DNA from: Bacillus sp. 123MFChir2
Lineage (GTDB): Bacteria > Bacillota > Bacilli > Bacillales > Bacillaceae_G
NCBI RefSeq assembly: GCF_000383235.1
Contig: NZ_KB910939.1
Span: forward strand, 1 to 64,000
Length of the DNA stretch: 64,000 nucleotides
Direction: 5' to 3'
Shown here: positions 1 through 64,000 of the stretch, piece by piece
Layout: each line of letters begins with the position of its first letter
How positions within the stretch are numbered: position 1 is the first letter of the stretch
Translations under genes and position numbers: made by a program
The notes under the pieces: generated by a model
The model's input: the letters and a program-made list of their open reading frames with translations, nothing else
What the model was told of the DNA's origin: nothing
The model's database searches: none

Positions 1-2
1 GA

Positions 3-107
3 AAGCGAAAAGCAATCATCGCCATTGCGCATAAAGTAATTAAGGTGATATACCATATATTGAAACAACGAACAGCATTTATTGAATACTCAAAATTACT
101 AGCATAG
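3..107 (+). mobile_element. IS110-family transposase, C-terminal end (cut by window edge)
   Basis: The frame opening at base 3 runs 34 codons to a TAG at 105-107. It reads KRKAIIAIAHKVIKVIYHIL near its start. That resembles the last conserved helix of IS110/IS1111 transposases, where a basic stretch is followed by an A-[IV]-A-H-K motif. The rest of the element lies to the left of the window, so it cannot be judged intact or broken. No terminal repeat can be assigned, and IS110 elements usually lack them. Confidence 0.6.
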
Positions 108-530
108 ACCAGTTTCCGATTTCATATACACAACTACTGAAAAAATATCTAAAGAACAGTAGTCTTCTTTCTTATTGTCTTTTTGCGTGTTTCACACGCA
201 AAAAGAAGATCTAGATTTATTGTTAAAAAGTTAAATTGTGCTCTGAATCAAGTTATTTTCACAGAAAAGAAAGAGGTTTTTTAATTTGGATATATATAGC
301 AACCTGTGCATTGCTGGTAATGCAGTTGCCTCAGTACAAATCACTGCATTAATGTCTTGGATACGTTTTTAAAATACTTTCACCTATCTTTAATAGAAAA
401 CATTTTTTCAAACCCTATTTTTTCTCTCCCAGTTTTATAGCACTGTATATCCTTTTCTTCATATCTTTTTCTCAAGTAATTTCCAACTACTTACGGTATA
501 AATAAAAATCTATGTACATATGTTGAAGAG
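108..530. other. Gene-free spacer with a perfect inverted repeat
   Basis: No gene is visible here. A perfect 13-bp inverted repeat (178-190 and 194-206, 3-base loop) forms a hairpin that may end transcription from the IS110 side. A second imperfect hairpin lies at 299-329. The stretch at 279-297 resembles the right end of the TATATAAAT-type repeats found elsewhere in the window. The last 60 bases are AT-rich and probably hold the promoter of the lsr genes; I could not fix its boxes. Confidence 0.5.
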
Positions 531-539
531 ATGGAAAGC

Positions 540-701
540 ATGACAGAGCTACACTTGGAAGAAAATTTGTTAACAAAAACTGCTTACTATTATTGCAAAG
601 AACAACTTACCCAGCAAAAAATTTCCTCCTTACTACATATATTTAGAAATAATGTTGTCCGTTTACTAGAGAAGGCACGGACTGAAGGAGCGTGGAATAT
701 A
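540..701 (+). pseudogene. lsrR: lsrR remnant: N-terminal SorC-type HTH, fused to lsrK
   Basis: These 54 codons match the N-terminal winged-helix region of LsrR/SorC regulators: an A-[YW]-[YF]-Y segment, then L-T-Q-x-x-I-S, then V-x-R-L-L-E-K-A-R. The frame runs without a stop straight into lsrK, and the whole sugar-binding/effector domain (about 250 residues) is missing. An upstream ATG at 531 is also in frame. LsrR normally represses lsr operons and releases DNA on binding phospho-AI-2, so this locus has lost its own repressor unless an intact copy lies elsewhere. Whether the stub is translated as an extension of LsrK is open, because lsrK has its own start at 702. Confidence 0.7.
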
Positions 702-2264
702 ATGACTGCTCTATTAGCTTATGATGCCGGTACTGGTAGTATCCGAGCTGTCTTATTTGACTTGCAAGGGAATCAACTTGCTGTTAGTCAACGAGAATGG
801 GTTCACATAGAAAACTCACGATACCCAGGTTCAATGGATTTTGACGTAAAGGAAAACTGGAAACTTATTCAAGAATGTACAAAAGAAGTATTACAAACAA
901 GTAACATTCCCCCTTCTTCTATTCAAGGAATTAGTGCAACAAGTATGCGTGAAGGATTTGTGTTATATGACAAGGATGGCGTTGAAATTTGGGCGTGTGC
1001 CAATGTTGATAACCGTGCGGGAGCTGAGGTTACACAACTTAAACAAATACACCCTCGCCTTGAACATAATGTATATACAGTATCCGGGCAAACGTTTGCT
1101 TTAGGTGCATTACCAAGGTTGCGCTGGATTACGAAGCACCAACCAGAGATTTATGAAAAAGTACATTCTATTACTATGTTAAATGATTGGATTTTATATA
1201 AACTGTGCGGCGTATTACAAGTTGACCCTTCCAATGGATGTACAACGGGAATTTTCAATCTACAAAACAGAAATTGGGCTCCAGAATTAGCAGCCCAATG
1301 TAGACTCTCCCCTATACCCTCACCACAAATAAATGAAGCAGGAACTATTATTGGAAACGTAACAAAACAATGCGCAGCAGAAACTGGATTATTCGAAGGA
1401 ACACCTGTTGTAACTGGAGGCGGAGATGCGCAAATGGCTTCTCTCGGCTCTGGAGTTGTTAAAAGTGGGCAAACTTTCATTTGCGGCGGAAGTTTTTGGC
1501 AACAAGAAGTAAACGTAAGCAATCTTGTACTAGATCCAAACGCTCGCATTCGTGTAAATTGTCATGTTCTTCCTACTCTTTGGCAATACGAAACAATTGC
1601 CTTTTTCCCTGGTTTTGTTATGCGCTGGTTTCGGGACGCTTTCTGCCTGGAAGAAAAACAACGAGCAAATGAACTAGGTATCGATGCTTACGACTTATTA
1701 GAGGAACAAGCGAAACATGTTCCAGTTGGCTCACACGGTATCATTCCAGTTTTCTCCAATGTCATGAACTATATTTCTTGGCGCCATGCATCCCCCTCTT
1801 TTTTAAATTTAAGCTTAGATTCTGAAAAATGCGGGAAGAAAGAAATATTTCGAGCAATTGAAGAAAATGCTGCTTTCGTGACATATGGAAATTTAAAGTT
1901 AATTGAAGAAATAACAGGACAGTTCCCAAAAGAAGTAGTTTTTGCCGGAGGAGCTTCAAAGGGGAAATTATGGTGTCAAATTCTCGCTGATGTATTGGGT
2001 GTTCCTGTAAAAGTACCTGTAGTCAAAGAAGCAGCCGCTTTAGGAACAGCAATTGTGGCGGGGGTTGGTGCCGGTATTTATCATTCAATGGAGTCTATTT
2101 CTGAACAATTTGTAAAATGGGAAACAACTTATATACCGAACAATGAAAATCATAAACAATACCAAAAACTATATAAAAACTGGAAGGCTGTATATCAACA
2201 GCAACTTCAATTAGCTGATCAAGGATTTACTTCTCATATGTGGATTGCACCTGGCGCTCTGTAA
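702..2264 (+). CDS. lsrK: Autoinducer-2 kinase LsrK
   Basis: FGGY-family carbohydrate kinase that phosphorylates the quorum signal AI-2 (DPD) in the cytoplasm. The N-terminal phosphate-binding motif AYDAGTGSIRAVLFD, SMREGFVLY, CANVDNRAG, VDPSNGCTTG and the C-terminal FAGGASKGKLW follow E. coli LsrK almost word for word, and the length (520 residues) is normal. I start at ATG 702 because homology to LsrK begins there and GGAG lies 11 bases upstream. The frame stays open to 531, which would add an LsrR-like stub. The gene is first in a unit with a cupin gene (24 bases later) and lsrF. No lsrACDB transporter genes are in the window. Confidence 0.9.
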   Translation: MTALLAYDAGTGSIRAVLFDLQGNQLAVSQREWVHIENSRYPGSMDFDVKENWKLIQECTKEVLQTSNIPPSSIQGISATSMREGFVLYDKDGVEIWACANVDNRAGAEVTQLKQIHPRLEHNVYTVSGQTFALGALPRLRWITKHQPEIYEKVHSITMLNDWILYKLCGVLQVDPSNGCTTGIFNLQNRNWAPELAAQCRLSPIPSPQINEAGTIIGNVTKQCAAETGLFEGTPVVTGGGDAQMASLGSGVVKSGQTFICGGSFWQQEVNVSNLVLDPNARIRVNCHVLPTLWQYETIAFFPGFVMRWFRDAFCLEEKQRANELGIDAYDLLEEQAKHVPVGSHGIIPVFSNVMNYISWRHASPSFLNLSLDSEKCGKKEIFRAIEENAAFVTYGNLKLIEEITGQFPKEVVFAGGASKGKLWCQILADVLGVPVKVPVVKEAAALGTAIVAGVGAGIYHSMESISEQFVKWETTYIPNNENHKQYQKLYKNWKAVYQQQLQLADQGFTSHMWIAPGAL

Positions 2265-2288
2265 ATTGTTACACAAGGAGTGAAAAGT

Positions 2289-2645
2289 ATGCTCAAAGTA
2301 AATGAAGAAGATTTCTCCTATCGCTTCGGTGATAATGGACCAAAATATTTAGTAAAAGGCCCTAATATTGATATAGGTGTTGTTGTCATTAAACCAGGAC
2401 AAGATTTTCAAAACCATTATCATACAACGTGCGAAGAAATTTTCTACGCATTAGAAGGTGAGATAGATTTCTATATTAATCACGTAAAAGTTCCTATTAA
2501 ACAAGGTGACGTCTTACAAGTTAAACCTCATGAATCTCACTATCTCATCAATCGTTCTTCACAAAATTTTAAAGCTCTCTTTATTAAATCACCTCATTTG
2601 CAAGAAAAAGATACTGTGCAAACAGAAAATCCAAACTGTAATTAA
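2289..2645 (+). CDS. Cupin-domain protein of the lsr operon
   Basis: Small single-domain cupin of 118 residues. Cupin motif 1 is seen as NHYHTTCEEIFYALEG, with the HxH pair and the glutamate that bind metal. Motif 2 is GDVLQVKPHESHYLIN, with the third histidine. The start is ATG 2289 with AAGGAG at 2275-2280; the GTG at 2280 overlaps that site and is unlikely. It sits 24 bases after lsrK and its stop codon overlaps the lsrF ribosome binding site, so the three genes are surely cotranscribed. Its position, together with the absence of lsrG, suggests a role in phospho-AI-2 isomerisation or turnover. That is inference, as cupins do many reactions. Confidence 0.8.
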   Translation: MLKVNEEDFSYRFGDNGPKYLVKGPNIDIGVVVIKPGQDFQNHYHTTCEEIFYALEGEIDFYINHVKVPIKQGDVLQVKPHESHYLINRSSQNFKALFIKSPHLQEKDTVQTENPNCN

Positions 2646-2658
2646 GGAGTGGTTCACT

Positions 2659-3441
2659 ATGACTTGGGGATTTCAAAATCGTTTACATACTATTTTGCCT
2701 GATGGAAAAGCAGTTATGTTAGCAATTGATCACGGTTACTTTTTAGGACCCATTCATGGATTGGAACGGCCTCATGAAACGGTAAAAAAACTTCTCCCAT
2801 ACACTGACTCCCTTTTTTTAACGAGAGGTGTTCTTAATTCTTGTATACAAGAAGAGTGTAAAACTCCTATGGTCCTTCGTGTATCAGGCGGGGCCACTGT
2901 AGTTGGAAAAGATCTTGCGAATGAAACAATCGTTACCCCAATAAAAGAAGCTCTGCGTCATAACGTGGCTGGAGTTGGGGTATCTGTCTTTGTTGGTTCA
3001 GATTATGAAACACAAACTGTAACAAACCTTGCGAATGTTGTATCTGAAGCACATGATTACGGATTACCTGTGCTCGGAATTACTGCGGTAGCAAAAGAAC
3101 TTCAAAAACGCGAAGCACGTTTTCTAGCATTAGCTTCACGCGTATGTGTTGAAATGGGTGCTGATATCATTAAAACGTATTATTGTGAAGACTTTGAAAA
3201 GATCACAAGTACATGTCCAGCTCCAGTTGTTATTGCAGGAGGGCCAAAGTTAGACACAATTGAAGCGGTGCTTACAATTACATACAATGCACTGCAAGAG
3301 GGTGCAGTCGGTGTCGATATGGGGCGGAATATTTGGCAATCTGAACATCCGGTTGCGATGATTCAATCGATTCATGGTATCGTAAAAAATAAATTAAATG
3401 TAAAAGAAGCTCTAGAATTATATAATACTATTTTAAATTAA
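2659..3441 (+). CDS. lsrF: 3-hydroxy-5-phosphonooxypentane-2,4-dione thiolase LsrF
   Basis: Aldolase-like TIM-barrel enzyme of the DhnA/LsrF family. In E. coli it transfers an acetyl group from the phospho-AI-2 product P-HPD to CoA, giving DHAP and acetyl-CoA. Visible motifs are AIDHGYFLGP near the N terminus, LRVSGGATV, the barrel strand ADIIKTYYCEDF carrying the Schiff-base lysine, and VVIAGGPK. The length is 260 residues. The start is ATG 2659 with AAGGAG 9 bases upstream inside the end of the cupin gene; the frame is open further upstream but matches nothing. It is the last gene of the operon and is followed by a strong hairpin. Confidence 0.9.
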   Translation: MTWGFQNRLHTILPDGKAVMLAIDHGYFLGPIHGLERPHETVKKLLPYTDSLFLTRGVLNSCIQEECKTPMVLRVSGGATVVGKDLANETIVTPIKEALRHNVAGVGVSVFVGSDYETQTVTNLANVVSEAHDYGLPVLGITAVAKELQKREARFLALASRVCVEMGADIIKTYYCEDFEKITSTCPAPVVIAGGPKLDTIEAVLTITYNALQEGAVGVDMGRNIWQSEHPVAMIQSIHGIVKNKLNVKEALELYNTILN

Positions 3442-3469
3442 AAGTTCAGACAATATTTATGTTATCGAT

Positions 3470-3510
3470 AAAAGAACAAGTAAAACATTATCCAAATTAC
3501 TTGTTCTTTT
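3470..3510 (+). terminator. Terminator of the lsr operon
   Basis: A perfect 14-bp inverted repeat (3470-3483 and 3497-3510) with a 13-base loop ends in a T-run. It lies 28 bases after the lsrF stop. The AT-rich A-tract/T-tract arms could work in both directions and so also serve the converging DUF4083-type gene. Confidence 0.85.
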
Positions 3511-3552
3511 CTAATTTCATATATTTTCTTACTTGTTTTATCAAGCCCATTG

Positions 3553-3747
3553 TCAATTTTTCTCTTTCTCCTCCAACATCTCAATAACTCTATCTAATTT
3601 CTTCTCAATTTCAACTAAAGAAGCTCTTTGACTAGACTGATTGATGAGTCGTGATCGTATAAACGCGCCAAGCGAAATAAAAAATAACAGTATTAAAGCA
3701 AAGAAAAGAATAATTGAAACAATGTTTACAATTGAAAAAATATCCAT
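3553..3747 (-). CDS. Small membrane protein, DUF4083-like
   Basis: A 64-residue protein. One hydrophobic helix at about residues 8-29 is followed by a short basic stretch and a charged coiled-coil tail (SLVEIEKKLDRVIEMLEEKE). This layout is that of DUF4083 proteins, common in Bacillus and of unknown function. The tail probably faces the cytoplasm. A ribosome site (GGAAG) lies just before the ATG. The gene is alone, between the lsr terminator and a repeat. Confidence 0.7.
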   Translation of the reverse strand: MDIFSIVNIVSIILFFALILLFFISLGAFIRSRLINQSSQRASLVEIEKKLDRVIEMLEEKEKN

Positions 3748-3811
3748 TCTTCCGTCAATCCTTTCTATTTCTTCCTTATTAGTATGAAGTGACGCTATTT
3801 TTTCTTTTTTT

Positions 3812-4080
3812 GTAACTACTCAGTTACTTTGTGAAAAAAAGGCAGAAAAGCATTTTTTTAAATGGGCGAGAGGGACTGGCGATGTATAGGAGCGGTCAAG
3901 GACTTTTCCTGCCACGTGCAAGGTTTGAAAACAAAAGTAGACAATACGTGCAGGCCCCTGCCCTGTTTGCATGACAGCAGTCTATATGCCAAAAAGTGAA
4001 TTCATAAGTAATAGAGAGACACATCTTCACTAGAAACATACCATTTTCTAAATTTCTAAAAGGTATAGCTGAGTAGTTAC
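3812..4080. repeat. 269-bp repeat with 12-bp terminal inverted repeats (GTAACTACTCAG)
   Basis: The element starts with GTAACTACTCAG (3812-3823) and ends with its exact complement (4069-4080). Its middle (about 3865-4000) is related to the TATATAAAT-ended repeats at 8752, 28828 and 44906. A second, truncated copy in the opposite orientation lies at 54314-54531. It contains no plausible gene. This fits the bcr-type intergenic repeats of the B. cereus group; I cannot assign the bcr number. Confidence 0.75.
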
Positions 4081-4093
4081 CAAAATTGTTAAA

Positions 4094-4663
4094 TTAAGAA
4101 GAGATTCCCTTACAAAACCTTAATGTCGAATCCAACTTTTCTTTCTCCTTCAACAAGTCTATTAATTGACAAACAGCTACTGCAAATTCTGCAAACGCAG
4201 TACCTTTCGCGGTTATTATTGTATCCTCCACTTCAATATCTGTTCCTGTATATACTGATGTTTCAAATAGGGTTTTGTTATTCTCATATGTATGCTGAAG
4301 ACACGTAAATTTTCTACCGTTTAGTATCCCCGCTTTTCCCAACAAAATAGCGGAAGCGCATATAGAAGCAATGGGAATATGTAAGTTAAAGGCGTTCATT
4401 AATGTCTTATTAACAATTCCCTCATCTACTATTTCATGAACACCATCTCCTCCAGAAATAAGGATTAGATCAAATTCATTTATTTTAATTTCAGATAAAG
4501 AAGCTTCGACTTGAGTCCATAACCCACCGATACTTTCTACTGGTTTACCATCTATGGAGAAAGTAGTGATTTTCGCTTTCCCCATTTTTCTAAGCAAAAA
4601 TAATGCATGGGCTATTTCAAAGTCAGCGTATTGTGAATAGGCAAGAAACAATACTTTTTTCAT
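4094..4663 (-). CDS. DJ-1/PfpI family protein
   Basis: Class I glutamine-amidotransferase-like protein of 189 residues. The nucleophile elbow IASICASAILLGKAGIL places the conserved cysteine at residue 102, and the acidic residue pairing with it is expected near E15 (ADFEIAHAL). Family members are stress-linked glyoxalase III-like enzymes, deglycases, or regulators when fused to an HTH; here there is no DNA-binding domain. ATG 4663 has AGGAG upstream. The gene stands alone, its end close to the repeat at 3812-4080. The exact reaction cannot be told from the sequence. Confidence 0.8.
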   Translation of the reverse strand: MKKVLFLAYSQYADFEIAHALFLLRKMGKAKITTFSIDGKPVESIGGLWTQVEASLSEIKINEFDLILISGGDGVHEIVDEGIVNKTLMNAFNLHIPIASICASAILLGKAGILNGRKFTCLQHTYENNKTLFETSVYTGTDIEVEDTIITAKGTAFAEFAVAVCQLIDLLKEKEKLDSTLRFCKGISS

Positions 4664-4842
4664 ACAATAATTCCTCTCCTTTCTATTTGTTATTCAATTA
4701 CTAATACAACCGTCAACATCCCTATCTGGCACTTTCAGATTAAATTATGAAGGTTTCACTACCGAATTGTTAGAATAATCAATATGAAATCTTGTATAAT
4801 GAAAGCAGTAATGAAAATCCAATATGTCGGACGGTGTTATAT

Positions 4843-5337
4843 ATGAATGAAAACCTTACCTTAAAAGAATACTCTTCTGATTATCAATCTCAAATTTTAG
4901 ATTTAATTCTCTCCATCCAACGAGACGAATATAACATCCCTATTTCAAAAGAGGATCAACCTGACTTACTTAAGATAGAAAGCGTTTACCAATCTGGAAA
5001 CGGTAACTTTTGGATAGCACTTTATCAAGGAGAAGTTGTAGGCACTATCGCTCTTTTAGATATTGGCAATCGTCAAGTAGCATTGAGAAAAATGTTTGTA
5101 AAAAAAGAGTTTAGAGGCAAAATATTTCAAACAGCTAGTCTTTTATTACATAATGCGATTGCATGGACAAAGATAAAAGAGGTAAAAGAAATATACTTAG
5201 GAACGACGTTACAATTTGTTGCGGCCCATAGATTTTATGAGAAGCATCATTTTGAAAATGTAGAAATTGATAAATTACCTACAAATTTTCCTGTCATGCA
5301 AGTAGACAAAAAGTTTTATAAATACATCGTTTCATAA
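4843..5337 (+). CDS. GNAT family N-acetyltransferase
   Basis: About 164 residues with a GNAT fold: an N-terminal strand-helix region, the beta-4/alpha-3 region MFVKKEFRGK (a degenerate acetyl-CoA loop, normally Q/RxxGxG/A), and a C-terminal FYEKHHFE motif. The poor fit of the loop (RGKIFQTA) is noted. I start at ATG 4843. The in-frame TTG at 4792 overlaps a perfect TATAAT at 4795-4800 that looks like the promoter -10 box, so it is probably upstream of the transcript start. The substrate is unknown. The gene converges on the grpB-like gene with only 12 bases between them. Confidence 0.75.
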   Translation: MNENLTLKEYSSDYQSQILDLILSIQRDEYNIPISKEDQPDLLKIESVYQSGNGNFWIALYQGEVVGTIALLDIGNRQVALRKMFVKKEFRGKIFQTASLLLHNAIAWTKIKEVKEIYLGTTLQFVAAHRFYEKHHFENVEIDKLPTNFPVMQVDKKFYKYIVS

Positions 5338-5349
5338 CTAAATACTGTG

Positions 5350-5886
5350 TTAATTTATCATTACTTTTGCTAAAATCTTGTTTACAAACTCCCTTTTACC
5401 TTCCACATAACCCACTCGATCATTTGCTGTATTTGCTAATTCCTTTTTTAATCGTCCATATTCTTTAGCAGCTTTTGGATGATTACGAAGATAATTACGA
5501 AACGCTAAATGTCTTGCAAGTTCCTCATTATCTTTACAGCAAACATATAAGTGGTGTTCCATCCATATTCTTTTTTCTCCATGCCATGGCGTGAAATGAT
5601 CTTTTCTTCCAAAAGCTTCACGCCCTTCAACGCCTAGATTACCTTCATGATAATAACCTAGTTTTCCAAGCTTTTGAGTAACTTTTGGAAGCATGATTCG
5701 GTTATCCATTACAAGGTCTAAATCTATAATAGATTTTGCACTTAGTTTATTGACTGACGTACTACCAACATGTTCAATAGACAACAATAAGTCGCCTAAT
5801 TCGGCTTCAAGAACATACTTTAAATCTTTAAAAATAATTGGCCATTCTGGATTATAGTCTTCAATTCTTACTTCACTCTTAGTCAT
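5350..5886 (-). CDS. GrpB family nucleotidyltransferase-like protein
   Basis: A 178-residue UPF0157/GrpB protein with a nucleotidyltransferase-like fold. Diagnostic motifs are YNPEWP near the start, SIEHVGSTSVNKLSAKSIID (the GS-x-D-like active-site region), HHLYVC, and the C-terminal FRNYLRNHPKAAKEYGRLK. The second of two nearby ATGs is chosen because AGGAGG lies 8 bases before it (2 bases before the first). The role of free-standing GrpB proteins is not established; fusions to CoaE are known. A fragment of another grpB copy lies at 22572. Confidence 0.85.
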   Translation of the reverse strand: MTKSEVRIEDYNPEWPIIFKDLKYVLEAELGDLLLSIEHVGSTSVNKLSAKSIIDLDLVMDNRIMLPKVTQKLGKLGYYHEGNLGVEGREAFGRKDHFTPWHGEKRIWMEHHLYVCCKDNEELARHLAFRNYLRNHPKAAKEYGRLKKELANTANDRVGYVEGKREFVNKILAKVMIN

Positions 5887-5935
5887 TAGCATATCCTCCT
5901 GTTTACGAGGCAACTGAAAAAATCCACTTCATAAT

Positions 5936-5984
5936 AAAAAGGGGCCCATCACCTACTATATACAGGTAATGGGTTTCTTTTTAC
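5936..5984. terminator. Bidirectional terminator
   Basis: Arms at 5945-5954 and 5964-5973 pair with one G-U position. T-rich runs follow on both strands, in particular after GGGGCCC on the minus strand. It lies downstream of the APH-like gene, 120 bases past its stop, and just upstream of grpB. Confidence 0.75.
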
Positions 5985-6104
5985 TTTCAACATATCGATA
6001 AAATGCGTGTTGTTTTTTCAAAGCAAACACTTTTTTCAGTGCATTCTCAAAGGATGGTCCCTTTTTTCACGCTTACACTCCGTTAGTTCACCAAGATTTT
6101 TCTC

Positions 6105-6902
6105 TTAAATCCACTCTTTTCCGTGTTCGCGAATGAATCGAAGTTCCTCTTGATAATGATCATAATGTCCTTCGTCGATCATTTTTTGAAACGCCATATC
6201 TCCTTCTTTGGCTTTCCTTTTTATGGTTTTACATAATCCTTCTACCCGTAGCAATACCATTTCTAAAAATCCTTTTTCTATTCCCCCCATACCATAGGAA
6301 TCAAAAAACAATTTAACCCTTTGTTTGATTCGCTCAGCATCCTTTAACGAATCATAATAAATGGCTTCGCCTATTTCCGTATGATAAAGCCTACTTAAAG
6401 GAACGCAAGTGTAAAGCGTATAGGCGATATCCCAAAGTCTTGGACCAGGAGCAGCCAAATCAAAATCAATCACACCTACTGGTTTTTCGCGATTAAAAAT
6501 AATGTTATAGATGGCAAAATCATTATGGCACATCACCTCAAATGGCTGCGGGGTATTATCAATGGGTTGCCAACATTCCTGCATCGGAAAATCACTCACC
6601 GCATCATGATAGAGACGCAGTATTTTTGCAATCTCTTTTAAAGACTCATCCGACCACATGTATTTTTTTAACGGATAATTGCCAGCTTCTCCTTCGATAA
6701 AGGATAAGATTTCTCTCCCTTTTTCATCAATACCTAAAAACTTTGGCACATTATTTAAGCCTTTGTTTTCAAGGTGTTCTAGTAATGTATGAATTTTAAC
6801 ACTATCAGGCTTTAATTCTCGTCGAACCGTATCTCCCAAACGATATACACTAGAGACATTCCCTCCTGTTAGTGCTTCTTCTTTTTCGTACTGACTTTTC
6901 AT
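6105..6902 (-). CDS. Aminoglycoside phosphotransferase-like kinase (APH family)
   Basis: A 265-residue kinase-fold protein. The catalytic loop CHNDFAIYNIIF supplies H126, D128 and N133. The metal-binding GVIDFDLAAPGP supplies D146. The N-terminal ALTGGNVSSVYRLGDTVRR stands in for the nucleotide-binding loop. Such chromosomal APH homologues may phosphorylate small alcohols or antibiotics, but nothing here shows aminoglycoside resistance. GGGGG lies about 8 bases before ATG 6902. It is a single gene followed by a bidirectional terminator. Confidence 0.8.
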   Translation of the reverse strand: MKSQYEKEEALTGGNVSSVYRLGDTVRRELKPDSVKIHTLLEHLENKGLNNVPKFLGIDEKGREILSFIEGEAGNYPLKKYMWSDESLKEIAKILRLYHDAVSDFPMQECWQPIDNTPQPFEVMCHNDFAIYNIIFNREKPVGVIDFDLAAPGPRLWDIAYTLYTCVPLSRLYHTEIGEAIYYDSLKDAERIKQRVKLFFDSYGMGGIEKGFLEMVLLRVEGLCKTIKRKAKEGDMAFQKMIDEGHYDHYQEELRFIREHGKEWI

Positions 6903-6967
6903 TATAATTCCCCCAATTTAGGGACTCTATGATTGTGTCAATAGAGATGTATTTTTACCCATAAATA

Positions 6968-6993
6968 AAAGCAGATATACAAAGGTATCTGCT
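6968..6993 (-). terminator. Possible terminator after the lipoprotein gene
   Basis: On the minus strand an 8-bp perfect stem (AGCAGATA / TATCTGCT) is followed by TTTTATTT. It is about 315 bases past the stop of the lipoprotein gene at 7309, so the transcript would carry a long 3' tail. Confidence 0.5.
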
Positions 6994-7308
6994 CGGCAAT
7001 GGGAATTTAATTGTCCACACCATGTATCCCTTGAATGATTTAAGATAGACAAATAAACGCATCCTTAAGAATCAAGGACCGCCACTGTCTCTATCCAATT
7101 AAATAATCATTTCAAGGTATTCCACATATGTACAGATTCCCCTTTCTTTACATCTCTAAATTATATATTACCAAGGATTGCCAACTTAAAAAAGACTTTT
7201 GTATAAAGTTTTTAAATTATTTTGCTACTTAGTTGAAAAAATCAAAAAAGACCGCACAACAATATCATAAGAATCTACTATTAGAATTGAAATTAAATAA
7301 CTATAAAA
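6994..7308. other. Gene-free spacer, nothing recognised
   Basis: AT-rich spacer upstream of the APH-like gene and downstream of the lipoprotein gene. I see no coding frame with a ribosome site and no clear repeat. Confidence 0.5.
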
Positions 7309-7698
7309 CTAATCTTTTTCAACTGTATATCTAACTTGTTTAAAAGTTACCATGTCTCCATTTTCAGTATCATCTTTAGTTTGCAAAAGTTGAACTTTTG
7401 GCTTGTAGTCCGTCCTATGAGCATCCTTGATGCCTTTAATGTTAAGTTTGTAGGATTCATCATTTTTTATTTTTTGTTCAAATACTTTTTTATTGGCAAC
7501 AAAAATAAAGGTCACTTTATTTTCATCAATTCCCTTAGTCATAAATTCTAATTGATTATCTTTTGTTGTAATCGTTGGTGTTAATAATTCAATACTTCCG
7601 TTTCCGGTTTTTTCTAAAGATTTTTCTGCTATAGCTGAACATCCAGATAACGTGATACCAGCAAACAGAATCAAACTTAATCCAATTATCTTTTTCAT
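7309..7698 (-). CDS. Putative lipoprotein of unknown function
   Basis: 129 residues with a classical lipoprotein signal: MKK, a hydrophobic stretch, and the lipobox LSGC with C20 as the lipidated cysteine. The mature part is charged, predicted extracellular and unrecognised. It looks like a small beta-rich domain (LEFMTKGIDENKVTFIFVANKK). The start is ATG 7698 with GGGGTGAT upstream. The frame is open for 27 more codons to 7779 (containing MTIYSPADEVEK), which would bury the signal peptide and is unlikely to be used. Confidence 0.75.
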   Translation of the reverse strand: MKKIIGLSLILFAGITLSGCSAIAEKSLEKTGNGSIELLTPTITTKDNQLEFMTKGIDENKVTFIFVANKKVFEQKIKNDESYKLNIKGIKDAHRTDYKPKVQLLQTKDDTENGDMVTFKQVRYTVEKD

Positions 7699-7863
7699 AA
7701 GATCACCCCAATCAAAAAACTTTTCGACTTCGTCAGCAGGGGAATAAATTGTCATTCCCAATCCGTTAGCGCGGAACATGGATCACTTACTGTCAACACC
7801 TTGAAATTATACCATGATATGTAAAAATTAAGCAAAGTATATATGTACTTTAAGAGGTCCCGC

Positions 7864-7915
7864 AATGCCCAGCAAGCTAAGAAATTAATTATATGCCAAA
7901 ACGGAAAAATGAGCG
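7864..7915 (+). repeat. IS4/IS231-like end relic, copy 1
   Basis: The stretch resembles the left end of IS231-type elements (GCCCA-CAA-TTAAG-AAAT form) followed by a CCAAAACG block. The same order of blocks is seen at 16036-16085 and, inverted, at 15452-15512. No transposase is attached. Confidence 0.35.
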
Positions 7916-8014
7916 TCATTTCACAAACAACTGTAAAAAGGTACCATTTTTGTTTTGACGTGTCTTAAAATATTATCTTGACGGGCCCCGATGAGTCATT
8001 TTTCATACACAGAA

Positions 8015-8116
8015 TGGAGAGTGGCGATTCCTGCGAGAATAGCGAGGGAAGTGAGACCCCGCAGGCTTGCCGAGGAGGCTCGCTCTCGCCCACGGAAAGC
8101 GTCCACTCGGAGTGGA
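8015..8116. repeat. GC-rich structured Bacillales-type repeat
   Basis: A sharply GC-rich island of about 100 bases in AT-rich DNA. The ends GAGTGGCG (8018-8025) and CGTCCACTC (8100-8108) can pair. The middle carries a GACCCCGCAGG block and a CCGAGGAGGCTCG block. This is the signature of a multicopy structured intergenic repeat I know from several Bacillales genomes. It may be a mobile RNA-like element; it does not look like a gene, though it keeps a frame open. Confidence 0.55.
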
Positions 8117-8319
8117 GTGTACATCTATCTATATGTCACCCCCGTCTTTTGGTGATGAACCTTTTTTTTACGTTTCCTAGCATAGATGTTCTTTCTACTT
8201 CAATGAGGGATTGTGTTAACTTTTACACGAATATGATATATACTTAAATCTGAACATTCAGAAGAAAAATAAGTGTGAAAATGCTAACTTAAAATTATAG
8301 AGAGATAGGGAGAGAATTT

Positions 8320-8745
8320 ATGGAAAGACAATATACAATCTCAAATTATGCACCAACATTAGACGAATATAAATATCTATGTTCAGTTGTGGGTTGGAAA
8401 GATTATATGAACTTTGATGTTGCGGAAATATCATTAAAAAATTCTGTTTTTGCCGTTACAGTTAAGGATGAGAGTAAGACCATAGGAATGGGAAGAATTG
8501 TTGGAGATGGAGCTATTTACTTTTACATTCAAGATGTGGTAGTTCATCCAGATTATCAAAGAATGGGTATTGGCAAAAAAATTATGAATGCGTTAGTAGA
8601 GTATCTAAAAGAAAATGCACCAAATAAAGCGTTTGTAGGATTATTTGCATCAGAGGGAAAAGAAAAATTTTATGAAAAATATGATTTTAAGGATTACTCA
8701 CCTAATATGACAGGAATGTTTACTGTAATAACGAAATGTGATTAA
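8320..8745 (+). CDS. GNAT family N-acetyltransferase
   Basis: A 141-residue GNAT enzyme with a textbook acetyl-CoA motif A (VVVHPDYQRMGIGKKIM; Q-R-x-G-I-G) and a C-terminal FYEKYDF. It would transfer acetyl from acetyl-CoA to a small amine or protein amine in the cytoplasm; the substrate cannot be told. The N terminus (NYAPTLDEYKYLCSVVGW) is typical of a Firmicute subgroup of small GNATs. GGGAGAG precedes ATG 8320. Single gene, with a GC-rich repeat upstream and a TATATAAAT repeat 7 bases downstream. Confidence 0.85.
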   Translation: MERQYTISNYAPTLDEYKYLCSVVGWKDYMNFDVAEISLKNSVFAVTVKDESKTIGMGRIVGDGAIYFYIQDVVVHPDYQRMGIGKKIMNALVEYLKENAPNKAFVGLFASEGKEKFYEKYDFKDYSPNMTGMFTVITKCD

Positions 8746-8751
8746 AAAATT

Positions 8752-8955
8752 TATATATAGATGCAAATTGAAAAACTAACATGAAAACCCTTTTCTTTTT
8801 CGGCAGACGAGAGCAACTGGCCATGCATAGACGCGGTCAGTTCCTTTTTCTTCCACGTGCAAAGTTTAAAACAAAGATAGACAGCAAGTAGCGGCCATGT
8901 TTTGTTCTGCATAGCAGCGACTTAGATGTTAAAAAGTAAACTTGTATTTATATAT
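8752..8955. repeat. TATATAAAT-ended intergenic repeat, copy A (full length)
   Basis: About 204 bases, starting TATATATAG-ATGCAAATTG and ending in GTATTTATATA. The centre shares blocks with the copies at 28828, 44906 and 57024 (CATGCATAG..GCGGTCAG, CCACGTGCAA, TGCATAGCAGCGACT). It begins 7 bases after a GNAT gene and abuts IS relics on the right. Confidence 0.7.
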
Positions 8956-9014
8956 TAGGAGGCCACCACATACCTATTAACTTAAAACATTTTGAGTCCG
9001 TTTCTTTTTGACGA

Positions 9015-9209
9015 TCAATAAATTGGTGTAATTCTGTATCTTTTATTTTCTCGCGAATATAGCATTTTTTTCATTCGCCTTAGATCTTCTAGCGTTATTT
9101 CATCTTCATCAACTGATGTGATAGGAGAATATATTTTAATCCATTTATAAACGGTTACTTCTGATAAGCTATACTCGCTGCTTAATTGTTTTACAGGTTG
9201 TCCTTTCTT
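9015..9209 (-). pseudogene. IS3-family OrfA relic (transposase HTH part)
   Basis: The minus strand reads GQPVKQLSSEYSLSEVTVYK, then WIK, then DEDEITLEDLRRMKK. This is the HTH and the start of the leucine-zipper part of IS3/IS150 OrfA. The N-terminal residues and OrfB are gone, and the frame shifts after RRMKK. It ends directly against an IS1182-like fragment on the other strand. Confidence 0.65.
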
Positions 9210-9215
9210 GTCTCA

Positions 9216-9385
9216 ATGTACCAGAGTCAAACACATCAGAAACTAATTCAACGTCATGTATGGGAAGAATGTGTAGAGGAAGCTAACCATCTTCGTCATC
9301 ACGAAGACATACAACCGATTTATAAAAAACGAAAAGGAGTGTCACATAGTCAAAAATCCGACTTATGGGACAGCTCCTTTTTTGT
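9216..9385 (+). mobile_element. IS1182-family transposase fragment plus element end
   Basis: Codons 9216-9335 read KLIQRHVWEECVEEANHLRH and then PIYKKRK, a late segment of IS1182-type transposases just before the catalytic glutamate region. The frame then jumps to a hairpin (about 9332-9383) with GGAGTGTC..GGGACAGCTCC arms and a T-run, which looks like the outer end of such an element. The catalytic end of the gene has been deleted between the two. Confidence 0.6.
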
Positions 9386-9461
9386 TTTTCTTTGTAATTT
9401 TTTTACTAAACTGTCCATTTTATAGAATACTGTTCAGGTTTCAGATTGTCTTTTCTTATGT

Positions 9462-10031
9462 TTACGTGTTCATCGTACTTTGAAGTGATGTTGCCCATTC
9501 CTTCTGTAGCAGCGAATACATAATCGCATCGTGCGCTACGTCATTTTGAATCATATACTTTCGAAGCAATCCTTCTTCCGCAAAGCCTGCTTTTTGTAAT
9601 AATTTTCGCGATGATTCATTTTCTGGGTACACAACCGCTGAAATTCTCTCATAATAAAGTGTTTCAAATCCATATGCTAGAATAGCTTGCAGTGCTTCTG
9701 TCGCATATCCTTTTCCCCAATATGTTTCATCTAGTTCATAGCCTATTTCAGCCCGTTTATGTTTGTTATTTATGAGATGAAAGCCGCATGTTCCAATTAA
9801 TTGATCAGTCCCTTTTAGTACAATTCCCCAGCGGAATGCAAATCCTTCTTCATATCTGCTTCTAAAATTTTGGATGACGTTTTTTACTTCTTCAATATTT
9901 TGAAACGAATCCATTCCAAAGTAACGAATAACAGGTTCTTTCTTAAAGTAATGAAACATTGCATCTGCATCGACTAACGTTAATTCTCTTAAATACAGAC
10001 GATCTGTTTCTAAACTTGGAAATTTTTTCAT
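9462..10031 (-). CDS. RimJ/RimL-type GNAT acetyltransferase
   Basis: 189 residues with the pattern of ribosomal-protein-alanine acetyltransferases: LETDRLYLRELTLVDADAMF at the start, WGIVLKGTDQLIGTCGFH, EIGYELDETYWGKGYATEAL (GKGYA is the acetyl-CoA loop) and NESSRKLLQKAGF. These enzymes acetylate N termini or small amines; chromosomal Bacillus members are mostly uncharacterised. GGGAAGAG lies before ATG 10031. It is the second gene of a pair: the VOC gene stops 13 bases upstream. Confidence 0.85.
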   Translation of the reverse strand: MKKFPSLETDRLYLRELTLVDADAMFHYFKKEPVIRYFGMDSFQNIEEVKNVIQNFRSRYEEGFAFRWGIVLKGTDQLIGTCGFHLINNKHKRAEIGYELDETYWGKGYATEALQAILAYGFETLYYERISAVVYPENESSRKLLQKAGFAEEGLLRKYMIQNDVAHDAIMYSLLQKEWATSLQSTMNT

Positions 10032-10044
10032 TCTCTTCCCACCC

Positions 10045-10428
10045 TTAGTCTAATAAACTGCAAATTTCAATATAATTTCCATCCGGATCACAAATGTAGG
10101 AAACAGTTTGTCCCCATGGTTTTGTAACAGGCTCTACTAATACTGTAACGCCGTGTTTTTTCAAGTTATGTATTGTTTCTTCAACATCATCGACTACAAA
10201 TCCAATTTCAAATGTAGATGATTGTAATAACGTCTTGGGAATTGGTAATCCTGTTAACTCTCGAACATCATCTCTACTATTGATTGCCAAAATAGTAGAA
10301 CCTGTATCAAACTCAATATATGTACCGTGCTCACCTTTTATTGGCAGCTGTAATATATCACGATAAAAACGAATACAGTCCTCATATTGCTGCGCATATA
10401 AAATGATATATTTCATTTGAAGTTTCAC
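10045..10428 (-). CDS. VOC/glyoxalase superfamily protein
   Basis: 127 residues with one VOC module pair: KYIILYAQQYEDCIRFYRD at the start, then FDTGSTILAIN, FEIGFVVDDVEETIHNLKKH and the C-terminal DPDGNYIEI metal-site strand. Such proteins include glyoxalases, dioxygenases and fosfomycin or bleomycin resistance proteins; the ligand cannot be told. I choose GTG 10428 because GGGGAG lies 6 bases before it. The frame is open to 10608, overlapping the divergent zinc-ribbon gene. It is cotranscribed with the following GNAT gene. Confidence 0.75.
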   Translation of the reverse strand: MKLQMKYIILYAQQYEDCIRFYRDILQLPIKGEHGTYIEFDTGSTILAINSRDDVRELTGLPIPKTLLQSSTFEIGFVVDDVEETIHNLKKHGVTVLVEPVTKPWGQTVSYICDPDGNYIEICSLLD

Positions 10429-10545
10429 GTTTCTCCCCCTCCTCCACATCCTTACTACATTTGACAAAAAATATAAAAATCCTTTAATTTTCTCATGAAT
10501 AAGCCCCCCCATAGTTACAAATGCTAACAATGGAGGTGTGTTAAA

Positions 10546-10791
10546 ATGGAACCAATGCTTTGTCCAAGTTGCAAAACAAACCGCACACGATTCAACATTA
10601 TTGAACAATCAGTAAAACCGGTGAAGTTAAATCCACAGACTGGTCAGATTGAAGAAGAATATACAAACGAGAATATGAGTGCATTTCATATGGCCTACCA
10701 AGGTCCTACATATCGCGTCCAATGTGCTGCGTGCGGATTAATTGAAAACCCAGAGCAATTTATTAAACCTGCACAGAATCAATCTTTTTAA
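10546..10791 (+). CDS. Small zinc-ribbon protein
   Basis: 81 residues with two zinc knuckles: CPSC near the N terminus (residues 6-9) and CAAC near residue 60. This suggests one zinc held by four cysteines. It has no other domain. The function is unknown; such ribbons may bind nucleic acid or act as adaptors. GGAGGTG lies about 7 bases before ATG 10546. It is divergent from the VOC-GNAT pair and followed by a clear terminator. Confidence 0.75.
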   Translation: MEPMLCPSCKTNRTRFNIIEQSVKPVKLNPQTGQIEEEYTNENMSAFHMAYQGPTYRVQCAACGLIENPEQFIKPAQNQSF

Positions 10792-10802
10792 TCGTTAAAG
10801 CA

Positions 10803-10847
10803 AAACTGCCCCAAAAGGCTATTATTAAATAACTTTTGGAGCAGTTT
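10803..10847 (+). terminator. Terminator after the zinc-ribbon gene
   Basis: 15-base arms (10803-10817 and 10833-10847), with one mismatch, around a 15-base AT loop, followed by TCTTTTATT. It lies 11 bases past the stop codon. Confidence 0.8.
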
Positions 10848-10919
10848 CTTTTATTCCTTTTCTATGTGCACACAAATGTTGTCATGTTTCTTGCGGCACC
10901 TTTGCATATTCGGTATGAT

Positions 10920-11327
10920 TTAATGCATAGAAATATGCTTTATCTTTTCAAAGAATGCTTTTAATTGTATAAATTCTTCTTCATTCCCTCGTGTTGTAAA
11001 TATCTCTTGTTCTTGATGGAAAATCATAATTGCAGAAAACGTTTTAAAAAGCGCGAATACATGCTTCGTTTCTTTTATTTTATTAATTTGATAATAAGGT
11101 ATTTGTAATGAAATCGGGAGCTTTTCAAATATTTCACCGTAAAATAATAATTGTTTTTCAGTATAAGCTAAAATACCTTTCACAGAAATAGAATTTCCAT
11201 TTGGTACACCTACTAAACCTGACATTCCATTTTGCACTTCATAATAAGTTGTGATCATTCCTTGTATTTTTTCAGTTGAGGATATTTTCTCTTGAAAATC
11301 TTTCATTGCTTGTTCTTTTAGACTCAT
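10920..11327 (-). CDS. PH-like domain protein, function unknown
   Basis: 135 residues. The alternating strand pattern in the middle (GILAYTEKQLLFYGE, IPYYQINKIKETK, FSAIMIFHQEQEIFTTRG) and the closing helix FIQLKAFFEKI fit the bacterial PH / YvbH-YokE-like fold. No signal peptide or membrane segment is seen. The start is ATG 11327, 6 bases after GGAGTG; the GTG at 11336 overlaps that ribosome site. It may be a small cytoplasmic stress protein, but nothing in the context supports a role. Confidence 0.65.
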   Translation of the reverse strand: MSLKEQAMKDFQEKISSTEKIQGMITTYYEVQNGMSGLVGVPNGNSISVKGILAYTEKQLLFYGEIFEKLPISLQIPYYQINKIKETKHVFALFKTFSAIMIFHQEQEIFTTRGNEEEFIQLKAFFEKIKHISMH

Positions 11328-11493
11328 GTTTATCACTCCGCTACTAAAAATGTATAATAGATATTTTACTAGAAAAGAGAAAGGAACAACGAATATAATC
11401 TAGCTTTTTAGTCCTACACATCCCCTATGATTACACAACTTTCCAAATAACACCAATTAATATAATTATAATATACAGAAAGGACTGAATACA

Positions 11494-11717
11494 ATGTCAA
11501 CATTACAAAACACTGTAAATAAACTACTCCGCGATATGAGGAATACTTATACGAACGTATTGATGAAGCAAAGTAACATCCTCATTTTTCAATCTCTCAT
11601 ATCGCGATTTACTACAACGATGAATGGGTACAGTTTCGAGATATTTATGATAAAAATGTAAAAAAACAACTTTGTTCCATTATTCAAAAGCAAATTTCAA
11701 GTAGTCCTACATCCTAG
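11494..11717 (+). pseudogene. Broken small gene of unknown function
   Basis: Starts with AGAAAGGAC and ATG 11494 and reads MSTLQNTVNKLLRDMRN. It must then shift frame to continue as LYERIDEAK, meets a TAA, and continues as HPHFSISHIAIYYNDEWVQF and onward to ISSSPTS and TAG at 11717. The ancestral protein would have been about 73 residues with one frameshift and one nonsense change. In the starting frame it ends after 55 codons. The promoter region and the hairpin after it (11698-11725) are still present, so it may still be transcribed. Confidence 0.6.
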
Positions 11718-11839
11718 GGCTACTTATATATGTATCTCTTAAAACACGTTCTACATTGTAGTATAACGAAAAACAGTTTTATTTTTCAGAAAATTTTGTT
11801 AAAATATTCAAAAAGATTGTACGAGAAAGGAAGAAACAA

Positions 11840-12769
11840 ATGATACATAAATTAAAAGAGAATATCTCTTCTGTTTTTGTCGGAAAAGAAAATGTAATTG
11901 ATCTCCTCTTAGTTTCTTTATTAGCAGATGGACACGTTTTATTAGAGGATGTACCTGGTACAGGTAAAACATTGCTGGCAAAAACAATTGCGAAAAGTAT
12001 TGGCGGGCAATTTTCGCGTGTACAGTTCACACCTGATGTATTACCGAGTGATGTAACAGGTATTGAATACTTTAATCCGAAAACAAGTGAATTTGAACTG
12101 CGCCTTGGTCCTGTTATGACAAATTTATTATTAGCCGATGAAATTAATCGTGCGATACCACGTACACAATCGAGTTTATTAGAAGCAATGGAAGAAAGAC
12201 AAGTAACACTTGAAAAGCATTCCACTCCTCTTCCAAAACCATTTTTCGTAATCGCAACGCAAAATCCAATTGAATCACAAGGAACATTTCCTCTTCCGGA
12301 TGCTCAACTTGATCGTTTTTTAATGACCGTTTCAATTGGCTATCCTACGCCAGAAGAAGAACTTCAAATGATGCGACGTTTCCGAAAGAACAAACCGTTA
12401 GATGAACTTCATCCGGTCATCTCACTAGAAGATATAATCCACGTACAAAATAAAGTAAAGGATGTTCATGTTTCAGAACCTATTGAAAGCTACATTATCA
12501 AACTTGCAAATGCAACTCGTAATCATGATTTCATTGCAAATGGAATTAGTCCGCGTGGAACACTCGCTTTAGTGAGGACAATTCAAGCTCTTGCCTTTTT
12601 ACGTAATCGCGAATTTTGCACACCAGAAGACGTACAATCCCTACTTCCTTACATTTGGAAGCATCGCATTATTTTATCTATGGAAGGTGCTCTTCGTACG
12701 ACAAAACAAGAGATTATCGAAGCTATTTTAAGAGAGATTGATGTACCGGTGGAGATTGAGCAAGCATGA
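11840..12769 (+). CDS. MoxR-type AAA+ ATPase
   Basis: 309 residues. Walker A is DVPGTGKTLLAK (residues 38-49) and Walker B is LLLADEIN with D100-E101. Sensor 1 is VIATQNPIE, sensor 2 lies in GISPRGTLAL, and a C-terminal lid follows. MoxR ATPases act as chaperones for cofactor insertion or maturation of partner proteins, commonly with VWA or DUF58 proteins. This is the first gene of a three-gene operon like B. subtilis yeaC-yeaD-yebA. Its ATGA overlaps the DUF58 gene. AAAGGAAG lies before ATG 11840. Confidence 0.9.
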   Translation: MIHKLKENISSVFVGKENVIDLLLVSLLADGHVLLEDVPGTGKTLLAKTIAKSIGGQFSRVQFTPDVLPSDVTGIEYFNPKTSEFELRLGPVMTNLLLADEINRAIPRTQSSLLEAMEERQVTLEKHSTPLPKPFFVIATQNPIESQGTFPLPDAQLDRFLMTVSIGYPTPEEELQMMRRFRKNKPLDELHPVISLEDIIHVQNKVKDVHVSEPIESYIIKLANATRNHDFIANGISPRGTLALVRTIQALAFLRNREFCTPEDVQSLLPYIWKHRIILSMEGALRTTKQEIIEAILREIDVPVEIEQA

Positions 12770-13929
12770 ATTGTCAACGTCTCGTCTCTGTCCCGTTAAT
12801 ATTTCAAAGTCATATCATTAAATTGACGATTCCAATTGCCCTGTTGTTCGCATTTTACTTACCACAGTCACTTATCATATATCCATTTCTCTTTTATTAT
12901 ATTTTTTCTTTTTTTATTTATCGATACGTCACTTACATAGAAGACCACTTTCAAATTATCAATAAGAAACAATCAACAAGAGTGTTTCCTAAAGAAAACG
13001 GACAACTATCCATTCTGTTACAAAATGAAGCAAAATTACCGTTAGTGAATGGAAAATGTTTTTTTCATATAAATCCATCGCTCGTTATACATCCAAGTAA
13101 CAGTCTTGATCAAATATCAAAAACACTCTTTTCTTTCCCATTTTCACAACGAGCTCGCTCACAGCAAATGTGGGATTTAACATTCACAGCGACAAGACGG
13201 GGCGTTTTCCAAATTGAACAGTTTGAATGTATCATTGGTGATCCCTTTAACATCATTCAAGTTCATTTACCCGTTATGCATAAATTAAAAACAGTAATTA
13301 TTGTCTATCCTACCCCAAAGCAAGTTGCAGGACTACAAGAAATACAGCAACTAGTACTAGGCTCTTACAGAACAAATTTTTCTTTTTTTCATGATGAAAC
13401 GTCGATTGTCGGAGTAAAGCAGTATGAAAGGGAATCATTTCGATCCATTCATTGGAAAGCATCAGCGAAAATGCAAATTTTACAAGCAAAACAATATGAA
13501 GCAGTAAAAAATTATAGCTGGACAATTTGCATATGCCTTTCCTCAGATCGAGGACTTGGATGGAGAGAAAATCTCGAAGACTTGATTTCTTATGCAACAT
13601 ATATTTGTCAAATTGCAACGGAAAAGAAAATTCCCTTTGAATTATTTATTAGTATTTTAGCAGAAGATGGACCGCTGCACATGGTGCTGAATGAAGGTCC
13701 CGTGCATTATGCAAAAGCACTGGAAGAACTTGCGCGTATTTCAGAAGATAGTACATTACTGCCGCGAGAAGGTTTTCTGCATTATATGATGAGAAAAAGG
13801 GTGAGATCGTCTACACTGTTTTTCCTTGGCATCCCTAAGCAGAATATCCCTCATACGATGCAGCCAACATATATTGTTCACGATGAAGGAGTGGTGGAAC
13901 AACTTGAATACATGGCTACGGTACGTTAA
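12766..13929 (+). CDS. DUF58 protein (YeaD-like)
   Basis: 387 residues. Two hydrophobic segments near the N terminus (about residues 18-50) are followed by a beta-rich region and the DUF58 signature VGVKQYERESFRSIHWKASA. In family members this region leads into a VWA-like fold. It starts at the ATG overlapping the MoxR stop (ATGA), so translation is coupled. DUF58 proteins are the usual MoxR partners and are thought to work at the membrane; the function is not established. Confidence 0.85.
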   Translation: MNCQRLVSVPLIFQSHIIKLTIPIALLFAFYLPQSLIIYPFLFYYIFSFFIYRYVTYIEDHFQIINKKQSTRVFPKENGQLSILLQNEAKLPLVNGKCFFHINPSLVIHPSNSLDQISKTLFSFPFSQRARSQQMWDLTFTATRRGVFQIEQFECIIGDPFNIIQVHLPVMHKLKTVIIVYPTPKQVAGLQEIQQLVLGSYRTNFSFFHDETSIVGVKQYERESFRSIHWKASAKMQILQAKQYEAVKNYSWTICICLSSDRGLGWRENLEDLISYATYICQIATEKKIPFELFISILAEDGPLHMVLNEGPVHYAKALEELARISEDSTLLPREGFLHYMMRKRVRSSTLFFLGIPKQNIPHTMQPTYIVHDEGVVEQLEYMATVR

Positions 13930-15001
13930 TGATTTTGTCCTTCTTCTCCTTCTTTCTTTATTAACTGAAAAAGGAGAAATTGTACACATTGTTTTGTTTC
14001 TTCTAGTCAGTCATATTTGTTTACTGCCTATTATGAAAATGAGTAAAAAGAAAAATAGATGGCTTACAGCACTATTTATTCTACAAGTCATTGTTTGCTA
14101 TTGGTTGGCGTTATTTTCTTCTATAAGTTCCATATTATTGCCGTTTTTCTTTTTTATTATGTACGCAAAAGATGCTTTCTCACCATTTCATAAATTATTA
14201 GGAGCATTTCTATGGAACTTTTGTTCCTTTCTCCTCCATATGCAGTTTCCATCCATATGGGAAATAGGATTACTTATTTTGTATACACTTCTAACATTAT
14301 GGATTACAAGTTTCAATCGAAACCAACAAATGTTGCGTTTGTTCTCCATTACAGCTATCGGAATTATTGGTTTTTTATTCATCCCCATACTCTCTTACGT
14401 ACGAACTGGTATCGCTTATGCTCTGCAATGGATTGCTTTAGGATTAGGATATATTTTAAACCCACTATTTCTATCAGCTGAACGGAAGCAGAAAGATGAT
14501 TCTTTGAATCTTAATTTAGGTGAAGGTAATTCGCCGCCTTCACCGGTTCCAGAAAAAGAATATGATCCATTCATTTTACAATCTATTACCATTCTTATCA
14601 TAGTAGTTGCTGCCATATGTGTGATTTGGAAACTATATAAGAAACGACATGAAATAAACTTTGGACATCTGTCTTCCTATGAACCTATCATTGTTGGTCC
14701 AAAACAAGGAAATATACAAAAACGAAACCGAAAGTTACGACCACCAAACAATGCAATTCGTAAAGAAATATTTAAACTGGAAAAGAAATTAAAACCGCCA
14801 TTAAATCGGCAACGTGGCGAGACTGTAGAACAATGGATGGAAAGACTTCATAGAGAAGAAGAGATCTCCATTCAATTTGAAGTGATTATCAATGCATATA
14901 ACGCTACAAGATATGCCAATCATGATAATACTGAACTTCTCCAAAAATTTAAAAGAGAAGTTCATACATTATACAATTATCGAAAAGCAATGAAAGAATA
15001 A
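13883..15001 (+). CDS. Multi-spanning membrane protein of MoxR operon, YebA-like but without transglutaminase core
   Basis: About 372 residues. Some six hydrophobic segments fill the N-terminal half, a polar linker follows, then one more membrane helix (SITILIIVVAAICVIWKLYK) and a C-terminal DUF4129-like tail (GETVEQWMERL, FEVIINAYNATRYANHD). YebA-type partners normally carry a transglutaminase domain between the membrane halves; here only about 25 polar residues occupy that place and no Cys-His-Asp core is seen. ATG 13883 is the likely start and overlaps the DUF58 gene by 47 bases. The ribosome site is weak, so coupling is probable; an internal TTG is an alternative. Confidence 0.7.
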   Translation: MKEWWNNLNTWLRYVNDFVLLLLLSLLTEKGEIVHIVLFLLVSHICLLPIMKMSKKKNRWLTALFILQVIVCYWLALFSSISSILLPFFFFIMYAKDAFSPFHKLLGAFLWNFCSFLLHMQFPSIWEIGLLILYTLLTLWITSFNRNQQMLRLFSITAIGIIGFLFIPILSYVRTGIAYALQWIALGLGYILNPLFLSAERKQKDDSLNLNLGEGNSPPSPVPEKEYDPFILQSITILIIVVAAICVIWKLYKKRHEINFGHLSSYEPIIVGPKQGNIQKRNRKLRPPNNAIRKEIFKLEKKLKPPLNRQRGETVEQWMERLHREEEISIQFEVIINAYNATRYANHDNTELLQKFKREVHTLYNYRKAMKE

Positions 15002-15018
15002 GCTTGAATCTCAATACT

Positions 15019-15064
15019 ACTAAAAACCTCGACTTCTCCTACGGGAGTCATCGAGGTTTTTAGT
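15019..15064 (+). terminator. Terminator of the moxR operon
   Basis: Perfect 14-bp arms (15019-15032 and 15051-15064) with an 18-base loop that can pair further (CTTC/GAGT region). The arms supply A and T tracts in both directions. Confidence 0.9.
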
Positions 15065-15106
15065 AATATTATAAAGGTGATATAAATTCAGTTCCCTAAC
15101 TTGTTA

Positions 15107-15413
15107 TTACCCTTGTAGTGGTTTTCCATTAAAAGCTTTTATATCTAATGGTGCAACTAAAAATTGATTTGTAGCCACTATCGGCTGCTTTCCCAATTGA
15201 AATTAACATCACTGGTACATAACGCTCTTTATCTAAATCCAACGCTTCTGCAATTTTATCTTTTTCATATCCACCAATTGGACATGTATCGTATCCGTGA
15301 GCACGAGCTGTGAGCATAAGTTGCACCGCTACAAAACCACCATTAATTAATACTGTCTCTTTCATTACTTGCTGATAAATGTGATTATGGTAGTAAGACA
15401 AAATCATATACAA
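15107..15413 (-). pseudogene. Nitroreductase fragment (C-terminal half), decayed
   Basis: The minus strand reads NGGFVAVQLMLTARAHGYDT, then CPIGGYEKDKIAEALDLDKE and VPVMLISIGKAADSGYKS, the FMN-binding C-terminal part of a Bacillus NAD(P)H nitroreductase. The first 100 or so residues are missing, and the normal C terminus (an LP-rich tail) is absent. After GYKS one frame ends at 15129; the next frame gives ATNQFLVAPLDIKAFNGKPL and stops at 15107. That second frame looks like the end of a different protein, so this may be a junction of two fragments. Confidence 0.65.
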
Positions 15414-15451
15414 AAAACGAAAATTTTATCTTCCCACAATCACCCATGAGA

Positions 15452-15512
15452 ATTCGGTTCATTTTTTCGTTTTTTGATGTTTAATTTCGTTAAGTTGATG
15501 ACGATGGCATGC
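15452..15512 (-). repeat. IS4/IS231-like end relic, copy 2
   Basis: Read on the minus strand, CATCAACTTAA is followed by an AAATTAAA block and AAAAAACGAAAAAATG, matching the block order at 16036-16085 and 7864-7915. With copy 3 it faces outward from a 520-base stretch, so the two are not simply the ends of one short element. The remaining DNA to 15716 holds nothing else I recognise. Confidence 0.35.
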
Positions 15513-15716
15513 TACCCCTTTTTTTAAAATAAGCCCTACAAATGCGGAGTTATGATAAGCTCTCTCTATACTTTCTATGGCCACGTTCGTTCTTTGTAAA
15601 GATATATCCCTCTTTTTCTAACACAGCTGCATACTTACGTCATATAGATGATTGGATACCTAATTGCTATAAAACGTCCTCATAGCATATATTCGCTATA
15701 GCAATGATATATCCTT

Positions 15717-15932
15717 TTATACGATAACTTCACTGATTTTTATATGTGTAATATATTTACTTTGTATGATAGTTCCAAGCTTTGGGATGAGGATCGGCTT
15801 TTCCTTCTCTATTAAGGATTCTATTGACTTTAAGTATGTTTCTGGATCTTCATCATGTGTAATCCTCCCACTTATTTCCTTACCATCAGATAAATAAAAG
15901 GCAACACGATATGCATATTGTTGTTTTGTCAT
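15717..15932 (-). CDS. Small protein of unknown function
   Basis: 71 residues, no signal peptide or membrane segment. The sequence looks like a compact beta-rich domain: YRVAFYLSDGKEISGRI, a short helix (YLKSIESLIEKEK), then strands IIQSKYITHIKI. This resembles small phage or Sm-like barrels but I cannot assign it. GAGAGAATGG lies before ATG 15932. It is flanked by IS-end relics on both sides. Confidence 0.6.
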   Translation of the reverse strand: MTKQQYAYRVAFYLSDGKEISGRITHDEDPETYLKSIESLIEKEKPILIPKLGTIIQSKYITHIKISEVIV

Positions 15933-15992
15933 TCCATTCTCTCTCTTTCTCTATATAGGTATATATAAATATGTAAATATATATTATTACAT

Positions 15993-16022
15993 AAAAAAGA
16001 CATGCTTGTCCACGTCTTTTTT
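15993..16022 (-). terminator. Terminator-like hairpin
   Basis: Arms AAAAAAGACATG (15993-16004) and CACGTCTTTTTT (16011-16022) pair with one G-U type mismatch. T-runs lie on both strands. It is placed upstream of the 15717 gene and could stop transcripts from the Nudix gene. Confidence 0.6.
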
Positions 16023-16035
16023 TATAAGGGTATCG

Positions 16036-16085
16036 TCACATCACTATTAAGCTAACAAATAAAAATACCCCAAAACGAAAAATTT
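16036..16085 (+). repeat. IS4/IS231-like end relic, copy 3
   Basis: Contains the blocks TTAAGCTAACAAATAAAAATA and CCCCAAAACGAAAAAT in the same order as copies 1 and 2. No transposase is linked. Confidence 0.35.
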
Positions 16086-16154
16086 GTTCATTCTTGGTAT
16101 GGAAATCCTCATTTTATCTCCCAAAAACATTAAATTTATGGGCTTGAATAATAA

Positions 16155-16307
16155 TTACGGTTGCTGTAAGTAAGTATAAAAATAATCTAAATACACATAT
16201 TCAAGCGGCTTTGCTTGCTTGATTTGCGGTGGTGCAACCGATGGGAAATTCGCTTTAATAACATTATTATCTCCCCCGTAAATCTGTTGGGAAATCAAAG
16301 CCGTCTT
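16155..16307 (-). pseudogene. C-terminal relic of an unidentified gene
   Basis: About 50 codons on the minus strand end at TAA 16155. They read ALISQQIYGGDNNVIKANFP and then SVAPPQIKQAKPLEYVYLDY. The composition is protein-like, but there is no start codon or ribosome site, and the upstream part has been replaced by the Nudix gene end. I do not recognise the parent protein; the tail is compatible with an exported solute-binding type protein. Confidence 0.4.
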
Positions 16308-16311
16308 TCTT

Positions 16312-16776
16312 TTAGTTTGTTACAATATGTTCTACACACTGCGGTAAATGATCTAGCTTTGTTGTTAAAAAAGCAGGTTGCGTATGAAAAAGATGTAACT
16401 CCTCTAGCAAAACCCACTGAAATTCAAACTCTCGACCACCATCTTCTCTTATAAAAGAACCCGTTTTCGGAATAGAGCAATCTTCTAAATGAGTTTCATA
16501 GTAAAAGCCAATTTCATGAAATTCATGATTATCGTATGTAAAAAACTTCTCCACAACCCATATTAATCGTTTTACATTTGCATTCACTTCTAATTCTTCT
16601 TGAAGCTCTCTTTTAAGAGCAGACTCACTACTTTCAAGCATTTGAACTCGTCCGCCAGGTAAACACCAGTAGTCATCTCCCTTCCCGCGATGAAGAAGAA
16701 CCTGTCCATTCTCTATACATACAGCTGCTACGCGATAATTAAAACGTTTCCCATCCTCTGTAAAAACAATATCCAT
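16312..16776 (-). CDS. Nudix hydrolase
   Basis: 154 residues with a complete Nudix box: G42-G43-R then E49 (GGRVQMLESSESALKRELQE continuing ELEV), fitting GX5EX7REUXEEXGU except at the last glycine. It hydrolyses a nucleoside diphosphate linked to another moiety using Mg2+; the substrate is unknown. The beta-strand AAVCIENGQVLLHRGKGDDY precedes the box as usual. GAGGAGG lies before ATG 16776. It is a single gene. Confidence 0.9.
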   Translation of the reverse strand: MDIVFTEDGKRFNYRVAAVCIENGQVLLHRGKGDDYWCLPGGRVQMLESSESALKRELQEELEVNANVKRLIWVVEKFFTYDNHEFHEIGFYYETHLEDCSIPKTGSFIREDGGREFEFQWVLLEELHLFHTQPAFLTTKLDHLPQCVEHIVTN

Positions 16777-16807
16777 CCCGATTCCTCCTCATATCTATCT
16801 GACAAAT

Positions 16808-16848
16808 AAAAACCCGCAAATTCCATTATAAGAAATTTGTGGGTTTTT
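16808..16848. terminator. Bidirectional terminator between Nudix and azoR
   Basis: 15-base arms (16808-16822 and 16834-16848) with one G-U position. An A5 tract on the left and a T7 run on the right allow termination both of azoR (minus) and of plus-strand transcription. Confidence 0.85.
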
Positions 16849-16854
16849 TTCTAA

Positions 16855-17496
16855 TTATTCCGCAAATTTTTTGGCAATTTCTCTCGCTTGTTCAATTGCT
16901 TTTTCTTTAATACGCTCTGCTTCATTCGGCATTTGATTCATACCTTCTACAAAAACAGATTGCACATCTGTAATTCCAACAAAGCTCATAATGGCCCGCA
17001 GATAGCGATCTCCAAATTCCATTTCTTTTGCTGGTCCTTCTGAGTATATACCACCGCGTGCTTGAATATGAACGGTCTTTTTACCAGATAACAAACCAAC
17101 AGGACCTTCTGCTGTATACTTGAATGTTTTTCCTGCAATACAAATTGTATCAATATATGCTTTCATAAGCGGTGGAAAACTAAAATTCCACATCGGTGTT
17201 ACAAATACGTATTTATCCGCTTCTACAAATTGATCTGTTAATTTATTAATTGCAGCGACCTTACTTTGCTCTTCTGCAGAAAGATTTTCAAACGCTGTCC
17301 CTTGTTGTAGTTTTCCCCACCCACTAAATACATCCGCATCAATATACGGAATATTAGTTTTATATAAGTCAAGTTCAATAATTTCATCATTTGGAGCCCC
17401 GCTACGATATGCTTCTAAAAAAGCTTGTCCAACTGAAAGTCCATATGATTGATCTGGTGTTTTTGGATTTACAGTAATGTATAAAACTTTACTCAA
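16855..17496 (-). CDS. azoR: FMN-dependent NADH-azoreductase
   Basis: 213 residues, flavodoxin-like fold. It uses NADH and FMN to reduce quinones and azo bonds in the cytoplasm. Diagnostic segments are [19 protein letters not shown] (FMN phosphate site), the FMN-ring loop [18 protein letters not shown] and IQARGGIYS. The length matches AzoR proteins, of which B. cereus group genomes carry several paralogues. GAAAGGAAAG lies before ATG 17496. It is a single gene ended by the hairpin at 16808. Confidence 0.93.
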
Positions 17497-17596
17497 TTGC
17501 TATCTTTCCTTTCGTAATATAAATTCACCCCTCCTTATATTGCCTTTTATATTAATTTTTATTAAAAATTTCATATCGTTTTGCTGCTTACATCAT

Positions 17597-18067
17597 TTAT
17601 ATATACTTTACAAATAACACTCGGCTTCCACCTTTTCCATCATAATTTGTATGTACAGACACTCCCTCTATTTCATCATCTCCTCTTTCAATTTCAAATC
17701 CTATTTCACGATGAAATTGAATAGATTTTTTGTTAACCGGAGATGTTATTGCTTTTACAACGTGACGACCGTTGGAACAAACTGCATCAAAAAAGAAAGA
17801 ATACAATGCTGATGCAATCCCTTGTCTTCTAAATTTCGGATTCACACCGATAAAATGAACATACGCTTCATCTTCAAAAGTTTGTGAAAAAAATCCACAT
17901 ATAAACCCTGCAATTTCATTGTCTTTTTCAATAATAAAACTAGTTTCTTGAAAATGAATAAAAAAAAGTTTTGGCAGCATATCTGCCATCTGTCTCCCGC
18001 CCCACCAGTCATTCATAACAGAATGAATTGTCATATAATCCTCAGGTCTAATTTTTCTAACGTACAT
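17597..18067 (-). CDS. GNAT family N-acetyltransferase
   Basis: 156 residues. It has YVRKIRPEDYMTIHSVMNDW at the start, the acetyl-CoA loop VNPKFRRQGIASALY (R-R-Q-G-I-A) and a C-terminal KSIQFHREIGF motif. The WWGGRQM segment is typical of a Bacillus GNAT subgroup that precedes a substrate loop. The substrate is unknown. AAGGAGAGGG lies about 8-14 bases before ATG 18067. It is a single gene between azoR and the truncated Nudix gene. Confidence 0.85.
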   Translation of the reverse strand: MYVRKIRPEDYMTIHSVMNDWWGGRQMADMLPKLFFIHFQETSFIIEKDNEIAGFICGFFSQTFEDEAYVHFIGVNPKFRRQGIASALYSFFFDAVCSNGRHVVKAITSPVNKKSIQFHREIGFEIERGDDEIEGVSVHTNYDGKGGSRVLFVKYI

Positions 18068-18194
18068 ATGTCATACCCTCTCCTTTTCCATTAATGTTTA
18101 TATATAAATACAGTTGACTTTTTAACTTCCAAATTCATTTTTGCAGATTCATATGAGATAATTGGATTAAAACAAATGAAATTAGGTGAAAAAT

Positions 18195-18358
18195 ATGTGC
18201 AAAAAGCCTACTTTTGGCGAGAAAAAGCAGCATATAGAATACACCATACGTCCAAGTTCTTATGCAATCATTTTTAATCAAGATATTAGTAAAATAGCCA
18301 TTATCCAAAAAGGAGTAAGATATTTTTTACCTGGCGGCGGTATAGAAAATAATGAAAC
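18195..18358 (+). pseudogene. Nudix hydrolase truncated by IS insertion
   Basis: 54 codons from ATG 18195 (TAGGTGA upstream) read MCKKPTFGEKKQHIEYTIRP, then SYAIIFNQDISKIAIIQKG and YFLPGGGIENNET. This is a normal Nudix N terminus that stops just inside the Nudix box. The IS element begins at 18359, and the frame runs 12 codons into it before a stop. The catalytic RExxEE part is gone and is not found on the other side of the element. Confidence 0.85.
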
Positions 18359-19499
18359 CACGTCTGTTGATTATCTAAATTCTACCAAAAAATGAATACA
18401 AAAAGAGAGATTCCTCTTGTACAATGTAAGTTACCATACCAACATTGACGAAACGAGGAATCTCTCATGAACAAGAATACCACGTCCCACACATTGATTC
18501 AAAACTTTCTTTCAGAAGCAGAGCTCCAGGCGATTTTAACGGAGTTCAACCACACCGAGACAGCCCGAAAACGCACGGTTTCTACTGTTATTTCTTATTT
18601 AATTAGTGCTGCGACAAATGAATGGAAAAGCTTGCGTCACGCAGCTGATGTTGGTCCGAGTGTTGGACTCATTTCCGTCGATCATTCATCATTGTCAAAG
18701 CACATGAAAGCGCTAGATTACGCCATTATGAAGCGTATCTTCGAAGTCATTGTTGGCAAGTTGAATCGTGCTACACGTCGAACACTAAAGATGCCGAGAA
18801 CGCTTCTTTCAATTGATTCGACGACTATTACTGTCGGTAAAACACGCTTACCATGGGCCGTTTATCACGACGAACGTTCGGGCATAAAACTGCATGTCAG
18901 CTTCACAAACGAAACAGTGATGCCTCTTCAAATCGTTGAAACAACAGGGCTCAAACATGACGGTCCCATTGGCGTAAGGCTTGAGGATAAACGCTTTATC
19001 CTCGTTTGTGATCGTGCGTATTTTTCAATAGATAAAGTGGACCGCTACGTGACTGAAAAAGAAAAGCAACATTTTGTTATCCGATTAAAAGACAATGTTC
19101 AACTGAATCGCAAGAAATCACTAAAAGGCACATGTCCCACGGATTCAAACGTGACAGCTGAAGAAATCGCCGCTATGTACAAATCGCGTTGGTCCATAGA
19201 GTCCTTTTTCCGCTGGATTAAGCAGAATTTGAACGTTCCCGTGTTATTTGGCACGACGAAAAATGCGGTGTTCAATCAGTTGTTCGCAGCTATGATTGCC
19301 TACGTTTTACTAAAGTTTTTACATGTACAAGGAAATAAGAAAAACCCTCAAAAATCCCTATCATTCACAGGGTTTACACGCCTGTTTCTTTGTGACGTCC
19401 TGCCATTCGAGTGGAGGATTAGCATAAAAGAAACATTGAAATTTTATTGGTGTTTGAATCAATTGGAGATTGTATAATTTTGGTTAATCAACACGCGTG
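18359..19499 (+). mobile_element. IS4-family insertion sequence
   Basis: Terminal inverted repeats can be matched: CACGTCTGTTGATTATC inward from 18359 and, on the other strand, CACGCGTGTTGATTAAC inward from 19499. The element is about 1141 bases and carries one transposase gene. The left flank is the 5' part of a Nudix gene and the right flank the 5' part of an alcohol dehydrogenase gene in opposite orientation. No target duplication is seen (the bases outside both ends differ), as expected if a deletion started from one end of the element. Confidence 0.8.
18467..19477 (+). CDS. IS4-family transposase, probably internally deleted
   Basis: 336 residues. DDE residues are present: D117 (LLSIDSTTITVGKTRLPWA), D182 (LVCDRAYFS) and E245 in the Y-(2)-R-(3)-E-(6)-K motif (Y238, R241, E245, K252). 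Close relatives as I remember them have about 40 more residues between the second Asp and the Glu, carrying several beta strands. Here DSNVT runs directly into AEEIAAMY, as if one of two NVTA repeats and the DNA between them were lost. Activity is therefore doubtful. The ATG follows a GAGGAATCTCTC stretch. Confidence 0.85.
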   Translation: MNKNTTSHTLIQNFLSEAELQAILTEFNHTETARKRTVSTVISYLISAATNEWKSLRHAADVGPSVGLISVDHSSLSKHMKALDYAIMKRIFEVIVGKLNRATRRTLKMPRTLLSIDSTTITVGKTRLPWAVYHDERSGIKLHVSFTNETVMPLQIVETTGLKHDGPIGVRLEDKRFILVCDRAYFSIDKVDRYVTEKEKQHFVIRLKDNVQLNRKKSLKGTCPTDSNVTAEEIAAMYKSRWSIESFFRWIKQNLNVPVLFGTTKNAVFNQLFAAMIAYVLLKFLHVQGNKKNPQKSLSFTGFTRLFLCDVLPFEWRISIKETLKFYWCLNQLEIV

Positions 19500-19610
19500 A
19501 GCACCTGCAATAGTTCTAATTAACAATTCATCTTCTTGCGATCTACCAACCTCTTCTTTTTTCCATTCAAAATGCTTTTTCCCGCATAGAACGAGCGAAT
19601 GTTGTTCCAT
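19497..19610 (-). pseudogene. Zinc-type alcohol dehydrogenase, 5' fragment cut by IS
   Basis: From ATG 19610 (GGGAGATAG upstream) the minus strand reads MEQHSLVLCGKKHFEWKKEE and SQEDELLIRTIAGA, the usual N terminus of a Bacillus MDR-family alcohol dehydrogenase. The next codons belong to the IS end and stop at 19488. About 300 residues are missing. Confidence 0.75.
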
Positions 19611-19883
19611 CTATCTCCCACCCTTTAATAACTCTGGCTCTCTACAATTAATCTCTTTTTCGGTTAAAAATTTCATCAAATTTATCTACTTTTTACTTTC
19701 TATTAACAGCATTCTTTTTTAATAAGTGCATACCATTTCGCATATGATACAGCTCGTATTCTCTTTGAAATCTACAGCAAATGAGGCTTCACCCGCTTAA
19801 CTTACATTATATTACTATTTACCCATTTATTTCAATTTAAAAAATTGATACTTCTTTTATGAAATTATATCTACATTCCGAAC
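19611..19883. other. Spacer upstream of the ADH fragment
   Basis: AT-rich. One short minus-strand stretch ending at 19703 reads RAVSYAKWYALIKKECC, which could be the end of another lost gene, but I cannot identify it. The ADH promoter should lie here. Confidence 0.3.
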
Positions 19884-19921
19884 ACAAAAAAATGACCACA
19901 CCTCTCACAATGTAGTCATTT
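19884..19921 (-). terminator. Terminator of the DMT transporter gene
   Basis: On the minus strand AAATGAC (19915-19921) and GTCATTT (19890-19896) close a hairpin followed by a T7 run, just 5 bases past the stop at 19927. Confidence 0.75.
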
Positions 19922-19926
19922 CCAAA

Positions 19927-20838
19927 CTAACTTACCTTCTTTAAATTAAATGCTGGCTTCTTCACTGTTCCTTTTTTCACAACATATAACCCAGCGAAAA
20001 TTACAAATCCACCGAACAACTGCATAATATTTACTTGTTCCCCTATCGTTACCGCCGCAAATATGACAGCAAATAACGGTACAAGATACATATAAACCAT
20101 TACTTTAGTTGAACCCATTTTACTAATTCCAACGTACCACATTCCAAGTCCAAAAATTGTGGCAAAAACAATAGAGTAACCTAATGATCCCCAGCTTAAC
20201 ATGTCAGTTGTCCATGTTAACGAGTCAACATTTATAAAGCAGTATATAACAAGCGGTACGATTCCTAACAAAGTCGACCAAGCAGTTACTCGCATCGCGG
20301 AATATTTCGTAATAAGCGGCTGCGCTAGAATTGGATACCAACCCCACGCAATTGACGCAACCAATCCAATTATATTTCCAAACCATGCGTATTCATATGT
20401 AGACTGATTTGTATTTCCTGTTAATAATACAAGTGCCGCTCCGCCAAATGATAGTAATGATCCGATTTGTATTTTTAGAGAAAAGCGTTCTTGTTTGTGT
20501 AATACCGCTAAAATCCCCGTAAAGATTGGGGACATTGCAATCAATAATGAAGCATTCGTCGCAGATGTATACTTTACGGAAAGCATAAACAGTGTTTGAT
20601 ATAAAGTAGTCCCCACAATACCTACCGCCAAAAGTCTAGGCCAGTCTTTTTTCTCGATACGTAATGAGCGTTCCATTTTAAAAGTTATAAGCAATAAAAC
20701 CGGAGATGCCACTAAAAAACGCATACTATTAAATTGAACGGACGACATATATGCCACCCCATATTTTCCTATCGTATAATTCGCTCCCCATACTAACGCA
20801 ACTAACATTAGGAGTACTTCCATTTGTCTTTGTTTCAT
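19927..20838 (-). CDS. EamA/DMT-family transporter
   Basis: 303 residues with about ten membrane helices in two EamA repeats. Repeat 1 starts at VALVWGANYTIGKYG and contains TLYQTLFMLSVKYTSATNAS; repeat 2 contains VASIAWGWYPILAQPL and GMWYVGISKMGSTKVMVYMY. Such proteins export amino acids or other metabolites. The start is the ATG 8 bases after AAGGAG (20838), not the earlier one. It is divergent from a MocR-type regulator with a shared 126-base control region, which suggests the regulator controls it. Confidence 0.85.
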   Translation of the reverse strand: MKQRQMEVLLMLVALVWGANYTIGKYGVAYMSSVQFNSMRFLVASPVLLLITFKMERSLRIEKKDWPRLLAVGIVGTTLYQTLFMLSVKYTSATNASLLIAMSPIFTGILAVLHKQERFSLKIQIGSLLSFGGAALVLLTGNTNQSTYEYAWFGNIIGLVASIAWGWYPILAQPLITKYSAMRVTAWSTLLGIVPLVIYCFINVDSLTWTTDMLSWGSLGYSIVFATIFGLGMWYVGISKMGSTKVMVYMYLVPLFAVIFAAVTIGEQVNIMQLFGGFVIFAGLYVVKKGTVKKPAFNLKKVS

Positions 20839-20878
20839 CAATACCTCTCCTTCCATCATTTAGCATAGTAAAATTGGC

Positions 20879-20932
20879 CCAATGTAACACCATCCAATTG
20901 GCTGTTTTTTTACCCAACCAATTTGCTATAAT
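20879..20932. promoter_or_regulatory. Divergent promoter region with repeated CCAAT motifs
   Basis: A TATAAT box at 20927-20932 fits the mocR promoter. Three CCAAT motifs (20879-20883, 20894-20898, 20918-20922) lie just upstream, the middle one inside the palindrome CCAATTGG. Repeated direct motifs near their own promoter are usual for MocR regulators, so these are candidate binding sites; this is inference. Confidence 0.45.
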
Positions 20933-20964
20933 GGTGAGAATGAGTGAACAAGGAGACGTTACGA

Positions 20965-22410
20965 ATGAAATGGACATTAGATACTGATAGTAAAATCCCA
21001 ATCTATCAACAAGTTGTTGATTATATTGAAAGACGTATTATGTATGGAGAGCTTCCACCTGGAAGTTTTCTTCCATCAGAACGCAAGCTAGCAGAGCAGC
21101 TTCATGTAAATCGAAGTACAATTACAACAGCCTATAATGAACTACGTGCAATGGGAATTGTTGAAAGTACAACCGGAAAAGGAACACGTGTAAGTACACA
21201 TATGTGGGGTGTATCTCCAAAGTTCACACCAAATTGGAGAGGGTTTGTAGAGGGGGGAACATTTTTACCTAACTTACCGCTCCTTCGCTACATTCGTGAG
21301 CAAGTGCAGCAAAATGATAATATCATTGATTTTGCAAACGGGGAACTCGGATGCGATTTGTTCCCGCATCAACACTTGCAAGCAATTTTGCATGAACAAC
21401 CGTTAACACAATCGTTAAGTTATGATCATCCACAAGGCTATCTTCCTTTACGACAAGCTGTATCTATATATATGAAAGAGCACTTACAAATTGATGCAAC
21501 TGAACAGTCGATTATGATTACTTCCGGCGCCCAACAAGCACTGCATCTTATTGTCCAATGTTTATTAAACCCAGGTGATGCGGTAGCATTTGAAAGTCCA
21601 TCGCATTGTTATTCCTTACCTCTTTTCCAATCGGCAGGTATTCGAATTTTCCCATTACCGGTTGATGAGCATGGGATTCACCCAGATGATGTATATGAGC
21701 TGCACAGAAAGCATCGGATTAAAATGATTTTCTTAAATCCAAATTACCAAAATCCAACCGGAACGCTTCTACATCCAAAAAGAAGAGAAGCTCTATTATC
21801 TTTATGTGCAGATTTACGTATTGCGATTGTTGAAGATGATCCATCTAGTTTATTAACATTAGAAAAGAAAGAACAAACATGTGCAACCTTAAAATCAATT
21901 GATACCAATGGAACGGTCATTTATGTTCATTCTTTATCCAAAATGATAGCACCAGGATTACGAATTGGCTGGCTCGTTGCTCCTCAATCCGTTGTTGAAC
22001 GCTTATCAGATGCACGACATCAAATGGAATTAGGCTTAAGTATTTTCCCGCAATGGCTTATGCAGCAATTTTTTGAAACCGTTCCGTTTGAAACACATTT
22101 ACAGCAACTACGCTCAAAGTTAGTACAAAAAAGAAATGTTTTAGTAGATGCACTGCAACACTCACTTCACGAAGAACTCTCATTCTCTATACCAAGAGGA
22201 GGAATTTATATATGGGGAAAATTACATCAACCTATCAATGAAAAACAGTTAATTATACAAAGTTTAAAACAACAAGTTTCTTTTATGCCCGGCAGTATTT
22301 TCGGTGCAAAAGATGGTTATATTCGTCTATCTTATGGAAAAGTAGATATAAACCTCATTGATGAAGGGGTCTCTCGTCTGCAACAGGCGATTCATTTGTC
22401 TCGTATATAA
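20965..22410 (+). CDS. MocR-family regulator (GntR HTH + class I aminotransferase domain)
   Basis: 481 residues. The N-terminal GntR winged helix (IPIYQQVVDYIERRI, SERKLAEQLHVNRSTITTAY) is joined to a PLP-binding aminotransferase fold with ANGELGCD, NPNYQNPTG and the Schiff-base lysine in VHSLSKMIAPGLRIGWL. MocR proteins sense PLP or amino-acid-type effectors. The start is ATG 20965, 9 bases after AAGGAG; the GTG at 20944 has no site. It is divergent from the DMT exporter, the probable target. A terminator follows. Confidence 0.9.
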   Translation: MKWTLDTDSKIPIYQQVVDYIERRIMYGELPPGSFLPSERKLAEQLHVNRSTITTAYNELRAMGIVESTTGKGTRVSTHMWGVSPKFTPNWRGFVEGGTFLPNLPLLRYIREQVQQNDNIIDFANGELGCDLFPHQHLQAILHEQPLTQSLSYDHPQGYLPLRQAVSIYMKEHLQIDATEQSIMITSGAQQALHLIVQCLLNPGDAVAFESPSHCYSLPLFQSAGIRIFPLPVDEHGIHPDDVYELHRKHRIKMIFLNPNYQNPTGTLLHPKRREALLSLCADLRIAIVEDDPSSLLTLEKKEQTCATLKSIDTNGTVIYVHSLSKMIAPGLRIGWLVAPQSVVERLSDARHQMELGLSIFPQWLMQQFFETVPFETHLQQLRSKLVQKRNVLVDALQHSLHEELSFSIPRGGIYIWGKLHQPINEKQLIIQSLKQQVSFMPGSIFGAKDGYIRLSYGKVDINLIDEGVSRLQQAIHLSRI

Positions 22411-22455
22411 AAGGTTAATCTATCTCCTTTTTAAAATAAAATAGTTATTCAAAAG

Positions 22456-22489
22456 GATGGTATGAATTGTAATTTCACACCATCTTTTT
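22456..22489 (+). terminator. Terminator of the mocR gene
   Basis: 11-base arms (22456-22466 and 22474-22484, one mismatch) followed by TTTTTAT. Confidence 0.8.
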
Positions 22490-22571
22490 ATTTGTATGCT
22501 ATATAATTAAAGAAAGAAATACCGGAATATTCTTTCATAAAAAAGAGCTGTATGCAGGAGGAGTTAATCAA

Positions 22572-22700
22572 ATGTTAGGGTTACCCCATGGTGAAGTTTT
22601 TTTAGTTCCTTGGACTGAGGAATGGGAAGTCGAATTTTTAAAAGAGAAACAATTAAAAAGGGAGGCTATATGTAATCTTCATTACCTTAATTCCTGCTAA
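22572..22700 (+). pseudogene. Truncated grpB-like gene
   Basis: GGAGGAG and ATG 22572 open a frame reading MLGLPHGEVFLVPWTEEWEV then EFLKEKQL, the N terminus of a GrpB-family protein different from the one at 5350. It loses the family sequence after about 32 residues and stops at 22700, overlapping the end of the converging VOC gene. The GS-x-D active-site region is absent. Confidence 0.6.
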
Positions 22701-23500
22701 AATATGTACATACCATCCCATATATGACTTACCCTCATATTTTCTTCATTTCCTTCAAATTCTACCGCAAATGGTACCTCTCCGTTTTTCGTTAATTGAT
22801 TTTGAACGATTCCATTCCCTAGCGGTTCGCAAAATTGAATTGTTATTTTTCCTAGAGAAAAACTTTGAGTTATTGCATTCCAGTTCTTATTTGTTTTCGG
22901 TGGACTCATTTCAATTTGCAGTAAATCTTTCCAGCGCTTGCTTATTTCATTTACATTTGCAACAGCGTAGAACACTGATTTCATTTCAATTATTTGATTG
23001 TTATGAAGCGGTATTACTCCTTTTTTCTGTAAATCATCCCTTCTTTTTTCATCCGATTCACTCCACTCAATGAAAAACGGAAATCTAGGACCTGCTTCTT
23101 CTTGTTCAATAAACAGCATTTTCCATTTCAAGAGTGTGCCGTCATCCCTCATCCGTGTCCCTTCCAATGGACCATTTATGTGAAATCCCTGTTCTATCAA
23201 TCTCTCAGCAAGCACTTCCATATGTTCTGTGCGTAGCGCAATTTGAAGCATTCCTTCTCCTATATGCAACTTTTGAACAACTTGTTGAATAAGTGGATTA
23301 TCCGATTGGTTTGCAATTTCTTGATTTTGCACCGCCAAAAACTCAATATACGCTAAATCGAAATAACATAAACTATTATGTGTCCCCCAGTTCGTATGTT
23401 CTCCTCCTTGTACTACATGAAATCCGTGTATTTTCATTTGATTAATTACCTCAGCTGGAGAGCATGAAACGACATGAACCAGATGATCAAACTGTAACAT
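22697..23500 (-). CDS. VOC-family (glyoxalase-like) protein
   Basis: 267 residues with two tandem VOC-type halves. The first begins LQFDHLVHVV and contains GGEHTNWGTHNSLCYFDLAY and EFLAVQN; the second contains FYAVANVNEISKRWKDLLQI. This is the layout of the glyoxalase_3-like group, whose substrates are not known. The HTNWGTHN segment carries the likely first metal ligand. GGTGAGGAG directly precedes ATG 23500. It is a single gene whose end overlaps the truncated grpB. Confidence 0.8.
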   Translation of the reverse strand: MLQFDHLVHVVSCSPAEVINQMKIHGFHVVQGGEHTNWGTHNSLCYFDLAYIEFLAVQNQEIANQSDNPLIQQVVQKLHIGEGMLQIALRTEHMEVLAERLIEQGFHINGPLEGTRMRDDGTLLKWKMLFIEQEEAGPRFPFFIEWSESDEKRRDDLQKKGVIPLHNNQIIEMKSVFYAVANVNEISKRWKDLLQIEMSPPKTNKNWNAITQSFSLGKITIQFCEPLGNGIVQNQLTKNGEVPFAVEFEGNEENMRVSHIWDGMYIF

Positions 23501-23861
23501 CTCCTCACCACCCTTACTTTTATCCTTTTAGTGTATTACTTTTCAATTGTTCCTTTCAATTTAAATTTTCTGAAAACTAACCAATTCATGCTTATCATAT
23601 TGAAAAAAGTGAATTAGAGGACTAAAAGATAATTCAGGTTTAACACGATACTTCTTGAAATTAAGATAATCATTTTAAATAGATTTGTCGAAAATTATTA
23701 TTCTGAATTCTCTATTAACTTAAAGGGATTTTTGAAGCGCGATGCGAAACCATTGTATAACCTTTTTTTATCAAAGGATTGCTTTATACATATTCTTTAG
23801 GAACGGGACGAATTTTGAAAGCGCTTTTCTAAAATAGCTATTTTTTCCCACAAAAAAATCC
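23501..23861. other. Gene-free spacer before the lysP promoter
   Basis: AT-rich. I see no coding frame, repeat or RNA signature here. The promoter of the VOC gene should be near 23520-23560. Confidence 0.5.
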
Positions 23862-23890
23862 TTGCACTATTTTCAGAAAATCATTACAAT
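23862..23890 (+). promoter_or_regulatory. Sigma-A promoter of the lysine riboswitch/lysP unit
   Basis: -35 TTGCAC (23862-23867), 17-base spacer, -10 TACAAT (23885-23890). Transcription would start near 23897, about 35 bases before the L-box core. Confidence 0.75.
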
Positions 23891-23919
23891 TGCCATATAT
23901 TAAAAATCATAGTAATAGA

Positions 23920-24190
23920 AAAATCCTCATCAATCCGATGAGGTAGAGGTTGCGACTTTTATTAGTAATCTAGACGAGACGCGGAGAACGTCAATAACTC
24001 TAGCTGAAAGGAAAAGTTGCCGAAGTTTATACTTCTTCTCTGGGAGTATATGCTGGGGCTGTTTTCGAATAGGAACAGAACTGTCACGTTTACAAAATTA
24101 CCGTGTAAACGTGGGGCGCTATCTTAACGGAAGGTATGATGGGGTGGCTATTTTTGAATTGCTCCGCTAAAGTCCTTTGGCGGTTTTTTT
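23920..24190 (+). promoter_or_regulatory. Lysine riboswitch (L-box) with terminator
   Basis: Conserved L-box blocks appear in order: GTAGAGGTTGCGA (23943-23955), AGTAA (23964-23968), CTGAAAGG (24004-24011), GTTGCCGAAG (24016-24025), CTGGG, GCTG, ACTGTCAC and GGGGCGCTATCTT (24113-24125). The last can close P1 with GGTAGAG. A terminator follows with arms 24164-24172 and 24175-24183 and a T7 run. High lysine should end transcription before lysP. This agrees with the gene behind it. Confidence 0.93.
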
Positions 24191-24236
24191 AATTCCCCCC
24201 GCTCCTTCCTATCTTACAAGAAAAGGAGTGTTGAAC

Positions 24237-25706
24237 ATGAACGGCGCAACTACTAACGTTACCTCTACAGCTACAAATCAATCTGCACAAACAACTAACG
24301 AACTTCGACGCGGATTAAAATCTCGTCACCTTACGATGATTTCTCTCGGTGGTACAATCGGTACCGGACTATTTCTTGCTAGCGGTGGTGTCATTCATAC
24401 AGCTGGCCCTGGTGGAGCTCTTATAGCATACGCTGCAATTGGAATTATGGTTTATTTTTTAATGACAAGCTTAGCTGAATTAGCAGCGTACATGCCTGTT
24501 GCTGGATCTTTCAGCACATATGCGACAAAATTTGTTGATCCATCGCTTGGATTCGCATTAGGTTGGAATTACTGGTATAACTGGGCAATCACGATTGCTG
24601 CTGAACTTGCAGCCGTAACATTAATTATGAAGTTTTGGTTCCCAAATACACCTTCCCTTCTTTGGAGTGGCATTTGCTTAGTCATTATGTTTCTTTTAAA
24701 TTACTTATCTGTTAAAGGATTTGGTGAAGCTGAATATTGGTTCGCACTTATTAAAGTAGTTACCGTTATTATCTTTTTAATTGTTGGATTTATGATGATT
24801 TTTGGCATTATGGGTGGCGAGCCTGTTGGATTTAAAAACTTTACTGTTGCAGACGCACCATTTAACGGTGGTATTATGGCAATCATCGGCGTATTTATGG
24901 CGGCTGGTTTCTCATTTCAAGGAACTGAATTATTAGGTGTAGCTGCTGGTGAAACTGCCGATCCAGAGCGTAGTATTCCAAAAGCAATTCGCTCAATCTT
25001 TTGGCGTATTCTATTATTTTACATCTTTGCAATTCTTGTTATCGGTCTATTGATCCCTTATACAACTGATAGTCTTGCAGCAAGTGACGTAACAGTAAGT
25101 CCATTTACACTTATATTTGAAAAAGCAGGGGTTGCATTTGCTGCTTCTGTTATGAACGCCGTTATTTTAACTGCAGTTTTATCTGCCGGTAATTCAGGAA
25201 TGTACGCATCAACTCGTATGCTTTGGGATTTAGCAAGACAAGGAAAAGCACCGAAATTTTTAGGGAAATTAAATAGTCGCGGCGTACCTGTTAACGCGTT
25301 AATCGCAACTTCAGTAGTTGGTTGTGTCGCTTTCCTAGCTTCCTTATTTGGCGACGGTGTAGTATATATTTGGTTATTAAATGCATCTGGAATGTCTGGA
25401 TTTATTGCATGGGTCGGAATCGCTATTAGTCATTATCGTTTCCGAAAAGCATATATTGCACAAGGAAAAGATTTAAATGATTTACCGTATAAAGCAAAAT
25501 GGTTCCCATTTGGTCCAATTTTCGCATTTGCACTTTGTATCATTGTCATTTTAGGGCAAAATTACGGAGCGTTTATGGGCGAGTCTATCGATTGGAACGG
25601 TGTACTTGTTTCCTATATCGGCCTACCTCTCTTCCTTGCGCTATGGTTAGGATATAAATTTACAAAGAAAACAAAAGTAATTCCTCTTGATAAAGTAGAA
25701 CTTTAA
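24237..25706 (+). CDS. lysP: Lysine-specific permease (APC superfamily)
   Basis: 489 residues and about 12 membrane helices of the amino acid-polyamine-organocation superfamily, AAT family. The first helix motif SLGGTIGTGLFLASG, the AELAAYMPVAGSFSTYATKF segment and FQGTELLGVAAGETADPERS are those of LysP proteins. It imports lysine with protons. The start is ATG 24237, 8 bases after AAGGAG; the upstream frame runs back into the riboswitch terminator and is not coding. Control by the L-box in front supports lysine as substrate. Confidence 0.93.
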   Translation: MNGATTNVTSTATNQSAQTTNELRRGLKSRHLTMISLGGTIGTGLFLASGGVIHTAGPGGALIAYAAIGIMVYFLMTSLAELAAYMPVAGSFSTYATKFVDPSLGFALGWNYWYNWAITIAAELAAVTLIMKFWFPNTPSLLWSGICLVIMFLLNYLSVKGFGEAEYWFALIKVVTVIIFLIVGFMMIFGIMGGEPVGFKNFTVADAPFNGGIMAIIGVFMAAGFSFQGTELLGVAAGETADPERSIPKAIRSIFWRILLFYIFAILVIGLLIPYTTDSLAASDVTVSPFTLIFEKAGVAFAASVMNAVILTAVLSAGNSGMYASTRMLWDLARQGKAPKFLGKLNSRGVPVNALIATSVVGCVAFLASLFGDGVVYIWLLNASGMSGFIAWVGIAISHYRFRKAYIAQGKDLNDLPYKAKWFPFGPIFAFALCIIVILGQNYGAFMGESIDWNGVLVSYIGLPLFLALWLGYKFTKKTKVIPLDKVEL

Positions 25707-25767
25707 TCTAGTGGAGATTCTTCATCCCCTGCTAATTATCGGCTCTTACTGCCTGTTAATAAGTGAT

Positions 25768-25803
25768 AAAGGTTAGCCAACACAATGGTGTTGGCTAACC
25801 TTT
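25768..25803 (+). terminator. Terminator of lysP
   Basis: Perfect 16-bp arms (25768-25783 and 25788-25803) with an AATG loop and a T-run; bidirectional, also serving trmO. Confidence 0.95.
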
Positions 25804-25814
25804 TATCTATTAAA

Positions 25815-26276
25815 TCATTTCCAATAATCTTTCATTAAATCGATAGACCAATTTGCTTGTCTAATTTCATTCTTTGGAAGAAACTCCTTCATTACAGGTT
25901 TAATATCAATGATAGGTGTTCCATCAATTGCATCTAATCCTTTCACCACTAATTTCTTGCCAGTATGCTCTATTAATTCAACTGTAGTTATACCCAATTT
26001 ATTCGGTCTATTTTTCCCTCTCTGCGAAAAAATTCCGACTTTCGGAAAATTAACATTATTCCTCGGATGCCTTGCTTCATAATGAATTTTATCATCAGAT
26101 ACTTTGTCAAAATAAAAAATTATTTCTAAGTGTGAAAAATCTTCTATTCCTTGTAATGCAGATTCATTTAATTCATCAGTTAGTTTGACTTCTGACACAA
26201 CACTACCCCAATTATCATCTTTCATCTCTTTACGAGAATTATGAACATATGCAACTGGATTCATTATAATTTCCAT
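25815..26276 (-). CDS. trmO: tRNA (N6-threonylcarbamoyladenosine37-N6)-methyltransferase TrmO
   Basis: 153 residues forming the TsaA/TrmO beta-barrel. Motifs are NPVAYVHNSRKEM at the start, LQGIEDFSHLEIIFYFDKV, the SAM-site stretch HPRNNVNFPKVGIFSQRGKN with RPN, and LDAIDGTPIIDIKP. The enzyme uses SAM to N6-methylate t6A37 of tRNA-Thr. Bacillus versions lack the C-terminal extension of E. coli TrmO, as here. The start is ATG 26276 after GGGAGGG. The family is firm; the exact function is assigned by similarity. Confidence 0.85.
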   Translation of the reverse strand: MEIIMNPVAYVHNSRKEMKDDNWGSVVSEVKLTDELNESALQGIEDFSHLEIIFYFDKVSDDKIHYEARHPRNNVNFPKVGIFSQRGKNRPNKLGITTVELIEHTGKKLVVKGLDAIDGTPIIDIKPVMKEFLPKNEIRQANWSIDLMKDYWK

Positions 26277-26334
26277 GTAAATCCCTCCCGAAAGTTCTTT
26301 TTTCATTATATAAGAGATTTAACTATAAAAAAAT

Positions 26335-26535
26335 TCAGTTTTTTTTAATTAGTTCAATAAGTTTTACTAATAATCTACTAAACCAAATACTTACCCAAAA
26401 ATCCTTTCCATCAATAATTGATATTATCTCACTAATAGAGGGGCTTATTAAACTCAAATCATCTTTCTTACTATCGAAAGCACGAATATGTATGGCATTA
26501 TATTTAGTAAAAATATTATTTTGAACTGCGCTCAT
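26335..26535 (-). CDS. Small protein of unknown function
   Basis: 66 residues with an excellent ribosome site (AAGGAGG, 7 bases before ATG 26535), so it is probably real. It has a hydrophobic C-terminal stretch (FWVSIWFSRLLVKLIELI) followed by KKN, perhaps an amphipathic membrane-associated helix. It lies between the P-loop kinase and trmO on the same strand. I recognise no family. Confidence 0.6.
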   Translation of the reverse strand: MSAVQNNIFTKYNAIHIRAFDSKKDDLSLISPSISEIISIIDGKDFWVSIWFSRLLVKLIELIKKN

Positions 26536-26617
26536 ATATATCCTCCTTTTGTTTATGGTTTATTACTAAAGAAACAATACTTTTTATATCGATTATTGAA
26601 TTTTCAAAACACAGCAC

Positions 26618-26650
26618 AAACAACGCATGGAAAAACGAAATGCGTTGTTT
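26618..26650 (-). terminator. Terminator of the P-loop kinase gene
   Basis: Perfect 11-bp arms (26618-26628 and 26640-26650) with an 11-base loop, 9 bases past the stop codon. The T-run on the minus strand is short (TTTGTG). Confidence 0.7.
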
Positions 26651-26658
26651 GTTTTATT

Positions 26659-27252
26659 TTATCCTTTTAGCACCAAATCAGCATGTTTGTCAGGAGCTTC
26701 CGTATTTACATAAAATTCTTCAGCTTTCCAATACCTATTTTCAAATTTCGCAATGTTCTTTTGAGTATCTTCACTTTCACGAAGAAACCTCATACTTCTT
26801 GGACAATCTAGATATATAACATAATCATAGAAGCTTCTCCACTCTTTTCGCTGAAGAAAAACACCTTCTATTATGATAACACATGCATTAGAAAGCTGAA
26901 TTTCCTTCTTACTATGTGTGTCAGATTCATCATCATAAACAGGAAGAGCAAGATGGTTAGAGGATTTTAGTTTACTGAAAAAATTACGACTTAACCAATC
27001 CGTATCCCATTGTAAATTGTAATACTCATACCATTCCTCATTCCCTGTATTATAACGTTTTTCACGCTGGACAATATAATCATCTATGTGAAAGACATGA
27101 AACGAGATGTTCTTTTCTTTCATATTTTGACTAAGTTTTTCTACGAGTGTTGTTTTACCAGAACGGCTTAAGCCATCTATCCCTAAAATAAACCGATCCC
27201 CTTTGTTGATATTCTTAATTATGTCCAGTAAAATTCTTTCATTCTCCTCCAA
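26659..27252 (-). CDS. P-loop kinase of the uridine kinase/AAA type
   Basis: 197 residues. The P-loop is GLSRSGKT (residues 27-34) after strand RFILGIDG. HVFHIDDYIVQREKRYNTG resembles the substrate loop of uridine/pantothenate kinases, and VIIIEGVFLQRKEW is the Walker B-like strand. It probably phosphorylates a nucleoside or similar small molecule. The start is a TTG at 27252 preceded by GGGGAGAG; the ATG inside the next codons is out of frame. Single gene with its own terminator. Confidence 0.75.
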   Translation of the reverse strand: MEENERILLDIIKNINKGDRFILGIDGLSRSGKTTLVEKLSQNMKEKNISFHVFHIDDYIVQREKRYNTGNEEWYEYYNLQWDTDWLSRNFFSKLKSSNHLALPVYDDESDTHSKKEIQLSNACVIIIEGVFLQRKEWRSFYDYVIYLDCPRSMRFLRESEDTQKNIAKFENRYWKAEEFYVNTEAPDKHADLVLKG

Positions 27253-27344
27253 GCTACTCTCCCCTTTGAAAACAATCTCTTTGTTAGTAACAGCGGTGGA
27301 ACTTTAAAGAGATACAAACATATACGATTTACATTAGCATGTAA

Positions 27345-28094
27345 TTACTCCGTCTTTTCATTATCTGCTAATATTCCCTTCACAAATTCCCCAATTGTTT
27401 CATGAAATACATAATCAAAATATTGTTCTTGTCCTGTTTGTTCATTATTAACAAGTATTGTTGTTGCTCCTATTTCTCGCTTTACTATTTGCGGAAAGGA
27501 TGCCACAGGCTGTACTTTCAACGACGTTCCCATCACAATTAATACATCCGTTTCATATAACCTTTCAATTGCCTTTTGAAATTGCGGTAATGTATCTCCA
27601 TATAACACAACATCTGGATTCAAAATGAAATTACACTTTTCACAGCGCGGCACTTTATGTTCAATCATATATTGTAAGTTGTATTGCACACGGCATTTCG
27701 GACAATGAGCAGATTGAAGCGTACCATGCAAATTAATAACACGTGTACTCCCGCTCAATTGATGAAGGCCATCAATATTTTGTGTTAACACTACAATATC
27801 TTTTCCCGCCTGCTCTAACTGCGCAAGAAACGCATGTCCTTCATTCGGTTTATATTGATGGAATGTATCAATTTGAAAAATTACTTTATAATGTTTCCAA
27901 AATTCTTTTGGATTTCGATTATAATATCCTCTTGATAAATACATTTCTACCTTTGCATCTGCATACAAACCATTTGCTGATCGAAAGTCTGGAATTCCAC
28001 TCTCTGTACTTGCACCTGCTCCGGTTAACACTGTAATTTTCTTGGCATTGTTAATAATAGAACACACTTCTCCATAATGCTGCACAACATTCAC
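27345..28094 (-). CDS. SIR2-family NAD-dependent protein deacylase (sirtuin)
   Basis: 249 residues with all sirtuin marks: LTGAGASTESGIPDFRS (GAGAS at 25-29), TQNIDGLH (about 104-111), catalytic H123 in LHG, a zinc ribbon of C131, C134, C151 and C154, and GTSLKVQPVASF. It removes acetyl groups from lysines using NAD+. The start is uncertain: GTG 28094 overlaps its ribosome site, while GTG 28085 lies 5 bases after AGAGGTGA and may be the true start. Single gene. Confidence 0.92.
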   Translation of the reverse strand: MNVVQHYGEVCSIINNAKKITVLTGAGASTESGIPDFRSANGLYADAKVEMYLSRGYYNRNPKEFWKHYKVIFQIDTFHQYKPNEGHAFLAQLEQAGKDIVVLTQNIDGLHQLSGSTRVINLHGTLQSAHCPKCRVQYNLQYMIEHKVPRCEKCNFILNPDVVLYGDTLPQFQKAIERLYETDVLIVMGTSLKVQPVASFPQIVKREIGATTILVNNEQTGQEQYFDYVFHETIGEFVKGILADNEKTE

Positions 28095-28215
28095 CTCTAT
28101 GTATCATTCTTTTTACATTATAACAGGCATTCATAATAACTTGGAAATATTTCCTTACTAAGTTTTGTCAGCTAATTCTTAAATTTTGGTTGCACATCCT
28201 CAAGATAAAAATAAA

Positions 28216-28245
28216 AAAGAATCAAAACTCAAAATGAGTTTTGAT
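28216..28245 (-). terminator. Terminator of the signal peptidase gene
   Basis: Perfect 11-bp arms (28221-28231 and 28235-28245), AAA loop, T-run TCTTTTTTA on the minus strand, 15 bases after the stop. Confidence 0.88.
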
Positions 28246-28260
28246 CCCTTCCAAAAACGA

Positions 28261-28803
28261 TTATAGTGCCCTAGCATGCTGCAATGGCCAAAATATCGCT
28301 GAACCTTTCCCAACAATTTGTTCTTCAGAGACAAATCCAAATGCTCGGCTATCTTTAGATACTTGACGATTATCCCCTAGTACAAATACAGAACCTTCTG
28401 GAACAGTTTTCTTCCCTGTTATCCCTTCTAATGTAAAATCAGGAGTTAATACCTCTCCAGATATCTGCTTTTTATATTCATCTAAATATGGTTCAGTAAC
28501 TGCTTTACCGTTTACATATAAAATATCGTGTTTATATTCGATTGTGTCTCCTGGTAACCCAATTACTCGTTTCACTAAATCATGACCTTCATTCCCATGA
28601 AAAACGATAATTTCAAAACGATCTAACCCTTGTATACTATAGCCAATTTTATTTACAACCATTCTCTCATTGTTTTCTAGCGTTGGCATCATAGATTCTC
28701 CTTGCACAAGCGATGGTGTAAATAAAAATGCCCGACAAACAAATGCAATAATTAAAGCTAAAGCAATACTTTTAACCCATGACATAATCTCACTCTTTTT
28801 CAT
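28261..28803 (-). CDS. Type I signal peptidase
   Basis: 180 residues anchored by one N-terminal helix (SIALALIIAFVCRAFLF). The catalytic serine S37 is in GESMMPTL and the general base K78 in LVKRVIGLPGD. Box E is GDNRQVSKDSRAFGFV. It cleaves signal peptides of exported pre-proteins on the outer face of the membrane and is one of several SipS-like enzymes expected in Bacillus. AGGAGATAGG lies before ATG 28803. Single gene. Confidence 0.93.
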   Translation of the reverse strand: MKKSEIMSWVKSIALALIIAFVCRAFLFTPSLVQGESMMPTLENNERMVVNKIGYSIQGLDRFEIIVFHGNEGHDLVKRVIGLPGDTIEYKHDILYVNGKAVTEPYLDEYKKQISGEVLTPDFTLEGITGKKTVPEGSVFVLGDNRQVSKDSRAFGFVSEEQIVGKGSAIFWPLQHARAL

Positions 28804-28827
28804 CTATTCCCTATCTCCTTTAAGAAC

Positions 28828-29029
28828 TATATAAATGCAAATTTAAAAAACGACATAATAACCCCTTGCTTTTTTGGGAAGGACGAGAGCGTCTAGCCAT
28901 GCATAGTAGCGGTCAGGGCCTTTCCCTGCCACATGCGAGGTTAACAACAAAAGGAGCAGGCAAGTAGCGGCTTTATTTCATTCTGCATAACCGCGACTTA
29001 ATGTCGAAAAATTAAAATGAATTTATATA
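28828..29029. repeat. TATATAAAT-ended intergenic repeat, copy B (full length)
   Basis: 202 bases bounded by TATATAAAT (28828-28836) and ATTTATATA (29021-29029), a 9-bp terminal inverted repeat. The interior carries CATGCATAG..GCGGTCAG, CCTGCCACATGCGAGG and TGCATAACCGCGACTTAATGT, shared with copies A, C and D. Its right end supplies the last two codons and stop of the collapsed cutC gene. Confidence 0.8.
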
Positions 29030-29226
29030 GTCAGTTTTGCAATTTCTTGTATATTTTGAACAATAACTTCACCAAAGTACGATTTTCCTTCTCTCACCGC
29101 TGTACCTACGTGAGTTTGTGTAATCCCTGTATCATTCAATAATTGTTGTACATTCTCTTTCGTCACACCACCGCCACGCTCAATCCGTTTGGCATCTTCT
29201 AAACATGTTGCGATGACTTCTAGCAT
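29023..29226 (-). pseudogene. cutC: cutC collapsed by an internal in-frame deletion
   Basis: The 67-codon frame begins exactly like CutC (MLEVIATCLEDAKRIERGG) and continues with the CutC C-terminal region (GGVTKENVQQLLNDTG then HVGTAVREGKSYFG). The first 19 residues are thus joined to the last 50 or so, and about 150 residues of the TIM barrel are missing. The joint falls in a run of glycine codons, suggesting recombination between short repeats. The final TI and stop come from the adjacent repeat. The ribosome site (GGGAG) is intact, but no functional copper-homeostasis barrel can form. Confidence 0.8.
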
Positions 29227-29286
29227 TTGTTAACTCCCTTTTGTACATTGTCCATTTTTATTATATACGAAAAAGGAAAGTAGTAC

Positions 29287-30438
29287 CTATTTTTTAACAT
29301 CAAAATCTTGCAAAGCATGTTGTGCTAATAGCGAAATTGTCATATCATCCATTGGAGGATTATGAAGACCAGCGCGTACATGCAAATAATAACGGTGTAA
29401 TGGATTTTTTTCAGATAAACTCCTTGCTCCGACGATACGCATCGCCTTATCCACAATAGAAATCGCAGCATTTGTCACCGTATACTTCACAGCTGCCATC
29501 TCGGCTTGCATACACTGTTTATCTTCTTCATAGCGCTTTGCAACACTATATAAAAAAGAACGAGCTTGCATCATCTCTAATTCTATTTCTCCTATTAATC
29601 TTTGCACATTTGGCACCATCGCTATCGGAGCCTTCAAACTATTTGGTTGATATGTTGCAGCAAATTGCAAAGCATACCGCCGTGCCGCCTCTGCAATTCC
29701 GAGATAACAAGCTGGAATGTGCAAAAGCCACCCTCTTCTCTTTTCTGTACTACGCGGTGAAATTTCCTCAACAAAATATTTATATGGAACTGCTACTTGT
29801 TCTAAAATCAAATCATGGCTTGCTGTACCTCGCATAGCTACACAATCCCATGTTTCTTCAATTGAGACACCCTCTGTAGTACGTGGAACAAGAAATTCTC
29901 CTATTTCTTCTGTCCCTTCGATAGATGCAGAAACTAAAAAATAATCTAATACTGGTGCCATTGTTGTAAATGTTTTTCTTCCAGAAATAATCCAATTATC
30001 TCCTTTTCGTACCGCTGTTGTCTCTAGTTTTCCTCCTCTTGTCGGACTCCCTGTGTTTCGTTCCGTGGCCGCTCGATTTATAAGCGCTCCGTTCTTCACC
30101 TGCTTACAAAGCCAAGAAAACAATTTTTTATCCCATGAACGATTTTCAGAAAGTTCATGTATAATCCCAAGATGCCACCCCATACATAGTGCCGTCGCAC
30201 CATCACCCTGTGCAATATATTCTTGAAATAATAAAAGATCATACAAGGACATTCCTAAACCACCTTCGTCCTTCGGAACTGTCCAGGATGTATACCCAAT
30301 TCCTTTTAAATCTTTTACATTTTCAAAAGGAAATGAATACAATTTATCTAACTGCTGCTCTCTGTTTGAAAATAGAGTGATATATGGTTGTAATTCACTA
30401 AGCCGCTTTTTTTGCTCTTTCGTTCTTACAAAATCCAT
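29287..30438 (-). CDS. Acyl-CoA dehydrogenase family protein
   Basis: 383 residues with the three-part ACAD fold: N-terminal helices (GIGYTSWTVPKDEGGLGMSL), a middle beta domain (AATERNTGSPTRGGKLETTA, GRKTFTTMAPVLDYFLV, ETWDCVAMRGTASHDLILE) and a C-terminal four-helix bundle (MRIVGARSLSEKNPLHRYY). It is FAD-linked and oxidises an acyl-CoA or, as in some members, a nitro or sulfur compound. The catalytic glutamate position is not obvious. The start is ATG 30438 after GAAAGGG; the GTG 18 bases earlier is less likely. Confidence 0.85.
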   Translation of the reverse strand: MDFVRTKEQKKRLSELQPYITLFSNREQQLDKLYSFPFENVKDLKGIGYTSWTVPKDEGGLGMSLYDLLLFQEYIAQGDGATALCMGWHLGIIHELSENRSWDKKLFSWLCKQVKNGALINRAATERNTGSPTRGGKLETTAVRKGDNWIISGRKTFTTMAPVLDYFLVSASIEGTEEIGEFLVPRTTEGVSIEETWDCVAMRGTASHDLILEQVAVPYKYFVEEISPRSTEKRRGWLLHIPACYLGIAEAARRYALQFAATYQPNSLKAPIAMVPNVQRLIGEIELEMMQARSFLYSVAKRYEEDKQCMQAEMAAVKYTVTNAAISIVDKAMRIVGARSLSEKNPLHRYYLHVRAGLHNPPMDDMTISLLAQHALQDFDVKK

Positions 30439-30610
30439 TTCATCAACCCTTTCCACGTCATCCTAAAATTATATGCATACAATTCCCTTTAGTTATTACA
30501 CAACAAAAATTTCGTTTATAGATTTTTCCCTTTACTTATTCTTTTCCCCAAACATATTAATCTACATCTCAATTATCCCGCTGTTCCGACAGGAAAACAG
30601 TGTTTTGAAC

Positions 30611-30641
30611 AAAAAAGATATCCTAAAACATTGGGATATCT
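30611..30641 (-). terminator. Terminator of the ydcF-like gene
   Basis: Arms 30616-30623 and 30634-30641 (8 bp) with a 10-base loop and a T6 run on the minus strand, a few bases past the stop at 30645. Confidence 0.8.
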
Positions 30642-30644
30642 CCT

Positions 30645-31274
30645 TTATTCATCACCCTTCAAAGACTTAGCAGGTAAGGATGCAACATAACCAATATAAG
30701 AACATAACTCTTTAAAAAAGAACGGTAACTCTGTGTCTAGGCTGCGATAAGCAGACGTTGGTGTTGGTGAAGAATAGGCATCCATACCGAGGTGCTTAGC
30801 AATTTGCATTGCTCGTTTCATATGAAGCGGATCACTTACAACTGTATACGTTTGTATGCCATGTTCTTTTCCAATCTGAAGGGCATTTTTTAAATTCTCT
30901 TCTGTAAAACGCGACTCCGTTTCAATTAAAATATCTTCATCCTTCACACCCTGCTTTAATGCATATATTTTTGACGTACGTGCTTCTTCTAATTCTGTTT
31001 CAAACTTCGTACCACCTGTAAAAATAATTTTTTTAACACTTCCATTTTGATAAAGAGAAATGGCATGATTAATTCTCTCACGAAGTACCGGTGACGGTTT
31101 TCCATTCCAAGAAGCCGCACCTAACACAACTGCCGCATCTGTATCAACTTGCTCTGTCTTAGAACGATAATGCCAAATATCATACGCCGCATAACCGACA
31201 AATACAATAATGGAACCAAGTATGAATAAGAGTGCCTGCACCACTCTTACTTTTATACTTCTTTTTTTCTTCAT
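30645..31274 (-). CDS. YdcF/SanA-like DUF218 protein
   Basis: 209 residues. One N-terminal membrane helix (VVQALLFILGSIIVFVGYAA) is followed by an extracellular DUF218 domain with DAAVVLGAASWNGKPSPVLR, IIFTGGTKFETELEEA, ETESRFTEENLKNAL and VVSDPLHMKRAM. This family includes SanA and ElyC, linked to envelope integrity, and has a Rossmann-like fold; the ligand is unknown. The start is the ATG 31274 after GGGGG. Single gene. Confidence 0.85.
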   Translation of the reverse strand: MKKKRSIKVRVVQALLFILGSIIVFVGYAAYDIWHYRSKTEQVDTDAAVVLGAASWNGKPSPVLRERINHAISLYQNGSVKKIIFTGGTKFETELEEARTSKIYALKQGVKDEDILIETESRFTEENLKNALQIGKEHGIQTYTVVSDPLHMKRAMQIAKHLGMDAYSSPTPTSAYRSLDTELPFFFKELCSYIGYVASLPAKSLKGDE

Positions 31275-31557
31275 AAACTTATAGCCCCCGTATTTCATAC
31301 ATACTTTATATAAAAATTCGCTTAATCAAATAATCGGTCAATTTGTTTTTTGAATTCATTTGAAAGAAGGTAGTTTTCTTAATAGCAGCTCTATAAAAGA
31401 GGTTTTTATGTCGTTCTTTTAACTTATACATAAGTAGTCTATTTACAATAACAATTTATATTTCTCTCAAACTCTCAACTTCTATATTGTAGCGAATTTT
31501 TCTGCATAATGGAATCATGAAACAAAAGTATATAAAATACGTAATCATTTTGTAAGA
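31275..31557. other. Gene-free spacer with a repeat-end remnant
   Basis: AT-rich. A stretch near 31399-31430 (GAGGTTTTTATGTCGTTC) resembles the right end of the TATATAAAT repeats but the rest of the element is missing. Nothing else is recognised. Confidence 0.4.
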
Positions 31558-31594
31558 AAAAAATGCCCCTTAGCATACTAGGAGACATTTCTGT
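31558..31594 (-). terminator. Terminator-like hairpin after a GNAT gene
   Basis: Imperfect 13-base arms AAATGCCCCTTAG and CTAGGAGACATTT, with a T-run on the minus strand, just past the stop at 31602. Confidence 0.6.
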
Positions 31595-31601
31595 TAAACT
31601 A

Positions 31602-32099
31602 TTATTTTAAAATCCAATATTTCATACGCTCTTCCTGTAACACACAACAAAAACCGGATTTTTCTAACACCCTCGCAGAAGCAGTATTACTTGTTAAACA
31701 TTCCGCTTTAATCGTAGTTACATTTTGTTGATTTAATAACCACTCCACAAGACCTTTTACCATCTCTGTAGCATATCCTTTTCCTTGATAATCCGGAACA
31801 ATACTATAGCCTATTTCAACAATCCCATTTACATCTGGACCACCTTTGCAACCCATATCACCAATAATTGTATGATCCTCTTTATGAATAATAAGACCAC
31901 TCCACTGGCTACTTTCTGGATTTTCTTGTAGTCGCTCTGCTATCCACGGTAAAATTTCTGCATAATCAGGCATAGGCCATTGCTTAGAAACTTTATAAGG
32001 AACTATTTTCGGAAGTTCCTCATTCCCTTGTATTGTAGCCTCTACTAATTCTAATGTGAATGAAATCATTTTTAAACGTTCGGTTTCTATATACGGCAT
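31602..32099 (-). CDS. RimJ/RimL-type GNAT acetyltransferase
   Basis: 165 residues: IETERLKMISFTLELVEATI at the start, the acetyl-CoA loop IVPDYQGKGYATEMV and the C-terminal SARVLEKSGF typical of RimJ-like enzymes. The substrate is unknown. GGGGGATAAAT lies before ATG 32099. It follows another GNAT gene with a 12-base gap and is cotranscribed with it. The two share the fold but differ in sequence, so this is not a fresh tandem duplication. Confidence 0.85.
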   Translation of the reverse strand: MPYIETERLKMISFTLELVEATIQGNEELPKIVPYKVSKQWPMPDYAEILPWIAERLQENPESSQWSGLIIHKEDHTIIGDMGCKGGPDVNGIVEIGYSIVPDYQGKGYATEMVKGLVEWLLNQQNVTTIKAECLTSNTASARVLEKSGFCCVLQEERMKYWILK

Positions 32100-32111
32100 A
32101 TTTATCCCCCT

Positions 32112-32690
32112 CTACCAATAACACTTTAATTTATTTTCTAATTGTTCTTTTACACTTGACCAATCTTCTGAAATAATACTATATACAACCGCATCCCTCA
32201 CATATCCATTTGGAAGTTGGCGTTCATTTCGCATTATCCCTTCTTTAACGGCTCCAAGTCTTTCAATTGCTCGCTGTGACTTTTCATTACGAGCATCCGT
32301 TTTAATTTGGACACGCAACATTCCTAGCTCTTCAAATGCATAACGAAGCATCATATATTTGCACTCTGTATTTACACTTGTACGTTGCACGGTTGGACTG
32401 TACCAAGTATGGCCAAGCTCTGTTGTTTTGCAATCCTTTGAAATATTGTATAGCCGCGTCGTTCCCACAATTTCATTTGTTGTTTGATCAATTACAGTAA
32501 ACGGCAGGTCAACTCCATTTTTATACTTTTCTATCGATTCTTCAACTAACATTTCCATGTCTTCCAAACAATCCATTTTCGCTATTAAATATGTCCAAAT
32601 ATCTGGGTGTTTTTCAATAATGGCGTACAATGGTCCTACATCACTTATAGATAATAATTGCAATTTTGCTCGATTATATATAAATTCCAT
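32112..32690 (-). CDS. RimJ/RimL-type GNAT acetyltransferase
   Basis: 192 residues with FTVIDQTTNEIVGTTRLYNI, ELGHTWYSPTVQRTSVNTEC in the acetyl-CoA region, RVQIKTDARNEKSQRAIERL and EGIMRNERQLPNGYVRDAV. The last two are hallmarks of the RimJ-like group that acts on protein N termini or related amines. The Q/R-x-x-G-x-A loop is replaced by QRTSVNTE, as in a known subgroup. The start is ATG 32690 after AGAGGAC. First gene of the GNAT pair. Confidence 0.82.
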   Translation of the reverse strand: MEFIYNRAKLQLLSISDVGPLYAIIEKHPDIWTYLIAKMDCLEDMEMLVEESIEKYKNGVDLPFTVIDQTTNEIVGTTRLYNISKDCKTTELGHTWYSPTVQRTSVNTECKYMMLRYAFEELGMLRVQIKTDARNEKSQRAIERLGAVKEGIMRNERQLPNGYVRDAVVYSIISEDWSSVKEQLENKLKCYW

Positions 32691-32787
32691 AAAATAGTCC
32701 TCTTTTCTTTCCATCTCTATTATATAATAATATTAATTATATAAATTTTCAAAAATATCTAATTAAAGAAACTTAGGGGAATATATT

Positions 32788-33627
32788 TTGAAACGCTATT
32801 TTATCAACAATGGGAAAACAGATGTACATATTACAGAATAGGGCAATGAAAATAACCCTGTAATCTTTTGTTTACACGGACTAGGTAGCACTAGCCTGAG
32901 CTTTATCGAAATTGCTGAAGAGCTCAAAGGAGAATACAGATTGATTGCAATTGATGCGCCTGGGCACGGTAAAACTTCTCCCTTTGAACAAGCTGAAGAA
33001 TACGAAATGCCTCGTTTGACAACGTGGCTAAACAATTTATTGAATCATCTTGAGATTAATCAATTTTATTTTTTATCACACTCATGGGAAAGTTTTGTAT
33101 CTTTGTTTTATTTAGCGGAATATCCAGAAAGAGTAAAGGGTTCCATTCTTATTGATGGTGGCTATCAAACGAAAAGCCTTAAGGAACAAACTATGGAAGA
33201 AGAAGTCGCTTACCATGAAAAAGATTTTGAGGAATATGTATTTGATGATTGGAAAGGTTTCTTCAAAAGTGAAAAAGAGGCATATACAAGGTGGTCTCCA
33301 CTCATAGAAATGGCAGTAAAGGATCTTGGCCTAGAAAAGAACAATAAAATATATTGGCACGCAAGAGGCGTAACAGGTGGAAATATTGTGAAAGCGATGC
33401 ATAAACACGAAACAGTAGATATTTATGGAAACCTCCCAACTAATATTATTTTACTCAGAGCTACATTACCGAGCAGCATGGATGAATATCGAGCTGAGAC
33501 AGCTAACATTTTTGAGCAGAAAACAAGCGGAACAGTAAAACGAATTCCTAATACTACTCACATGCTACATTGGGATAATCCAGGGGTTGTAGTAGAGGAG
33601 ATAAGGAAGAATTGGTCTTGCTCCTAG
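32788..33627 (+). pseudogene. Alpha/beta hydrolase gene with an amber stop at codon 18
   Basis: From TTG 32788 (GGGGA upstream) the frame reads MKRYFINNGKTDVHITE, then TAG (32839-32841), then GNENNPVIFCLHGLGSTSLS and onward to the stop at 33627 with no shift. In relatives the position is a Trp (E-W-G), so a single TGG to TAG change explains the break. The later sequence has IAIDAPGHGKT and a catalytic-His region (IPNTTHMLHWDNP). The nucleophile elbow is SHSWESF where the family has SHSWGG, a second sign of decay. A TTG at 32941 could start a shortened product lacking the first strand and oxyanion loop. Confidence 0.8.
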
Positions 33628-33630
33628 TGA

Positions 33631-33673
33631 ATTCCCCCACTTTAAAAGCTAATGTGTTTTAAAGTGGGGGAAA
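33631..33673. terminator. Strong bidirectional terminator
   Basis: Long arms (33631-33647 and 33657-33673) with a CCCCCAC/GTGGGGG core and A/T flanks, between converging genes. Confidence 0.93.
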
Positions 33674-33685
33674 TTCTCTACATAT

Positions 33686-34882
33686 TCACTTTTTCACATT
33701 CTCAAACTCTTGTTTAATGTTTGCTAACAATGATTCCTCTGTAATTAAGCGATAAGCCGTTAGTGCTAATGCTTTTGCTCCAACGATTAATGCTTCATCT
33801 CCTCTTTCAGATCGTGCCGCTTCTCGAAATGCGTCTGTATGTGCAACTAAATCATCACTACCAATTTTAATGTAAGGATGAATTGTCGGGATTATTTGAC
33901 TAACGTTTCCAGCGTCGGTAGAACCAATGCCAATTCGTTCATCACGATGAACATTTTCTCCTAATTCTTCTAGTTCTTCAGCCACTATCGCATTAAATGC
34001 TTGGTTAATTACTAAGTTATCAATCTCATTTTGAAATTGTTCAATCTTTACTGTTGTACCGGTCGCAAGCGCAGCTCCTTGTGCGATGTTACGAACCTTT
34101 TCTGTAATTTCTGTGCATCGTTCTCTCGTTTTTGCTCGAATAAAGAAGCGGGCAGATGCGTAATTTGGAATAATATTTGGTGCTTTTCCACCATCTGTAA
34201 TGATCCCATGAATACGCACGTCGGTAGGCAACTGTTGACGAAGCGCATTAATACTATTAAATAATTGTAAAACAGCGTCCAATGCATTAATTCCCGCTTC
34301 TGGTGATGCAGCAGCATGAGCTGATTTTCCATAAAAATGAAAATCTAGTGGATCTAATGCGAGAGATGGACTAGTTGTTGCTGTTTTCCCGCTTGGATGG
34401 ATCATAAGTGCTGCATCAATACCTTTAAACAAGCCTGCTTTTACATAACTTCCTTTTGCACTTCCGTTCAGTCCTCCTTCTTCTGCCGGTGTACCAAACA
34501 CAACAACTTCTCCGCCAATTTCTTCAATCACCTCTGATAAAGCAATTGCCGCAGCTGTGCTAATTGTTCCAATTAAATTATGTCCACAGGCGTGACCTAA
34601 ACCTGGGAGCGCATCATATTCTGCTAAAAAAGCAATTGTAGGTCCTTTCTTTCCAGAGCTTTTTCTCGCAATAAAACCCGTTTCATGACCAGCGATATGA
34701 TGTTGAAGTTGAAAACCCGCACTTCCAAGTAATAAACTAAGCGTTTTGGATGCAAAAAACTCTTGGTTTCCAATTTCGGGATTCTCATAAATTGTATGAC
34801 TCGTTTTTATGTAACGATCTCTTTTCTCCTCAATACTTTGCACAATTTTAGTTCGATGCGTAGTAATTTGTATAACTCCCAT
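33686..34882 (-). CDS. M20-family amidohydrolase under SAM-riboswitch control
   Basis: 398 residues of the M20D (AbgB/YxeP/AmhX-like) metallo-amidohydrolase group. Metal ligands are in LGHACGHN (H97, C99, H101) and GTPAEEGG (E134, E135). The lid domain has GKSAHAAASPEAGINALDAV. The enzyme removes an N-acyl group from an amino acid or small amide in the cytoplasm. An S-box lies in its leader, so a substrate in methionine or sulfur metabolism, such as an N-acylated sulfur amino acid, is likely; this is inference. AAAGGGG precedes ATG 34882. Confidence 0.85.
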   Translation of the reverse strand: MGVIQITTHRTKIVQSIEEKRDRYIKTSHTIYENPEIGNQEFFASKTLSLLLGSAGFQLQHHIAGHETGFIARKSSGKKGPTIAFLAEYDALPGLGHACGHNLIGTISTAAAIALSEVIEEIGGEVVVFGTPAEEGGLNGSAKGSYVKAGLFKGIDAALMIHPSGKTATTSPSLALDPLDFHFYGKSAHAAASPEAGINALDAVLQLFNSINALRQQLPTDVRIHGIITDGGKAPNIIPNYASARFFIRAKTRERCTEITEKVRNIAQGAALATGTTVKIEQFQNEIDNLVINQAFNAIVAEELEELGENVHRDERIGIGSTDAGNVSQIIPTIHPYIKIGSDDLVAHTDAFREAARSERGDEALIVGAKALALTAYRLITEESLLANIKQEFENVKK

Positions 34883-34911
34883 ATTTCATTCCCCTTTCAA
34901 TATACAAAATA

Positions 34912-34942
34912 AAAAACCTCATTCTAAAAGATAGAAAGAGGT
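34912..34942 (-). terminator. S-box terminator before the M20 hydrolase
   Basis: On the minus strand AACCTC-TTTCTA pairs with TAGAAT-GAGGTT and is followed by a T6 run. It lies between the S-box aptamer and the ATG. Confidence 0.85.
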
Positions 34943-34979
34943 TTCGTAGTATACACAATACATATACTTATGCCATCTT

Positions 34980-35082
34980 TCTTATCTTTCAAGCCTTACA
35001 CTTGCTGGAATTGGCACAGTATTCATAATGAATCCGCTGCCGAGGCTTCAAAGGGCCAGTCCCTCCACCTCTCATGATAAGA
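34980..35082 (-). promoter_or_regulatory. SAM-I riboswitch (S-box) of the M20 hydrolase
   Basis: Read on the minus strand: CTTATCATGAGAGGTGGAGG, then GACTGGCCC, GAAGCCTCGGCA, then GTGCCAATTCCAGCAAG and CTTGAAAGATAAG, the full set of conserved S-box blocks including the closing P1 helix. A sigma-A promoter lies just upstream: TTGACT (35148-35153 on plus coordinates), 17 bases, TAGAAT (35125-35130). SAM should promote termination at 34912-34942. Confidence 0.95.
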
Positions 35083-35160
35083 AATTTAAAGTATTCATAT
35101 AGGATTAATTTTGAAATTATTTTCATTCTAATTTCATCATGAACAAAAGTCAAGAAAATT

Positions 35161-37446
35161 CTATATTTTTATATCTAAAAACCCTTTTAGTACTCCAACT
35201 GTTTGCGGTGCTTGTAGTCTCGCTGTTATATACGGAAATTCTGGACTACCATCAAAGATCATCTGAGATGTTAACGGGGCACCTACCCACATGATATCAT
35301 CATCATCGATGATAACAAATGGCATCACTTTATTTTGACGATGCACTTGTACGTTTTTTATCGGAACTTGACCTTCTGTATAGATCATTACCGACGCTTC
35401 TACACGTGCTAATGCTTGCCATACTCTTTTATCTATACGACTTGAATTAGGAATAGATACAATGATTTTCTTTTTCGCTGAGATCATATCTTTTAATAAT
35501 ACTTTCGTCTCTTCTTTGCTTGTTTGTACAAACCATCGCAATCTTTTCGTAATCTTCCGCTCTAAAATTGATCTTGATGTTGTGCGATCATACACATCTC
35601 CCTGCTTGTGTAAATGAGACGTTAAATGCGATAAAGCCTGTTTTCGCGAAAGGTTTTGCCTCATATATTGACAATCTGATAGCTGAATAAATTTCCCTCT
35701 CGCTCTCGTTACCGCAACATTAACGAGACGGTGATTTTTTTTGTCAAAGAAGAGCACACCCGGCCGTTCTTGCGGATAGCTATCAACTGTATCGAACAAA
35801 ATCATATCACGCTCAGATCCCTGGAATTTATGAACTGTTGCTGCTAGTACAGGCGCATTTTTGAACTTTGTTTTCTGAAGCAATTCCCTGATGCACGTTG
35901 ATAAAAAGCGTGACTGGGCACGATATGGTGTTACAATACCGATTGACGATATTCCATCCACTAAACCAATTAAGGTAAGTTGCATCGCTAATAATCCAGA
36001 AAAGATATTATAACGTGAACTAGATGCAGCATCTTTTAATGAATAAGCGCCCATATTACTTGTATCTAGTAAAACCGCAGCTTCTTTCATGAAAGGCTGT
36101 AAAGTTGCAATATTATTTCGCTCAGTCACAGAAGGATGGTCGAACACTTCGTTTTTATAAATAAACTCATTCGTAAAACTAGAAATATGCGGATGCATAC
36201 GACGCTGTTCTCTAAGCATATATAAATTCGGATGCTTTATACGTTCATTTACCGCATCTACTATGCCAGCATGGTAAAACACGTCTTCTTTTAACCACTT
36301 ATTCACAAGCTCACCGTTCGACAATGCAATTGGTGGTAATTGTAGAAAGTCTCCGCACACGACAATACGCTTTCCTAAAGAAGCTGCTAAGGCAATTTGC
36401 GGAACATATGCCATACTTACTTCATCGACGACAACAAGATCGAACGTTCTTTCATAAACAAGTGAATCGATTGCACATTTTGATAATGTTGCCCCAATGA
36501 CTTTGGCATTTTCAATATACTCTTTTTCGACCTCTTTCACTTTTGCTTTTTGCTTTCGAAGATCGCCCTCTATTTCCTGCATTTTTCTTTTTTCAGCAGA
36601 AGTCGCTTTATAAGAAAGAATTTTTTGTCTTAATTCTTGTCTTAATTCTTCTAAATAGAGCCTCTCTTCTTCCCATTCTTCATTTGTTGATTCAACTAAT
36701 CGCGTAGTTAGTAACGTTTCATGATTACGAATTTGGTCATTTTGACTAAAACCATACCGAATCACCTCTCCCGGTACCCACTTCTCTTTTTTCTCAATTT
36801 GTTTTGTTACTTCGCCCATTAATACATCAACGGCTGCATTACTATGAGCTAATACAAGAACAGATTTCCCACTTTGATAATGAGCTGCAATAATGCGCGA
36901 TAAATTGTATGATTTCCCAGTTCCCGGCGGTCCCCAGACGTATGTTGTTGCATTATAAAACGAACGATACGCAAGTTCATTTTTCTCTTTTTTCATTTTC
37001 ACAATATGTTTTGGTTCACTTGTTCCTTGTAGTAACCGCTTCACGCGCTGACGTCTTTGTTTATCTTTTCTTACTTCTTTTAAACGTTCTTGCAAGTGTT
37101 CTAATAGCTGCCACGGCTCACTATATAATGCAGCTTCCTGTATATGATGTTGCATGTAACAATTAAGTTTGACTTCAATATCTAATCCTTGAACAGATAA
37201 TACTTCCCCAGTTGCTTCCTCACCGTCAAATTCAATTCGAATCGGTGTTCCGTCCGGTAAACTTACTTCAGAAATAAGCTGAAATACATAGACACTACTT
37301 TCATAGTCTGTATATAAAAAACGTCCATTTATAATAGACAGTTTACTTCCACCAATTGTCTTCCAGTGTTTAATTTCATATGTTAATGCTTCATGCCACT
37401 CTTTCATCGTTTCTGTTAATGAAGGAGTTTGCGCAGATGTAATCAT
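35161..37446 (-). CDS. Superfamily 1 (UPF1/DNA2-like) helicase
   Basis: 761 residues. Motif I is WGPPGTGKSYNLSR (about 171-184), motif Ia is VLVLAHSNAAVD, motif II is LVVVDEVSMA, motif III is CGDFLQLPP, and motifs V-VI are ATVHKFQGSERDMILFD and VNVAVTRARGKFI. This is the SF1B order. A charged coiled-coil insertion separates motifs Ia and II. The last 100 residues (LLKDMISAKKKIIVSIPNSS, VIIDDDDIMWVGAPL) look like a phospholipase-D-like module, as in several bacterial UPF1-like proteins. The start is ATG 37446, 8 bases after AAGGAG. The biological role is unknown. Confidence 0.85.
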   Translation of the reverse strand: MITSAQTPSLTETMKEWHEALTYEIKHWKTIGGSKLSIINGRFLYTDYESSVYVFQLISEVSLPDGTPIRIEFDGEEATGEVLSVQGLDIEVKLNCYMQHHIQEAALYSEPWQLLEHLQERLKEVRKDKQRRQRVKRLLQGTSEPKHIVKMKKEKNELAYRSFYNATTYVWGPPGTGKSYNLSRIIAAHYQSGKSVLVLAHSNAAVDVLMGEVTKQIEKKEKWVPGEVIRYGFSQNDQIRNHETLLTTRLVESTNEEWEEERLYLEELRQELRQKILSYKATSAEKRKMQEIEGDLRKQKAKVKEVEKEYIENAKVIGATLSKCAIDSLVYERTFDLVVVDEVSMAYVPQIALAASLGKRIVVCGDFLQLPPIALSNGELVNKWLKEDVFYHAGIVDAVNERIKHPNLYMLREQRRMHPHISSFTNEFIYKNEVFDHPSVTERNNIATLQPFMKEAAVLLDTSNMGAYSLKDAASSSRYNIFSGLLAMQLTLIGLVDGISSIGIVTPYRAQSRFLSTCIRELLQKTKFKNAPVLAATVHKFQGSERDMILFDTVDSYPQERPGVLFFDKKNHRLVNVAVTRARGKFIQLSDCQYMRQNLSRKQALSHLTSHLHKQGDVYDRTTSRSILERKITKRLRWFVQTSKEETKVLLKDMISAKKKIIVSIPNSSRIDKRVWQALARVEASVMIYTEGQVPIKNVQVHRQNKVMPFVIIDDDDIMWVGAPLTSQMIFDGSPEFPYITARLQAPQTVGVLKGFLDIKI

Positions 37447-37565
37447 GTTTATGTCTCCTTCCTCTACTGCAAACATACTTTCTCACTATACCACAAACCT
37501 ATAGCTTGATTAAAAGTGAAATGCTTCCTGCTAAAAAATAGATTAAGTGTTTTGAAATAGAATAT

Positions 37566-37597
37566 AAAAAACGCAGCAAAATTTCACTGCGGTTTTT
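37566..37597. terminator. Terminator-like hairpin upstream of the helicase gene
   Basis: ACGCAG (37571-37576) and CTGCGGT (from 37588) arms with A5 and T5 tracts. No gene ends here now on either strand, so it may be left over from a lost gene. Confidence 0.6.
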
Positions 37598-37639
37598 CGT
37601 TTTATCAATCCTTTTTGTACAAGCTTTCTATTAAATTTT

Positions 37640-37737
37640 TTAACATCTAATTCGCTGCTATACAAAATAAAACCTGATCTTTCTCCTTTTGTTTTCAACC
37701 ATGCACGTGGCAGGAAAAGGGTGTTTTTATTAACGGG
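37640..37737. repeat. Truncated TATATAAAT-family repeat
   Basis: Contains AACATCTAATTCGCTGCTAT, CTTTTGTTTTCAACCATGCA and CACGTGGCAGGAAAAGG, blocks of the same family read in the reverse orientation. The terminal TATATAAAT ends are missing. Confidence 0.55.
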
Positions 37738-38076
37738 TTCGGTTATTGGGGAGAAAACAATTAAGTTGTTATATCAATGTTTTAGTTAATTTAGCATAAT
37801 AATTAGCACATCAATATGCATACAAATTGAAACTGCCCCATAAATTTATGGGGTGTTGTTAAAACGAAATCAAACGGAGTAATGGAAATACCCGCGCAAC
37901 GATTGGATATTTCAGATAAAAAGTTTGATTTAAAAGATATCATTTACCTAAAGTAGTTCGATTAATATTAAGTGAACTTATTTTTAGAAAAATGTGTTAA
38001 AATAAACCAATAGATTGTGCAGGTTGTACCTAAACTAACAGGTTAAATTATATTGTTTTAGAAAGGTTGTGCTTAT
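37738..38076. other. Spacer with a palindrome and a possible coding relic
   Basis: A perfect 18-bp palindrome lies at 37836-37853 (CCCCATAAATTTATGGGG). About 30 codons near 37865-37957 read NGVMEIPAQRLDISDKKFDL but have no start or ribosome site; this may be a gene relic. The promoter of the 38077 gene should lie at about 37980-38040. Confidence 0.35.
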
Positions 38077-38388
38077 TTGGAAAACAAAATGGTTATTCCA
38101 AAAAAGAACGGTATAATTAGCTATATTTCTTTGGTTTTTGGAATTTTTTGCTTTTTTATTGTTTTTGTAACACCGACAAGAATAGCAAATATCGGAAATT
38201 TAGTTGGAGATTATATAACATTTTTTCTTACGGGAATAGGTATCGTACTTTCTATAATTGGGATAGTGAAGAAAACAGAGAAAAATGTAATTCCTATAAT
38301 ATCTTTAATCCTTTCCTCCTCCTTCTTTATATTTTGGATAATCACGATTTTCTTATTGTTTACTGGTCAAATTGAATTTGCTCCGTAG
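38077..38388 (+). CDS. Small membrane protein, unknown function
   Basis: 103 residues with three hydrophobic segments (about 13-32, 46-63 and 73-97) and a short basic N terminus (KMVIPKKNG), so the N terminus is probably inside. The start is TTG 38077 with GAAAGG upstream; an ATG four codons later is possible. It resembles the many small DUF4190-like or unassigned Bacillus membrane proteins but I cannot place it in a family. A strong terminator follows. Confidence 0.6.
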   Translation: MENKMVIPKKNGIISYISLVFGIFCFFIVFVTPTRIANIGNLVGDYITFFLTGIGIVLSIIGIVKKTEKNVIPIISLILSSSFFIFWIITIFLLFTGQIEFAP

Positions 38389-38442
38389 TGTGCAAATACT
38401 TTAAAACGTTAGTTCAATAAGGACTGTAAAATATTTTGTTAA

Positions 38443-38469
38443 AAAACGCTCAGAAATCTGAGCGTTTTT
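38443..38469 (+). terminator. Terminator after the small membrane protein gene
   Basis: Arms AAAACGCTCAG (38443-38453) and CTGAGCGTTTT (38458-38468) with an AAAT loop and T-run. Confidence 0.92.
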
Positions 38470-38539
38470 GCTTGTTATTTATCTTGCTAATTTGCTGATT
38501 AGCAAATATTCACATTGTTATTAGCATTTTTCTCCCTGT

Positions 38540-38586
38540 CAACCGAACTCGTTAGGTTTTTATGTCATTTTTTAATTTGGATATAT
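38540..38586. repeat. Right-end remnant of the TATATAAAT repeat family
   Basis: Only the end block GGTTTTTATGTCATTTTTTA then ATTTGGATATAT is left, next to the hssS stop codon. Confidence 0.45.
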
Positions 38587-38589
38587 CTC

Positions 38590-39966
38590 CTATTTTGGAA
38601 GGTAAATGGTAAACGCAGTCCCCTCACCTTTCACACTTTGTACAGTAATACTTCCTTCATGAAGGTCAATAATTTTTTTCACAATCGAAAGCCCAAGGCC
38701 ACTACCTTCGATTGTTCTATTTCGTGCCTCATCCACTTTGTAGAATCGGTCAAAAATCTTGTCAATCTCATTTTCACTCATACCAAGCCCTGTGTCAGAA
38801 ATCGTGAGACACAATTCTGTTTCTTTCTCTTCCCCATAAAACGAAATAGTCCCGCCACTTTCTGTGAATTTAATGCTATTCGTCAGTAAATTTGTCCACA
38901 CTTGATGAAGCAGGTTTTCATCTCCGTGCACCTGTATACTTGGAACATCCAGTTCCAGCGCGACATCTTTTTCACGCCATTGCCACTCTAACATAAAAAT
39001 AACATCTCTTATTTGCTTACCTACATCAAATGTTTTTTTATCTAACACTCTTTCTTCTTTATCAAGAGACGCAAGCGTTAATAATTGCTTACACAAACTA
39101 GACATGCGTCTACTTTCTGATTCAATAATTTTCAAATAGCGCTTACGCTCAGATTCGCTCATCTCATTTGTTTGTAACGTCTTCGAAAACCCTTGAATCG
39201 ATGAAAGCGGAGATTGAAATTCATGGGAAACGTTTGAAACAAACTCTTGTCGCATTTGATCTAAATCCTTTAAGCTTTTCGCCATTTTCCGAAAACTGAC
39301 AGCCAGTGTTCCAATTTCATCTTTTCGATATTCTGGCAGAGCTACTTCATACTCTCCATTTGCAATTTTTTTAGTTGCCCTGGTAAAAAGCTGAATCGGA
39401 CGTACAATAAACCGAGCTGCAATTGCAATACAAATAATACTTAATCCGACCATTAAACATAATAATACAGAAAAGAAAATACGCATTTCACCAAATTGCT
39501 GCTGAATATCTGGACGAATAAAGAGTGCATACTGCTTATCATCATGTTGAATTGGAATACCAATACTATTTAAAAGTTCATTATCAAAAAACCCTGTTAT
39601 AAATAACCTTGTAGGATACGTCGAAATTCCATTATATGTATGGCCCTTTAATACACTCTCTATTGTTTCGTCACTCACATTAATTTTTCGAAATGCATTT
39701 CCATAACGTTTTCCTTGTTTTTGATCATCTACCACATAAATTTCAAACCCAAGATTAGAAATAGATTTCAAATACTCTTCACGATTTTGTTCATCGGACT
39801 GCTCATATAAATGCTTCACTTCTTGTGCGTATTTCAAAATCTTTTCACTGTTATATGGTTTCAAATACAGATGATAATACACATTCGATAATAAAAACCC
39901 AATCATACTACTAACTAACATTATTACAATAGAAATTAAAACAAACCGTGAATATAATGATCGCAT
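38590..39966 (-). CDS. hssS: Sensor histidine kinase, HssS-like (heme sensing)
   Basis: 458 residues: membrane helix 1 (LISIVIMLVSSMIGFLL), an extracellular sensor of about 130 residues, helix 2 (FFSVLLCLMVGLSIICIAI), HAMP, HisKA with H248 (SNVSHEFQSPLSSI) and HATPase_c (LLTNSIKF, SDTGLGM, EGSGLGLSIVK). The sensor shares LSNVYYHLYLK, LFITGFFDN and FIRPDIQQQFGEMR with staphylococcal HssS, which senses heme overload. It starts one base after the hssR stop. HssRS normally activates hrtAB; no hrtAB genes lie beside this pair. Confidence 0.75.
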   Translation of the reverse strand: MRSLYSRFVLISIVIMLVSSMIGFLLSNVYYHLYLKPYNSEKILKYAQEVKHLYEQSDEQNREEYLKSISNLGFEIYVVDDQKQGKRYGNAFRKINVSDETIESVLKGHTYNGISTYPTRLFITGFFDNELLNSIGIPIQHDDKQYALFIRPDIQQQFGEMRIFFSVLLCLMVGLSIICIAIAARFIVRPIQLFTRATKKIANGEYEVALPEYRKDEIGTLAVSFRKMAKSLKDLDQMRQEFVSNVSHEFQSPLSSIQGFSKTLQTNEMSESERKRYLKIIESESRRMSSLCKQLLTLASLDKEERVLDKKTFDVGKQIRDVIFMLEWQWREKDVALELDVPSIQVHGDENLLHQVWTNLLTNSIKFTESGGTISFYGEEKETELCLTISDTGLGMSENEIDKIFDRFYKVDEARNRTIEGSGLGLSIVKKIIDLHEGSITVQSVKGEGTAFTIYLPK

Positions 39967-39967
39967 T

Positions 39968-40639
39968 TTATTTCAACTCCAATTTATATCCAAGACCACG
40001 TACCGTCTTAATTTGAAAATCATCTGTTCGTTTAGAGAAGCGATCACGCAATCGCTTAATATGGACATCTACAGTGCGCTCATCTCCTGCAAAGTCCACT
40101 CCCCACACAAGTTCAATCAATTCTTCACGAGAAAAAATTCGCCCTGGGTAACTGGCAAGCTGTGATAACAACTCAAATTCTTTTAATGGCAATAAAATGG
40201 TTTGTTCTTGACAACGTACTTCATAGCTTTTTCGATCGATTGTCGTTCCATGCAATTGAATAACATCTGCACTTAGCATTTGATAACGACGTAACAATGC
40301 TTTCATTCGAAATAATACTTCAGCTGGTTCAAATGGCTTTACAATATAATCATCCGTCCCAACAGAAAAGCCCTTTTCCTTATCTACTAACTGATCTTTT
40401 GCTGTTAGCATAATAACTGGTATATCATAATATTTTCGAATTTCTTCACAAAGTGTGTAACCATCTATATGTGGCATCATGATGTCAACAATGGCTAAAT
40501 GAATCGTTTCTTTCTCTAATATAGACTGTGCTGCTTTTCCATCTTCAGCTTCCCACACTGTATACCCTTCTTTTTGAAGGTGATAGCGAAGAAGCTCTCT
40601 TACATGTAAATCATCATCAGCTAACAAAATATGTATCAT
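39968..40639 (-). CDS. hssR: Response regulator, HssR-like (OmpR/PhoB family)
   Basis: 223 residues. The receiver domain has D9-D10, phospho-acceptor D52 (LAIVDIMMP), T80-type VIMLTAK and VKPFEP. The C-terminal OmpR winged helix includes LPLKEFELLSQLASYPG and GDERTVDVHIKRLRDRF. The sequence closely follows staphylococcal HssR (DIPVIMLTA, GTDDYIVKPFE). First gene of the hssRS pair, transcribed from a promoter near 40680. It should bind hrtAB-type promoters on activation; this is inferred from the family. Confidence 0.78.
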   Translation of the reverse strand: MIHILLADDDLHVRELLRYHLQKEGYTVWEAEDGKAAQSILEKETIHLAIVDIMMPHIDGYTLCEEIRKYYDIPVIMLTAKDQLVDKEKGFSVGTDDYIVKPFEPAEVLFRMKALLRRYQMLSADVIQLHGTTIDRKSYEVRCQEQTILLPLKEFELLSQLASYPGRIFSREELIELVWGVDFAGDERTVDVHIKRLRDRFSKRTDDFQIKTVRGLGYKLELK

Positions 40640-40733
40640 ATATCCAACCCTTTCCTTCAGTCAGTACGACTATACATTATAAGATAGGTACTAAATATGC
40701 AAGAAAAAAAGAGAAAGCAAATTGCTTCCTCTT

Positions 40734-41981
40734 CTATTCTAACGAATGAATAAATAAACCGCTACGAAGCTTTGGTTCAAACCACGTTGATTTTGGCGGC
40801 ATTACTTCCCCTGCATCTGCAATAGCTAATAAATCTTCCATTGTTGTTGGGTACATTGAAAAAGCAACGGCCCATCCTTCCTCATCAACGAGTCTCTCTA
40901 ACGCTTTCAGCCCTCTTATTCCTCCAACAAAATCAATTCTGTCATTTGTACGCGGATCATCAATTTGTAAAATAGTATGCAATAGTTGATCATGTAAAAT
41001 GGATACATCCAGTCTATTTACAACATCATTTTCATCAACTCTGTCTTCTTTCACCGTCAACTTATACCATGCTTTATTCAAATACATTCCAAATGTATGA
41101 CGCTCTGTTGGTTTAAATGGAACCGCTTCTGCTTTTTCTACATAAAAGGTTTGCGATATTGCTTGTAAAAATTGTTCTTTTGATAATCCTTTTATATCTT
41201 TTACAATGCGATTATAATCCCATATTTCTAATTCATCTTTTGGAAAAAGTACAGATAAAAAGTAATTAAATTCTTCTTTACCTGTATAATCATCATGTGC
41301 TTCTCGGCGCATCATTCCTACTTTTACAGCCGATGCAGAGCGGTGATGACCATCAGCAATATATAAAGAAGGGATATCCTCAAACAATTCGATTAATGTA
41401 GCAACGACTTTTTCATCATGAATCATCCACGCTTTATGTCCAATACCATCATCTGCCGTAAAATCATAAACCGGGCTATGCGTTATTTTCCAATTCGCGA
41501 TTACATTTGTAATTTCACTTTTCCCGCGATACGTTACAAAAATAGGCCCTGTATGAGCATTACAGACATCAACATGGCGAATACGATCCTTTTCTTTTTC
41601 AGCTCTCGTCCGCTCATGCTTTTTAATTGTATCGTTGATATATTCATCAATCGATGTACAAACAACCAGACCAGTTTGAGATCGACCATTCATTATAAGT
41701 TCATAAATATACAAACATGGTTGCTCTTCTTGTATAAGTACACCTGATTTCATTAAATACTGTAAATTTCCTTTTGCTTTCTCATATACTTCGCTATCGT
41801 AAGGAGAAATAGATGGATCTAAGTCAATTTCTGCCTTGTCAATATGCAAAAACGAATACGGATTATCTTTCGTAATTTCTTTCGCTTCCTTACTATTGAG
41901 TACATCATATGGAAGAGCAGCTACCTCTTTTGCACGCCCTTGTATAGGACGAATCGCTCGAAATGGTTTAATTGTTACCAC
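40734..41981 (-). CDS. DUF1015 protein of the serine operon
   Basis: 415 residues. The signature segments of DUF1015 are ALPYDVLNSKEA near the start, KHERTRAEKEKDRI, and IADGHHRSASAV in the middle. The family is related to ParB-like free-serine kinases (SbnI, SerK), so a serine kinase or serine-sensing role is plausible. The neighbours serC and serA on the same strand fit well. It follows serA after 40 bases with AGGAGA upstream. There is no terminator between the genes. Confidence 0.85.
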   Translation of the reverse strand: MVTIKPFRAIRPIQGRAKEVAALPYDVLNSKEAKEITKDNPYSFLHIDKAEIDLDPSISPYDSEVYEKAKGNLQYLMKSGVLIQEEQPCLYIYELIMNGRSQTGLVVCTSIDEYINDTIKKHERTRAEKEKDRIRHVDVCNAHTGPIFVTYRGKSEITNVIANWKITHSPVYDFTADDGIGHKAWMIHDEKVVATLIELFEDIPSLYIADGHHRSASAVKVGMMRREAHDDYTGKEEFNYFLSVLFPKDELEIWDYNRIVKDIKGLSKEQFLQAISQTFYVEKAEAVPFKPTERHTFGMYLNKAWYKLTVKEDRVDENDVVNRLDVSILHDQLLHTILQIDDPRTNDRIDFVGGIRGLKALERLVDEEGWAVAFSMYPTTMEDLLAIADAGEVMPPKSTWFEPKLRSGLFIHSLE

Positions 41982-42021
41982 TGAAATCTCTCCTTATCTA
42001 CATTAACAGGTACCAATTGGT

Positions 42022-43194
42022 TCAACTAATCATCCGCACTGCTACGACACCTGCAATGTCTCTAATATTCGCTAACACATCTTCTTTAAGAATATCATCT
42101 ATACCATTATCAATATCAATCATTGTATAGGCGAAAGAACCTTTACTACGATTAATCATATCTGCAATATTTATATGATGCTCTGCCAGGCATGCCGTAA
42201 TTTGTCCAACCATGTTTGGAATATTTTGATGTGCAATTGTAATTCGTTTTTTGCCGATATACGGCAATTCTACATTGGGATAATTTACTGAATTGCGGAT
42301 ATTACCAGTTTCTAAAAAACTTTGCAGCTGCCTCGCTGCCATAATCGCACAATTCTCTTCTGATTCATATGTAGATGCCCCAAGATGCGGCGTTGCAATC
42401 ACATTTTTCATTTGCAACACACGCTCGTTTGGAAAATCTGTTATATAATGATTCACAATCCCCGTTTGAAGCGCTCGTTCCAACGCATCTTCGTCAACAA
42501 GCTCACCACGAGAAAAATTTAAAATGTGAACGCCTTTTTTCATTACTTGAAATGCATGTTCATTTATGATACCTCGCGTTTGTTCGAGCAACGGAACATG
42601 CAAGGTAATATAATCGCATGTCGCAAACACTTCTTCTAAACTAAACGCGCGCTGCACTTGTCTCGATAATCGCCAAGCTGTTTCAACAGAAACATATGGA
42701 TCATAACCAACGACGTCCATTCCTAATGCTAAAGCATCATTTGCTACAAGAGCACCAATTGCACCGAGTCCTATAACTCCAAGACGTTTCGAGGCAATTT
42801 CTGAACCAACGTATTGCTTTTTCCCTTTCTCTACAAGTTCCGGTACTTCTTCACCTTGCAGCCTTTTTGTCCATACAATACCGTCTATAACATTACGAGA
42901 TGACATAATTAAACTTGCAAGAACAAGCTCTTTTACAGCATTTGCATTAGCCCCAGGTGTATTAAAAACAACAATTCCTTTTTCTGTACACCGTTCGACT
43001 GGTATATTATTTACACCTGCGCCCGCTCTTGCAATTGCTTTTAAATCACTTGAAAACTCCTCATGGTGCAATGAGTAGCTTCGCAATAAAATACCATCAG
43101 GATTCTTGGTTGTTTCTCCTATTCTATATCTCTCTTTTGAAAACGTAGTAATTCCTTTTTCAGCGATTTGATTCAACGTTTGAATATGAAACAT
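42022..43194 (-). CDS. serA: D-3-phosphoglycerate dehydrogenase
   Basis: 390 residues. NAD-binding fingerprint GVIGLGAIGALVAND, substrate/catalytic stretches ARAGAGVNNIPV, NFSRGELVDEDAL and TPHLGASTYESEENCA (catalytic His with its Glu) and a C-terminal ACT domain (ITIAHQNIPNMVGQITACLA). It oxidises 3-phosphoglycerate in the first step of serine synthesis. This is the short type without the ASB domain, so serine feedback would go through ACT only. It starts 12 bases after serC, with GGGGATGAG upstream. Confidence 0.93.
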   Translation of the reverse strand: MFHIQTLNQIAEKGITTFSKERYRIGETTKNPDGILLRSYSLHHEEFSSDLKAIARAGAGVNNIPVERCTEKGIVVFNTPGANANAVKELVLASLIMSSRNVIDGIVWTKRLQGEEVPELVEKGKKQYVGSEIASKRLGVIGLGAIGALVANDALALGMDVVGYDPYVSVETAWRLSRQVQRAFSLEEVFATCDYITLHVPLLEQTRGIINEHAFQVMKKGVHILNFSRGELVDEDALERALQTGIVNHYITDFPNERVLQMKNVIATPHLGASTYESEENCAIMAARQLQSFLETGNIRNSVNYPNVELPYIGKKRITIAHQNIPNMVGQITACLAEHHINIADMINRSKGSFAYTMIDIDNGIDDILKEDVLANIRDIAGVVAVRMIS

Positions 43195-43206
43195 TTTCTC
43201 ATCCCC

Positions 43207-44289
43207 TTATCTGTGTTTCTTTTCAAATGCATACATGAAATTCACGAATTTTTGTACACCTTCCACTGGCATTGCGTTATAAATACTAGCACGCATACCG
43301 CCAACTGAGCGATGTCCTTTCAATTCCTCAAAACCATGCTTTTTCGCTTCTTGAATAAACAACGCATTTCGTTCATTTGAAGAGGTTGTAAATGGAATAT
43401 TCATTAAAGATCGGTATGTAGTTTGTACGGGTGAAGTGAACACACTTGATTCATCTAAAAAGTTGTATAGAATTGCTGCTTTTTTGTAATTTCTTTTTTC
43501 GATTTCCTGCACACCTCCTTGTGCTTTCAGCCACTGCAAAACTAACTTTGTTACATAAATACTGAAAGTTGGCGGCGTATTATAAAGTGAATTATGTTTA
43601 CTGTAAGTTCCATAGTTTAACATTGCCGGGCAAGAAGAATTCGCAGCACCAACCAAATCTTTACGAACGATGACAACTGTTAACCCTGCAGGCCCTAAAT
43701 TTTTCTGTGCCCCAGCATAAATAAGACCAAACTTAGTGACATCATACTCTTCAGATAAAATATTTGAAGACATATCAGCAACGAGTGGGATTTCTCCTGT
43801 CTCAGGAATATTTACATAACGCGTACCTTCAATTGTATTATTCGTTGTAATATGCATATAATCTATTTCTTGAGAAAAAAGTGTACGATTGAATTCTGGA
43901 ATGGATGTAAAGCGGTCATGTTCAGAAGATGCAACAACCGAAACCGTTCCGATTTTTTCTGCTTCTTGGATCGCTTTTTTGGACCAGGAGCCTGTATGTA
44001 CATATGCCGCTTGTTTATATCGGTGCATTAAATTGAGTGGAATCATGGAGAATTGTAAAGATGCGCCCCCTTGAATAAAAAGAACTTCATAATTTTCAGG
44101 GATATTCATTACCTCACACAATAGACTTTTCGTTTCGTCTATAATATCCTGAAAGACTGCAGATCTGTGACTCATTTCCATTATCGACATTCCTGTTTCC
44201 TGGTAATTCAATAAATCTTTTTGTACTTGCTCTAAAACAGAAATAGGAAGTGTAGATGGCCCCGCTGAAAAATTGTATACTCGATGCAT
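43207..44289 (-). CDS. serC: Phosphoserine aminotransferase
   Basis: 360 residues, PLP-dependent class V aminotransferase. MHRVYNFSAGPSTLPISVLE and SHRSAVFQDIIDE open the protein, and LIYAGAQKNLGPAGLTVVIV carries the PLP lysine. It converts 3-phosphohydroxypyruvate to phosphoserine. Two adjacent ATGs exist; the second (44289) has the better distance to GAGAGGGG. First gene of serC-serA-DUF1015. serB is not in the window. I saw no T-box or other leader element in the 170 bases upstream. Confidence 0.93.
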   Translation of the reverse strand: MHRVYNFSAGPSTLPISVLEQVQKDLLNYQETGMSIMEMSHRSAVFQDIIDETKSLLCEVMNIPENYEVLFIQGGASLQFSMIPLNLMHRYKQAAYVHTGSWSKKAIQEAEKIGTVSVVASSEHDRFTSIPEFNRTLFSQEIDYMHITTNNTIEGTRYVNIPETGEIPLVADMSSNILSEEYDVTKFGLIYAGAQKNLGPAGLTVVIVRKDLVGAANSSCPAMLNYGTYSKHNSLYNTPPTFSIYVTKLVLQWLKAQGGVQEIEKRNYKKAAILYNFLDESSVFTSPVQTTYRSLMNIPFTTSSNERNALFIQEAKKHGFEELKGHRSVGGMRASIYNAMPVEGVQKFVNFMYAFEKKHR

Positions 44290-44466
44290 CATATTCCCCT
44301 CTCTCTTTTTGTTTTTTGTAAATATTAAAACTTTCTGAATTATAACTCATATAAAATAACCGGTCAAATCGTTTCCCCTATTTTATTCTAAGAAGTATTG
44401 AAATCGTTCTCATGAGTGGGTTTTCACGACGTTCTTTTTTACTTTCTTTTCGTATTGAAACAAAAA

Positions 44467-44492
44467 AGTGTTAAGCACGTCTGCTTAACACT
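44467..44492 (-). terminator. Terminator of the DUF378 gene
   Basis: Perfect 11-bp arms (44467-44477 and 44482-44492), CGTC loop, T6 run on the minus strand. Confidence 0.92.
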
Positions 44493-44514
44493 TTGAATAA
44501 TAATTGTATAATTG

Positions 44515-44706
44515 CTAATTACTTGCAAAAAAACGGTCATAAATTTGATAAAGTGCAGAAATACCAATAAGCCAATAAACGGTATCAACAAGCGCTGGTA
44601 CAGAACCAAAAATTTTCTCCACTAGATTAAAATCTAGCGCAACAAATAACCAGTTTAAACCGCCAATAATCACCAGAATTGCTGTAAGGTATGACAAAAA
44701 TTTCAT
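44515..44706 (-). CDS. DUF378 small membrane protein
   Basis: 63 residues, two membrane helices. The DUF378 marks are LVIIGGLNWLFVAL and DTVYWLIGISALYQI. The function is unknown; the family is widespread in bacteria. GGGGGC lies about 8 bases before ATG 44706. Single gene with its own terminator. Confidence 0.88.
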   Translation of the reverse strand: MKFLSYLTAILVIIGGLNWLFVALDFNLVEKIFGSVPALVDTVYWLIGISALYQIYDRFFASN

Positions 44707-44799
44707 TATGATTGCCCCCTTGGTGAAAAATGGTGAAAGGCCTTTCGCTATATTATATGCATGGAATTGTTGAATTTGCCTATTATTTTTATTTTTTCG

Positions 44800-44905
44800 T
44801 TTTAAACATATAAGTCGCTACTGTGCAGAATACAAAATGACCTGTACTTACTTTTCCTTTTGTTTTAAATCTTACCTGTGAAAGAAAAAGGCCCTAACTA
44901 CTTCT
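44800..44905. repeat. TATATAAAT-family repeat, truncated, first of a tandem pair
   Basis: AACATATAAGTCGCTACTGT, GTACTTACTTTTCCTTTTGT and a CCTGTGAAAGAAAAAGG block match the left two thirds of the family in reverse orientation. It runs directly into the next copy. Confidence 0.55.
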
Positions 44906-45087
44906 ATATACATTCATTTTGATTTACTAACATACAAATCCCTGCTATGAAAAATACAACATAATCTACACTTGCTTTCTCCCTTTGTTTAACACTTGGC
45001 ATGTGGCAGACTCCTATGCGCGCTCAGACGCTCTCGTCCCCTAAAAAAGGCGGTTTTTATGTTAGTTTTTCAATTTGTATTTATATA
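44906..45087. repeat. TATATAAAT-ended repeat, copy C
   Basis: About 182 bases from CTATATACATTCATTTTGAT to GTATTTATATA (ending 45087). It contains AACATACAAATCCCTGCTAT, CACTTGGCATGTGGCAG, GACGCTCTCGTCC and GGTTTTTATGTTAGTTTTTC, the reverse-orientation blocks of copies A and B. It ends 11 bases before the NETI gene. Confidence 0.75.
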
Positions 45088-45097
45088 GCGTTGCACT

Positions 45098-45304
45098 TTA
45101 TACCGTTTTTAACTTTCCTTCAAATATTATTTTTCGTCCACAAGGCTCTACAACCGTTTTGCCATCTCTTTTCACTTCATGAAAAATAGGCTCTTCCATA
45201 CGGCGTGACGGTGCATATCCTTCCTTTTCCATTCTTTCGAGGCACTGTGTAATTGTTTCATCTGGTAATACTTCAAATTTCTTCTTTTTTAATTGCTTTG
45301 TCAT
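45098..45304 (-). CDS. NETI-motif protein
   Basis: 68 residues. [20 protein letters not shown] and [12 protein letters not shown] match the small NETI family (usual motif NETI; here DETI) found in Bacilli. Its function is unknown. It is basic and soluble, with no signal peptide. It starts 4 bases after the MFS stop, so it is cotranscribed with it; the AGGTAAA before the ATG overlaps the end of the MFS gene. Confidence 0.8.
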
Positions 45305-45308
45305 TATT

Positions 45309-46484
45309 TTACCTACTTTCTACTTTCCTTATCATTGCTTGACTTTTCATATATGCCACATAAACAATTGATATTCCTGCCATAATGAGCATAACGGCAA
45401 AGAAAAAGCTTGTATCCTGTATTTTCTCTATAAATAGGCCACCTAATACAGGCCCAGTAATGCTTCCGATACTAAAAGCAATCCCACACAAAATATTTCC
45501 TGCTGGTAATAAATGTTTGGATAATAAATCAGTCATATAACCGAGTCCAAGTGAAAAACAGGATCCAATAACCATACCAGCAAGTAACATAAATATAAAT
45601 ACAAGCCAATAATAGTCATCAAATATAGCTGCGATTAGAAAAATCACTGTACTAACGCTAAACGCCCATGTTAAAATACGCTCTCTTCCAAGACGATCAC
45701 TAAGAATACCAAGTGGTATTTGCGTAATAATTCCACCGATCGAAAATGCTGGCAATAAAAATGAAATTTGTTCAACAGACCAACCTTTCCTCATCGCATA
45801 AACAGGCAAATTACTATTAAGCATTCCTTCTAATACTCCGTAAGCTAACGGTGCAAGTAAAGCGATCCACCCCATTATCCAAACTTGCTTATAGCGCTGC
45901 AAAGAGGATTCGCTTTCTTGATTCACTTCCCCTTGATCAGGAAATGCGTTTTGCGCTGGAATTAACAATAACCAACCTATTAAACAAAGGATAGTTGATA
46001 CAATAAACGGTGTTGCAATACCATATTGTACTGTACTCGCTAAATAAGGACCCATTGCAAAACCGATACTAAAAAATGCTCCATAAATAGAAACTTGTTT
46101 TCCAACCTTGTGCGGACTAGCAGTTGTCGTAATCCACGTTTGTGTTCCAACATGAAGCATATGATCCCCTACTCCAACTAAAAAACGAAGAACAAACCAT
46201 ACCCAAAAAGAAGAGGTTTGCGTAAACAAAAATAGTGCTCCAACAACAATGAAGCCTCCAATTACAATAAGAGGTTTCATTCCAAATTTTTGCATCGGTT
46301 TCTCAAGCCAAGGTGAAATAACAAAAATACCAATATATAATGCCGTTGCATGAAGGCCATTAAAGCTTGAGCTAATTCCTTCTTTCTCAAAAATCATTGC
46401 GATTGCCGGTAACAACATACCTTGTGAAAGTCCAGAAATCGCAACAATTCCAACCATGATCCAAAACGTATACTTTCTTCCCAT
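45309..46484 (-). CDS. MFS transporter
   Basis: 391 residues, about 12 helices. The inter-helix 2-3 loop is [11 protein letters not shown], helix 4 is [20 protein letters not shown], and the 8-9 loop is [13 protein letters not shown]. It is a drug or metabolite exporter-type major facilitator without a clear substrate. The start is ATG 46484 after GAGGGAG; the 26 earlier in-frame codons carry no ribosome site. First gene of the pair with the NETI protein. Confidence 0.85.
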
Positions 46485-46570
46485 TTTATTACGCTCCCTC
46501 GATAAACTCACATCCTTTATTATAGATGTTTTATCCGTAAATCGTATACTCTTAATTTCCACAAAAATAA

Positions 46571-46594
46571 AGCTAGAAGTTCAGACTTCTAGCT
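46571..46594 (-). terminator. Terminator of the 46596 gene
   Basis: Perfect 10-bp arms (46571-46580 and 46585-46594), TCAG loop, TTTATTTTTGT on the minus strand. Confidence 0.88.
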
Positions 46595-46595
46595 T

Positions 46596-46901
46596 TCATC
46601 CTTCCCATACTTGAGCTTTTACATATGGCTGCATATGGTTTATATATGATTTCATTTTAGGAGCATAAAAAACGGGTTGCGGCACAACTACACCTTGCGC
46701 TGGATGCGAATAAGAATAAGTCACATAATATTTCGTTCCATATACCGGAGGGTATGTATGGAAGTATAATTTTTGTATATGCGTATTAGTACCATTTAGC
46801 AAAGGATGCGCATACACAGTCCTATCACGAATTGATGGATAAGCCATTTTCGGAATCAACATCGGTACAAAAGTAGCTGGTTCTGTATAAAAAATCACCA
46901 T
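46596..46901 (-). CDS. Tyr/Pro/His-rich small protein, perhaps spore coat-like
   Basis: 101 residues with high Tyr, Pro and His content (YFHTYPPVYGTKYYVTYSYS, VVVPQPVFYAP, HMQPYV) and no helix-rich core. Such composition is seen in spore coat and crust proteins, but no family motif is visible. GGAGAAGG lies before ATG 46901. Single gene with a terminator directly after the stop. The assignment to the spore is a guess from composition. Confidence 0.6.
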   Translation of the reverse strand: MVIFYTEPATFVPMLIPKMAYPSIRDRTVYAHPLLNGTNTHIQKLYFHTYPPVYGTKYYVTYSYSHPAQGVVVPQPVFYAPKMKSYINHMQPYVKAQVWEG

Positions 46902-46969
46902 AACCTTCTCCTTTTCAAAACAATCCTATTACAGTATACGTTTCTTATGTGCAATAGGAAACAGTACAA

Positions 46970-47866
46970 CTATCCATTCAAAAATGCGATTACTTCATTT
47001 ATAAACACGTCTAAACAATCGATATATGGCGAATGCCCACAATCTTCTAGCATGACCAATTTGGCATTTGGTAAATGCTTTGCCAACTCTTCACCAACTA
47101 CTTTTGGTACCACATAATCACGATCCCCTTGGAGAACTAATGTTGGCACTTGAATTCGATTCATATCCCCGTTCCCTGATACAACTCCGTTATGTTCATC
47201 TGATATATTAAATGTTACAAGTCCATAATTTACATCAACAAAATTCCGCTGCGATAACATATCATTCAAATATTTTTCATAGCGATCTGGACTAGGCTGA
47301 TGATGCGTATAAATAAGTAAATTCCAGACATTACGATAATACTGCTTATCCTTTTGTTTTAAAGCTTCAACAACAGGTGCAATTTGAACAGGATCTTCCG
47401 CTATTTCTTCTTTTGTTGTTAACAGATTTGATACAATTGGTTGACCATTTATATCCTTCTTATATATTGGATATCCTTTCACCCCTACTGATTCTACCAA
47501 TATAAGTTTATTCACATTCATCGGATAAGTTGCTGCAAACTGCATCGCAACTCCTCCCCCCATTGACCATCCGACCAATGAGAAGTTTTTCAATTGCAGT
47601 TCATCCACAAACAACTTCACATCTTCTGCAAAATCATTCAATGAATCAATCGGATGATGATAAGTCGAGAAGCCAAAACCTCGTAAATCAAGAGCATAAA
47701 TATGATAAGAATCTTGCAGGTGTTCAATAACTAAATCCCAATGCTGTGAAGATGTCATATTCCCGTGAATAAGCACTACTATTTCTGTTCCACTTCCTGC
47801 TTCTTGATAAGCAATTGTTTCTCCATTTGATAATGCTACTGATTTCATAATGGCAGGTTTCATCAT
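46970..47866 (-). CDS. Alpha/beta hydrolase
   Basis: 298 residues. Oxyanion HG is in VVLIHGNMTSSQHWD, the nucleophile S101 in LVGWSMGGGVAM, the acid in LVLQGDRDYVVP and the histidine in DCGHSPYID. No signal peptide. It is a cytoplasmic esterase- or peptidase-like enzyme of unknown substrate. GAGGGGG lies 8 bases before the first of two ATGs. It is divergent from the MarR gene, with a 190-base gap, and so could share its operator. Confidence 0.88.
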   Translation of the reverse strand: MMKPAIMKSVALSNGETIAYQEAGSGTEIVVLIHGNMTSSQHWDLVIEHLQDSYHIYALDLRGFGFSTYHHPIDSLNDFAEDVKLFVDELQLKNFSLVGWSMGGGVAMQFAATYPMNVNKLILVESVGVKGYPIYKKDINGQPIVSNLLTTKEEIAEDPVQIAPVVEALKQKDKQYYRNVWNLLIYTHHQPSPDRYEKYLNDMLSQRNFVDVNYGLVTFNISDEHNGVVSGNGDMNRIQVPTLVLQGDRDYVVPKVVGEELAKHLPNAKLVMLEDCGHSPYIDCLDVFINEVIAFLNG

Positions 47867-47998
47867 TTTGTATCCCCCTCAAAAGTATCAATAACACACA
47901 TTTAAAAAAACAGAAAATTCAAACTTAATTATATCATACAGAATATACGTTCTCAATCTGAAAGTGAACTTTTTTTCGTAAGCGTAACGATAGACTAC

Positions 47999-48041
47999 TA
48001 GACAATTCAGAAAAAAATAGATATAGTTAGCTAGGTAACTA
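47999..48041 (+). promoter_or_regulatory. marR promoter with overlapping palindromic operator
   Basis: -35 TAGACA (47999-48004), 17-base spacer, -10 TATAGT (48022-48027). An 18-base near-perfect palindrome TAGTTAGCTAGGTAACTA (48024-48041, 16 of 18 symmetric) overlaps the -10 box and the start point. That is a typical place for a MarR autorepressor site. Confidence 0.7.
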
Positions 48042-48060
48042 ATTAGGAAAGGAAAAAAAT

Positions 48061-48477
48061 ATGGACGAAAAACAACACTTTTTTCACACTGTCAGCCAAA
48101 CTGCGCGGAAATTTTCCAAGAGATTCAACGAACGTGTTTCTCCAACTGGTTTATACAGCGCGCAGTGGGCCGTCATCTTCAGGCTAAATCAAACCGGTCC
48201 TTGTACACAAACAGAATTGTGTCAATACTTAAACGTTGAGTCTCCAACAATGACCCGCACTTTAAAGCGTATGGAATTAATGGGATGGATTACTCGAACA
48301 GAGGGAACCGATCGACGCGAAAAGCTCATTTCATTATCAGAAACAGCAATCGCAATGATACCGAGTTGGCAGGCAGAGGTCTACTCATTTGAAGAAAAAG
48401 CATTGCAAGATATTAGCGATGAAGAGCTTCGCCTTGCTTTTCATGTGCTACAAAAAGTAATTCGAAATCTTGATTAG
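48061..48477 (+). CDS. MarR-family transcriptional regulator
   Basis: 138 residues. The winged helix is CTQTELCQYLNVESPTMTRT then LKRMELMGWITRTEGTDRRE, with the wing residues D-R-R. Flanking helices form the dimer. It probably represses itself and the MFS gene 17 bases downstream until a small aromatic ligand or oxidant binds. AGGAAAGG lies before ATG 48061. The palindrome at 48024 is its likely operator. Confidence 0.9.
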   Translation: MDEKQHFFHTVSQTARKFSKRFNERVSPTGLYSAQWAVIFRLNQTGPCTQTELCQYLNVESPTMTRTLKRMELMGWITRTEGTDRREKLISLSETAIAMIPSWQAEVYSFEEKALQDISDEELRLAFHVLQKVIRNLD

Positions 48478-48494
48478 AAATTGGAGGGATGACT

Positions 48495-49694
48495 ATGGAA
48501 AGTCAAAGACTTTGGACGAAAGACTTCATTGGAACATGTTTGAGTAGTCTATTTCTCTTTTTAACATTTTATATGCTCATAACAACCTTGCCTGTATATG
48601 TTATTGACGGATTAAAAGGAAAACCTGAAGAAATGGGTCTTGTGGCAACAGTGTTCCTTATTTCTTCTGTAATCTGCCGACCATTTACAGGGAAATGGCT
48701 TGATGATTTAGGAAGGAAGAAAATTTTATTCATCTCCCTTTCGTTATTTTTAGCTGCAACAGTTATGTACTTCGGTGCGCAAAGCTTATTTTTACTGCTT
48801 GCTCTTCGCTTCTTACATGGTATCGGATTCGGAATGGCAACAACTGCTACTGGCACAATCGTAACAGATGTAGCGCCGGCTCATAGGCGCGGTGAAGCGC
48901 TTGGTTATTACGGAGTATTTATGAGTTTACCGATGGTTATCGGTCCTTTTTTAGGTTTAACGATTATTTCTAAATTCTCATTTACAGGTTTATTTATCCT
49001 TTGTTCTATATTTTCTATCCTTGCTTTTCTATGCGGACTATTTGTAAATATTCCTGATGAAAAAACAGCTGTCACTAACGAAAAAAAACGTATGCAATGG
49101 AAAGATTTAATAGAGCCTTCAACAATTCCAATTGCTCTGACAGGTTGTGTACTTTCCTTTTCCTATAGCGGTATTCTTTCATTCATTCCCGTTTATGCGA
49201 AAGAGCTTGGCATGGCCGATATTGCTAGTTATTTCTTTGTTGTATACGCAATTGTAGTGGTTATTTCTAGGCCATTTTCAGGAAAAATATTCGATCGATT
49301 CGGAGAAAATGTTCTTATTTATCCATCTATTATTATCTTTATGATTGGGATGTTCATTTTAAGCCAAGCACAAACGTCATTTTGGTTACTTGCTTCTGGC
49401 GTACTTATCGGCTTTGGATATGGAACCTTAATCCCGAGCTTCCAAACAATTGCAGTTAGTGCTGCACCAAATCACAGGCGCGGATCTGCAACAGCTACTT
49501 ATTTCTCATTCTTCGATACAGGGATTGGTATCGGTTCTTTCGTTCTAGGAATTGTCGCAGCGCATTCAAGTTATCATCATATGTATTTTATTTCTTCCAT
49601 TATCGTTGCATTTACATTACTGATTTACTATTTTCTTCATGGACGAAAACAAAAGTTCAAAAAGCAAACAACAGAAGAAAAACTATCTGCTTAA
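48495..49694 (+). CDS. MFS multidrug-type exporter
   Basis: 399 residues, about 12 helices. Motif A is GKWLDDLGRKKI in the 2-3 loop, motif B is LRFLHGIGFGMATTATGTIV, and a second motif A-like loop is GKIFDRFGE. It resembles Bacillus YwoG/YfmO-type exporters. Cotranscribed behind a MarR gene, the usual pairing for drug efflux. The start is the second ATG (48495), 6 bases after GGAGGG; the first ATG abuts that site. A strong terminator follows. Confidence 0.88.
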   Translation: MESQRLWTKDFIGTCLSSLFLFLTFYMLITTLPVYVIDGLKGKPEEMGLVATVFLISSVICRPFTGKWLDDLGRKKILFISLSLFLAATVMYFGAQSLFLLLALRFLHGIGFGMATTATGTIVTDVAPAHRRGEALGYYGVFMSLPMVIGPFLGLTIISKFSFTGLFILCSIFSILAFLCGLFVNIPDEKTAVTNEKKRMQWKDLIEPSTIPIALTGCVLSFSYSGILSFIPVYAKELGMADIASYFFVVYAIVVVISRPFSGKIFDRFGENVLIYPSIIIFMIGMFILSQAQTSFWLLASGVLIGFGYGTLIPSFQTIAVSAAPNHRRGSATATYFSFFDTGIGIGSFVLGIVAAHSSYHHMYFISSIIVAFTLLIYYFLHGRKQKFKKQTTEEKLSA

Positions 49695-49704
49695 TCAAAT
49701 AAGA

Positions 49705-49738
49705 GAGAGTAAACTTCTACGTTTACTCTCCTTTTTTT
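49705..49738 (+). terminator. Terminator of the marR-MFS operon
   Basis: Perfect 10-bp arms (49705-49714 and 49721-49730) and a T7 run. Confidence 0.92.
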
Positions 49739-49789
49739 GCTTCTTTATAAGCTCATCTCTTATAATAAGATAAGAAGGAGGTTTATATT

Positions 49790-51052
49790 ATGAGGTTTAA
49801 AAAATCGCCGCTTATTTTCATCATTTTAATTTTCATGTGTATATTAACTGGTATAGGATTTACGTTATTCAATCCAAATAAAAGTTTTTCTTCAAGACAA
49901 ACAGTAACGAAAAAAAACTGGTTACAAGATCCGTATCTTCGTTGGTCGTATTCACATATGCGCGAATTTGCTTCAACAAAAGTTGTCGCTAAAAATCCAA
50001 ATTATATATCCTCACTTCGGGCTAATTTGCAAGACCTAGATAAGCTAGAAATTAAAGATGAAAATGACAAAAATACAACGGTTCGGAAATTATTAGAAAA
50101 ACATAAAACAGATGCGTTCGTTGTTCTACATGATGGGAAACTTGTATATGAACGGTACTTAGATGGATATAAAACAACCGAACCACATGGCATGGCATCG
50201 GTAGCAAAAGTATTTACAGGGCTGCTCGTTAATACCTTCATTGAAGAAGGAAAGCTGCAGCCAAACGCAACTGCAGAAACTTATGTAAAAGAATTAAAAG
50301 GAACACCATTTGGAATAGCAACAATTCAACAACTATTAGATATGCAAGTTTCAGTAGAATATCCAACTCACGGTTTTAAGCAAGCTGGATTAGATAATCA
50401 AGATGCACAATTATATTTAGCAAGCAACCTTCTTCCTCGCAGTAAAAAATATGATGGACCGGTAACAATATATGACATGTTGCTAGAAGCAAATGAAACC
50501 GCAGCTCCAGGAGAAACATTTTCATATAATAACGGTTCTGCAGAAACACTAGCATGGATCCTTCGCACTGTAACAGGAAAATCGCTCGCAGATCTAGTAA
50601 GTGAACGCATTTGGTCACCAATTGGCGCAGAAGAAAATGCATATTACGTTGTTGATGAAACAGGAGTAGAACAAGCAAGTGCAGGATTAAATGCCACCGC
50701 CCGAGACATGGCGAAATTGGGGAAAATGATTTTAGACAATGGTGTATATGACGGAAAACAAGTTATTTCTTCTTCTATTATTGAAGAAATTAAACATATA
50801 CAAAAATACGAACTTCCAGTCGGCGATGGCGAGGAATATTCTTATCATAATCAGTGGTGGATCTCTCATAACGAAAATAATGCATTCGAAGTACTAGGCA
50901 GTTATGGACAAAGATTGTATATCGATCCAACTGCGCATATGGTTATTGTTCATTTTTCTTCCAATGCGAATCTTAATGGAGAAATACAATCCGCATATGA
51001 CAATATGTATTTGCAAATTGCTGAATACTTACAGAGAGCATCCTCTAATTAA
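49790..51052 (+). CDS. Serine hydrolase of the beta-lactamase/PBP-like family
   Basis: 420 residues. An N-terminal membrane anchor (IFIILIFMCILTGIGFTLF) places the catalytic domain outside. The SxxK motif is S137-V-A-K140 in HGMASVAKVFTGLL. FSYNNG supplies the YxN motif. The domain resembles 6-aminohexanoate-dimer hydrolase and class C beta-lactamase-like esterases. The substrate may be a D-amino-acid peptide or ester; it does not need to be a beta-lactam. AGGAGG lies 9 bases before ATG 49790. Single gene. Confidence 0.85.
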   Translation: MRFKKSPLIFIILIFMCILTGIGFTLFNPNKSFSSRQTVTKKNWLQDPYLRWSYSHMREFASTKVVAKNPNYISSLRANLQDLDKLEIKDENDKNTTVRKLLEKHKTDAFVVLHDGKLVYERYLDGYKTTEPHGMASVAKVFTGLLVNTFIEEGKLQPNATAETYVKELKGTPFGIATIQQLLDMQVSVEYPTHGFKQAGLDNQDAQLYLASNLLPRSKKYDGPVTIYDMLLEANETAAPGETFSYNNGSAETLAWILRTVTGKSLADLVSERIWSPIGAEENAYYVVDETGVEQASAGLNATARDMAKLGKMILDNGVYDGKQVISSSIIEEIKHIQKYELPVGDGEEYSYHNQWWISHNENNAFEVLGSYGQRLYIDPTAHMVIVHFSSNANLNGEIQSAYDNMYLQIAEYLQRASSN

Positions 51053-51079
51053 GTTTAAATCCCTAAATTTTTGTTACGA

Positions 51080-51105
51080 AAAGAGCTGTCTCATGACAGC
51101 TCTTT
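51080..51105. terminator. Bidirectional terminator, overlapping a gene end
   Basis: Perfect 11-bp arms (51080-51090 and 51095-51105), TCAT loop. The right arm contains the last codons and stop of the converging 51091 gene. Confidence 0.9.
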
Positions 51106-51459
51106 CTCAATAATTGTAATTACATATTTCCATTGTTCTTCTGAAAGACATAACGGTTTTAATTGAAACACCATAGAACAGATATCTTCTATATAATGGA
51201 CATTCCCTTGTAAAAATCCCCATTGAAGAAACTTAGGTACATACAAATCTGCAACTTGTTCACTTTGTTCTACTAAAATATCCACTTCTCTTTCACAAAC
51301 GCCTCTTATAAGATACTCTTCTCGCACTTCTTGTTTGACTTTAGTAAATTGCTCGCTTTTCTCCTTTATATCAGATAAACACCTAAGATAAGAACAAAAC
51401 AAATCATCTTCTCTTTTACATATACTCATAATTTTGTAAATCAGTTCTCTATTTTCCAT
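51091..51459 (-). CDS. Protein of unknown function
   Basis: 122 residues, helical and acidic, with five cysteines (SICKREDDLFCSYLRCL, GVCEREVDILVEQ, CSMVFQLKPLCLSEEQW). No signal peptide or membrane segment. The tail TIIEKELS is encoded within the terminator hairpin at 51080-51105. GGAAACGG lies before ATG 51459. I do not recognise a family. Confidence 0.65.
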   Translation of the reverse strand: MENRELIYKIMSICKREDDLFCSYLRCLSDIKEKSEQFTKVKQEVREEYLIRGVCEREVDILVEQSEQVADLYVPKFLQWGFLQGNVHYIEDICSMVFQLKPLCLSEEQWKYVITIIEKELS

Positions 51460-51693
51460 AATTCCGTTTCCTTTTCATACATTCTTTATAACCATTCCTC
51501 TCTCTTTTGACTCATCAAATGGCAGCACAGAGCTAAAGTATTCTTTATAAAACTAAGAACGGTTACACAATATCCCATCTCTTTCAATCCTTTTTTTCAT
51601 GTTTCAAAATGGCAGCATTGAAGCTAGAAGAGTTTGGATGCACATATACAATTCATATGCTCATTGCAAACAACACTTTCCTTTAATTCCCTT
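51460..51693. other. Gene-free spacer with a short direct repeat
   Basis: Two similar stretches 88 bases apart, TCAAATGGCAGCA...AGCTA (about 51516) and CAAAATGGCAGCA...AGCTA (about 51604), look like a degraded duplication. No gene is seen. Confidence 0.35.
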
Positions 51694-51792
51694 TTGATTT
51701 TTCTGTACACACATGATATTCTAATACATGTCAAAGGGCAAGCCTCTTCGACAAAACGACTGACACCTAATTCGGCGATGGTGTCTTTTTTA
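51694..51792 (+). ncRNA. Candidate small RNA (promoter plus terminator, no ORF)
   Basis: A promoter-like pair TTGATT (51694-51699), 17 bases, TATTCT (51717-51722) is followed about 40 bases later by a hairpin with GACACC (51762-51767) and GGTGTC (51780-51785) arms and a T-rich run. It would give a transcript of about 60 bases from near 51729 with no useful ORF. The -10 box is weak, and the hairpin may instead be the end of a lost gene. Confidence 0.3.
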
Positions 51793-51868
51793 TTTTTCAG
51801 CCGAGAATACCCATCTTTTGGGGCATATTTTAATTTTTAACACTACACACTCAGCACCATTTCCTTGT

Positions 51869-51895
51869 AAAAAGACTGCATAGCACAGTCTTTTT
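51869..51895. terminator. Isolated hairpin with A/T tracts
   Basis: Perfect 10-bp arms (51869-51878 and 51886-51895). No gene ends nearby on the plus strand; it may back up the terminator of the 51974 gene. Confidence 0.6.
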
Positions 51896-51947
51896 ATCTA
51901 CATAACGCTTATCCAATAGGATGAACTTCCAAATAAACACCACTATA

Positions 51948-51972
51948 AAAAAGGGAGCGTAATTCCCTTTTT
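51948..51972 (-). terminator. Terminator of the 51974 gene
   Basis: Arms AAAAAGGGA (51948-51956) and TCCCTTTTT (51964-51972), directly after the stop codon. Confidence 0.85.
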
Positions 51973-51973
51973 G

Positions 51974-52225
51974 TTATTTTACTATATAATAAACTCTCTT
52001 ATCATCTATACATTTATGTTGCTCTGCTAAAGTAATTTTCCCATCCAATTTTAGTTCATCTAGCAGTCGCAATAAATAGAATTGCTGCAGCATCTTCTTC
52101 GCAAATTCCCCTTCATGTTCAGTAGTAATATGTTGTTGAATATCCAATAATGTAATCGGCTCTTCCTTCTCTTCCATATAATTATAAATTGTATTACGTA
52201 GTGTAATATATTTCTCAAGTGTCAT
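51974..52225 (-). CDS. Small unknown protein controlled by a SAM riboswitch
   Basis: 83 residues, soluble and helical: TLEKYITLRNTIYNYMEEKE, PITLLDIQQHITTEHEG, LLRLLDELKLDGKITLAEQH and a final strand DDKRVYYIV. The order helix-helix-helix-hairpin looks like a winged-helix or HTH-like fold, but no family is recognised. The start is ATG 52225 with AAAGGAG 10 bases before. Its leader holds a full S-box with terminator, so its expression should rise when SAM is low. It is the only gene of the unit. Confidence 0.75.
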   Translation of the reverse strand: MTLEKYITLRNTIYNYMEEKEEPITLLDIQQHITTEHEGEFAKKMLQQFYLLRLLDELKLDGKITLAEQHKCIDDKRVYYIVK

Positions 52226-52282
52226 GGTATGCTCGCTCCTTTCTTCTCGTTGTCCATTTTTCATTATCGGTTTTTTTGCAAT

Positions 52283-52313
52283 AAAAAAACCTCTTCGATA
52301 AGAAGAAGCGGTA
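52283..52313 (-). terminator. S-box terminator before the 51974 gene
   Basis: On the minus strand an ACCGCTTC..GAAGAGGT stem with a bulge is followed by a T7 run, between the aptamer and the ATG. Confidence 0.8.
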
Positions 52314-52325
52314 TATATCTCTTCC

Positions 52326-52432
52326 TTCTTATCTGTCAGAACAAAACTGTTCTGCTGGAATTAGCACCTGCATTGCGGTTGCTGGGTTTCATCGGGCCAG
52401 TCCCTCCACCTCTCTAGATAAGAAAATATTCA
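52326..52432 (-). promoter_or_regulatory. SAM-I riboswitch (S-box) of the 51974 gene
   Basis: Minus strand: CTTATCTAGAGAGGTGGAGG, GACTGGCCCGATGAAACCC, AGCAACCGC, GGTGCTAATTCCAGCAGAAC and CAGATAAG closing P1. All conserved S-box blocks are present. A promoter lies upstream: TTGACT (plus coordinates 52467-52472), 17 bases, TATAGT (52444-52449). Confidence 0.95.
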
Positions 52433-52573
52433 CTTTATCTCTTACTATAATGAGTGCAACCCAAAAAGTCAATTCTTATAAGAATAATCAGGATTTATTT
52501 TTTTGAATGGTATGATATTTTATATCGTTTTGCTCATACTACAAATGTATACGACCAAAGGAGGTGTGCACTC

Positions 52574-52765
52574 ATGCAAAAAAATGCACGCGGTCACGTT
52601 CAAGATTCTTGCCTAGCTTTACAAGAAGCAAAAAACTGTTTGCAACATGCCTTACAAACAGTTGAGAAATCAGATAATCGTCAACGTGTTGAACAATCTT
52701 TACAAGCTGTTCAACATGCTTTGCAACAGTGTGATAGTACTGCGGAAGTTTTATCTCAAGAATAA
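52574..52765 (+). CDS. Small helical protein of unknown function
   Basis: 63 residues with an excellent AAAGGAGGTG 7 bases before ATG 52574. The sequence is a run of amphipathic helix (SCLALQEAKNCLQHALQTVE, RVEQSLQAVQHALQQCDSTA) rich in Gln, Ala and Leu, suggesting a helical hairpin or bundle. It has two cysteines in the first helix and one near the end. No family is recognised; spore-related small proteins can look like this. The frame is open upstream to 52454 but without a ribosome site. Confidence 0.7.
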   Translation: MQKNARGHVQDSCLALQEAKNCLQHALQTVEKSDNRQRVEQSLQAVQHALQQCDSTAEVLSQE

Positions 52766-52780
52766 AAAATGCCTAGCAAT

Positions 52781-52815
52781 AAAAAGTAAGCACGTATGAA
52801 TCATGCTTACTTTTT
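52781..52815. terminator. Terminator after the 52574 gene
   Basis: Perfect 12-bp arms (52781-52792 and 52804-52815). The right arm overlaps the end of the fragment at 52807. Confidence 0.9.
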
Positions 52816-52935
52816 ATTCTCTATCTCTTTCTCCCATTCACTTAAATAAGGTACATATCCAAGGTCGTTTGGTTCATCAAATAATAGAGAAATGAACTCC
52901 AGTATGTACTTATACCGATCAAAGTCATACCATAG
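52807..52935 (-). pseudogene. C-terminal fragment of an unidentified gene
   Basis: The minus strand reads YDFDRYKYILEFISLLFDEP then NDLGYVPYLSEWEKEIENKK and a stop. It looks like the acidic end of a small SMI1- or immunity-like protein. Upstream the frame runs into a hairpin (52964-52994) that belongs to something else, so the gene has lost its front part. Confidence 0.45.
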
Positions 52936-52963
52936 TATGAAAGATTGTATTACTGAATAAAAA

Positions 52964-52994
52964 AGACACCCCCTACATGATGTAAGAAGTGTCT
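52964..52994 (-). terminator. Hairpin with T-run, perhaps an IS end
   Basis: AGACAC/GTGTCT arms with a CCCCCTACATGATGTAAGAA interior and T5 on the minus strand. It resembles the element end at 9332-9383. The DNA from here to 53152 holds nothing else I recognise. Confidence 0.4.
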
Positions 52995-53152
52995 CAAAAG
53001 GCAAACGAATATGTAAGTCGCGACCCTACTGTATATATGTATGCCTTACAAGAAGAACTTATTCACTATTTTACGTAATGGTATTTTCATATTCTAAAAT
53101 GCCATACTTCCGTGTGAAACGTGTCAATTTACTTTATCTCCTTATTTTTATA

Positions 53153-53638
53153 TCATAGCTTATGATGAATTTCTCTTTCACTTACGACCACGCCGTCTTC
53201 GTCAACATAAGCATAATTCCCCGGAACCCAAGAAACTCCGCCAAAAGATATTGGAATATTCGCTTCTCCCTTCCCTTCTTTCACACTTCGCTTTGGCACC
53301 GTCGCAATTGCTAAAATGCCAAGTTCTATTTTTCGGAGCTCTGCGCAATCACGAACACATCCATATATAATAATGCCGGCTAAATTCCGTTCCCTTGCAA
53401 TGTTTGCTAAATTATCACCAAGTAATGCGCAATTGGTTGAACCCTCTCCATCTACAACCAATACCGTTCCCTCTGGTACCATTTCTAACGCCCTTTTTAC
53501 AAGTACATTATCATCTTTAACTTTCACTGTCGCGATTTTCCCATGAAACTGCTTTTTCTTTCCGTACGATTGAAATAATGGTTTACATACTTGCACTTCC
53601 ATTTCATTGGCATCATAAAGATCCGTCGTTCTCCACAT
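53153..53638 (-). CDS. RraA-like protein
   Basis: 161 residues of the RraA/HMG aldolase family. [40 protein letters not shown] and AIATVPKRS are the usual active-site segments (GD-x-L-A, G-x-x-R-D). Members are either inhibitors of RNase E or class II aldolases for 4-hydroxy-4-methyl-2-oxoglutarate. Bacillus lacks RNase E, so the aldolase-type or another role is more likely. Of two adjacent ATGs I take the second (53638), 6 bases from GAGGGA. Confidence 0.82.
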
Positions 53639-53759
53639 CATTTTCCCTCTTCTCTTTTCATAATTTATGTTACATATTCTTGTCCATTTCTATTTTCCCT
53701 GTCTTAATTTACGAAATTTTGTATACTAGTAAGAAGAAATCAAAAAGGAAGTGTAGAAA

Positions 53760-54233
53760 ATGAGTAGTAAAACAAATGCTTGTCGTTTATTAGATAAGCA
53801 CAAAATCGCATATATAGTTCATGAATATGAATGGGATGAGGAGAACTTAGATGCGAAACATGTCGCCGAGCAAGTTCATTTACAATTAGAACAAGTCTTT
53901 AAAACACTCGTTCTTCGCGGTGATAAAACCGGCATAATTATGGCCTGTATCCCTTCACATAAAGAACTCAATTTAAAAGCGCTAGCATCTGCAAGTAAAA
54001 ACAAAAAAGTTGAAATGATTCCAATGAAAGAAATACTCGGATTAACAGGATACATACGCGGCGGTGTTTCACCGCTTGGCGGGAAGAAAAATTATCCACT
54101 CTTTATTGATGAATCTGCTGCAAATCTAGACCCAATTAGCATTAGTGCCGGAAAAAGAGGATTACAAATTTTCCTAAACGGCGCTGACCTAATCAAAGTT
54201 AGTAACGCAACACCTACCTCCATTACTTCATAA
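53760..54233 (+). CDS. ybaK: YbaK/EbsC-type aminoacyl-tRNA deacylase
   Basis: 157 residues of the YbaK/ProX editing family. KTNACRLLDKHKIAYIVHEY at the start, the conserved lysine in EQVFKTLVLRGDK, GYIRGGVSPLGGKK and IFIDE-like PLFIDESA. It hydrolyses Cys-tRNA(Pro) formed by mistake. AAAGGAAG lies before ATG 53760. Single gene with terminator. It lies 500 bases before a histidyl-tRNA synthetase gene, but the two are separately transcribed. Confidence 0.9.
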   Translation: MSSKTNACRLLDKHKIAYIVHEYEWDEENLDAKHVAEQVHLQLEQVFKTLVLRGDKTGIIMACIPSHKELNLKALASASKNKKVEMIPMKEILGLTGYIRGGVSPLGGKKNYPLFIDESAANLDPISISAGKRGLQIFLNGADLIKVSNATPTSITS

Positions 54234-54234
54234 C

Positions 54235-54265
54235 AAAACCTGTCTCAATAGATGAGACAGGTTTT
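54235..54265 (+). terminator. Terminator of ybaK
   Basis: Perfect 12-bp arms (54235-54246 and 54254-54265) and a T-rich tail. Confidence 0.93.
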
Positions 54266-54313
54266 GTTTATTTAATTTAAAGTTTAACGCCTCTTGTTTT
54301 ATAGAATTATTTC

Positions 54314-54531
54314 GTAACTACTCAGCTATACCTTTTAAAAACTTAGAAAGGAGTATGATTCTAGTAAAGATATGTCTCTCTATTACTTATACATTCATTT
54401 TTCGGCACATAGACTGCTGTCATGCAAACAGGGCAGGAGCTGGCTACTTTTGTTTTCAAACTTTGCACGTGGCAGGAAAAGTCTCTGACCGCTCCTATGC
54501 ATCACCAGCACCCCTCGCCCATTTCAAAAAA
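54314..54531. repeat. GTAACTACTCAG repeat, truncated copy, inverted relative to 3812-4080
   Basis: Begins GTAACTACTCAG (54314-54325) and follows the reverse complement of 4080-3850 closely: CTATACCTTTTA, GATATGTCTCTCTATTACTT, ATAGACTGCTGTCATGCAAA, CACGTGGCAGGAAAAG, CGCTCCTATGCATC. It breaks off after CCCATTTCAAAAAAA; the other terminal repeat is missing. The hisS promoter -35 box starts 3-4 bases beyond the break. Confidence 0.8.
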
Positions 54532-54534
54532 AGT

Positions 54535-54571
54535 TTGATAATTCGAATTTTAAGTAGTATACTACTTAAAA
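54535..54571 (+). promoter_or_regulatory. hisS promoter with a 24-bp perfect palindrome over the -10 box
   Basis: -35 TTGATA (54535-54540), 17-base spacer, -10 TATACT (54558-54563). The bases 54548-54571 form a perfect 24-bp palindrome (TTTTAAGTAGTA and its complement) centred on the -10 region. It may be an operator for a dimeric repressor; alternatively its transcribed half has no role. Confidence 0.75.
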
Positions 54572-54591
54572 AGCTATAGGAGAGATTGCTT

Positions 54592-54636
54592 ATGTTTAGA
54601 ATAGATTATACTTTCCAACTTCATCATCATACATAA
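54592..54636 (+). CDS. His leader peptide (14 residues, three consecutive His)
   Basis: ATG 54592 with AGGAG 9 bases before opens a 14-codon frame, MFRIDYTFQLHHHT, ending in TAA 54634-54636. The three CAT codons (54622-54630) near the end are followed at once by a set of alternative hairpins and a terminator, then by a histidyl-tRNA synthetase gene. This is the layout of ribosome-mediated attenuation. The peptide itself probably has no function beyond being translated. Confidence 0.8.
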   Translation: MFRIDYTFQLHHHT

Positions 54637-54642
54637 AGCCTT

Positions 54643-54745
54643 GTATCCGAAGAAATTTTTCTTCGTGGGTACAGGGTTATTCCTGTTTACCCACGAAGCG
54701 ATTATAAAGCTATGTGGGTATTTTCATACCCACATAGCTTTTTTT
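54643..54745 (+). promoter_or_regulatory. Three-hairpin attenuator of hisS
   Basis: Hairpin A: 54643-54655 with 54658-54672 (8-bp core 54648-54655/54658-54665, plus a 5-bp extension). Hairpin B: 54661-54671 with 54688-54698 (11 bp) and inner CAGG/CCTG. Terminator C: 54706-54720 with 54727-54741 (15 bp, perfect) and T-run. The A right arm and B left arm are the same bases. TACCCAC of B (54688-54694) can instead pair GTGGGTA of C (54714-54720). So A frees B's right arm to block C (read-through), while B permits C (stop). A ribosome at the stop codon would cover the start of A; one stalled at the His codons would not. Confidence 0.8.
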
Positions 54746-54767
54746 ATTTCAAAAAGGAGTGATAAAC

Positions 54768-56066
54768 ATGAACTTACAAAATGTAAAAGGAACAAAAGAT
54801 TATTTACCAGAAGAGCAAATGCTGCGTAATACCATTAAACGGACTTGTGAAGAAACATTCGAAGCTTATGGCTGCAAACCGCTAGAAACACCTATTTTGA
54901 ACATGTATGATTTAATGGCTTATAAATACGGTGGAGGTTCTGAAATTTTAAAGGAGATGTACACGCTTCAAGATCAAGGGAATCGCGAACTTGCACTGCG
55001 TTATGATTTAACCATTCCCTTTGCAAAGGTTGTTGCTATGAATCCAGAAATTCGCCTTCCTTTTAAACGTTATGAAATTGGGAAAGTATTTCGAAACGGC
55101 CCTATTAAACAAGGAAGATTTCGAGAGTTTGTACAGTGTGATGTAGATATTGTTGGGGTTGAATCCGTCTTAGCGGAAGCAGAATTAATGGTAATGGCTC
55201 TTGGCATTTTTAACAAATTGAACTTAGACGTAACCATTCAATATAACAACCGAAAACTATTAACAGGGTTGTTACAGGCGATTCAAATCCCCGAATCGCA
55301 AGTACAAGATATTATTTTATCTGTAGATAAGCTTGAGAAAATTGGTATTGACGGTGTAAGAAATGATTTAATAAATCGAGAGATACAAAGCGAAGCGATT
55401 GATGTGTTATGTAAGACATTAGAAACATGTATGTCTATGCCACTTTCTGAATTTGATAAAGTGTATCCTAACCTTCTTGTTAAAGAGGGAGTTGCTGAAC
55501 TTCAAGAACTTCAGCAATACTTAGATGCACTAGGAATTCAATCTAATACATTGTTCTCCCCCTTTCTTGCACGAGGACTCACAATGTATACCGGAACAAT
55601 TTATGAAGTTTTTTTAACTGACGGCAGTATTACGTCTAGCATTGGTAGTGGTGGACGCTATGATCACATTATTGGTGCATTTCGAAATGATAATAAATCT
55701 TATGCGACAGTTGGAATATCGTTTGGTTTAGACGTCATTTATACTGCGCTTATCCAAAAAGAACGTGTATCCTCTGCTGTCGATCTCTTTATCATTCCAC
55801 TCGGAACACAGGCACAGTGTCTAAAAATTGCTCACACTTTGCGAACAAATGAAAATTTAAAGATAGAGCTGGAACTGGCAGATCGTAAACTAAAACGAGC
55901 CCTAAATTATGCAAACAAAGAAAACATTCCGTATGTACTTATCGTCGGTGAAGAAGAAATAAATAACGATGTAGCTGTTTTACGAAATATGAAGGAAGGC
56001 ACGGAACAAACGATTCCTCTTGCTTCTATTGAAAATGGAACTTTCAAACAATATTTATATCGTTAA
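54768..56066 (+). CDS. hisS: Histidyl-tRNA synthetase paralogue (HisS2 type)
   Basis: 432 residues, class II synthetase. It opens NVKGTKDYLPEEQMLRNTI. Motif 2 is KRYEIGKVFRNGPIKQGRFR then EFVQCDVDIVG. The HisA region is RGLTMYTGTIYEVF (usually RGLDYYTG), HisB is GSGGRYD, and an anticodon-binding domain ends the protein (DLFIIPLGTQ, ELELADRKLKRALNYANKEN, YVLIVGEEE). The anticodon domain and HisA arginine argue for a real HisRS and not HisZ, though D-to-T and Y-to-M changes in HisA are notable. The start is ATG 54768 after AAAGGAG. It is controlled by the leader attenuator; this is likely the second HisRS of the genome. Confidence 0.88.
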   Translation: MNLQNVKGTKDYLPEEQMLRNTIKRTCEETFEAYGCKPLETPILNMYDLMAYKYGGGSEILKEMYTLQDQGNRELALRYDLTIPFAKVVAMNPEIRLPFKRYEIGKVFRNGPIKQGRFREFVQCDVDIVGVESVLAEAELMVMALGIFNKLNLDVTIQYNNRKLLTGLLQAIQIPESQVQDIILSVDKLEKIGIDGVRNDLINREIQSEAIDVLCKTLETCMSMPLSEFDKVYPNLLVKEGVAELQELQQYLDALGIQSNTLFSPFLARGLTMYTGTIYEVFLTDGSITSSIGSGGRYDHIIGAFRNDNKSYATVGISFGLDVIYTALIQKERVSSAVDLFIIPLGTQAQCLKIAHTLRTNENLKIELELADRKLKRALNYANKENIPYVLIVGEEEINNDVAVLRNMKEGTEQTIPLASIENGTFKQYLYR

Positions 56067-56139
56067 TTGAATCCATCCCGCGCATACTTGATTCTTGATT
56101 GAAAAATTGTATTATGAATTATTTCCCCCAACTAATCAG

Positions 56140-56178
56140 AAAAGGAGAGACATACACATCTGCTACGTTTCTCCTTTT
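56140..56178 (+). terminator. Terminator after hisS
   Basis: AAAAGGAGA and TCTCCTTTT arms around a 21-base loop; it lies about 75 bases past the stop and could work in both directions. Confidence 0.75.
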
Positions 56179-56228
56179 ATTACATAGGCTATATATAAGA
56201 TAAGATTTAATTTTGCATTCATTTTTTA

Positions 56229-56825
56229 TTAAAGCTTATTCAATAATTGATTTAAATCTTGCTTTGTTTTCGTCGTTAACGTCTTTAGCTTCTTTACATC
56301 TTGTTTTTGTTTTCCCATTTCAACAATGAGTGGATATAAATTTTGCTCAATTGTTTTATAATCGGATGCATGCTGCGCTTCAATTTCTTTCTCAACTACA
56401 TCCCATTTATCAACTAGTTGCTTGCCAAGTTTATTTACAGCTTCTTGTTTTGGATTTGCTTTCAATTGCTTGTCCACTTCTTCTATTAGCTGTACAACTT
56501 CTTTTACTCCACTCTTCACGCTAACATTTTGCTTGCCATTTGTTGATTTTGTTTCACTTGTTGCGTTTTTCTCACTTTTTGTTTGGTCTGCATTTGTTGA
56601 TTTCGTTTCTGTTTTCCCATCTGCACTTGTTGTTTTTGAGTCTTTTTCCTCATTTTTACTCGTATTTGTTTGGTCTGCACTCGTTGTTTTCGCTTCCTCT
56701 TGAGTGTTTGTTTGTTCCTTTTTACTTGGATTTGCTTGATCCTTTTCTGTCGAGGTACCGCAAGCTGTAATGGAGAGCATTGCTCCAATTGCTAATGAAG
56801 CAATCGCTATTTTTTTCAATTTCAT
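56229..56825 (-). CDS. Lipoprotein with low-complexity Thr/Ser/Lys repeats
   Basis: 198 residues. Signal peptide with lipobox SITAC (C22 lipidated). Residues about 25-100 are a repetitive hydrophilic linker built from KTTSADQTNTSKN-like units (KTTSAD twice, ETKSTN twice). The last 95 residues are a helical domain (VKEVVQLIEEVDKQLKANPK, NQLLNKL) of unknown function. It would sit on the outer face of the membrane with the linker spanning the wall. AGGAGG lies 6 bases before ATG 56825. The AT-rich 200 bases upstream hold no gene. Confidence 0.8.
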   Translation of the reverse strand: MKLKKIAIASLAIGAMLSITACGTSTEKDQANPSKKEQTNTQEEAKTTSADQTNTSKNEEKDSKTTSADGKTETKSTNADQTKSEKNATSETKSTNGKQNVSVKSGVKEVVQLIEEVDKQLKANPKQEAVNKLGKQLVDKWDVVEKEIEAQHASDYKTIEQNLYPLIVEMGKQKQDVKKLKTLTTKTKQDLNQLLNKL

Positions 56826-57023
56826 AATAAGCCTCCTAATATTACAATTTCACCTCCCAAATAGTTTTCTATATACTTCCAAAAATCCCTTTTTTATAAT
56901 TATAAAAAATACAAATTTCTCAATAAAACCTTCTAGTCGAATAAATAACCTGGATTATCACCCAAGCTGCTCCCATGCCATATATGACTATTACAAAATC
57001 CCGCTCATATAATAAATCCTCTG

Positions 57024-57151
57024 TATATATGAATCCATTTTAATTTTTCGACATATAGATTACGGCTATGCAAAACAAAAGGAGCCTGCACTTGCTCTCG
57101 CCCACCGAAAAAGAATGGTTTTATGTCGGTTTTTAATTTGGATTTATATAA
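57024..57151. repeat. TATATAAAT-ended repeat, copy D (internally deleted)
   Basis: Starts TATATATGAATCCATTTTAA and ends GGATTTATATA (57151). TTCGACATATAGATTACGGC, CTATGCAAAACAAAAGGAG, GCTCTCGCCCACCG and GGTTTTATGTCGG are family blocks in the reverse orientation; the CCACGTGGCAGG..GGTCAG core is missing. It lies just past the end of the ABC permease gene. Confidence 0.7.
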
Positions 57152-57169
57152 TAACAGAGGATTTACGAT

Positions 57170-58825
57170 TTATTTAATATTTGCGAGAATGCGTTCAGCC
57201 CCAAGTTGTAAACTACGAGACACAACTATATTTATAATAGTGAAAATAACTAGGATACTGAAAAACATCCCCCACATTCCTACTCCTAACGAGAAAAATA
57301 ACGCACATACTCCACCAATAGTGAGACCAACTAATAATATATTTGCAAGAAAATTCCAAAGCGTAGTATAACGACCTTTAAACATTTTTTGTTCGGAATC
57401 CCAATGAATATCAGCGGTTTGCGCATCCCACCGTGTACCAATTAAATTGTTTAACCATAAACCATTTGCACAAAGCAAGAACCAAAGTAACATAAATACT
57501 GGTGACACACCGCCTACAATGATAAGCACAAGACCAAAGATAGCTAAAATAATGGTATTTATGAGCCAACCTGTAAATACTTTTGCAAAGAAAATACCTT
57601 CTTCCTTAACTGGCAAATAGCGATTGATAAACCAAGTACGACCTTCCCTTGAAAAAGATGTTGTTGCAATAACATTAGATCCCATTAAAAACATACCTGC
57701 ACAAAAAGCAAGACCAAGCGCAAGACCTGCTGTTCCACTATCTTTTATATATTTGTTTAACCAGGATAAGTTACTATCTTGCATAAAAATAATAAAAAAT
57801 AACATAATTGGCATCACGAAAGTTTGCACGATACAATTAATAAAAAACTGTGGTGTGCGAATCAAAATACGAAACTCTTTTTTCACATATGCTTTCCAAT
57901 GTGAATTTTGTACAGTTGCTTTACTAAAATTCTCAGCAGATATCACTTCTTTTTTTGCGGTACTATTCGAAATTCCAATAACTCCTTTTAAATATGTACG
58001 TCCTGCAACATAGAAAAACAATCCAAAAAACGCAAATGAAATCAGAACGAAAAAGAGTAAATATAAAATCCCTAACCACGAAGTACTTTCTGTTAATGCC
58101 ATTGCTCCAAAATATGTCGTCGGAAAATAGTTTGTCATTTCTACTAGAAATGAAGATTGATTATTTGCAAAATAGTCTACTGCCGTTTGTCCAGAACCAA
58201 CACTTCTATTTTTCCATTGCATAAATAGATTAATACCGACAACTAATAATAAAGTAAATAACCCCATAAGCATATTACTTCGATCTTTATTTTTAGCGAT
58301 ATTAGTATAACGCATAATGACTGTCATAAGAAGTGAGGCAAGAACTAACGGAATGATTGGGAAAAATATGTAAACAATTAAAAAGTAAAGATAATATGTA
58401 ATAAAAGCACCACTTTGTAGTCCATACACAATGAAAATAGGAAATAAAACAAACGAAGCCATCACATATTGTGTAATTAAAACGGTAATAAACTTAGCCG
58501 TAATAATGTGGGCTGGCTTAAGTGGTAGTGGTAATAACATTTCGACGTCATCGCTATAATAAAACACTGTTAATATTGTCGTAATACTAAACACAAACAC
58601 CCATATACTTCCAACCGCTAATCCCATACCAAGTAGTAAGTTTTCCTGTCCAAATTGTTTAAATACGTTATACATACCGTTTGCTAGTGGACCTATAAAT
58701 AAGAATCCAACACACAAAAGACCTAAAAATGAAAGCACATATACAACACGCTTCTTCTTATCAGTTAACATGTCAGCATAGTTCATTTTTAACAATATTT
58801 TTGTTAACATCCAAATTTTATTCAT
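57170..58825 (-). CDS. ABC-2-type exporter permease
   Basis: 551 residues with about 12-13 hydrophobic segments and no nucleotide-binding motif. The segment VEMLLPLPLKPAHIITAKF (a coupling-type loop) is typical of large Firmicute ABC exporter permeases paired with a single ATPase. It begins inside the ATPase gene (8-base overlap), so the two are translationally coupled and form one transporter, probably two ATPase subunits with this permease. The substrate is unknown. Confidence 0.85.
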   Translation of the reverse strand: MNKIWMLTKILLKMNYADMLTDKKKRVVYVLSFLGLLCVGFLFIGPLANGMYNVFKQFGQENLLLGMGLAVGSIWVFVFSITTILTVFYYSDDVEMLLPLPLKPAHIITAKFITVLITQYVMASFVLFPIFIVYGLQSGAFITYYLYFLIVYIFFPIIPLVLASLLMTVIMRYTNIAKNKDRSNMLMGLFTLLLVVGINLFMQWKNRSVGSGQTAVDYFANNQSSFLVEMTNYFPTTYFGAMALTESTSWLGILYLLFFVLISFAFFGLFFYVAGRTYLKGVIGISNSTAKKEVISAENFSKATVQNSHWKAYVKKEFRILIRTPQFFINCIVQTFVMPIMLFFIIFMQDSNLSWLNKYIKDSGTAGLALGLAFCAGMFLMGSNVIATTSFSREGRTWFINRYLPVKEEGIFFAKVFTGWLINTIILAIFGLVLIIVGGVSPVFMLLWFLLCANGLWLNNLIGTRWDAQTADIHWDSEQKMFKGRYTTLWNFLANILLVGLTIGGVCALFFSLGVGMWGMFFSILVIFTIINIVVSRSLQLGAERILANIK

Positions 58826-59543
58826 TTTCTGTCATCTCCAAGAACATTTTTTCAAGAGATTCATTAGATTTAAAATGCTCTCGTATTTCAGCTAAGTTTC
58901 CTTGAAATTGAAGTGTTCCTTTATTAATAATCGCAACTTGATCACATAATTTTTCAGCAACTTCTAACACATGTGTTGAAAAGAACACCGTTTTCCCTTT
59001 ATCAGCATGTTCACGCATCATTTGTTTTAATATAAATGCCGATTTCGGGTCTAATCCAGTCATTGGCTCGTCTAAAATCCAGACATCTGGATCATGCAAA
59101 AGAACGCCAATAATAATAATTTTTTGACGCATTCCGTGTGAATAACTTTGAATTTGATCAGATAATGCTTCGTACAAACCAAAACGTTCTGCTAGTGTTC
59201 GAATCTTTTCTTGACGCACGTCCCTCGGAACATCATACATATCCGCCATAAAATTTAAATATTCAATCCCTTTTAAGCGTAAAAACATATCAGGACTGTC
59301 AGGAACATACCCAAATAACTTTTTCGCTTCAAGCGGCTCTGTCGCAATGTCTTTTCCATTTACAGAAATCGTCCCACTATCAAGAGAATGAATACCTGTT
59401 ATCATCTTAATTGTCGTTGATTTCCCTGCACCATTTGGGCCTAAAAAACCAAATATCTCTCCGCTTGGCACTGTTAAATTTAAATCTTTTACTGCAAATT
59501 TGCTTCCATTATAGCTCTTTGATACATTAGCAATTTCAATCAT
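58818..59543 (-). CDS. ABC exporter ATPase
   Basis: 241 residues. Walker A GPNGAGKST (about 37-45), signature YSHGMRQK (a variant of LSGGQ), Walker B VWILDEPMTGLDP, H-loop FFSTHVLEVAEKL. It energises the neighbouring permease. The start is ATG 59543 with GAAGGG 10 bases upstream; the 32 earlier in-frame codons are AT-rich and unlike the family. First gene of the pair. Confidence 0.92.
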   Translation of the reverse strand: MIEIANVSKSYNGSKFAVKDLNLTVPSGEIFGFLGPNGAGKSTTIKMITGIHSLDSGTISVNGKDIATEPLEAKKLFGYVPDSPDMFLRLKGIEYLNFMADMYDVPRDVRQEKIRTLAERFGLYEALSDQIQSYSHGMRQKIIIIGVLLHDPDVWILDEPMTGLDPKSAFILKQMMREHADKGKTVFFSTHVLEVAEKLCDQVAIINKGTLQFQGNLAEIREHFKSNESLEKMFLEMTENE

Positions 59544-59714
59544 CCATATCCAGCCCTTCTCTTTTTTTCCAATAATTATATTGTAATTATAACATAATAC
59601 GTTTTCATTTTTACAATTTTCGAAAATTACTAACACCAAATCTTTTTATCTCACATGAAAGAAAATAAGACCCCCTGCCGGAAGTCCCACTTTCTTTCTT
59701 CTATCCTATGTCCC

Positions 59715-59909
59715 TTATCCATAAAAATATATATACGAAGCTACCCCAACTGTTAAAACAACCCCTAAAAGTAGATAAATAATTGAAAGTCTCGTAAGAT
59801 TTCCTTTCGTTGAAGTTCCGTAATTTTCTTCCTCACTTTTCCCAACCATTATCGTCCCCGTAACTGTCACTGCTACTATGATTAATACCCCCAATATCCA
59901 TGCTAGCAT
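59715..59909 (-). CDS. Small two-helix membrane protein
   Basis: 64 residues: helix 1 WILGVLIIVAVTVTGTIMV, a charged loop (GKSEEENYGTSTKGNLTR), helix 2 IIYLLLGVVLTVGVASYIYF. Both termini probably face the same side. GGAGG lies 10 bases before ATG 59909. No family is recognised. It is a separate unit between the phosphatase and the ABC genes. Confidence 0.7.
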   Translation of the reverse strand: MLAWILGVLIIVAVTVTGTIMVGKSEEENYGTSTKGNLTRLSIIYLLLGVVLTVGVASYIYFYG

Positions 59910-60025
59910 CTCTTCATTTCCTCCCCTCGTTACAAATTTTACGTCATTTGTTTTGTTAACAGTATTGATATATTTGTAATTATTTCAACAATTTTCAAAT
60001 TAATTGTAAAATAAATAAAATAAAA

Positions 60026-60076
60026 AAGGTAGAGATTCTAAAAAGTAATCTTACAACCTTTTAAGATCTCTACCTT
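60026..60076 (-). terminator. Terminator of the phosphatase gene
   Basis: Perfect 11-bp arms (60026-60036 and 60066-60076) around a 29-base AT-rich loop that can fold further, followed by TTTTTTATTTTATTT on the minus strand. Confidence 0.8.
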
Positions 60077-60081
60077 CTATT

Positions 60082-61110
60082 TTATTTTTCTTCTAACAAC
60101 ACATCACGTAAAGCGTGTAACTGTTCTTTCGTAATTCCAATTCCTTTTTCAGCATATTGTTCCACAGAACCATATACGTTATGAATTTCATCGAATGCTG
60201 CTTGCAAATATTCAACCCTCGCTTCAAACATTGCACTTAAAATTTTAATGCTTGTTTCATCCTTAAGCTGTGCTCCTAAAAAGGTCATCATTTTCTCATT
60301 CAACTGTTCACGAAATCCATTACTCAATAAATAATCCTGCATGACCGTCTCTTCTGAAACACCTAGTAAAAGTAATAATAAAGCAGATGCAAAGCCAGTT
60401 CGATCCTTTCCTGCTGTACAATGATTTAGAAGCGGTAAGTTGTTTGTGTCTTGTATAAGTTCAAAAAATGTCACAAATGCCTCATTACTAGTCACAAAAT
60501 CTCGGTTCATCTTCACTAAATATTCTCCTGGCTTGCCAAGCATTGATAAGTCTCCTAGACTGAAAAATTCATTAATATTTAAGTCTTTTGCTAAATCTTG
60601 CATAACCGGCAAGGAAACTTGACGAACATCTTGCATTTCAGGGTTTGGTTTATGATTCACTTCGAAATCTGTGCGATAATCGCAGATAATTTTCAATCCT
60701 AAATTATGTATATAACGAATATCTTCTTCTGTTAGCCCTGCTAATTCTTCAGAACGGTACAAATTCCCCCATTTCACGACACGTCCATCTTTTGTTTCAT
60801 ACCCGCCTAAATCACGAAAGTTAAACGCACCTTGCAGTGGTAAGCGGCGCTCTGCTACTGTCATACGCTTTCCTTCGCTCGTGACCAATCGAAAATAACC
60901 ACGCTTTGCTGGATTCGGATCTTCAATTGTAACTGATGAGGCATCTGTTACAACTGTTAATAACTCCCCATTCCCTTCAATATTCTCCGAAAATGTACTC
61001 CAATACACCTGCACTAGTTTTTCTACACTACCCCATTTTATAGATAAAGTTGTATCATTTTCTCTCTCTACTGTTACATCTAAATTTGTTTGTTTCATAT
61101 TCGTTTCCAT
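60082..61110 (-). CDS. Tyrosine/dual-specificity protein phosphatase (LipA-like)
   Basis: 342 residues. A beta-rich N-terminal part of about 90 residues is followed by a Y_phosphatase3 domain: FNFRDLGGYETKDGRVVKWG, LYRSEELAGLTEED, DYRTDFE and the P-loop HCTAGKDRTG with catalytic C231 and R237. The domain resembles Listeria LipA and mycobacterial PtpB, which act on phosphotyrosine and phosphoinositides. No signal peptide is seen, so it is cytoplasmic as written. The start is ATG 61110 after AGGTGG; the frame is open 7 codons further. Confidence 0.88.
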   Translation of the reverse strand: METNMKQTNLDVTVERENDTTLSIKWGSVEKLVQVYWSTFSENIEGNGELLTVVTDASSVTIEDPNPAKRGYFRLVTSEGKRMTVAERRLPLQGAFNFRDLGGYETKDGRVVKWGNLYRSEELAGLTEEDIRYIHNLGLKIICDYRTDFEVNHKPNPEMQDVRQVSLPVMQDLAKDLNINEFFSLGDLSMLGKPGEYLVKMNRDFVTSNEAFVTFFELIQDTNNLPLLNHCTAGKDRTGFASALLLLLLGVSEETVMQDYLLSNGFREQLNEKMMTFLGAQLKDETSIKILSAMFEARVEYLQAAFDEIHNVYGSVEQYAEKGIGITKEQLHALRDVLLEEK

Positions 61111-61205
61111 TTTTCCACCTGTCACTTTCACTATCGTTTCTAACGCCTATTGTATACCATATAATGTAATTCGTCTTGCATATTTCATGACATTCTGCAA
61201 TCAAT

Positions 61206-62051
61206 TTATTCATACAGATAAAACATTTTTTGTATATCTGTAAAAGATGTGCAAGGTATTCCTCGAAAGACATAGGCAATTTGTTCATTGCCCAAGTCTT
61301 GATATACAACTGTCCCCCTTTGTGGATGCACATAGTATTCACAGTTTCCAATCTTTTGCGGAGAACTATAATTTCTTATCCAAGAAGACACAGGGCGATA
61401 GCTATAATTGGTATGCCGACATGCCCATAATGTATACAACTGCTCTTTTATATCCCAATACACATATTGCGTTTCGTTATCACCACAACCAATAGACTCT
61501 AATTCCCATGAACAAGGAACTGAAAATGGTAATGATGAAAATTTCTTTTCTTCAGGAGAACACCATACGGAGCAACGACTAATTTCACCTCCACCCTTTT
61601 CAATATGAGCCTGAAAACTAAGTTGATGAAATGGTAATTTTATTTGTTGTTTTGCTTTCTCTAATTCAAGTGGCTGTAATCCATATAAAAATTCTTCCAT
61701 CTCATGCTGCTGAATCACTCCATCATCAATAGAAATTTCAATTTGTGTTTTCCACTTAGAAGTAACGTAACTATCAAACCCTTTATAATTTATCCCGCGC
61801 CAATATGTAAGTTTATTATATTGAAAACATTCGCCCTGTGCATGATACAGACAACTATCTGGAAAAGTCGGTTCCATAATATCCTGAAAAAACTGTTTCA
61901 CTCGAAATATTCCTGTAGGAGTAATCACCTGAAACCAAAGTGATTCCCACTTTTCATTCTCCTGTCGCTGCGATATGCGCTCTACATGCCAGTCTTGGAA
62001 TAAAATTTCCGGATATAACGGAATCATTTTTTTAAATGCTTGTTTTATCAT
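61206..62051 (-). CDS. Protein of unknown function
   Basis: 281 residues, no signal peptide or membrane helix, rich in Trp, Tyr and Cys (FQDWHVERISQ, WRGINYKGFDSYVTSKWK, CSVWCSPEEKK, LYTLWACRHTNYSYRPVSSW). The pattern of strands suggests a beta-sandwich, perhaps in two similar halves. I recognise no family. AAAGGGG lies before ATG 62051. It follows a GNAT gene on the same strand after 49 bases, so the two may be cotranscribed. Confidence 0.65.
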   Translation of the reverse strand: MIKQAFKKMIPLYPEILFQDWHVERISQRQENEKWESLWFQVITPTGIFRVKQFFQDIMEPTFPDSCLYHAQGECFQYNKLTYWRGINYKGFDSYVTSKWKTQIEISIDDGVIQQHEMEEFLYGLQPLELEKAKQQIKLPFHQLSFQAHIEKGGGEISRCSVWCSPEEKKFSSLPFSVPCSWELESIGCGDNETQYVYWDIKEQLYTLWACRHTNYSYRPVSSWIRNYSSPQKIGNCEYYVHPQRGTVVYQDLGNEQIAYVFRGIPCTSFTDIQKMFYLYE

Positions 62052-62100
62052 CCAATTCCCCTTTAATTGATTTCTTCCATACTTCGAGAGGGAACCTCAT

Positions 62101-62853
62101 TTACCCTTTTCTAATCACTCTAGTGTATTTCTCTGTCTTCCCTAACTGGATACAGTGGTTGTTAGAAAACACTTGTTTCATGGCATCGTTCATTTCATCA
62201 GTACTCCCTACATAATATGAAGCACCAATTTCTTTTAAAATATATAATGCTTTTTCATGAAGCATTGTCCCGTATCGTTTCCCACGCATATTCGGAACAA
62301 TACCAAGATAAAACAACCTTCCTTCTTCTACCGTACCTGGCTCTATATGTGGCAAAACAACACCTACTGGCTCTTCTCCGTGAAGTGCGACTAAACAGTG
62401 TTCATTCCATCTGCCGCCAATTTCTGTTTGAAAAGCATATAATAATTGATCTATAGATAACATTTCTTTTGCATCTAAAGAATCCTGCATAGACTCTAGC
62501 CAAATTGTTTTAAATGTATCTTCGCCTACTTCATCTATTGTTTTCAGTGTAAACGGAACTTCCACATCTGAAACATTAGATAAATCCTTCAGTACCATCA
62601 CACAACTTTTTTGATGTTGAAATTGTAAACGCTGAAACACCTTTTCATAATGTGTAAAATTTGGACTTTTTGATGAAATAACGAAATGTAAATGTAAAGC
62701 TCCTTTATCCGTCGCTTTTTCCATCCAATATTGCACAATTTCTGTAACTTGTTCCTTTGTGTAGGAAACGGTATTGTTTTCTTCAATTGTAATATAGTGC
62801 GGTTCTCCCACTAATACTTTAAAATCACGTTCCATATTAACAAATTGATTCAT
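62101..62853 (-). CDS. GNAT-domain protein with N-terminal extension
   Basis: 250 residues. A C-terminal GNAT domain has the acetyl-CoA loop LGIVPNMRGKRYGTMLHEKA (R-G-K-R-Y-G) and GASYYVGSTDEMNDAMKQVF. The first 110 residues (WMEKATDKGALHLHFVISSK, FQRLQFQHQK) form a second, degenerate GNAT-like half. The substrate is unknown. AAGAGG lies before ATG 62853. Likely first gene of a pair with the unknown 61206 gene. Confidence 0.82.
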   Translation of the reverse strand: MNQFVNMERDFKVLVGEPHYITIEENNTVSYTKEQVTEIVQYWMEKATDKGALHLHFVISSKSPNFTHYEKVFQRLQFQHQKSCVMVLKDLSNVSDVEVPFTLKTIDEVGEDTFKTIWLESMQDSLDAKEMLSIDQLLYAFQTEIGGRWNEHCLVALHGEEPVGVVLPHIEPGTVEEGRLFYLGIVPNMRGKRYGTMLHEKALYILKEIGASYYVGSTDEMNDAMKQVFSNNHCIQLGKTEKYTRVIRKG

Positions 62854-63028
62854 TCTTTAACCTCTTTCTGTATATTTTTTAAATAACATGTTTTCGATTG
62901 CATAAGCAGGAGTTTTTATGAAGTATGTAGAATACTAGAAATTTGATGTTTTTATCAAGAAAGGATACTTTACCTTTCATTAGAATTTTTTAATCATATC
63001 AATAAAGCTAAAATGAGGGGGAGCATCA

Positions 63029-63868
63029 TTGAATACCATTATGCTGCAGCAATTGTTAGAAACGATTCAAAAAAACGGATATTTATTACCCCAAAATATC
63101 GATTTAAATCAATTAAGCATACATATGCTAGAGCATATTGGAACGTTAGACAGCTATTTACGTGATCAATTGATTTACTCTACCTTTTCTTACCTCATTT
63201 CACGTAATTATTTTCATGGAGATCAATTAGAAAAATTACTTATCCTAACTTTAGAAGAACAATACTTATATTGCGGCATCACTTCTAATGATAATGATAG
63301 CGTGTTTACGCGTTCTTTCACAACATTATTAATTGCATTAATATTATGCGCGGATAATAAAACAAATTTTTTAACACAAGAAACGATTATTATCGTCAAA
63401 GAAAAATTAGTAGATTATATGAACCAAGAAATTGATTTAAGAGGATATGTACACCCTCATGGCTGGGCGCATAGTGTTGCTCATGCAGCAGATACTTTCG
63501 ATGCCCTTATTCATAATCCAAAACTGCCGCAGCAATATTACGAAGAACTAACTCATTGTCTTTTAAATAAAATATTCGTTTATTCTATTGTGTATCATTT
63601 TGATGAAGATGAGCGTATTATTACCCCTCTTCTTTCTATGATATCAAAAGGCTTCTCACAAAAGCAGTTTTTTGAGATTATCCGTATCAAGTTAAACTTG
63701 CTCCCGCAATACAAAGCAAGACTCCCAGTCAATGATTTTTGTAATCTATGTACAAATATAAAAACTTTCCTACGCAGTTTATATTTTAGAACTGTACCTA
63801 ACATTCAATTTAGTAATATAACATCTCAAGCAGAACTGATGTTAAAAGAGTTGCCTACATTCTATTAA
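63029..63868 (+). CDS. DUF2785 protein
   Basis: 279 residues, all-helical, with the DUF2785 signature EIDLRGYVHPHGWAHSVAHA then ADTFDALIHNP, and LRDQLIYSTFSYLI upstream. The histidines of HPHGWAHSVAHAAD could bind a metal. The function is unknown. The start is TTG 63029, 5 bases after GGGGGAG. It is divergent from the GNAT gene. Confidence 0.85.
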   Translation: MNTIMLQQLLETIQKNGYLLPQNIDLNQLSIHMLEHIGTLDSYLRDQLIYSTFSYLISRNYFHGDQLEKLLILTLEEQYLYCGITSNDNDSVFTRSFTTLLIALILCADNKTNFLTQETIIIVKEKLVDYMNQEIDLRGYVHPHGWAHSVAHAADTFDALIHNPKLPQQYYEELTHCLLNKIFVYSIVYHFDEDERIITPLLSMISKGFSQKQFFEIIRIKLNLLPQYKARLPVNDFCNLCTNIKTFLRSLYFRTVPNIQFSNITSQAELMLKELPTFY

Positions 63869-63883
63869 TATATAGTAGAAAAA

Positions 63884-63899
63884 AGCAGATCATTCTGCT
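63884..63899 (+). terminator. Weak hairpin after the DUF2785 gene
   Basis: 6-bp arms AGCAGA/TCTGCT with a TCAT loop, without a T-run; a terminator only with low confidence. Confidence 0.3.
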
Positions 63900-63966
63900 C
63901 CAACTCCATACGAAAGCATACTTACAACCTGCACGTATGTAATAAAAATAAAGGATAGGTGTCTAT

Positions 63967-64000
63967 ATGGGATATATCGAAGAAATGCGTAATTTAGTTG
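63967..64000 (+). CDS. Start of a probable Nudix hydrolase gene (cut by window end)
   Basis: AGGATAGGTG precedes ATG 63967, and the 11 codons visible read MGYIEEMRNLV. This is how a common group of Bacillus Nudix hydrolases begins (MGYIEE-R-LVG). Too little is present to be sure. Confidence 0.45.
   Translation, partial: MGYIEEMRNLV

Follow-up and report, generated by a model that had tools for sequence, protein, structure and literature searches.

A putative histidine leader-peptide attenuator upstream of a second-type histidyl-tRNA synthetase gene and its relation to the trpB motif

Three alternative hairpins and a terminator precede the gene for a second-type histidyl-tRNA synthetase (hisS*) in the DNA analyzed here, a stretch of 64,000 nucleotides that we call the window. 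We consider it very likely that this leader is a ribosome-mediated transcription attenuator sensing charged tRNA-His, and ribosome-mediated His control of the second synthetase, proposed in a preliminary description of the sequence, is the best reading of the region. The observations that bear on it concern the parts of the leader and the extent to which they are conserved, the arrangement of codons and arms, a calculated switch, and links established with covariance models. The element as such is not new, its prediction having been in print since 2010 (PMC2965389). It is also likely that there is one exchangeable chassis in Firmicutes and Fusobacteria, in which His, Trp, Phe, Tyr or Leu codons match the downstream gene and of which the trpB motif is the Trp/aromatic branch and not a riboswitch.

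Results

Structure of the leader and its surroundings

The hisS* gene (54768–56066, + strand) was assigned as a PRK12420 histidine–tRNA ligase (724 bits, cut-off 540) and by Pfam. The gene preceding the leader encodes a Cys-tRNA(Pro) deacylase (NCBIfam); behind it lies a terminator-like site (54234–54266), and the leader therefore probably begins a separate unit. The promoter claimed in the preliminary description corresponds to a sigma-70-type promoter-like site at 54535–54563 (+; TTGATA-17-TATACT, 10/12 matches), but one such site against a mean of 1.9 in shuffled sequences is weak evidence taken alone, and we infer rather than observe a promoter upstream of the leader ORF.

A Shine-Dalgarno sequence, AGGAG (54578–54582, +), stands ahead of the ATG at 54592 and agrees with the good ribosome site described earlier. 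The leader ORF MFRIDYTFQLHHHT (54592–54636, +) has 14 codons and a TAA stop, as had been stated, and contains three regulatory His codons, CAT CAT CAT (CATCATCAT), at 54622–54630 (+); these do not directly adjoin the stop, from which a single Thr codon separates them.

Five strands follow, all on the + strand. Strand 1 (54637–54648) is the left arm of hairpin A, pairs with 54667–54678 and encloses an inner hairpin. Strand 2 (54661–54676) is the left arm of hairpin B and mostly also the right arm of A, while strand 3 (54681–54698) is the right arm of B, which spans 54661–54698. Strand 4 (54706–54721) is the left arm of the terminator, and strand 5 (54726–54745) comprises its right arm and the U tract. 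The antiterminator (AT, 3:4) is formed by 54688–54699 and 54709–54720 with 11 pairs and one mismatch. The pairings 3:4 and 4:5 are mutually exclusive because strand 4 is common to both. All arms of the three mutually exclusive hairpins proposed earlier could thus be located, including the pairing of the right arm of B with the left arm of the terminator; the terminator itself (54706–54741) is present and has 16 pairs, not the 15 first reported. The fold of 54560–54760 has a z-score of −6.2, and none of 200 shuffled sequences folds as well.

Rfam searches confirmed that no T-box is present in the window at the gathering score, nor in 54250–54800 at E-values up to 10. The window contains a lysine riboswitch at 23936–24129 (+) and two SAM riboswitches at 34979–35083 (−) and 52326–52424 (−). 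An ORF at 18467–19477 (+) resembles an insertion-sequence transposase. Comparison of the hisS* protein with viral contigs, and of the last 25 kb of the window and the leader with plasmids, gave no matches; plasmid-borne relatives of hisS* exist, with an identity of at most 56%.

Conservation of the leader upstream of related genes

Upstream DNA was inspected for 20 of 80 loci obtained by protein similarity. The His leader was revealed in 15 of them, including L017, which is the same locus as L092, and was absent in L003, L004, L009, L016 and L027. Among 63 related hisS* loci, the earlier 15 included, 59 have His codons in their leaders (55 recognized by script, three [L122–L124, LHYYHKQR] by eye, and L141 further upstream), and four (L135–L138) have no His leader. 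As a rule, the His codons form a run of three, but in some leaders there are two or the run is interrupted (L092, L121, L122–L125). In the 59 leaders the rest of the peptide is largely variable while the His codons stay. The conserved His codons, arms and terminator expected from the preliminary description were therefore found before related genes, although protein similarity searches revealed no relatives of the hisS* protein above 61% identity. Judging by the two hisS genes, the window probably belongs to the Bacillus cereus group.

The leaders were divided into classes. Class 1 includes the window, Brevibacillus, one Paenibacillus, Geosporobacter, a Sporomusaceae genome and further Clostridia; class 2 comprises other Paenibacillus-like genomes; class 3 comprises Bacillus sensu lato and Planococcaceae. 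The chain of five strands is common to the leaders of classes 1 and 2 and is not found in class 3.

The class 3 loci (L084–L090, L092, L119–L121, L130, L131, L139–L150 and L007) are all upstream of hisS*. Their leaders contain His codons, a conserved hairpin of which the stop codon is part, a near-invariant AUAGGAAGRCUAUU and then a terminator (21 aligned leaders); a search for an antiterminator in them found none. Two class 3 leaders precede plasmid-borne hisS* genes, in Lysinibacillus fusiformis (L130) and Planococcus versutus (L131).

T-boxes were found before none of the 15 hisS* loci, as against four of five control loci, which are HisRS-like and more distant (25–29% identity). These five loci belong to genomes G001, G002, G006, G007 and G011, all of which except G007 have their own hisS* locus among the fifteen.

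Pairing and covariation of the helices

For a swap test we chose 12 divergent leaders from classes 1 and 2; in this test, strands were paired with their own or with foreign partners and the pairing energies were summed. The own pairings of A (1:2), B (2:3) and the terminator (4:5) were better than all 100,000 permutations; AT (3:4) was weaker, being equalled by 130 of 100,000, and three control pairings showed no enrichment in these 12 leaders. When each leader was compared with 300 shuffles, an AT as good was obtained once for the window, twice for L103, once for L093 and never for L132, while in eight of the 12 leaders AT was weak and was equalled by 38 to 121 shuffles. The core of AT covaries between leaders: CCUGC:GCAGG, CCCAC:GUGGG, CCUAU:AUAGG and CCUACG:CGUAGG.

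In an alignment of 14 class 1 leaders, pairing is retained in 95% of the cells of A and 92% of those of AT. Three pairs of A are changed on both sides, a number reached by 3 of 500 column shuffles, and two pairs of AT, reached by 49 of 500; the covariation scores are equalled by 1/500 (A) and 4/500 (AT) shuffles. Strand 3 of the window is offset by two columns in this alignment, which counts against AT. The 3:4 antiterminator is thus the weakest helix of the chain.

Calculated effect of ribosome position

According to the proposed mechanism, when His is scarce the ribosome would stall at the first His codons and strand 1 would stay free; it would then take strand 2, so that strand 3 would be released to pair with strand 4, no terminator would form and hisS* would be transcribed. 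When His is plentiful, a ribosome at the stop codon would mask strand 1, the pairings 2:3 and 4:5 would form, and transcription would end. Stalling, termination and the direction of the cellular response are what we infer from the arrangement.

For each position of the ribosome we calculated a gap, i.e., the free energy without the terminator against that with it, in equilibrium values, with ribosome-covered bases blocked and a footprint of +13. In the window it is 11.4 kcal/mol for His1, 13.0 for His2, 17.6 for His3, 19.2 for the stop codon and 14.8 without a ribosome; therefore, His1 is the stall site most favorable to antitermination, and the untranslated leader is intermediate. The gap at the Leu codon preceding His1 is 11.5 kcal/mol, within 0.1 of His1. 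The difference between His1 and the stop is −7.8; in a run of 57 leaders, where the window ORF was placed one base too far to the right, it was −8.4, with the same conclusion.

In this run the mean difference was −9.1 for 26 leaders of class 1, −4.1 for six of class 2 and +1.1 for 25 of class 3 (range −0.5 to +7.1), L127 being counted as class 1 although it is class 2 by sequence. The difference is below zero in 31 of the 32 class 1 and class 2 leaders. A His codon has the lowest gap in 13/25 leaders of class 1 (6.0 expected), 2/7 of class 2 (1.3) and 7/25 of class 3 (5.3), the types being assigned here by another rule, so that the class sizes differ. We rejected class 3 leaders as instances of the same mechanism because the calculation gives no coupling in them.

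The calculation gives the switch predicted by the earlier ribosome-position logic and, within the bounds of equilibrium energies, supports the view that ribosome position may choose between terminator and antiterminator. The calculated barriers in the window (kcal/mol) are 10.3 for A to B, 3.0 for A to A + AT, 5.1 for B to AT and 8.8 for A + AT to A + terminator, and at the decision point the antiterminator is favored, by equilibrium energies, even with the ribosome at the stop. With so low a barrier between B and AT, a clean switch is harder to assume for the window; taken together with an AT favored in both ribosome states, it means that the switch must partly depend on folding kinetics.

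Histidine leaders before other genes

A covariance model, R1, was built from 14 class 1 leaders, the window included. Among 398 Bacilli genomes it had matches in 29, of which 18 were hisS* leaders (ten of which had served to build R1); the other 11 were one decayed-looking copy (L169), three more His leaders and seven matches judged to be due to chance. Of the three additional His leaders, L170 is located before another HisRS gene, and L171 and L172 before genes that by eye are apparent hisZ and hisG. R1 misses the class 2 and class 3 leaders in the same Bacilli sample. The copy in L169 (genome G281) matches R1 at 87 bits and lies before a broken-looking hisS* frame; no His run was found in its leader.

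Among 391 Clostridia genomes R1 gave 32 matches in 26 genomes, 22 with a His leader (two in the model) and ten without. Ten downstream proteins, taken from the Bacilli and Clostridia searches together, were tested, and the best assignment was HisZ for eight (four of them over the TIGR00443 cut-off) and HisRS for two. For 21 further His leaders found by R1, the difference between His1 and the stop is negative in 18, below −1 in 14 and positive in three; in these three the stop lies 33 to 42 bases after His1, while five others with the stop at least 30 bases after His1 are negative.

His leaders of the same family were also observed at L182:1643–1843 (+) and L185:1279–1479 (−) before ORFs of 67 codons and not before a full synthetase. 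The 67-aa products resemble the HisRS anticodon-binding domain PF03129 in its C-terminal half (26.0 and 19.9 bits, respectively, cut-off 21). They share 42 of 67 residues, and the differences between the ORFs by codon position are 19/15/40.

The trpB motif and leaders with other codons

The trpB motif (RF04312) was published as a strong candidate for a riboswitch, over 900 representatives being reported, in an account that leaves an attenuator possible and gives as its commonest partner an uncharacterised ABC transporter resembling amino-acid transporters (PMC11109978, 2024). As described there, it resembles the window in having a hairpin, an antiterminator in the right shoulder of that hairpin and a terminator (corresponding to 2:3, 3:4 and 4:5); unlike the window, it is presented as a riboswitch candidate, and the description names no leader ORF.

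The window matches RF04312 at 54662–54749 (+), covering hairpin B and the terminator and model positions 1–107, with 35.1 bits, i.e., below the gathering cut-off of 59. The direct E-values of the window are weak evidence: 0.0014 for the trpB motif and 0.002 for His_leader, with 0.0008 for the unrelated rli33 and 0.005 for YenS. Of 20 His-leader loci, eight match RF04312 at 33–54.5 bits, all below the cut-off.

Two copies of the motif over the cut-off were found, and both have a WQNW leader. The Fusobacterium vincentii copy (68.5 bits, leader MKQILTTTMRYWQNWHR) has no ORF of at least 100 codons on that strand within 1.5 kb downstream; the copy in genome G018 (68.7 bits, leader MAQLSINTHYSVNQRTWQNWRR) precedes the tryptophan transporter gene trpX (NF041285, 624 bits, cut-off 390).

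Weaker matches carry other codons. In 49 genomes of one Clostridia family RF04312 gave 20 matches, none over the cut-off; in 16 of them a leader ORF ends shortly before the motif, and the other four were judged chance. Ten of the 16 leaders are located before sodium symporters and have Leu runs (three), Tyr (two) or Phe-rich ends (five, one mixed with Tyr), while six with an FNSQF-like end (two Phe codons) precede an ABC permease. Of these proteins, eight symporters and three permeases were checked against Pfam or NCBIfam, the remaining ones being assigned by similarity. Nine matches in 57 Bacilli genomes included two YYFSYF leaders, the trpX leader of G018, the His leader L171 and five chance matches. 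One YYFSYF leader is found before a TrpX-like gene (383.7 bits, just below the cut-off), the other before aroE accompanied by a DAHP synthase gene. Nine matches in 196 Clostridia genomes comprised two of the aromatic leaders already mentioned, four His leaders and three chance matches. In Lactococcus lactis, used as a control, the match was below the cut-off.

In the tree of the symporters, the three proteins with Leu leaders form one branch (30–32% identity to the others) and the two with Tyr leaders another, while those with Phe leaders do not make up a single branch; two changes of the Leu/Tyr/Phe labels are needed, and none of 200 shuffles does as well. Phe, Tyr and Leu codons are frequent by chance in AT-rich genomes, and stronger evidence comes from the His and Trp codons and from the concordance with the genes.

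Seventeen non-His leaders were studied further (L210, L215, L220, L223–L231, L234–L236, L238 and L239). The stall calculation gave values below −1 in 15 of the 17, the best regulatory codon being compared here with the stop, a kinder measure than the first-codon one used for the His leaders. Differences between leader tails by codon position were 28/21/16 (six ABC leaders), 14/18/9 (four Phe), 6/3/10 (three Leu), 1/2/1 (two Tyr), 49/48/54 (five His) and 152/176/174 (12 Brevibacillus leaders), and tests for synonymous bias revealed no clear coding support in any group counted.

In these 17 leaders the last codons pair with a segment after hairpin B, e.g., AUAGCCAA with UUGGCUAU, and 2 of 20,000 permutations are as good; part of the tail of non-His leaders is thus conserved as RNA as well. 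In 24 His leaders, where the hairpin end was misplaced in several, 9,879 of 20,000 permutations were as good, and such pairing is unsupported in the window. The tail pairing of non-His leaders may correspond to strand A of the Escherichia coli his leader.

A short ORF starting with MMAKFTWWWQN (by eye) was observed on an Ilyobacter plasmid (L250:1659–1748), with hairpin-like repeats and two ABC substrate-binding genes downstream. It has no R2 match (see below) and is perhaps a Trp leader on a different RNA design.

Relation between the two groups of leaders

R1 gave matches at 16 of the 17 non-His loci (E-values from 6e-6 to 0.6, nine below 0.01) and missed L225. Conversely, model R2, built exclusively from 15 non-His leaders, matches the leader at E < 0.01 in 25 of 29 His-leader sources, with a best E-value of 9e-15. 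The match is weak in L172 (E 0.03), and no match at the leader was obtained in L087 (class 3), L126 (class 2) and L170. In the window the best place for R2 is 54622–54749 (29 bits, E 0.003). When 11 class 3 and five class 2 loci were searched with R2, no leader was matched, and the one match elsewhere in L087 had E 0.57.

These reciprocal matches connect the window with the trpB motif step by step, by way of clostridial His leaders, while direct matches are weak. We claim that the window is kin to RF04312 through intermediates and do not claim membership as Rfam defines it. WQNW in both copies over the cut-off and the swapped codons in weaker ones suggest, as far as sequence comparison goes, that the trpB motif is probably a leader-peptide attenuator with exchangeable codons.

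Discussion

Synthetase genes of Firmicutes are usually controlled by T-boxes. A T-box would be a natural expectation for a synthetase gene in an apparent Firmicute, the more so as four of five distant HisRS-like loci, in genomes also having hisS*, possess one. The same covariance searches that detect these four were negative in the window, in 54250–54800 up to E 10, and at the 15 hisS* loci; we have rejected this explanation, to which we give practically no probability. It is very improbable that the leader is a riboswitch or a protein-binding leader, in which hairpin B and the terminator would serve as aptamer or protein-binding site, the short ORF being incidental. The trpB motif was first interpreted in this way in print ("strong riboswitch candidate", PMC11109978); the window matches it below the cut-off, and the codon-position counts of the leader tails have no clear coding signature. 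The codons, however, track the downstream gene (WQNW with trpX; His with hisZ, hisS and hisS*; YYFSYF with aroE), Leu runs stand ahead of the symporters of one clade and Phe or Tyr codons ahead of those of another, and the attenuator was left possible by the account of the motif in PMC11109978 itself.

It is also very improbable that the leader is translated before a fixed terminator, with read-through reflecting general coupling of transcription and translation and no specific sensing of His. The low calculated barrier from B to AT and the preference for AT in both ribosome states in the window would fit such a leader, but the retention of His codons in 59 of 63 leaders with much of the remaining peptide variable, and the presence of other amino acids before matching genes in other versions, argue against it and for an attenuator responsive to tRNA-His charging.

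The E. coli his leader has six strands, A–F, as against five in the window, which has no clear strand A. The proteobacterial his operon leader of Rfam (RF00514, His_leader) has the same order of His codons, hairpins and terminator as the window, and matches it over its full length (54621–54746, model positions 1–126) at 30.6 bits and E 0.0015, which is below the cut-off (49 bits).

For bacilli, Naville and Gautheret (2010; PMC2965389) had predicted that hisS* and hisZ are preceded by a His leader peptide. The window element is very probably the same as theirs, given the same gene family, the leader with His codons and the premature terminator; the His-leader section of that paper is without the antiterminator chain, the analysis of stall positions and the link to the trpB motif presented here. 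Ashniev et al. (2022; PMC9413887) described candidate His RNA attenuators in his operons of the Bacillus cereus group, Eubacteriales and Erysipelotrichales, which share with the window three to five consecutive His codons, a terminator and an antiterminator. Their account of these attenuators concerns his operons only and calls the B. cereus element independently acquired, whereas in our analysis hisZ leaders of other groups are also recovered with a single model, R1, derived from hisS* leaders. For hisZ in B. cereus and its relatives, Korolev et al. (2016) refer to Lopatovskaya et al. (2010). Our literature searches revealed no experimental test of the His leader and no report of its kinship with the trpB motif, the term "trpB motif" being found in PMC11109978 alone.

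Taken alone, the window confirms a published prediction. If true, the wider reading would take an orphan off the list of riboswitch candidates and save ligand searches. In that case the leader codons would indicate which amino acid is sensed by transporters of unknown substrate, which offers sharp tests of the wider reading, and Firmicutes would gain a ribosome-sensing counterpart of the T-box that may be retuned by a few codon changes.
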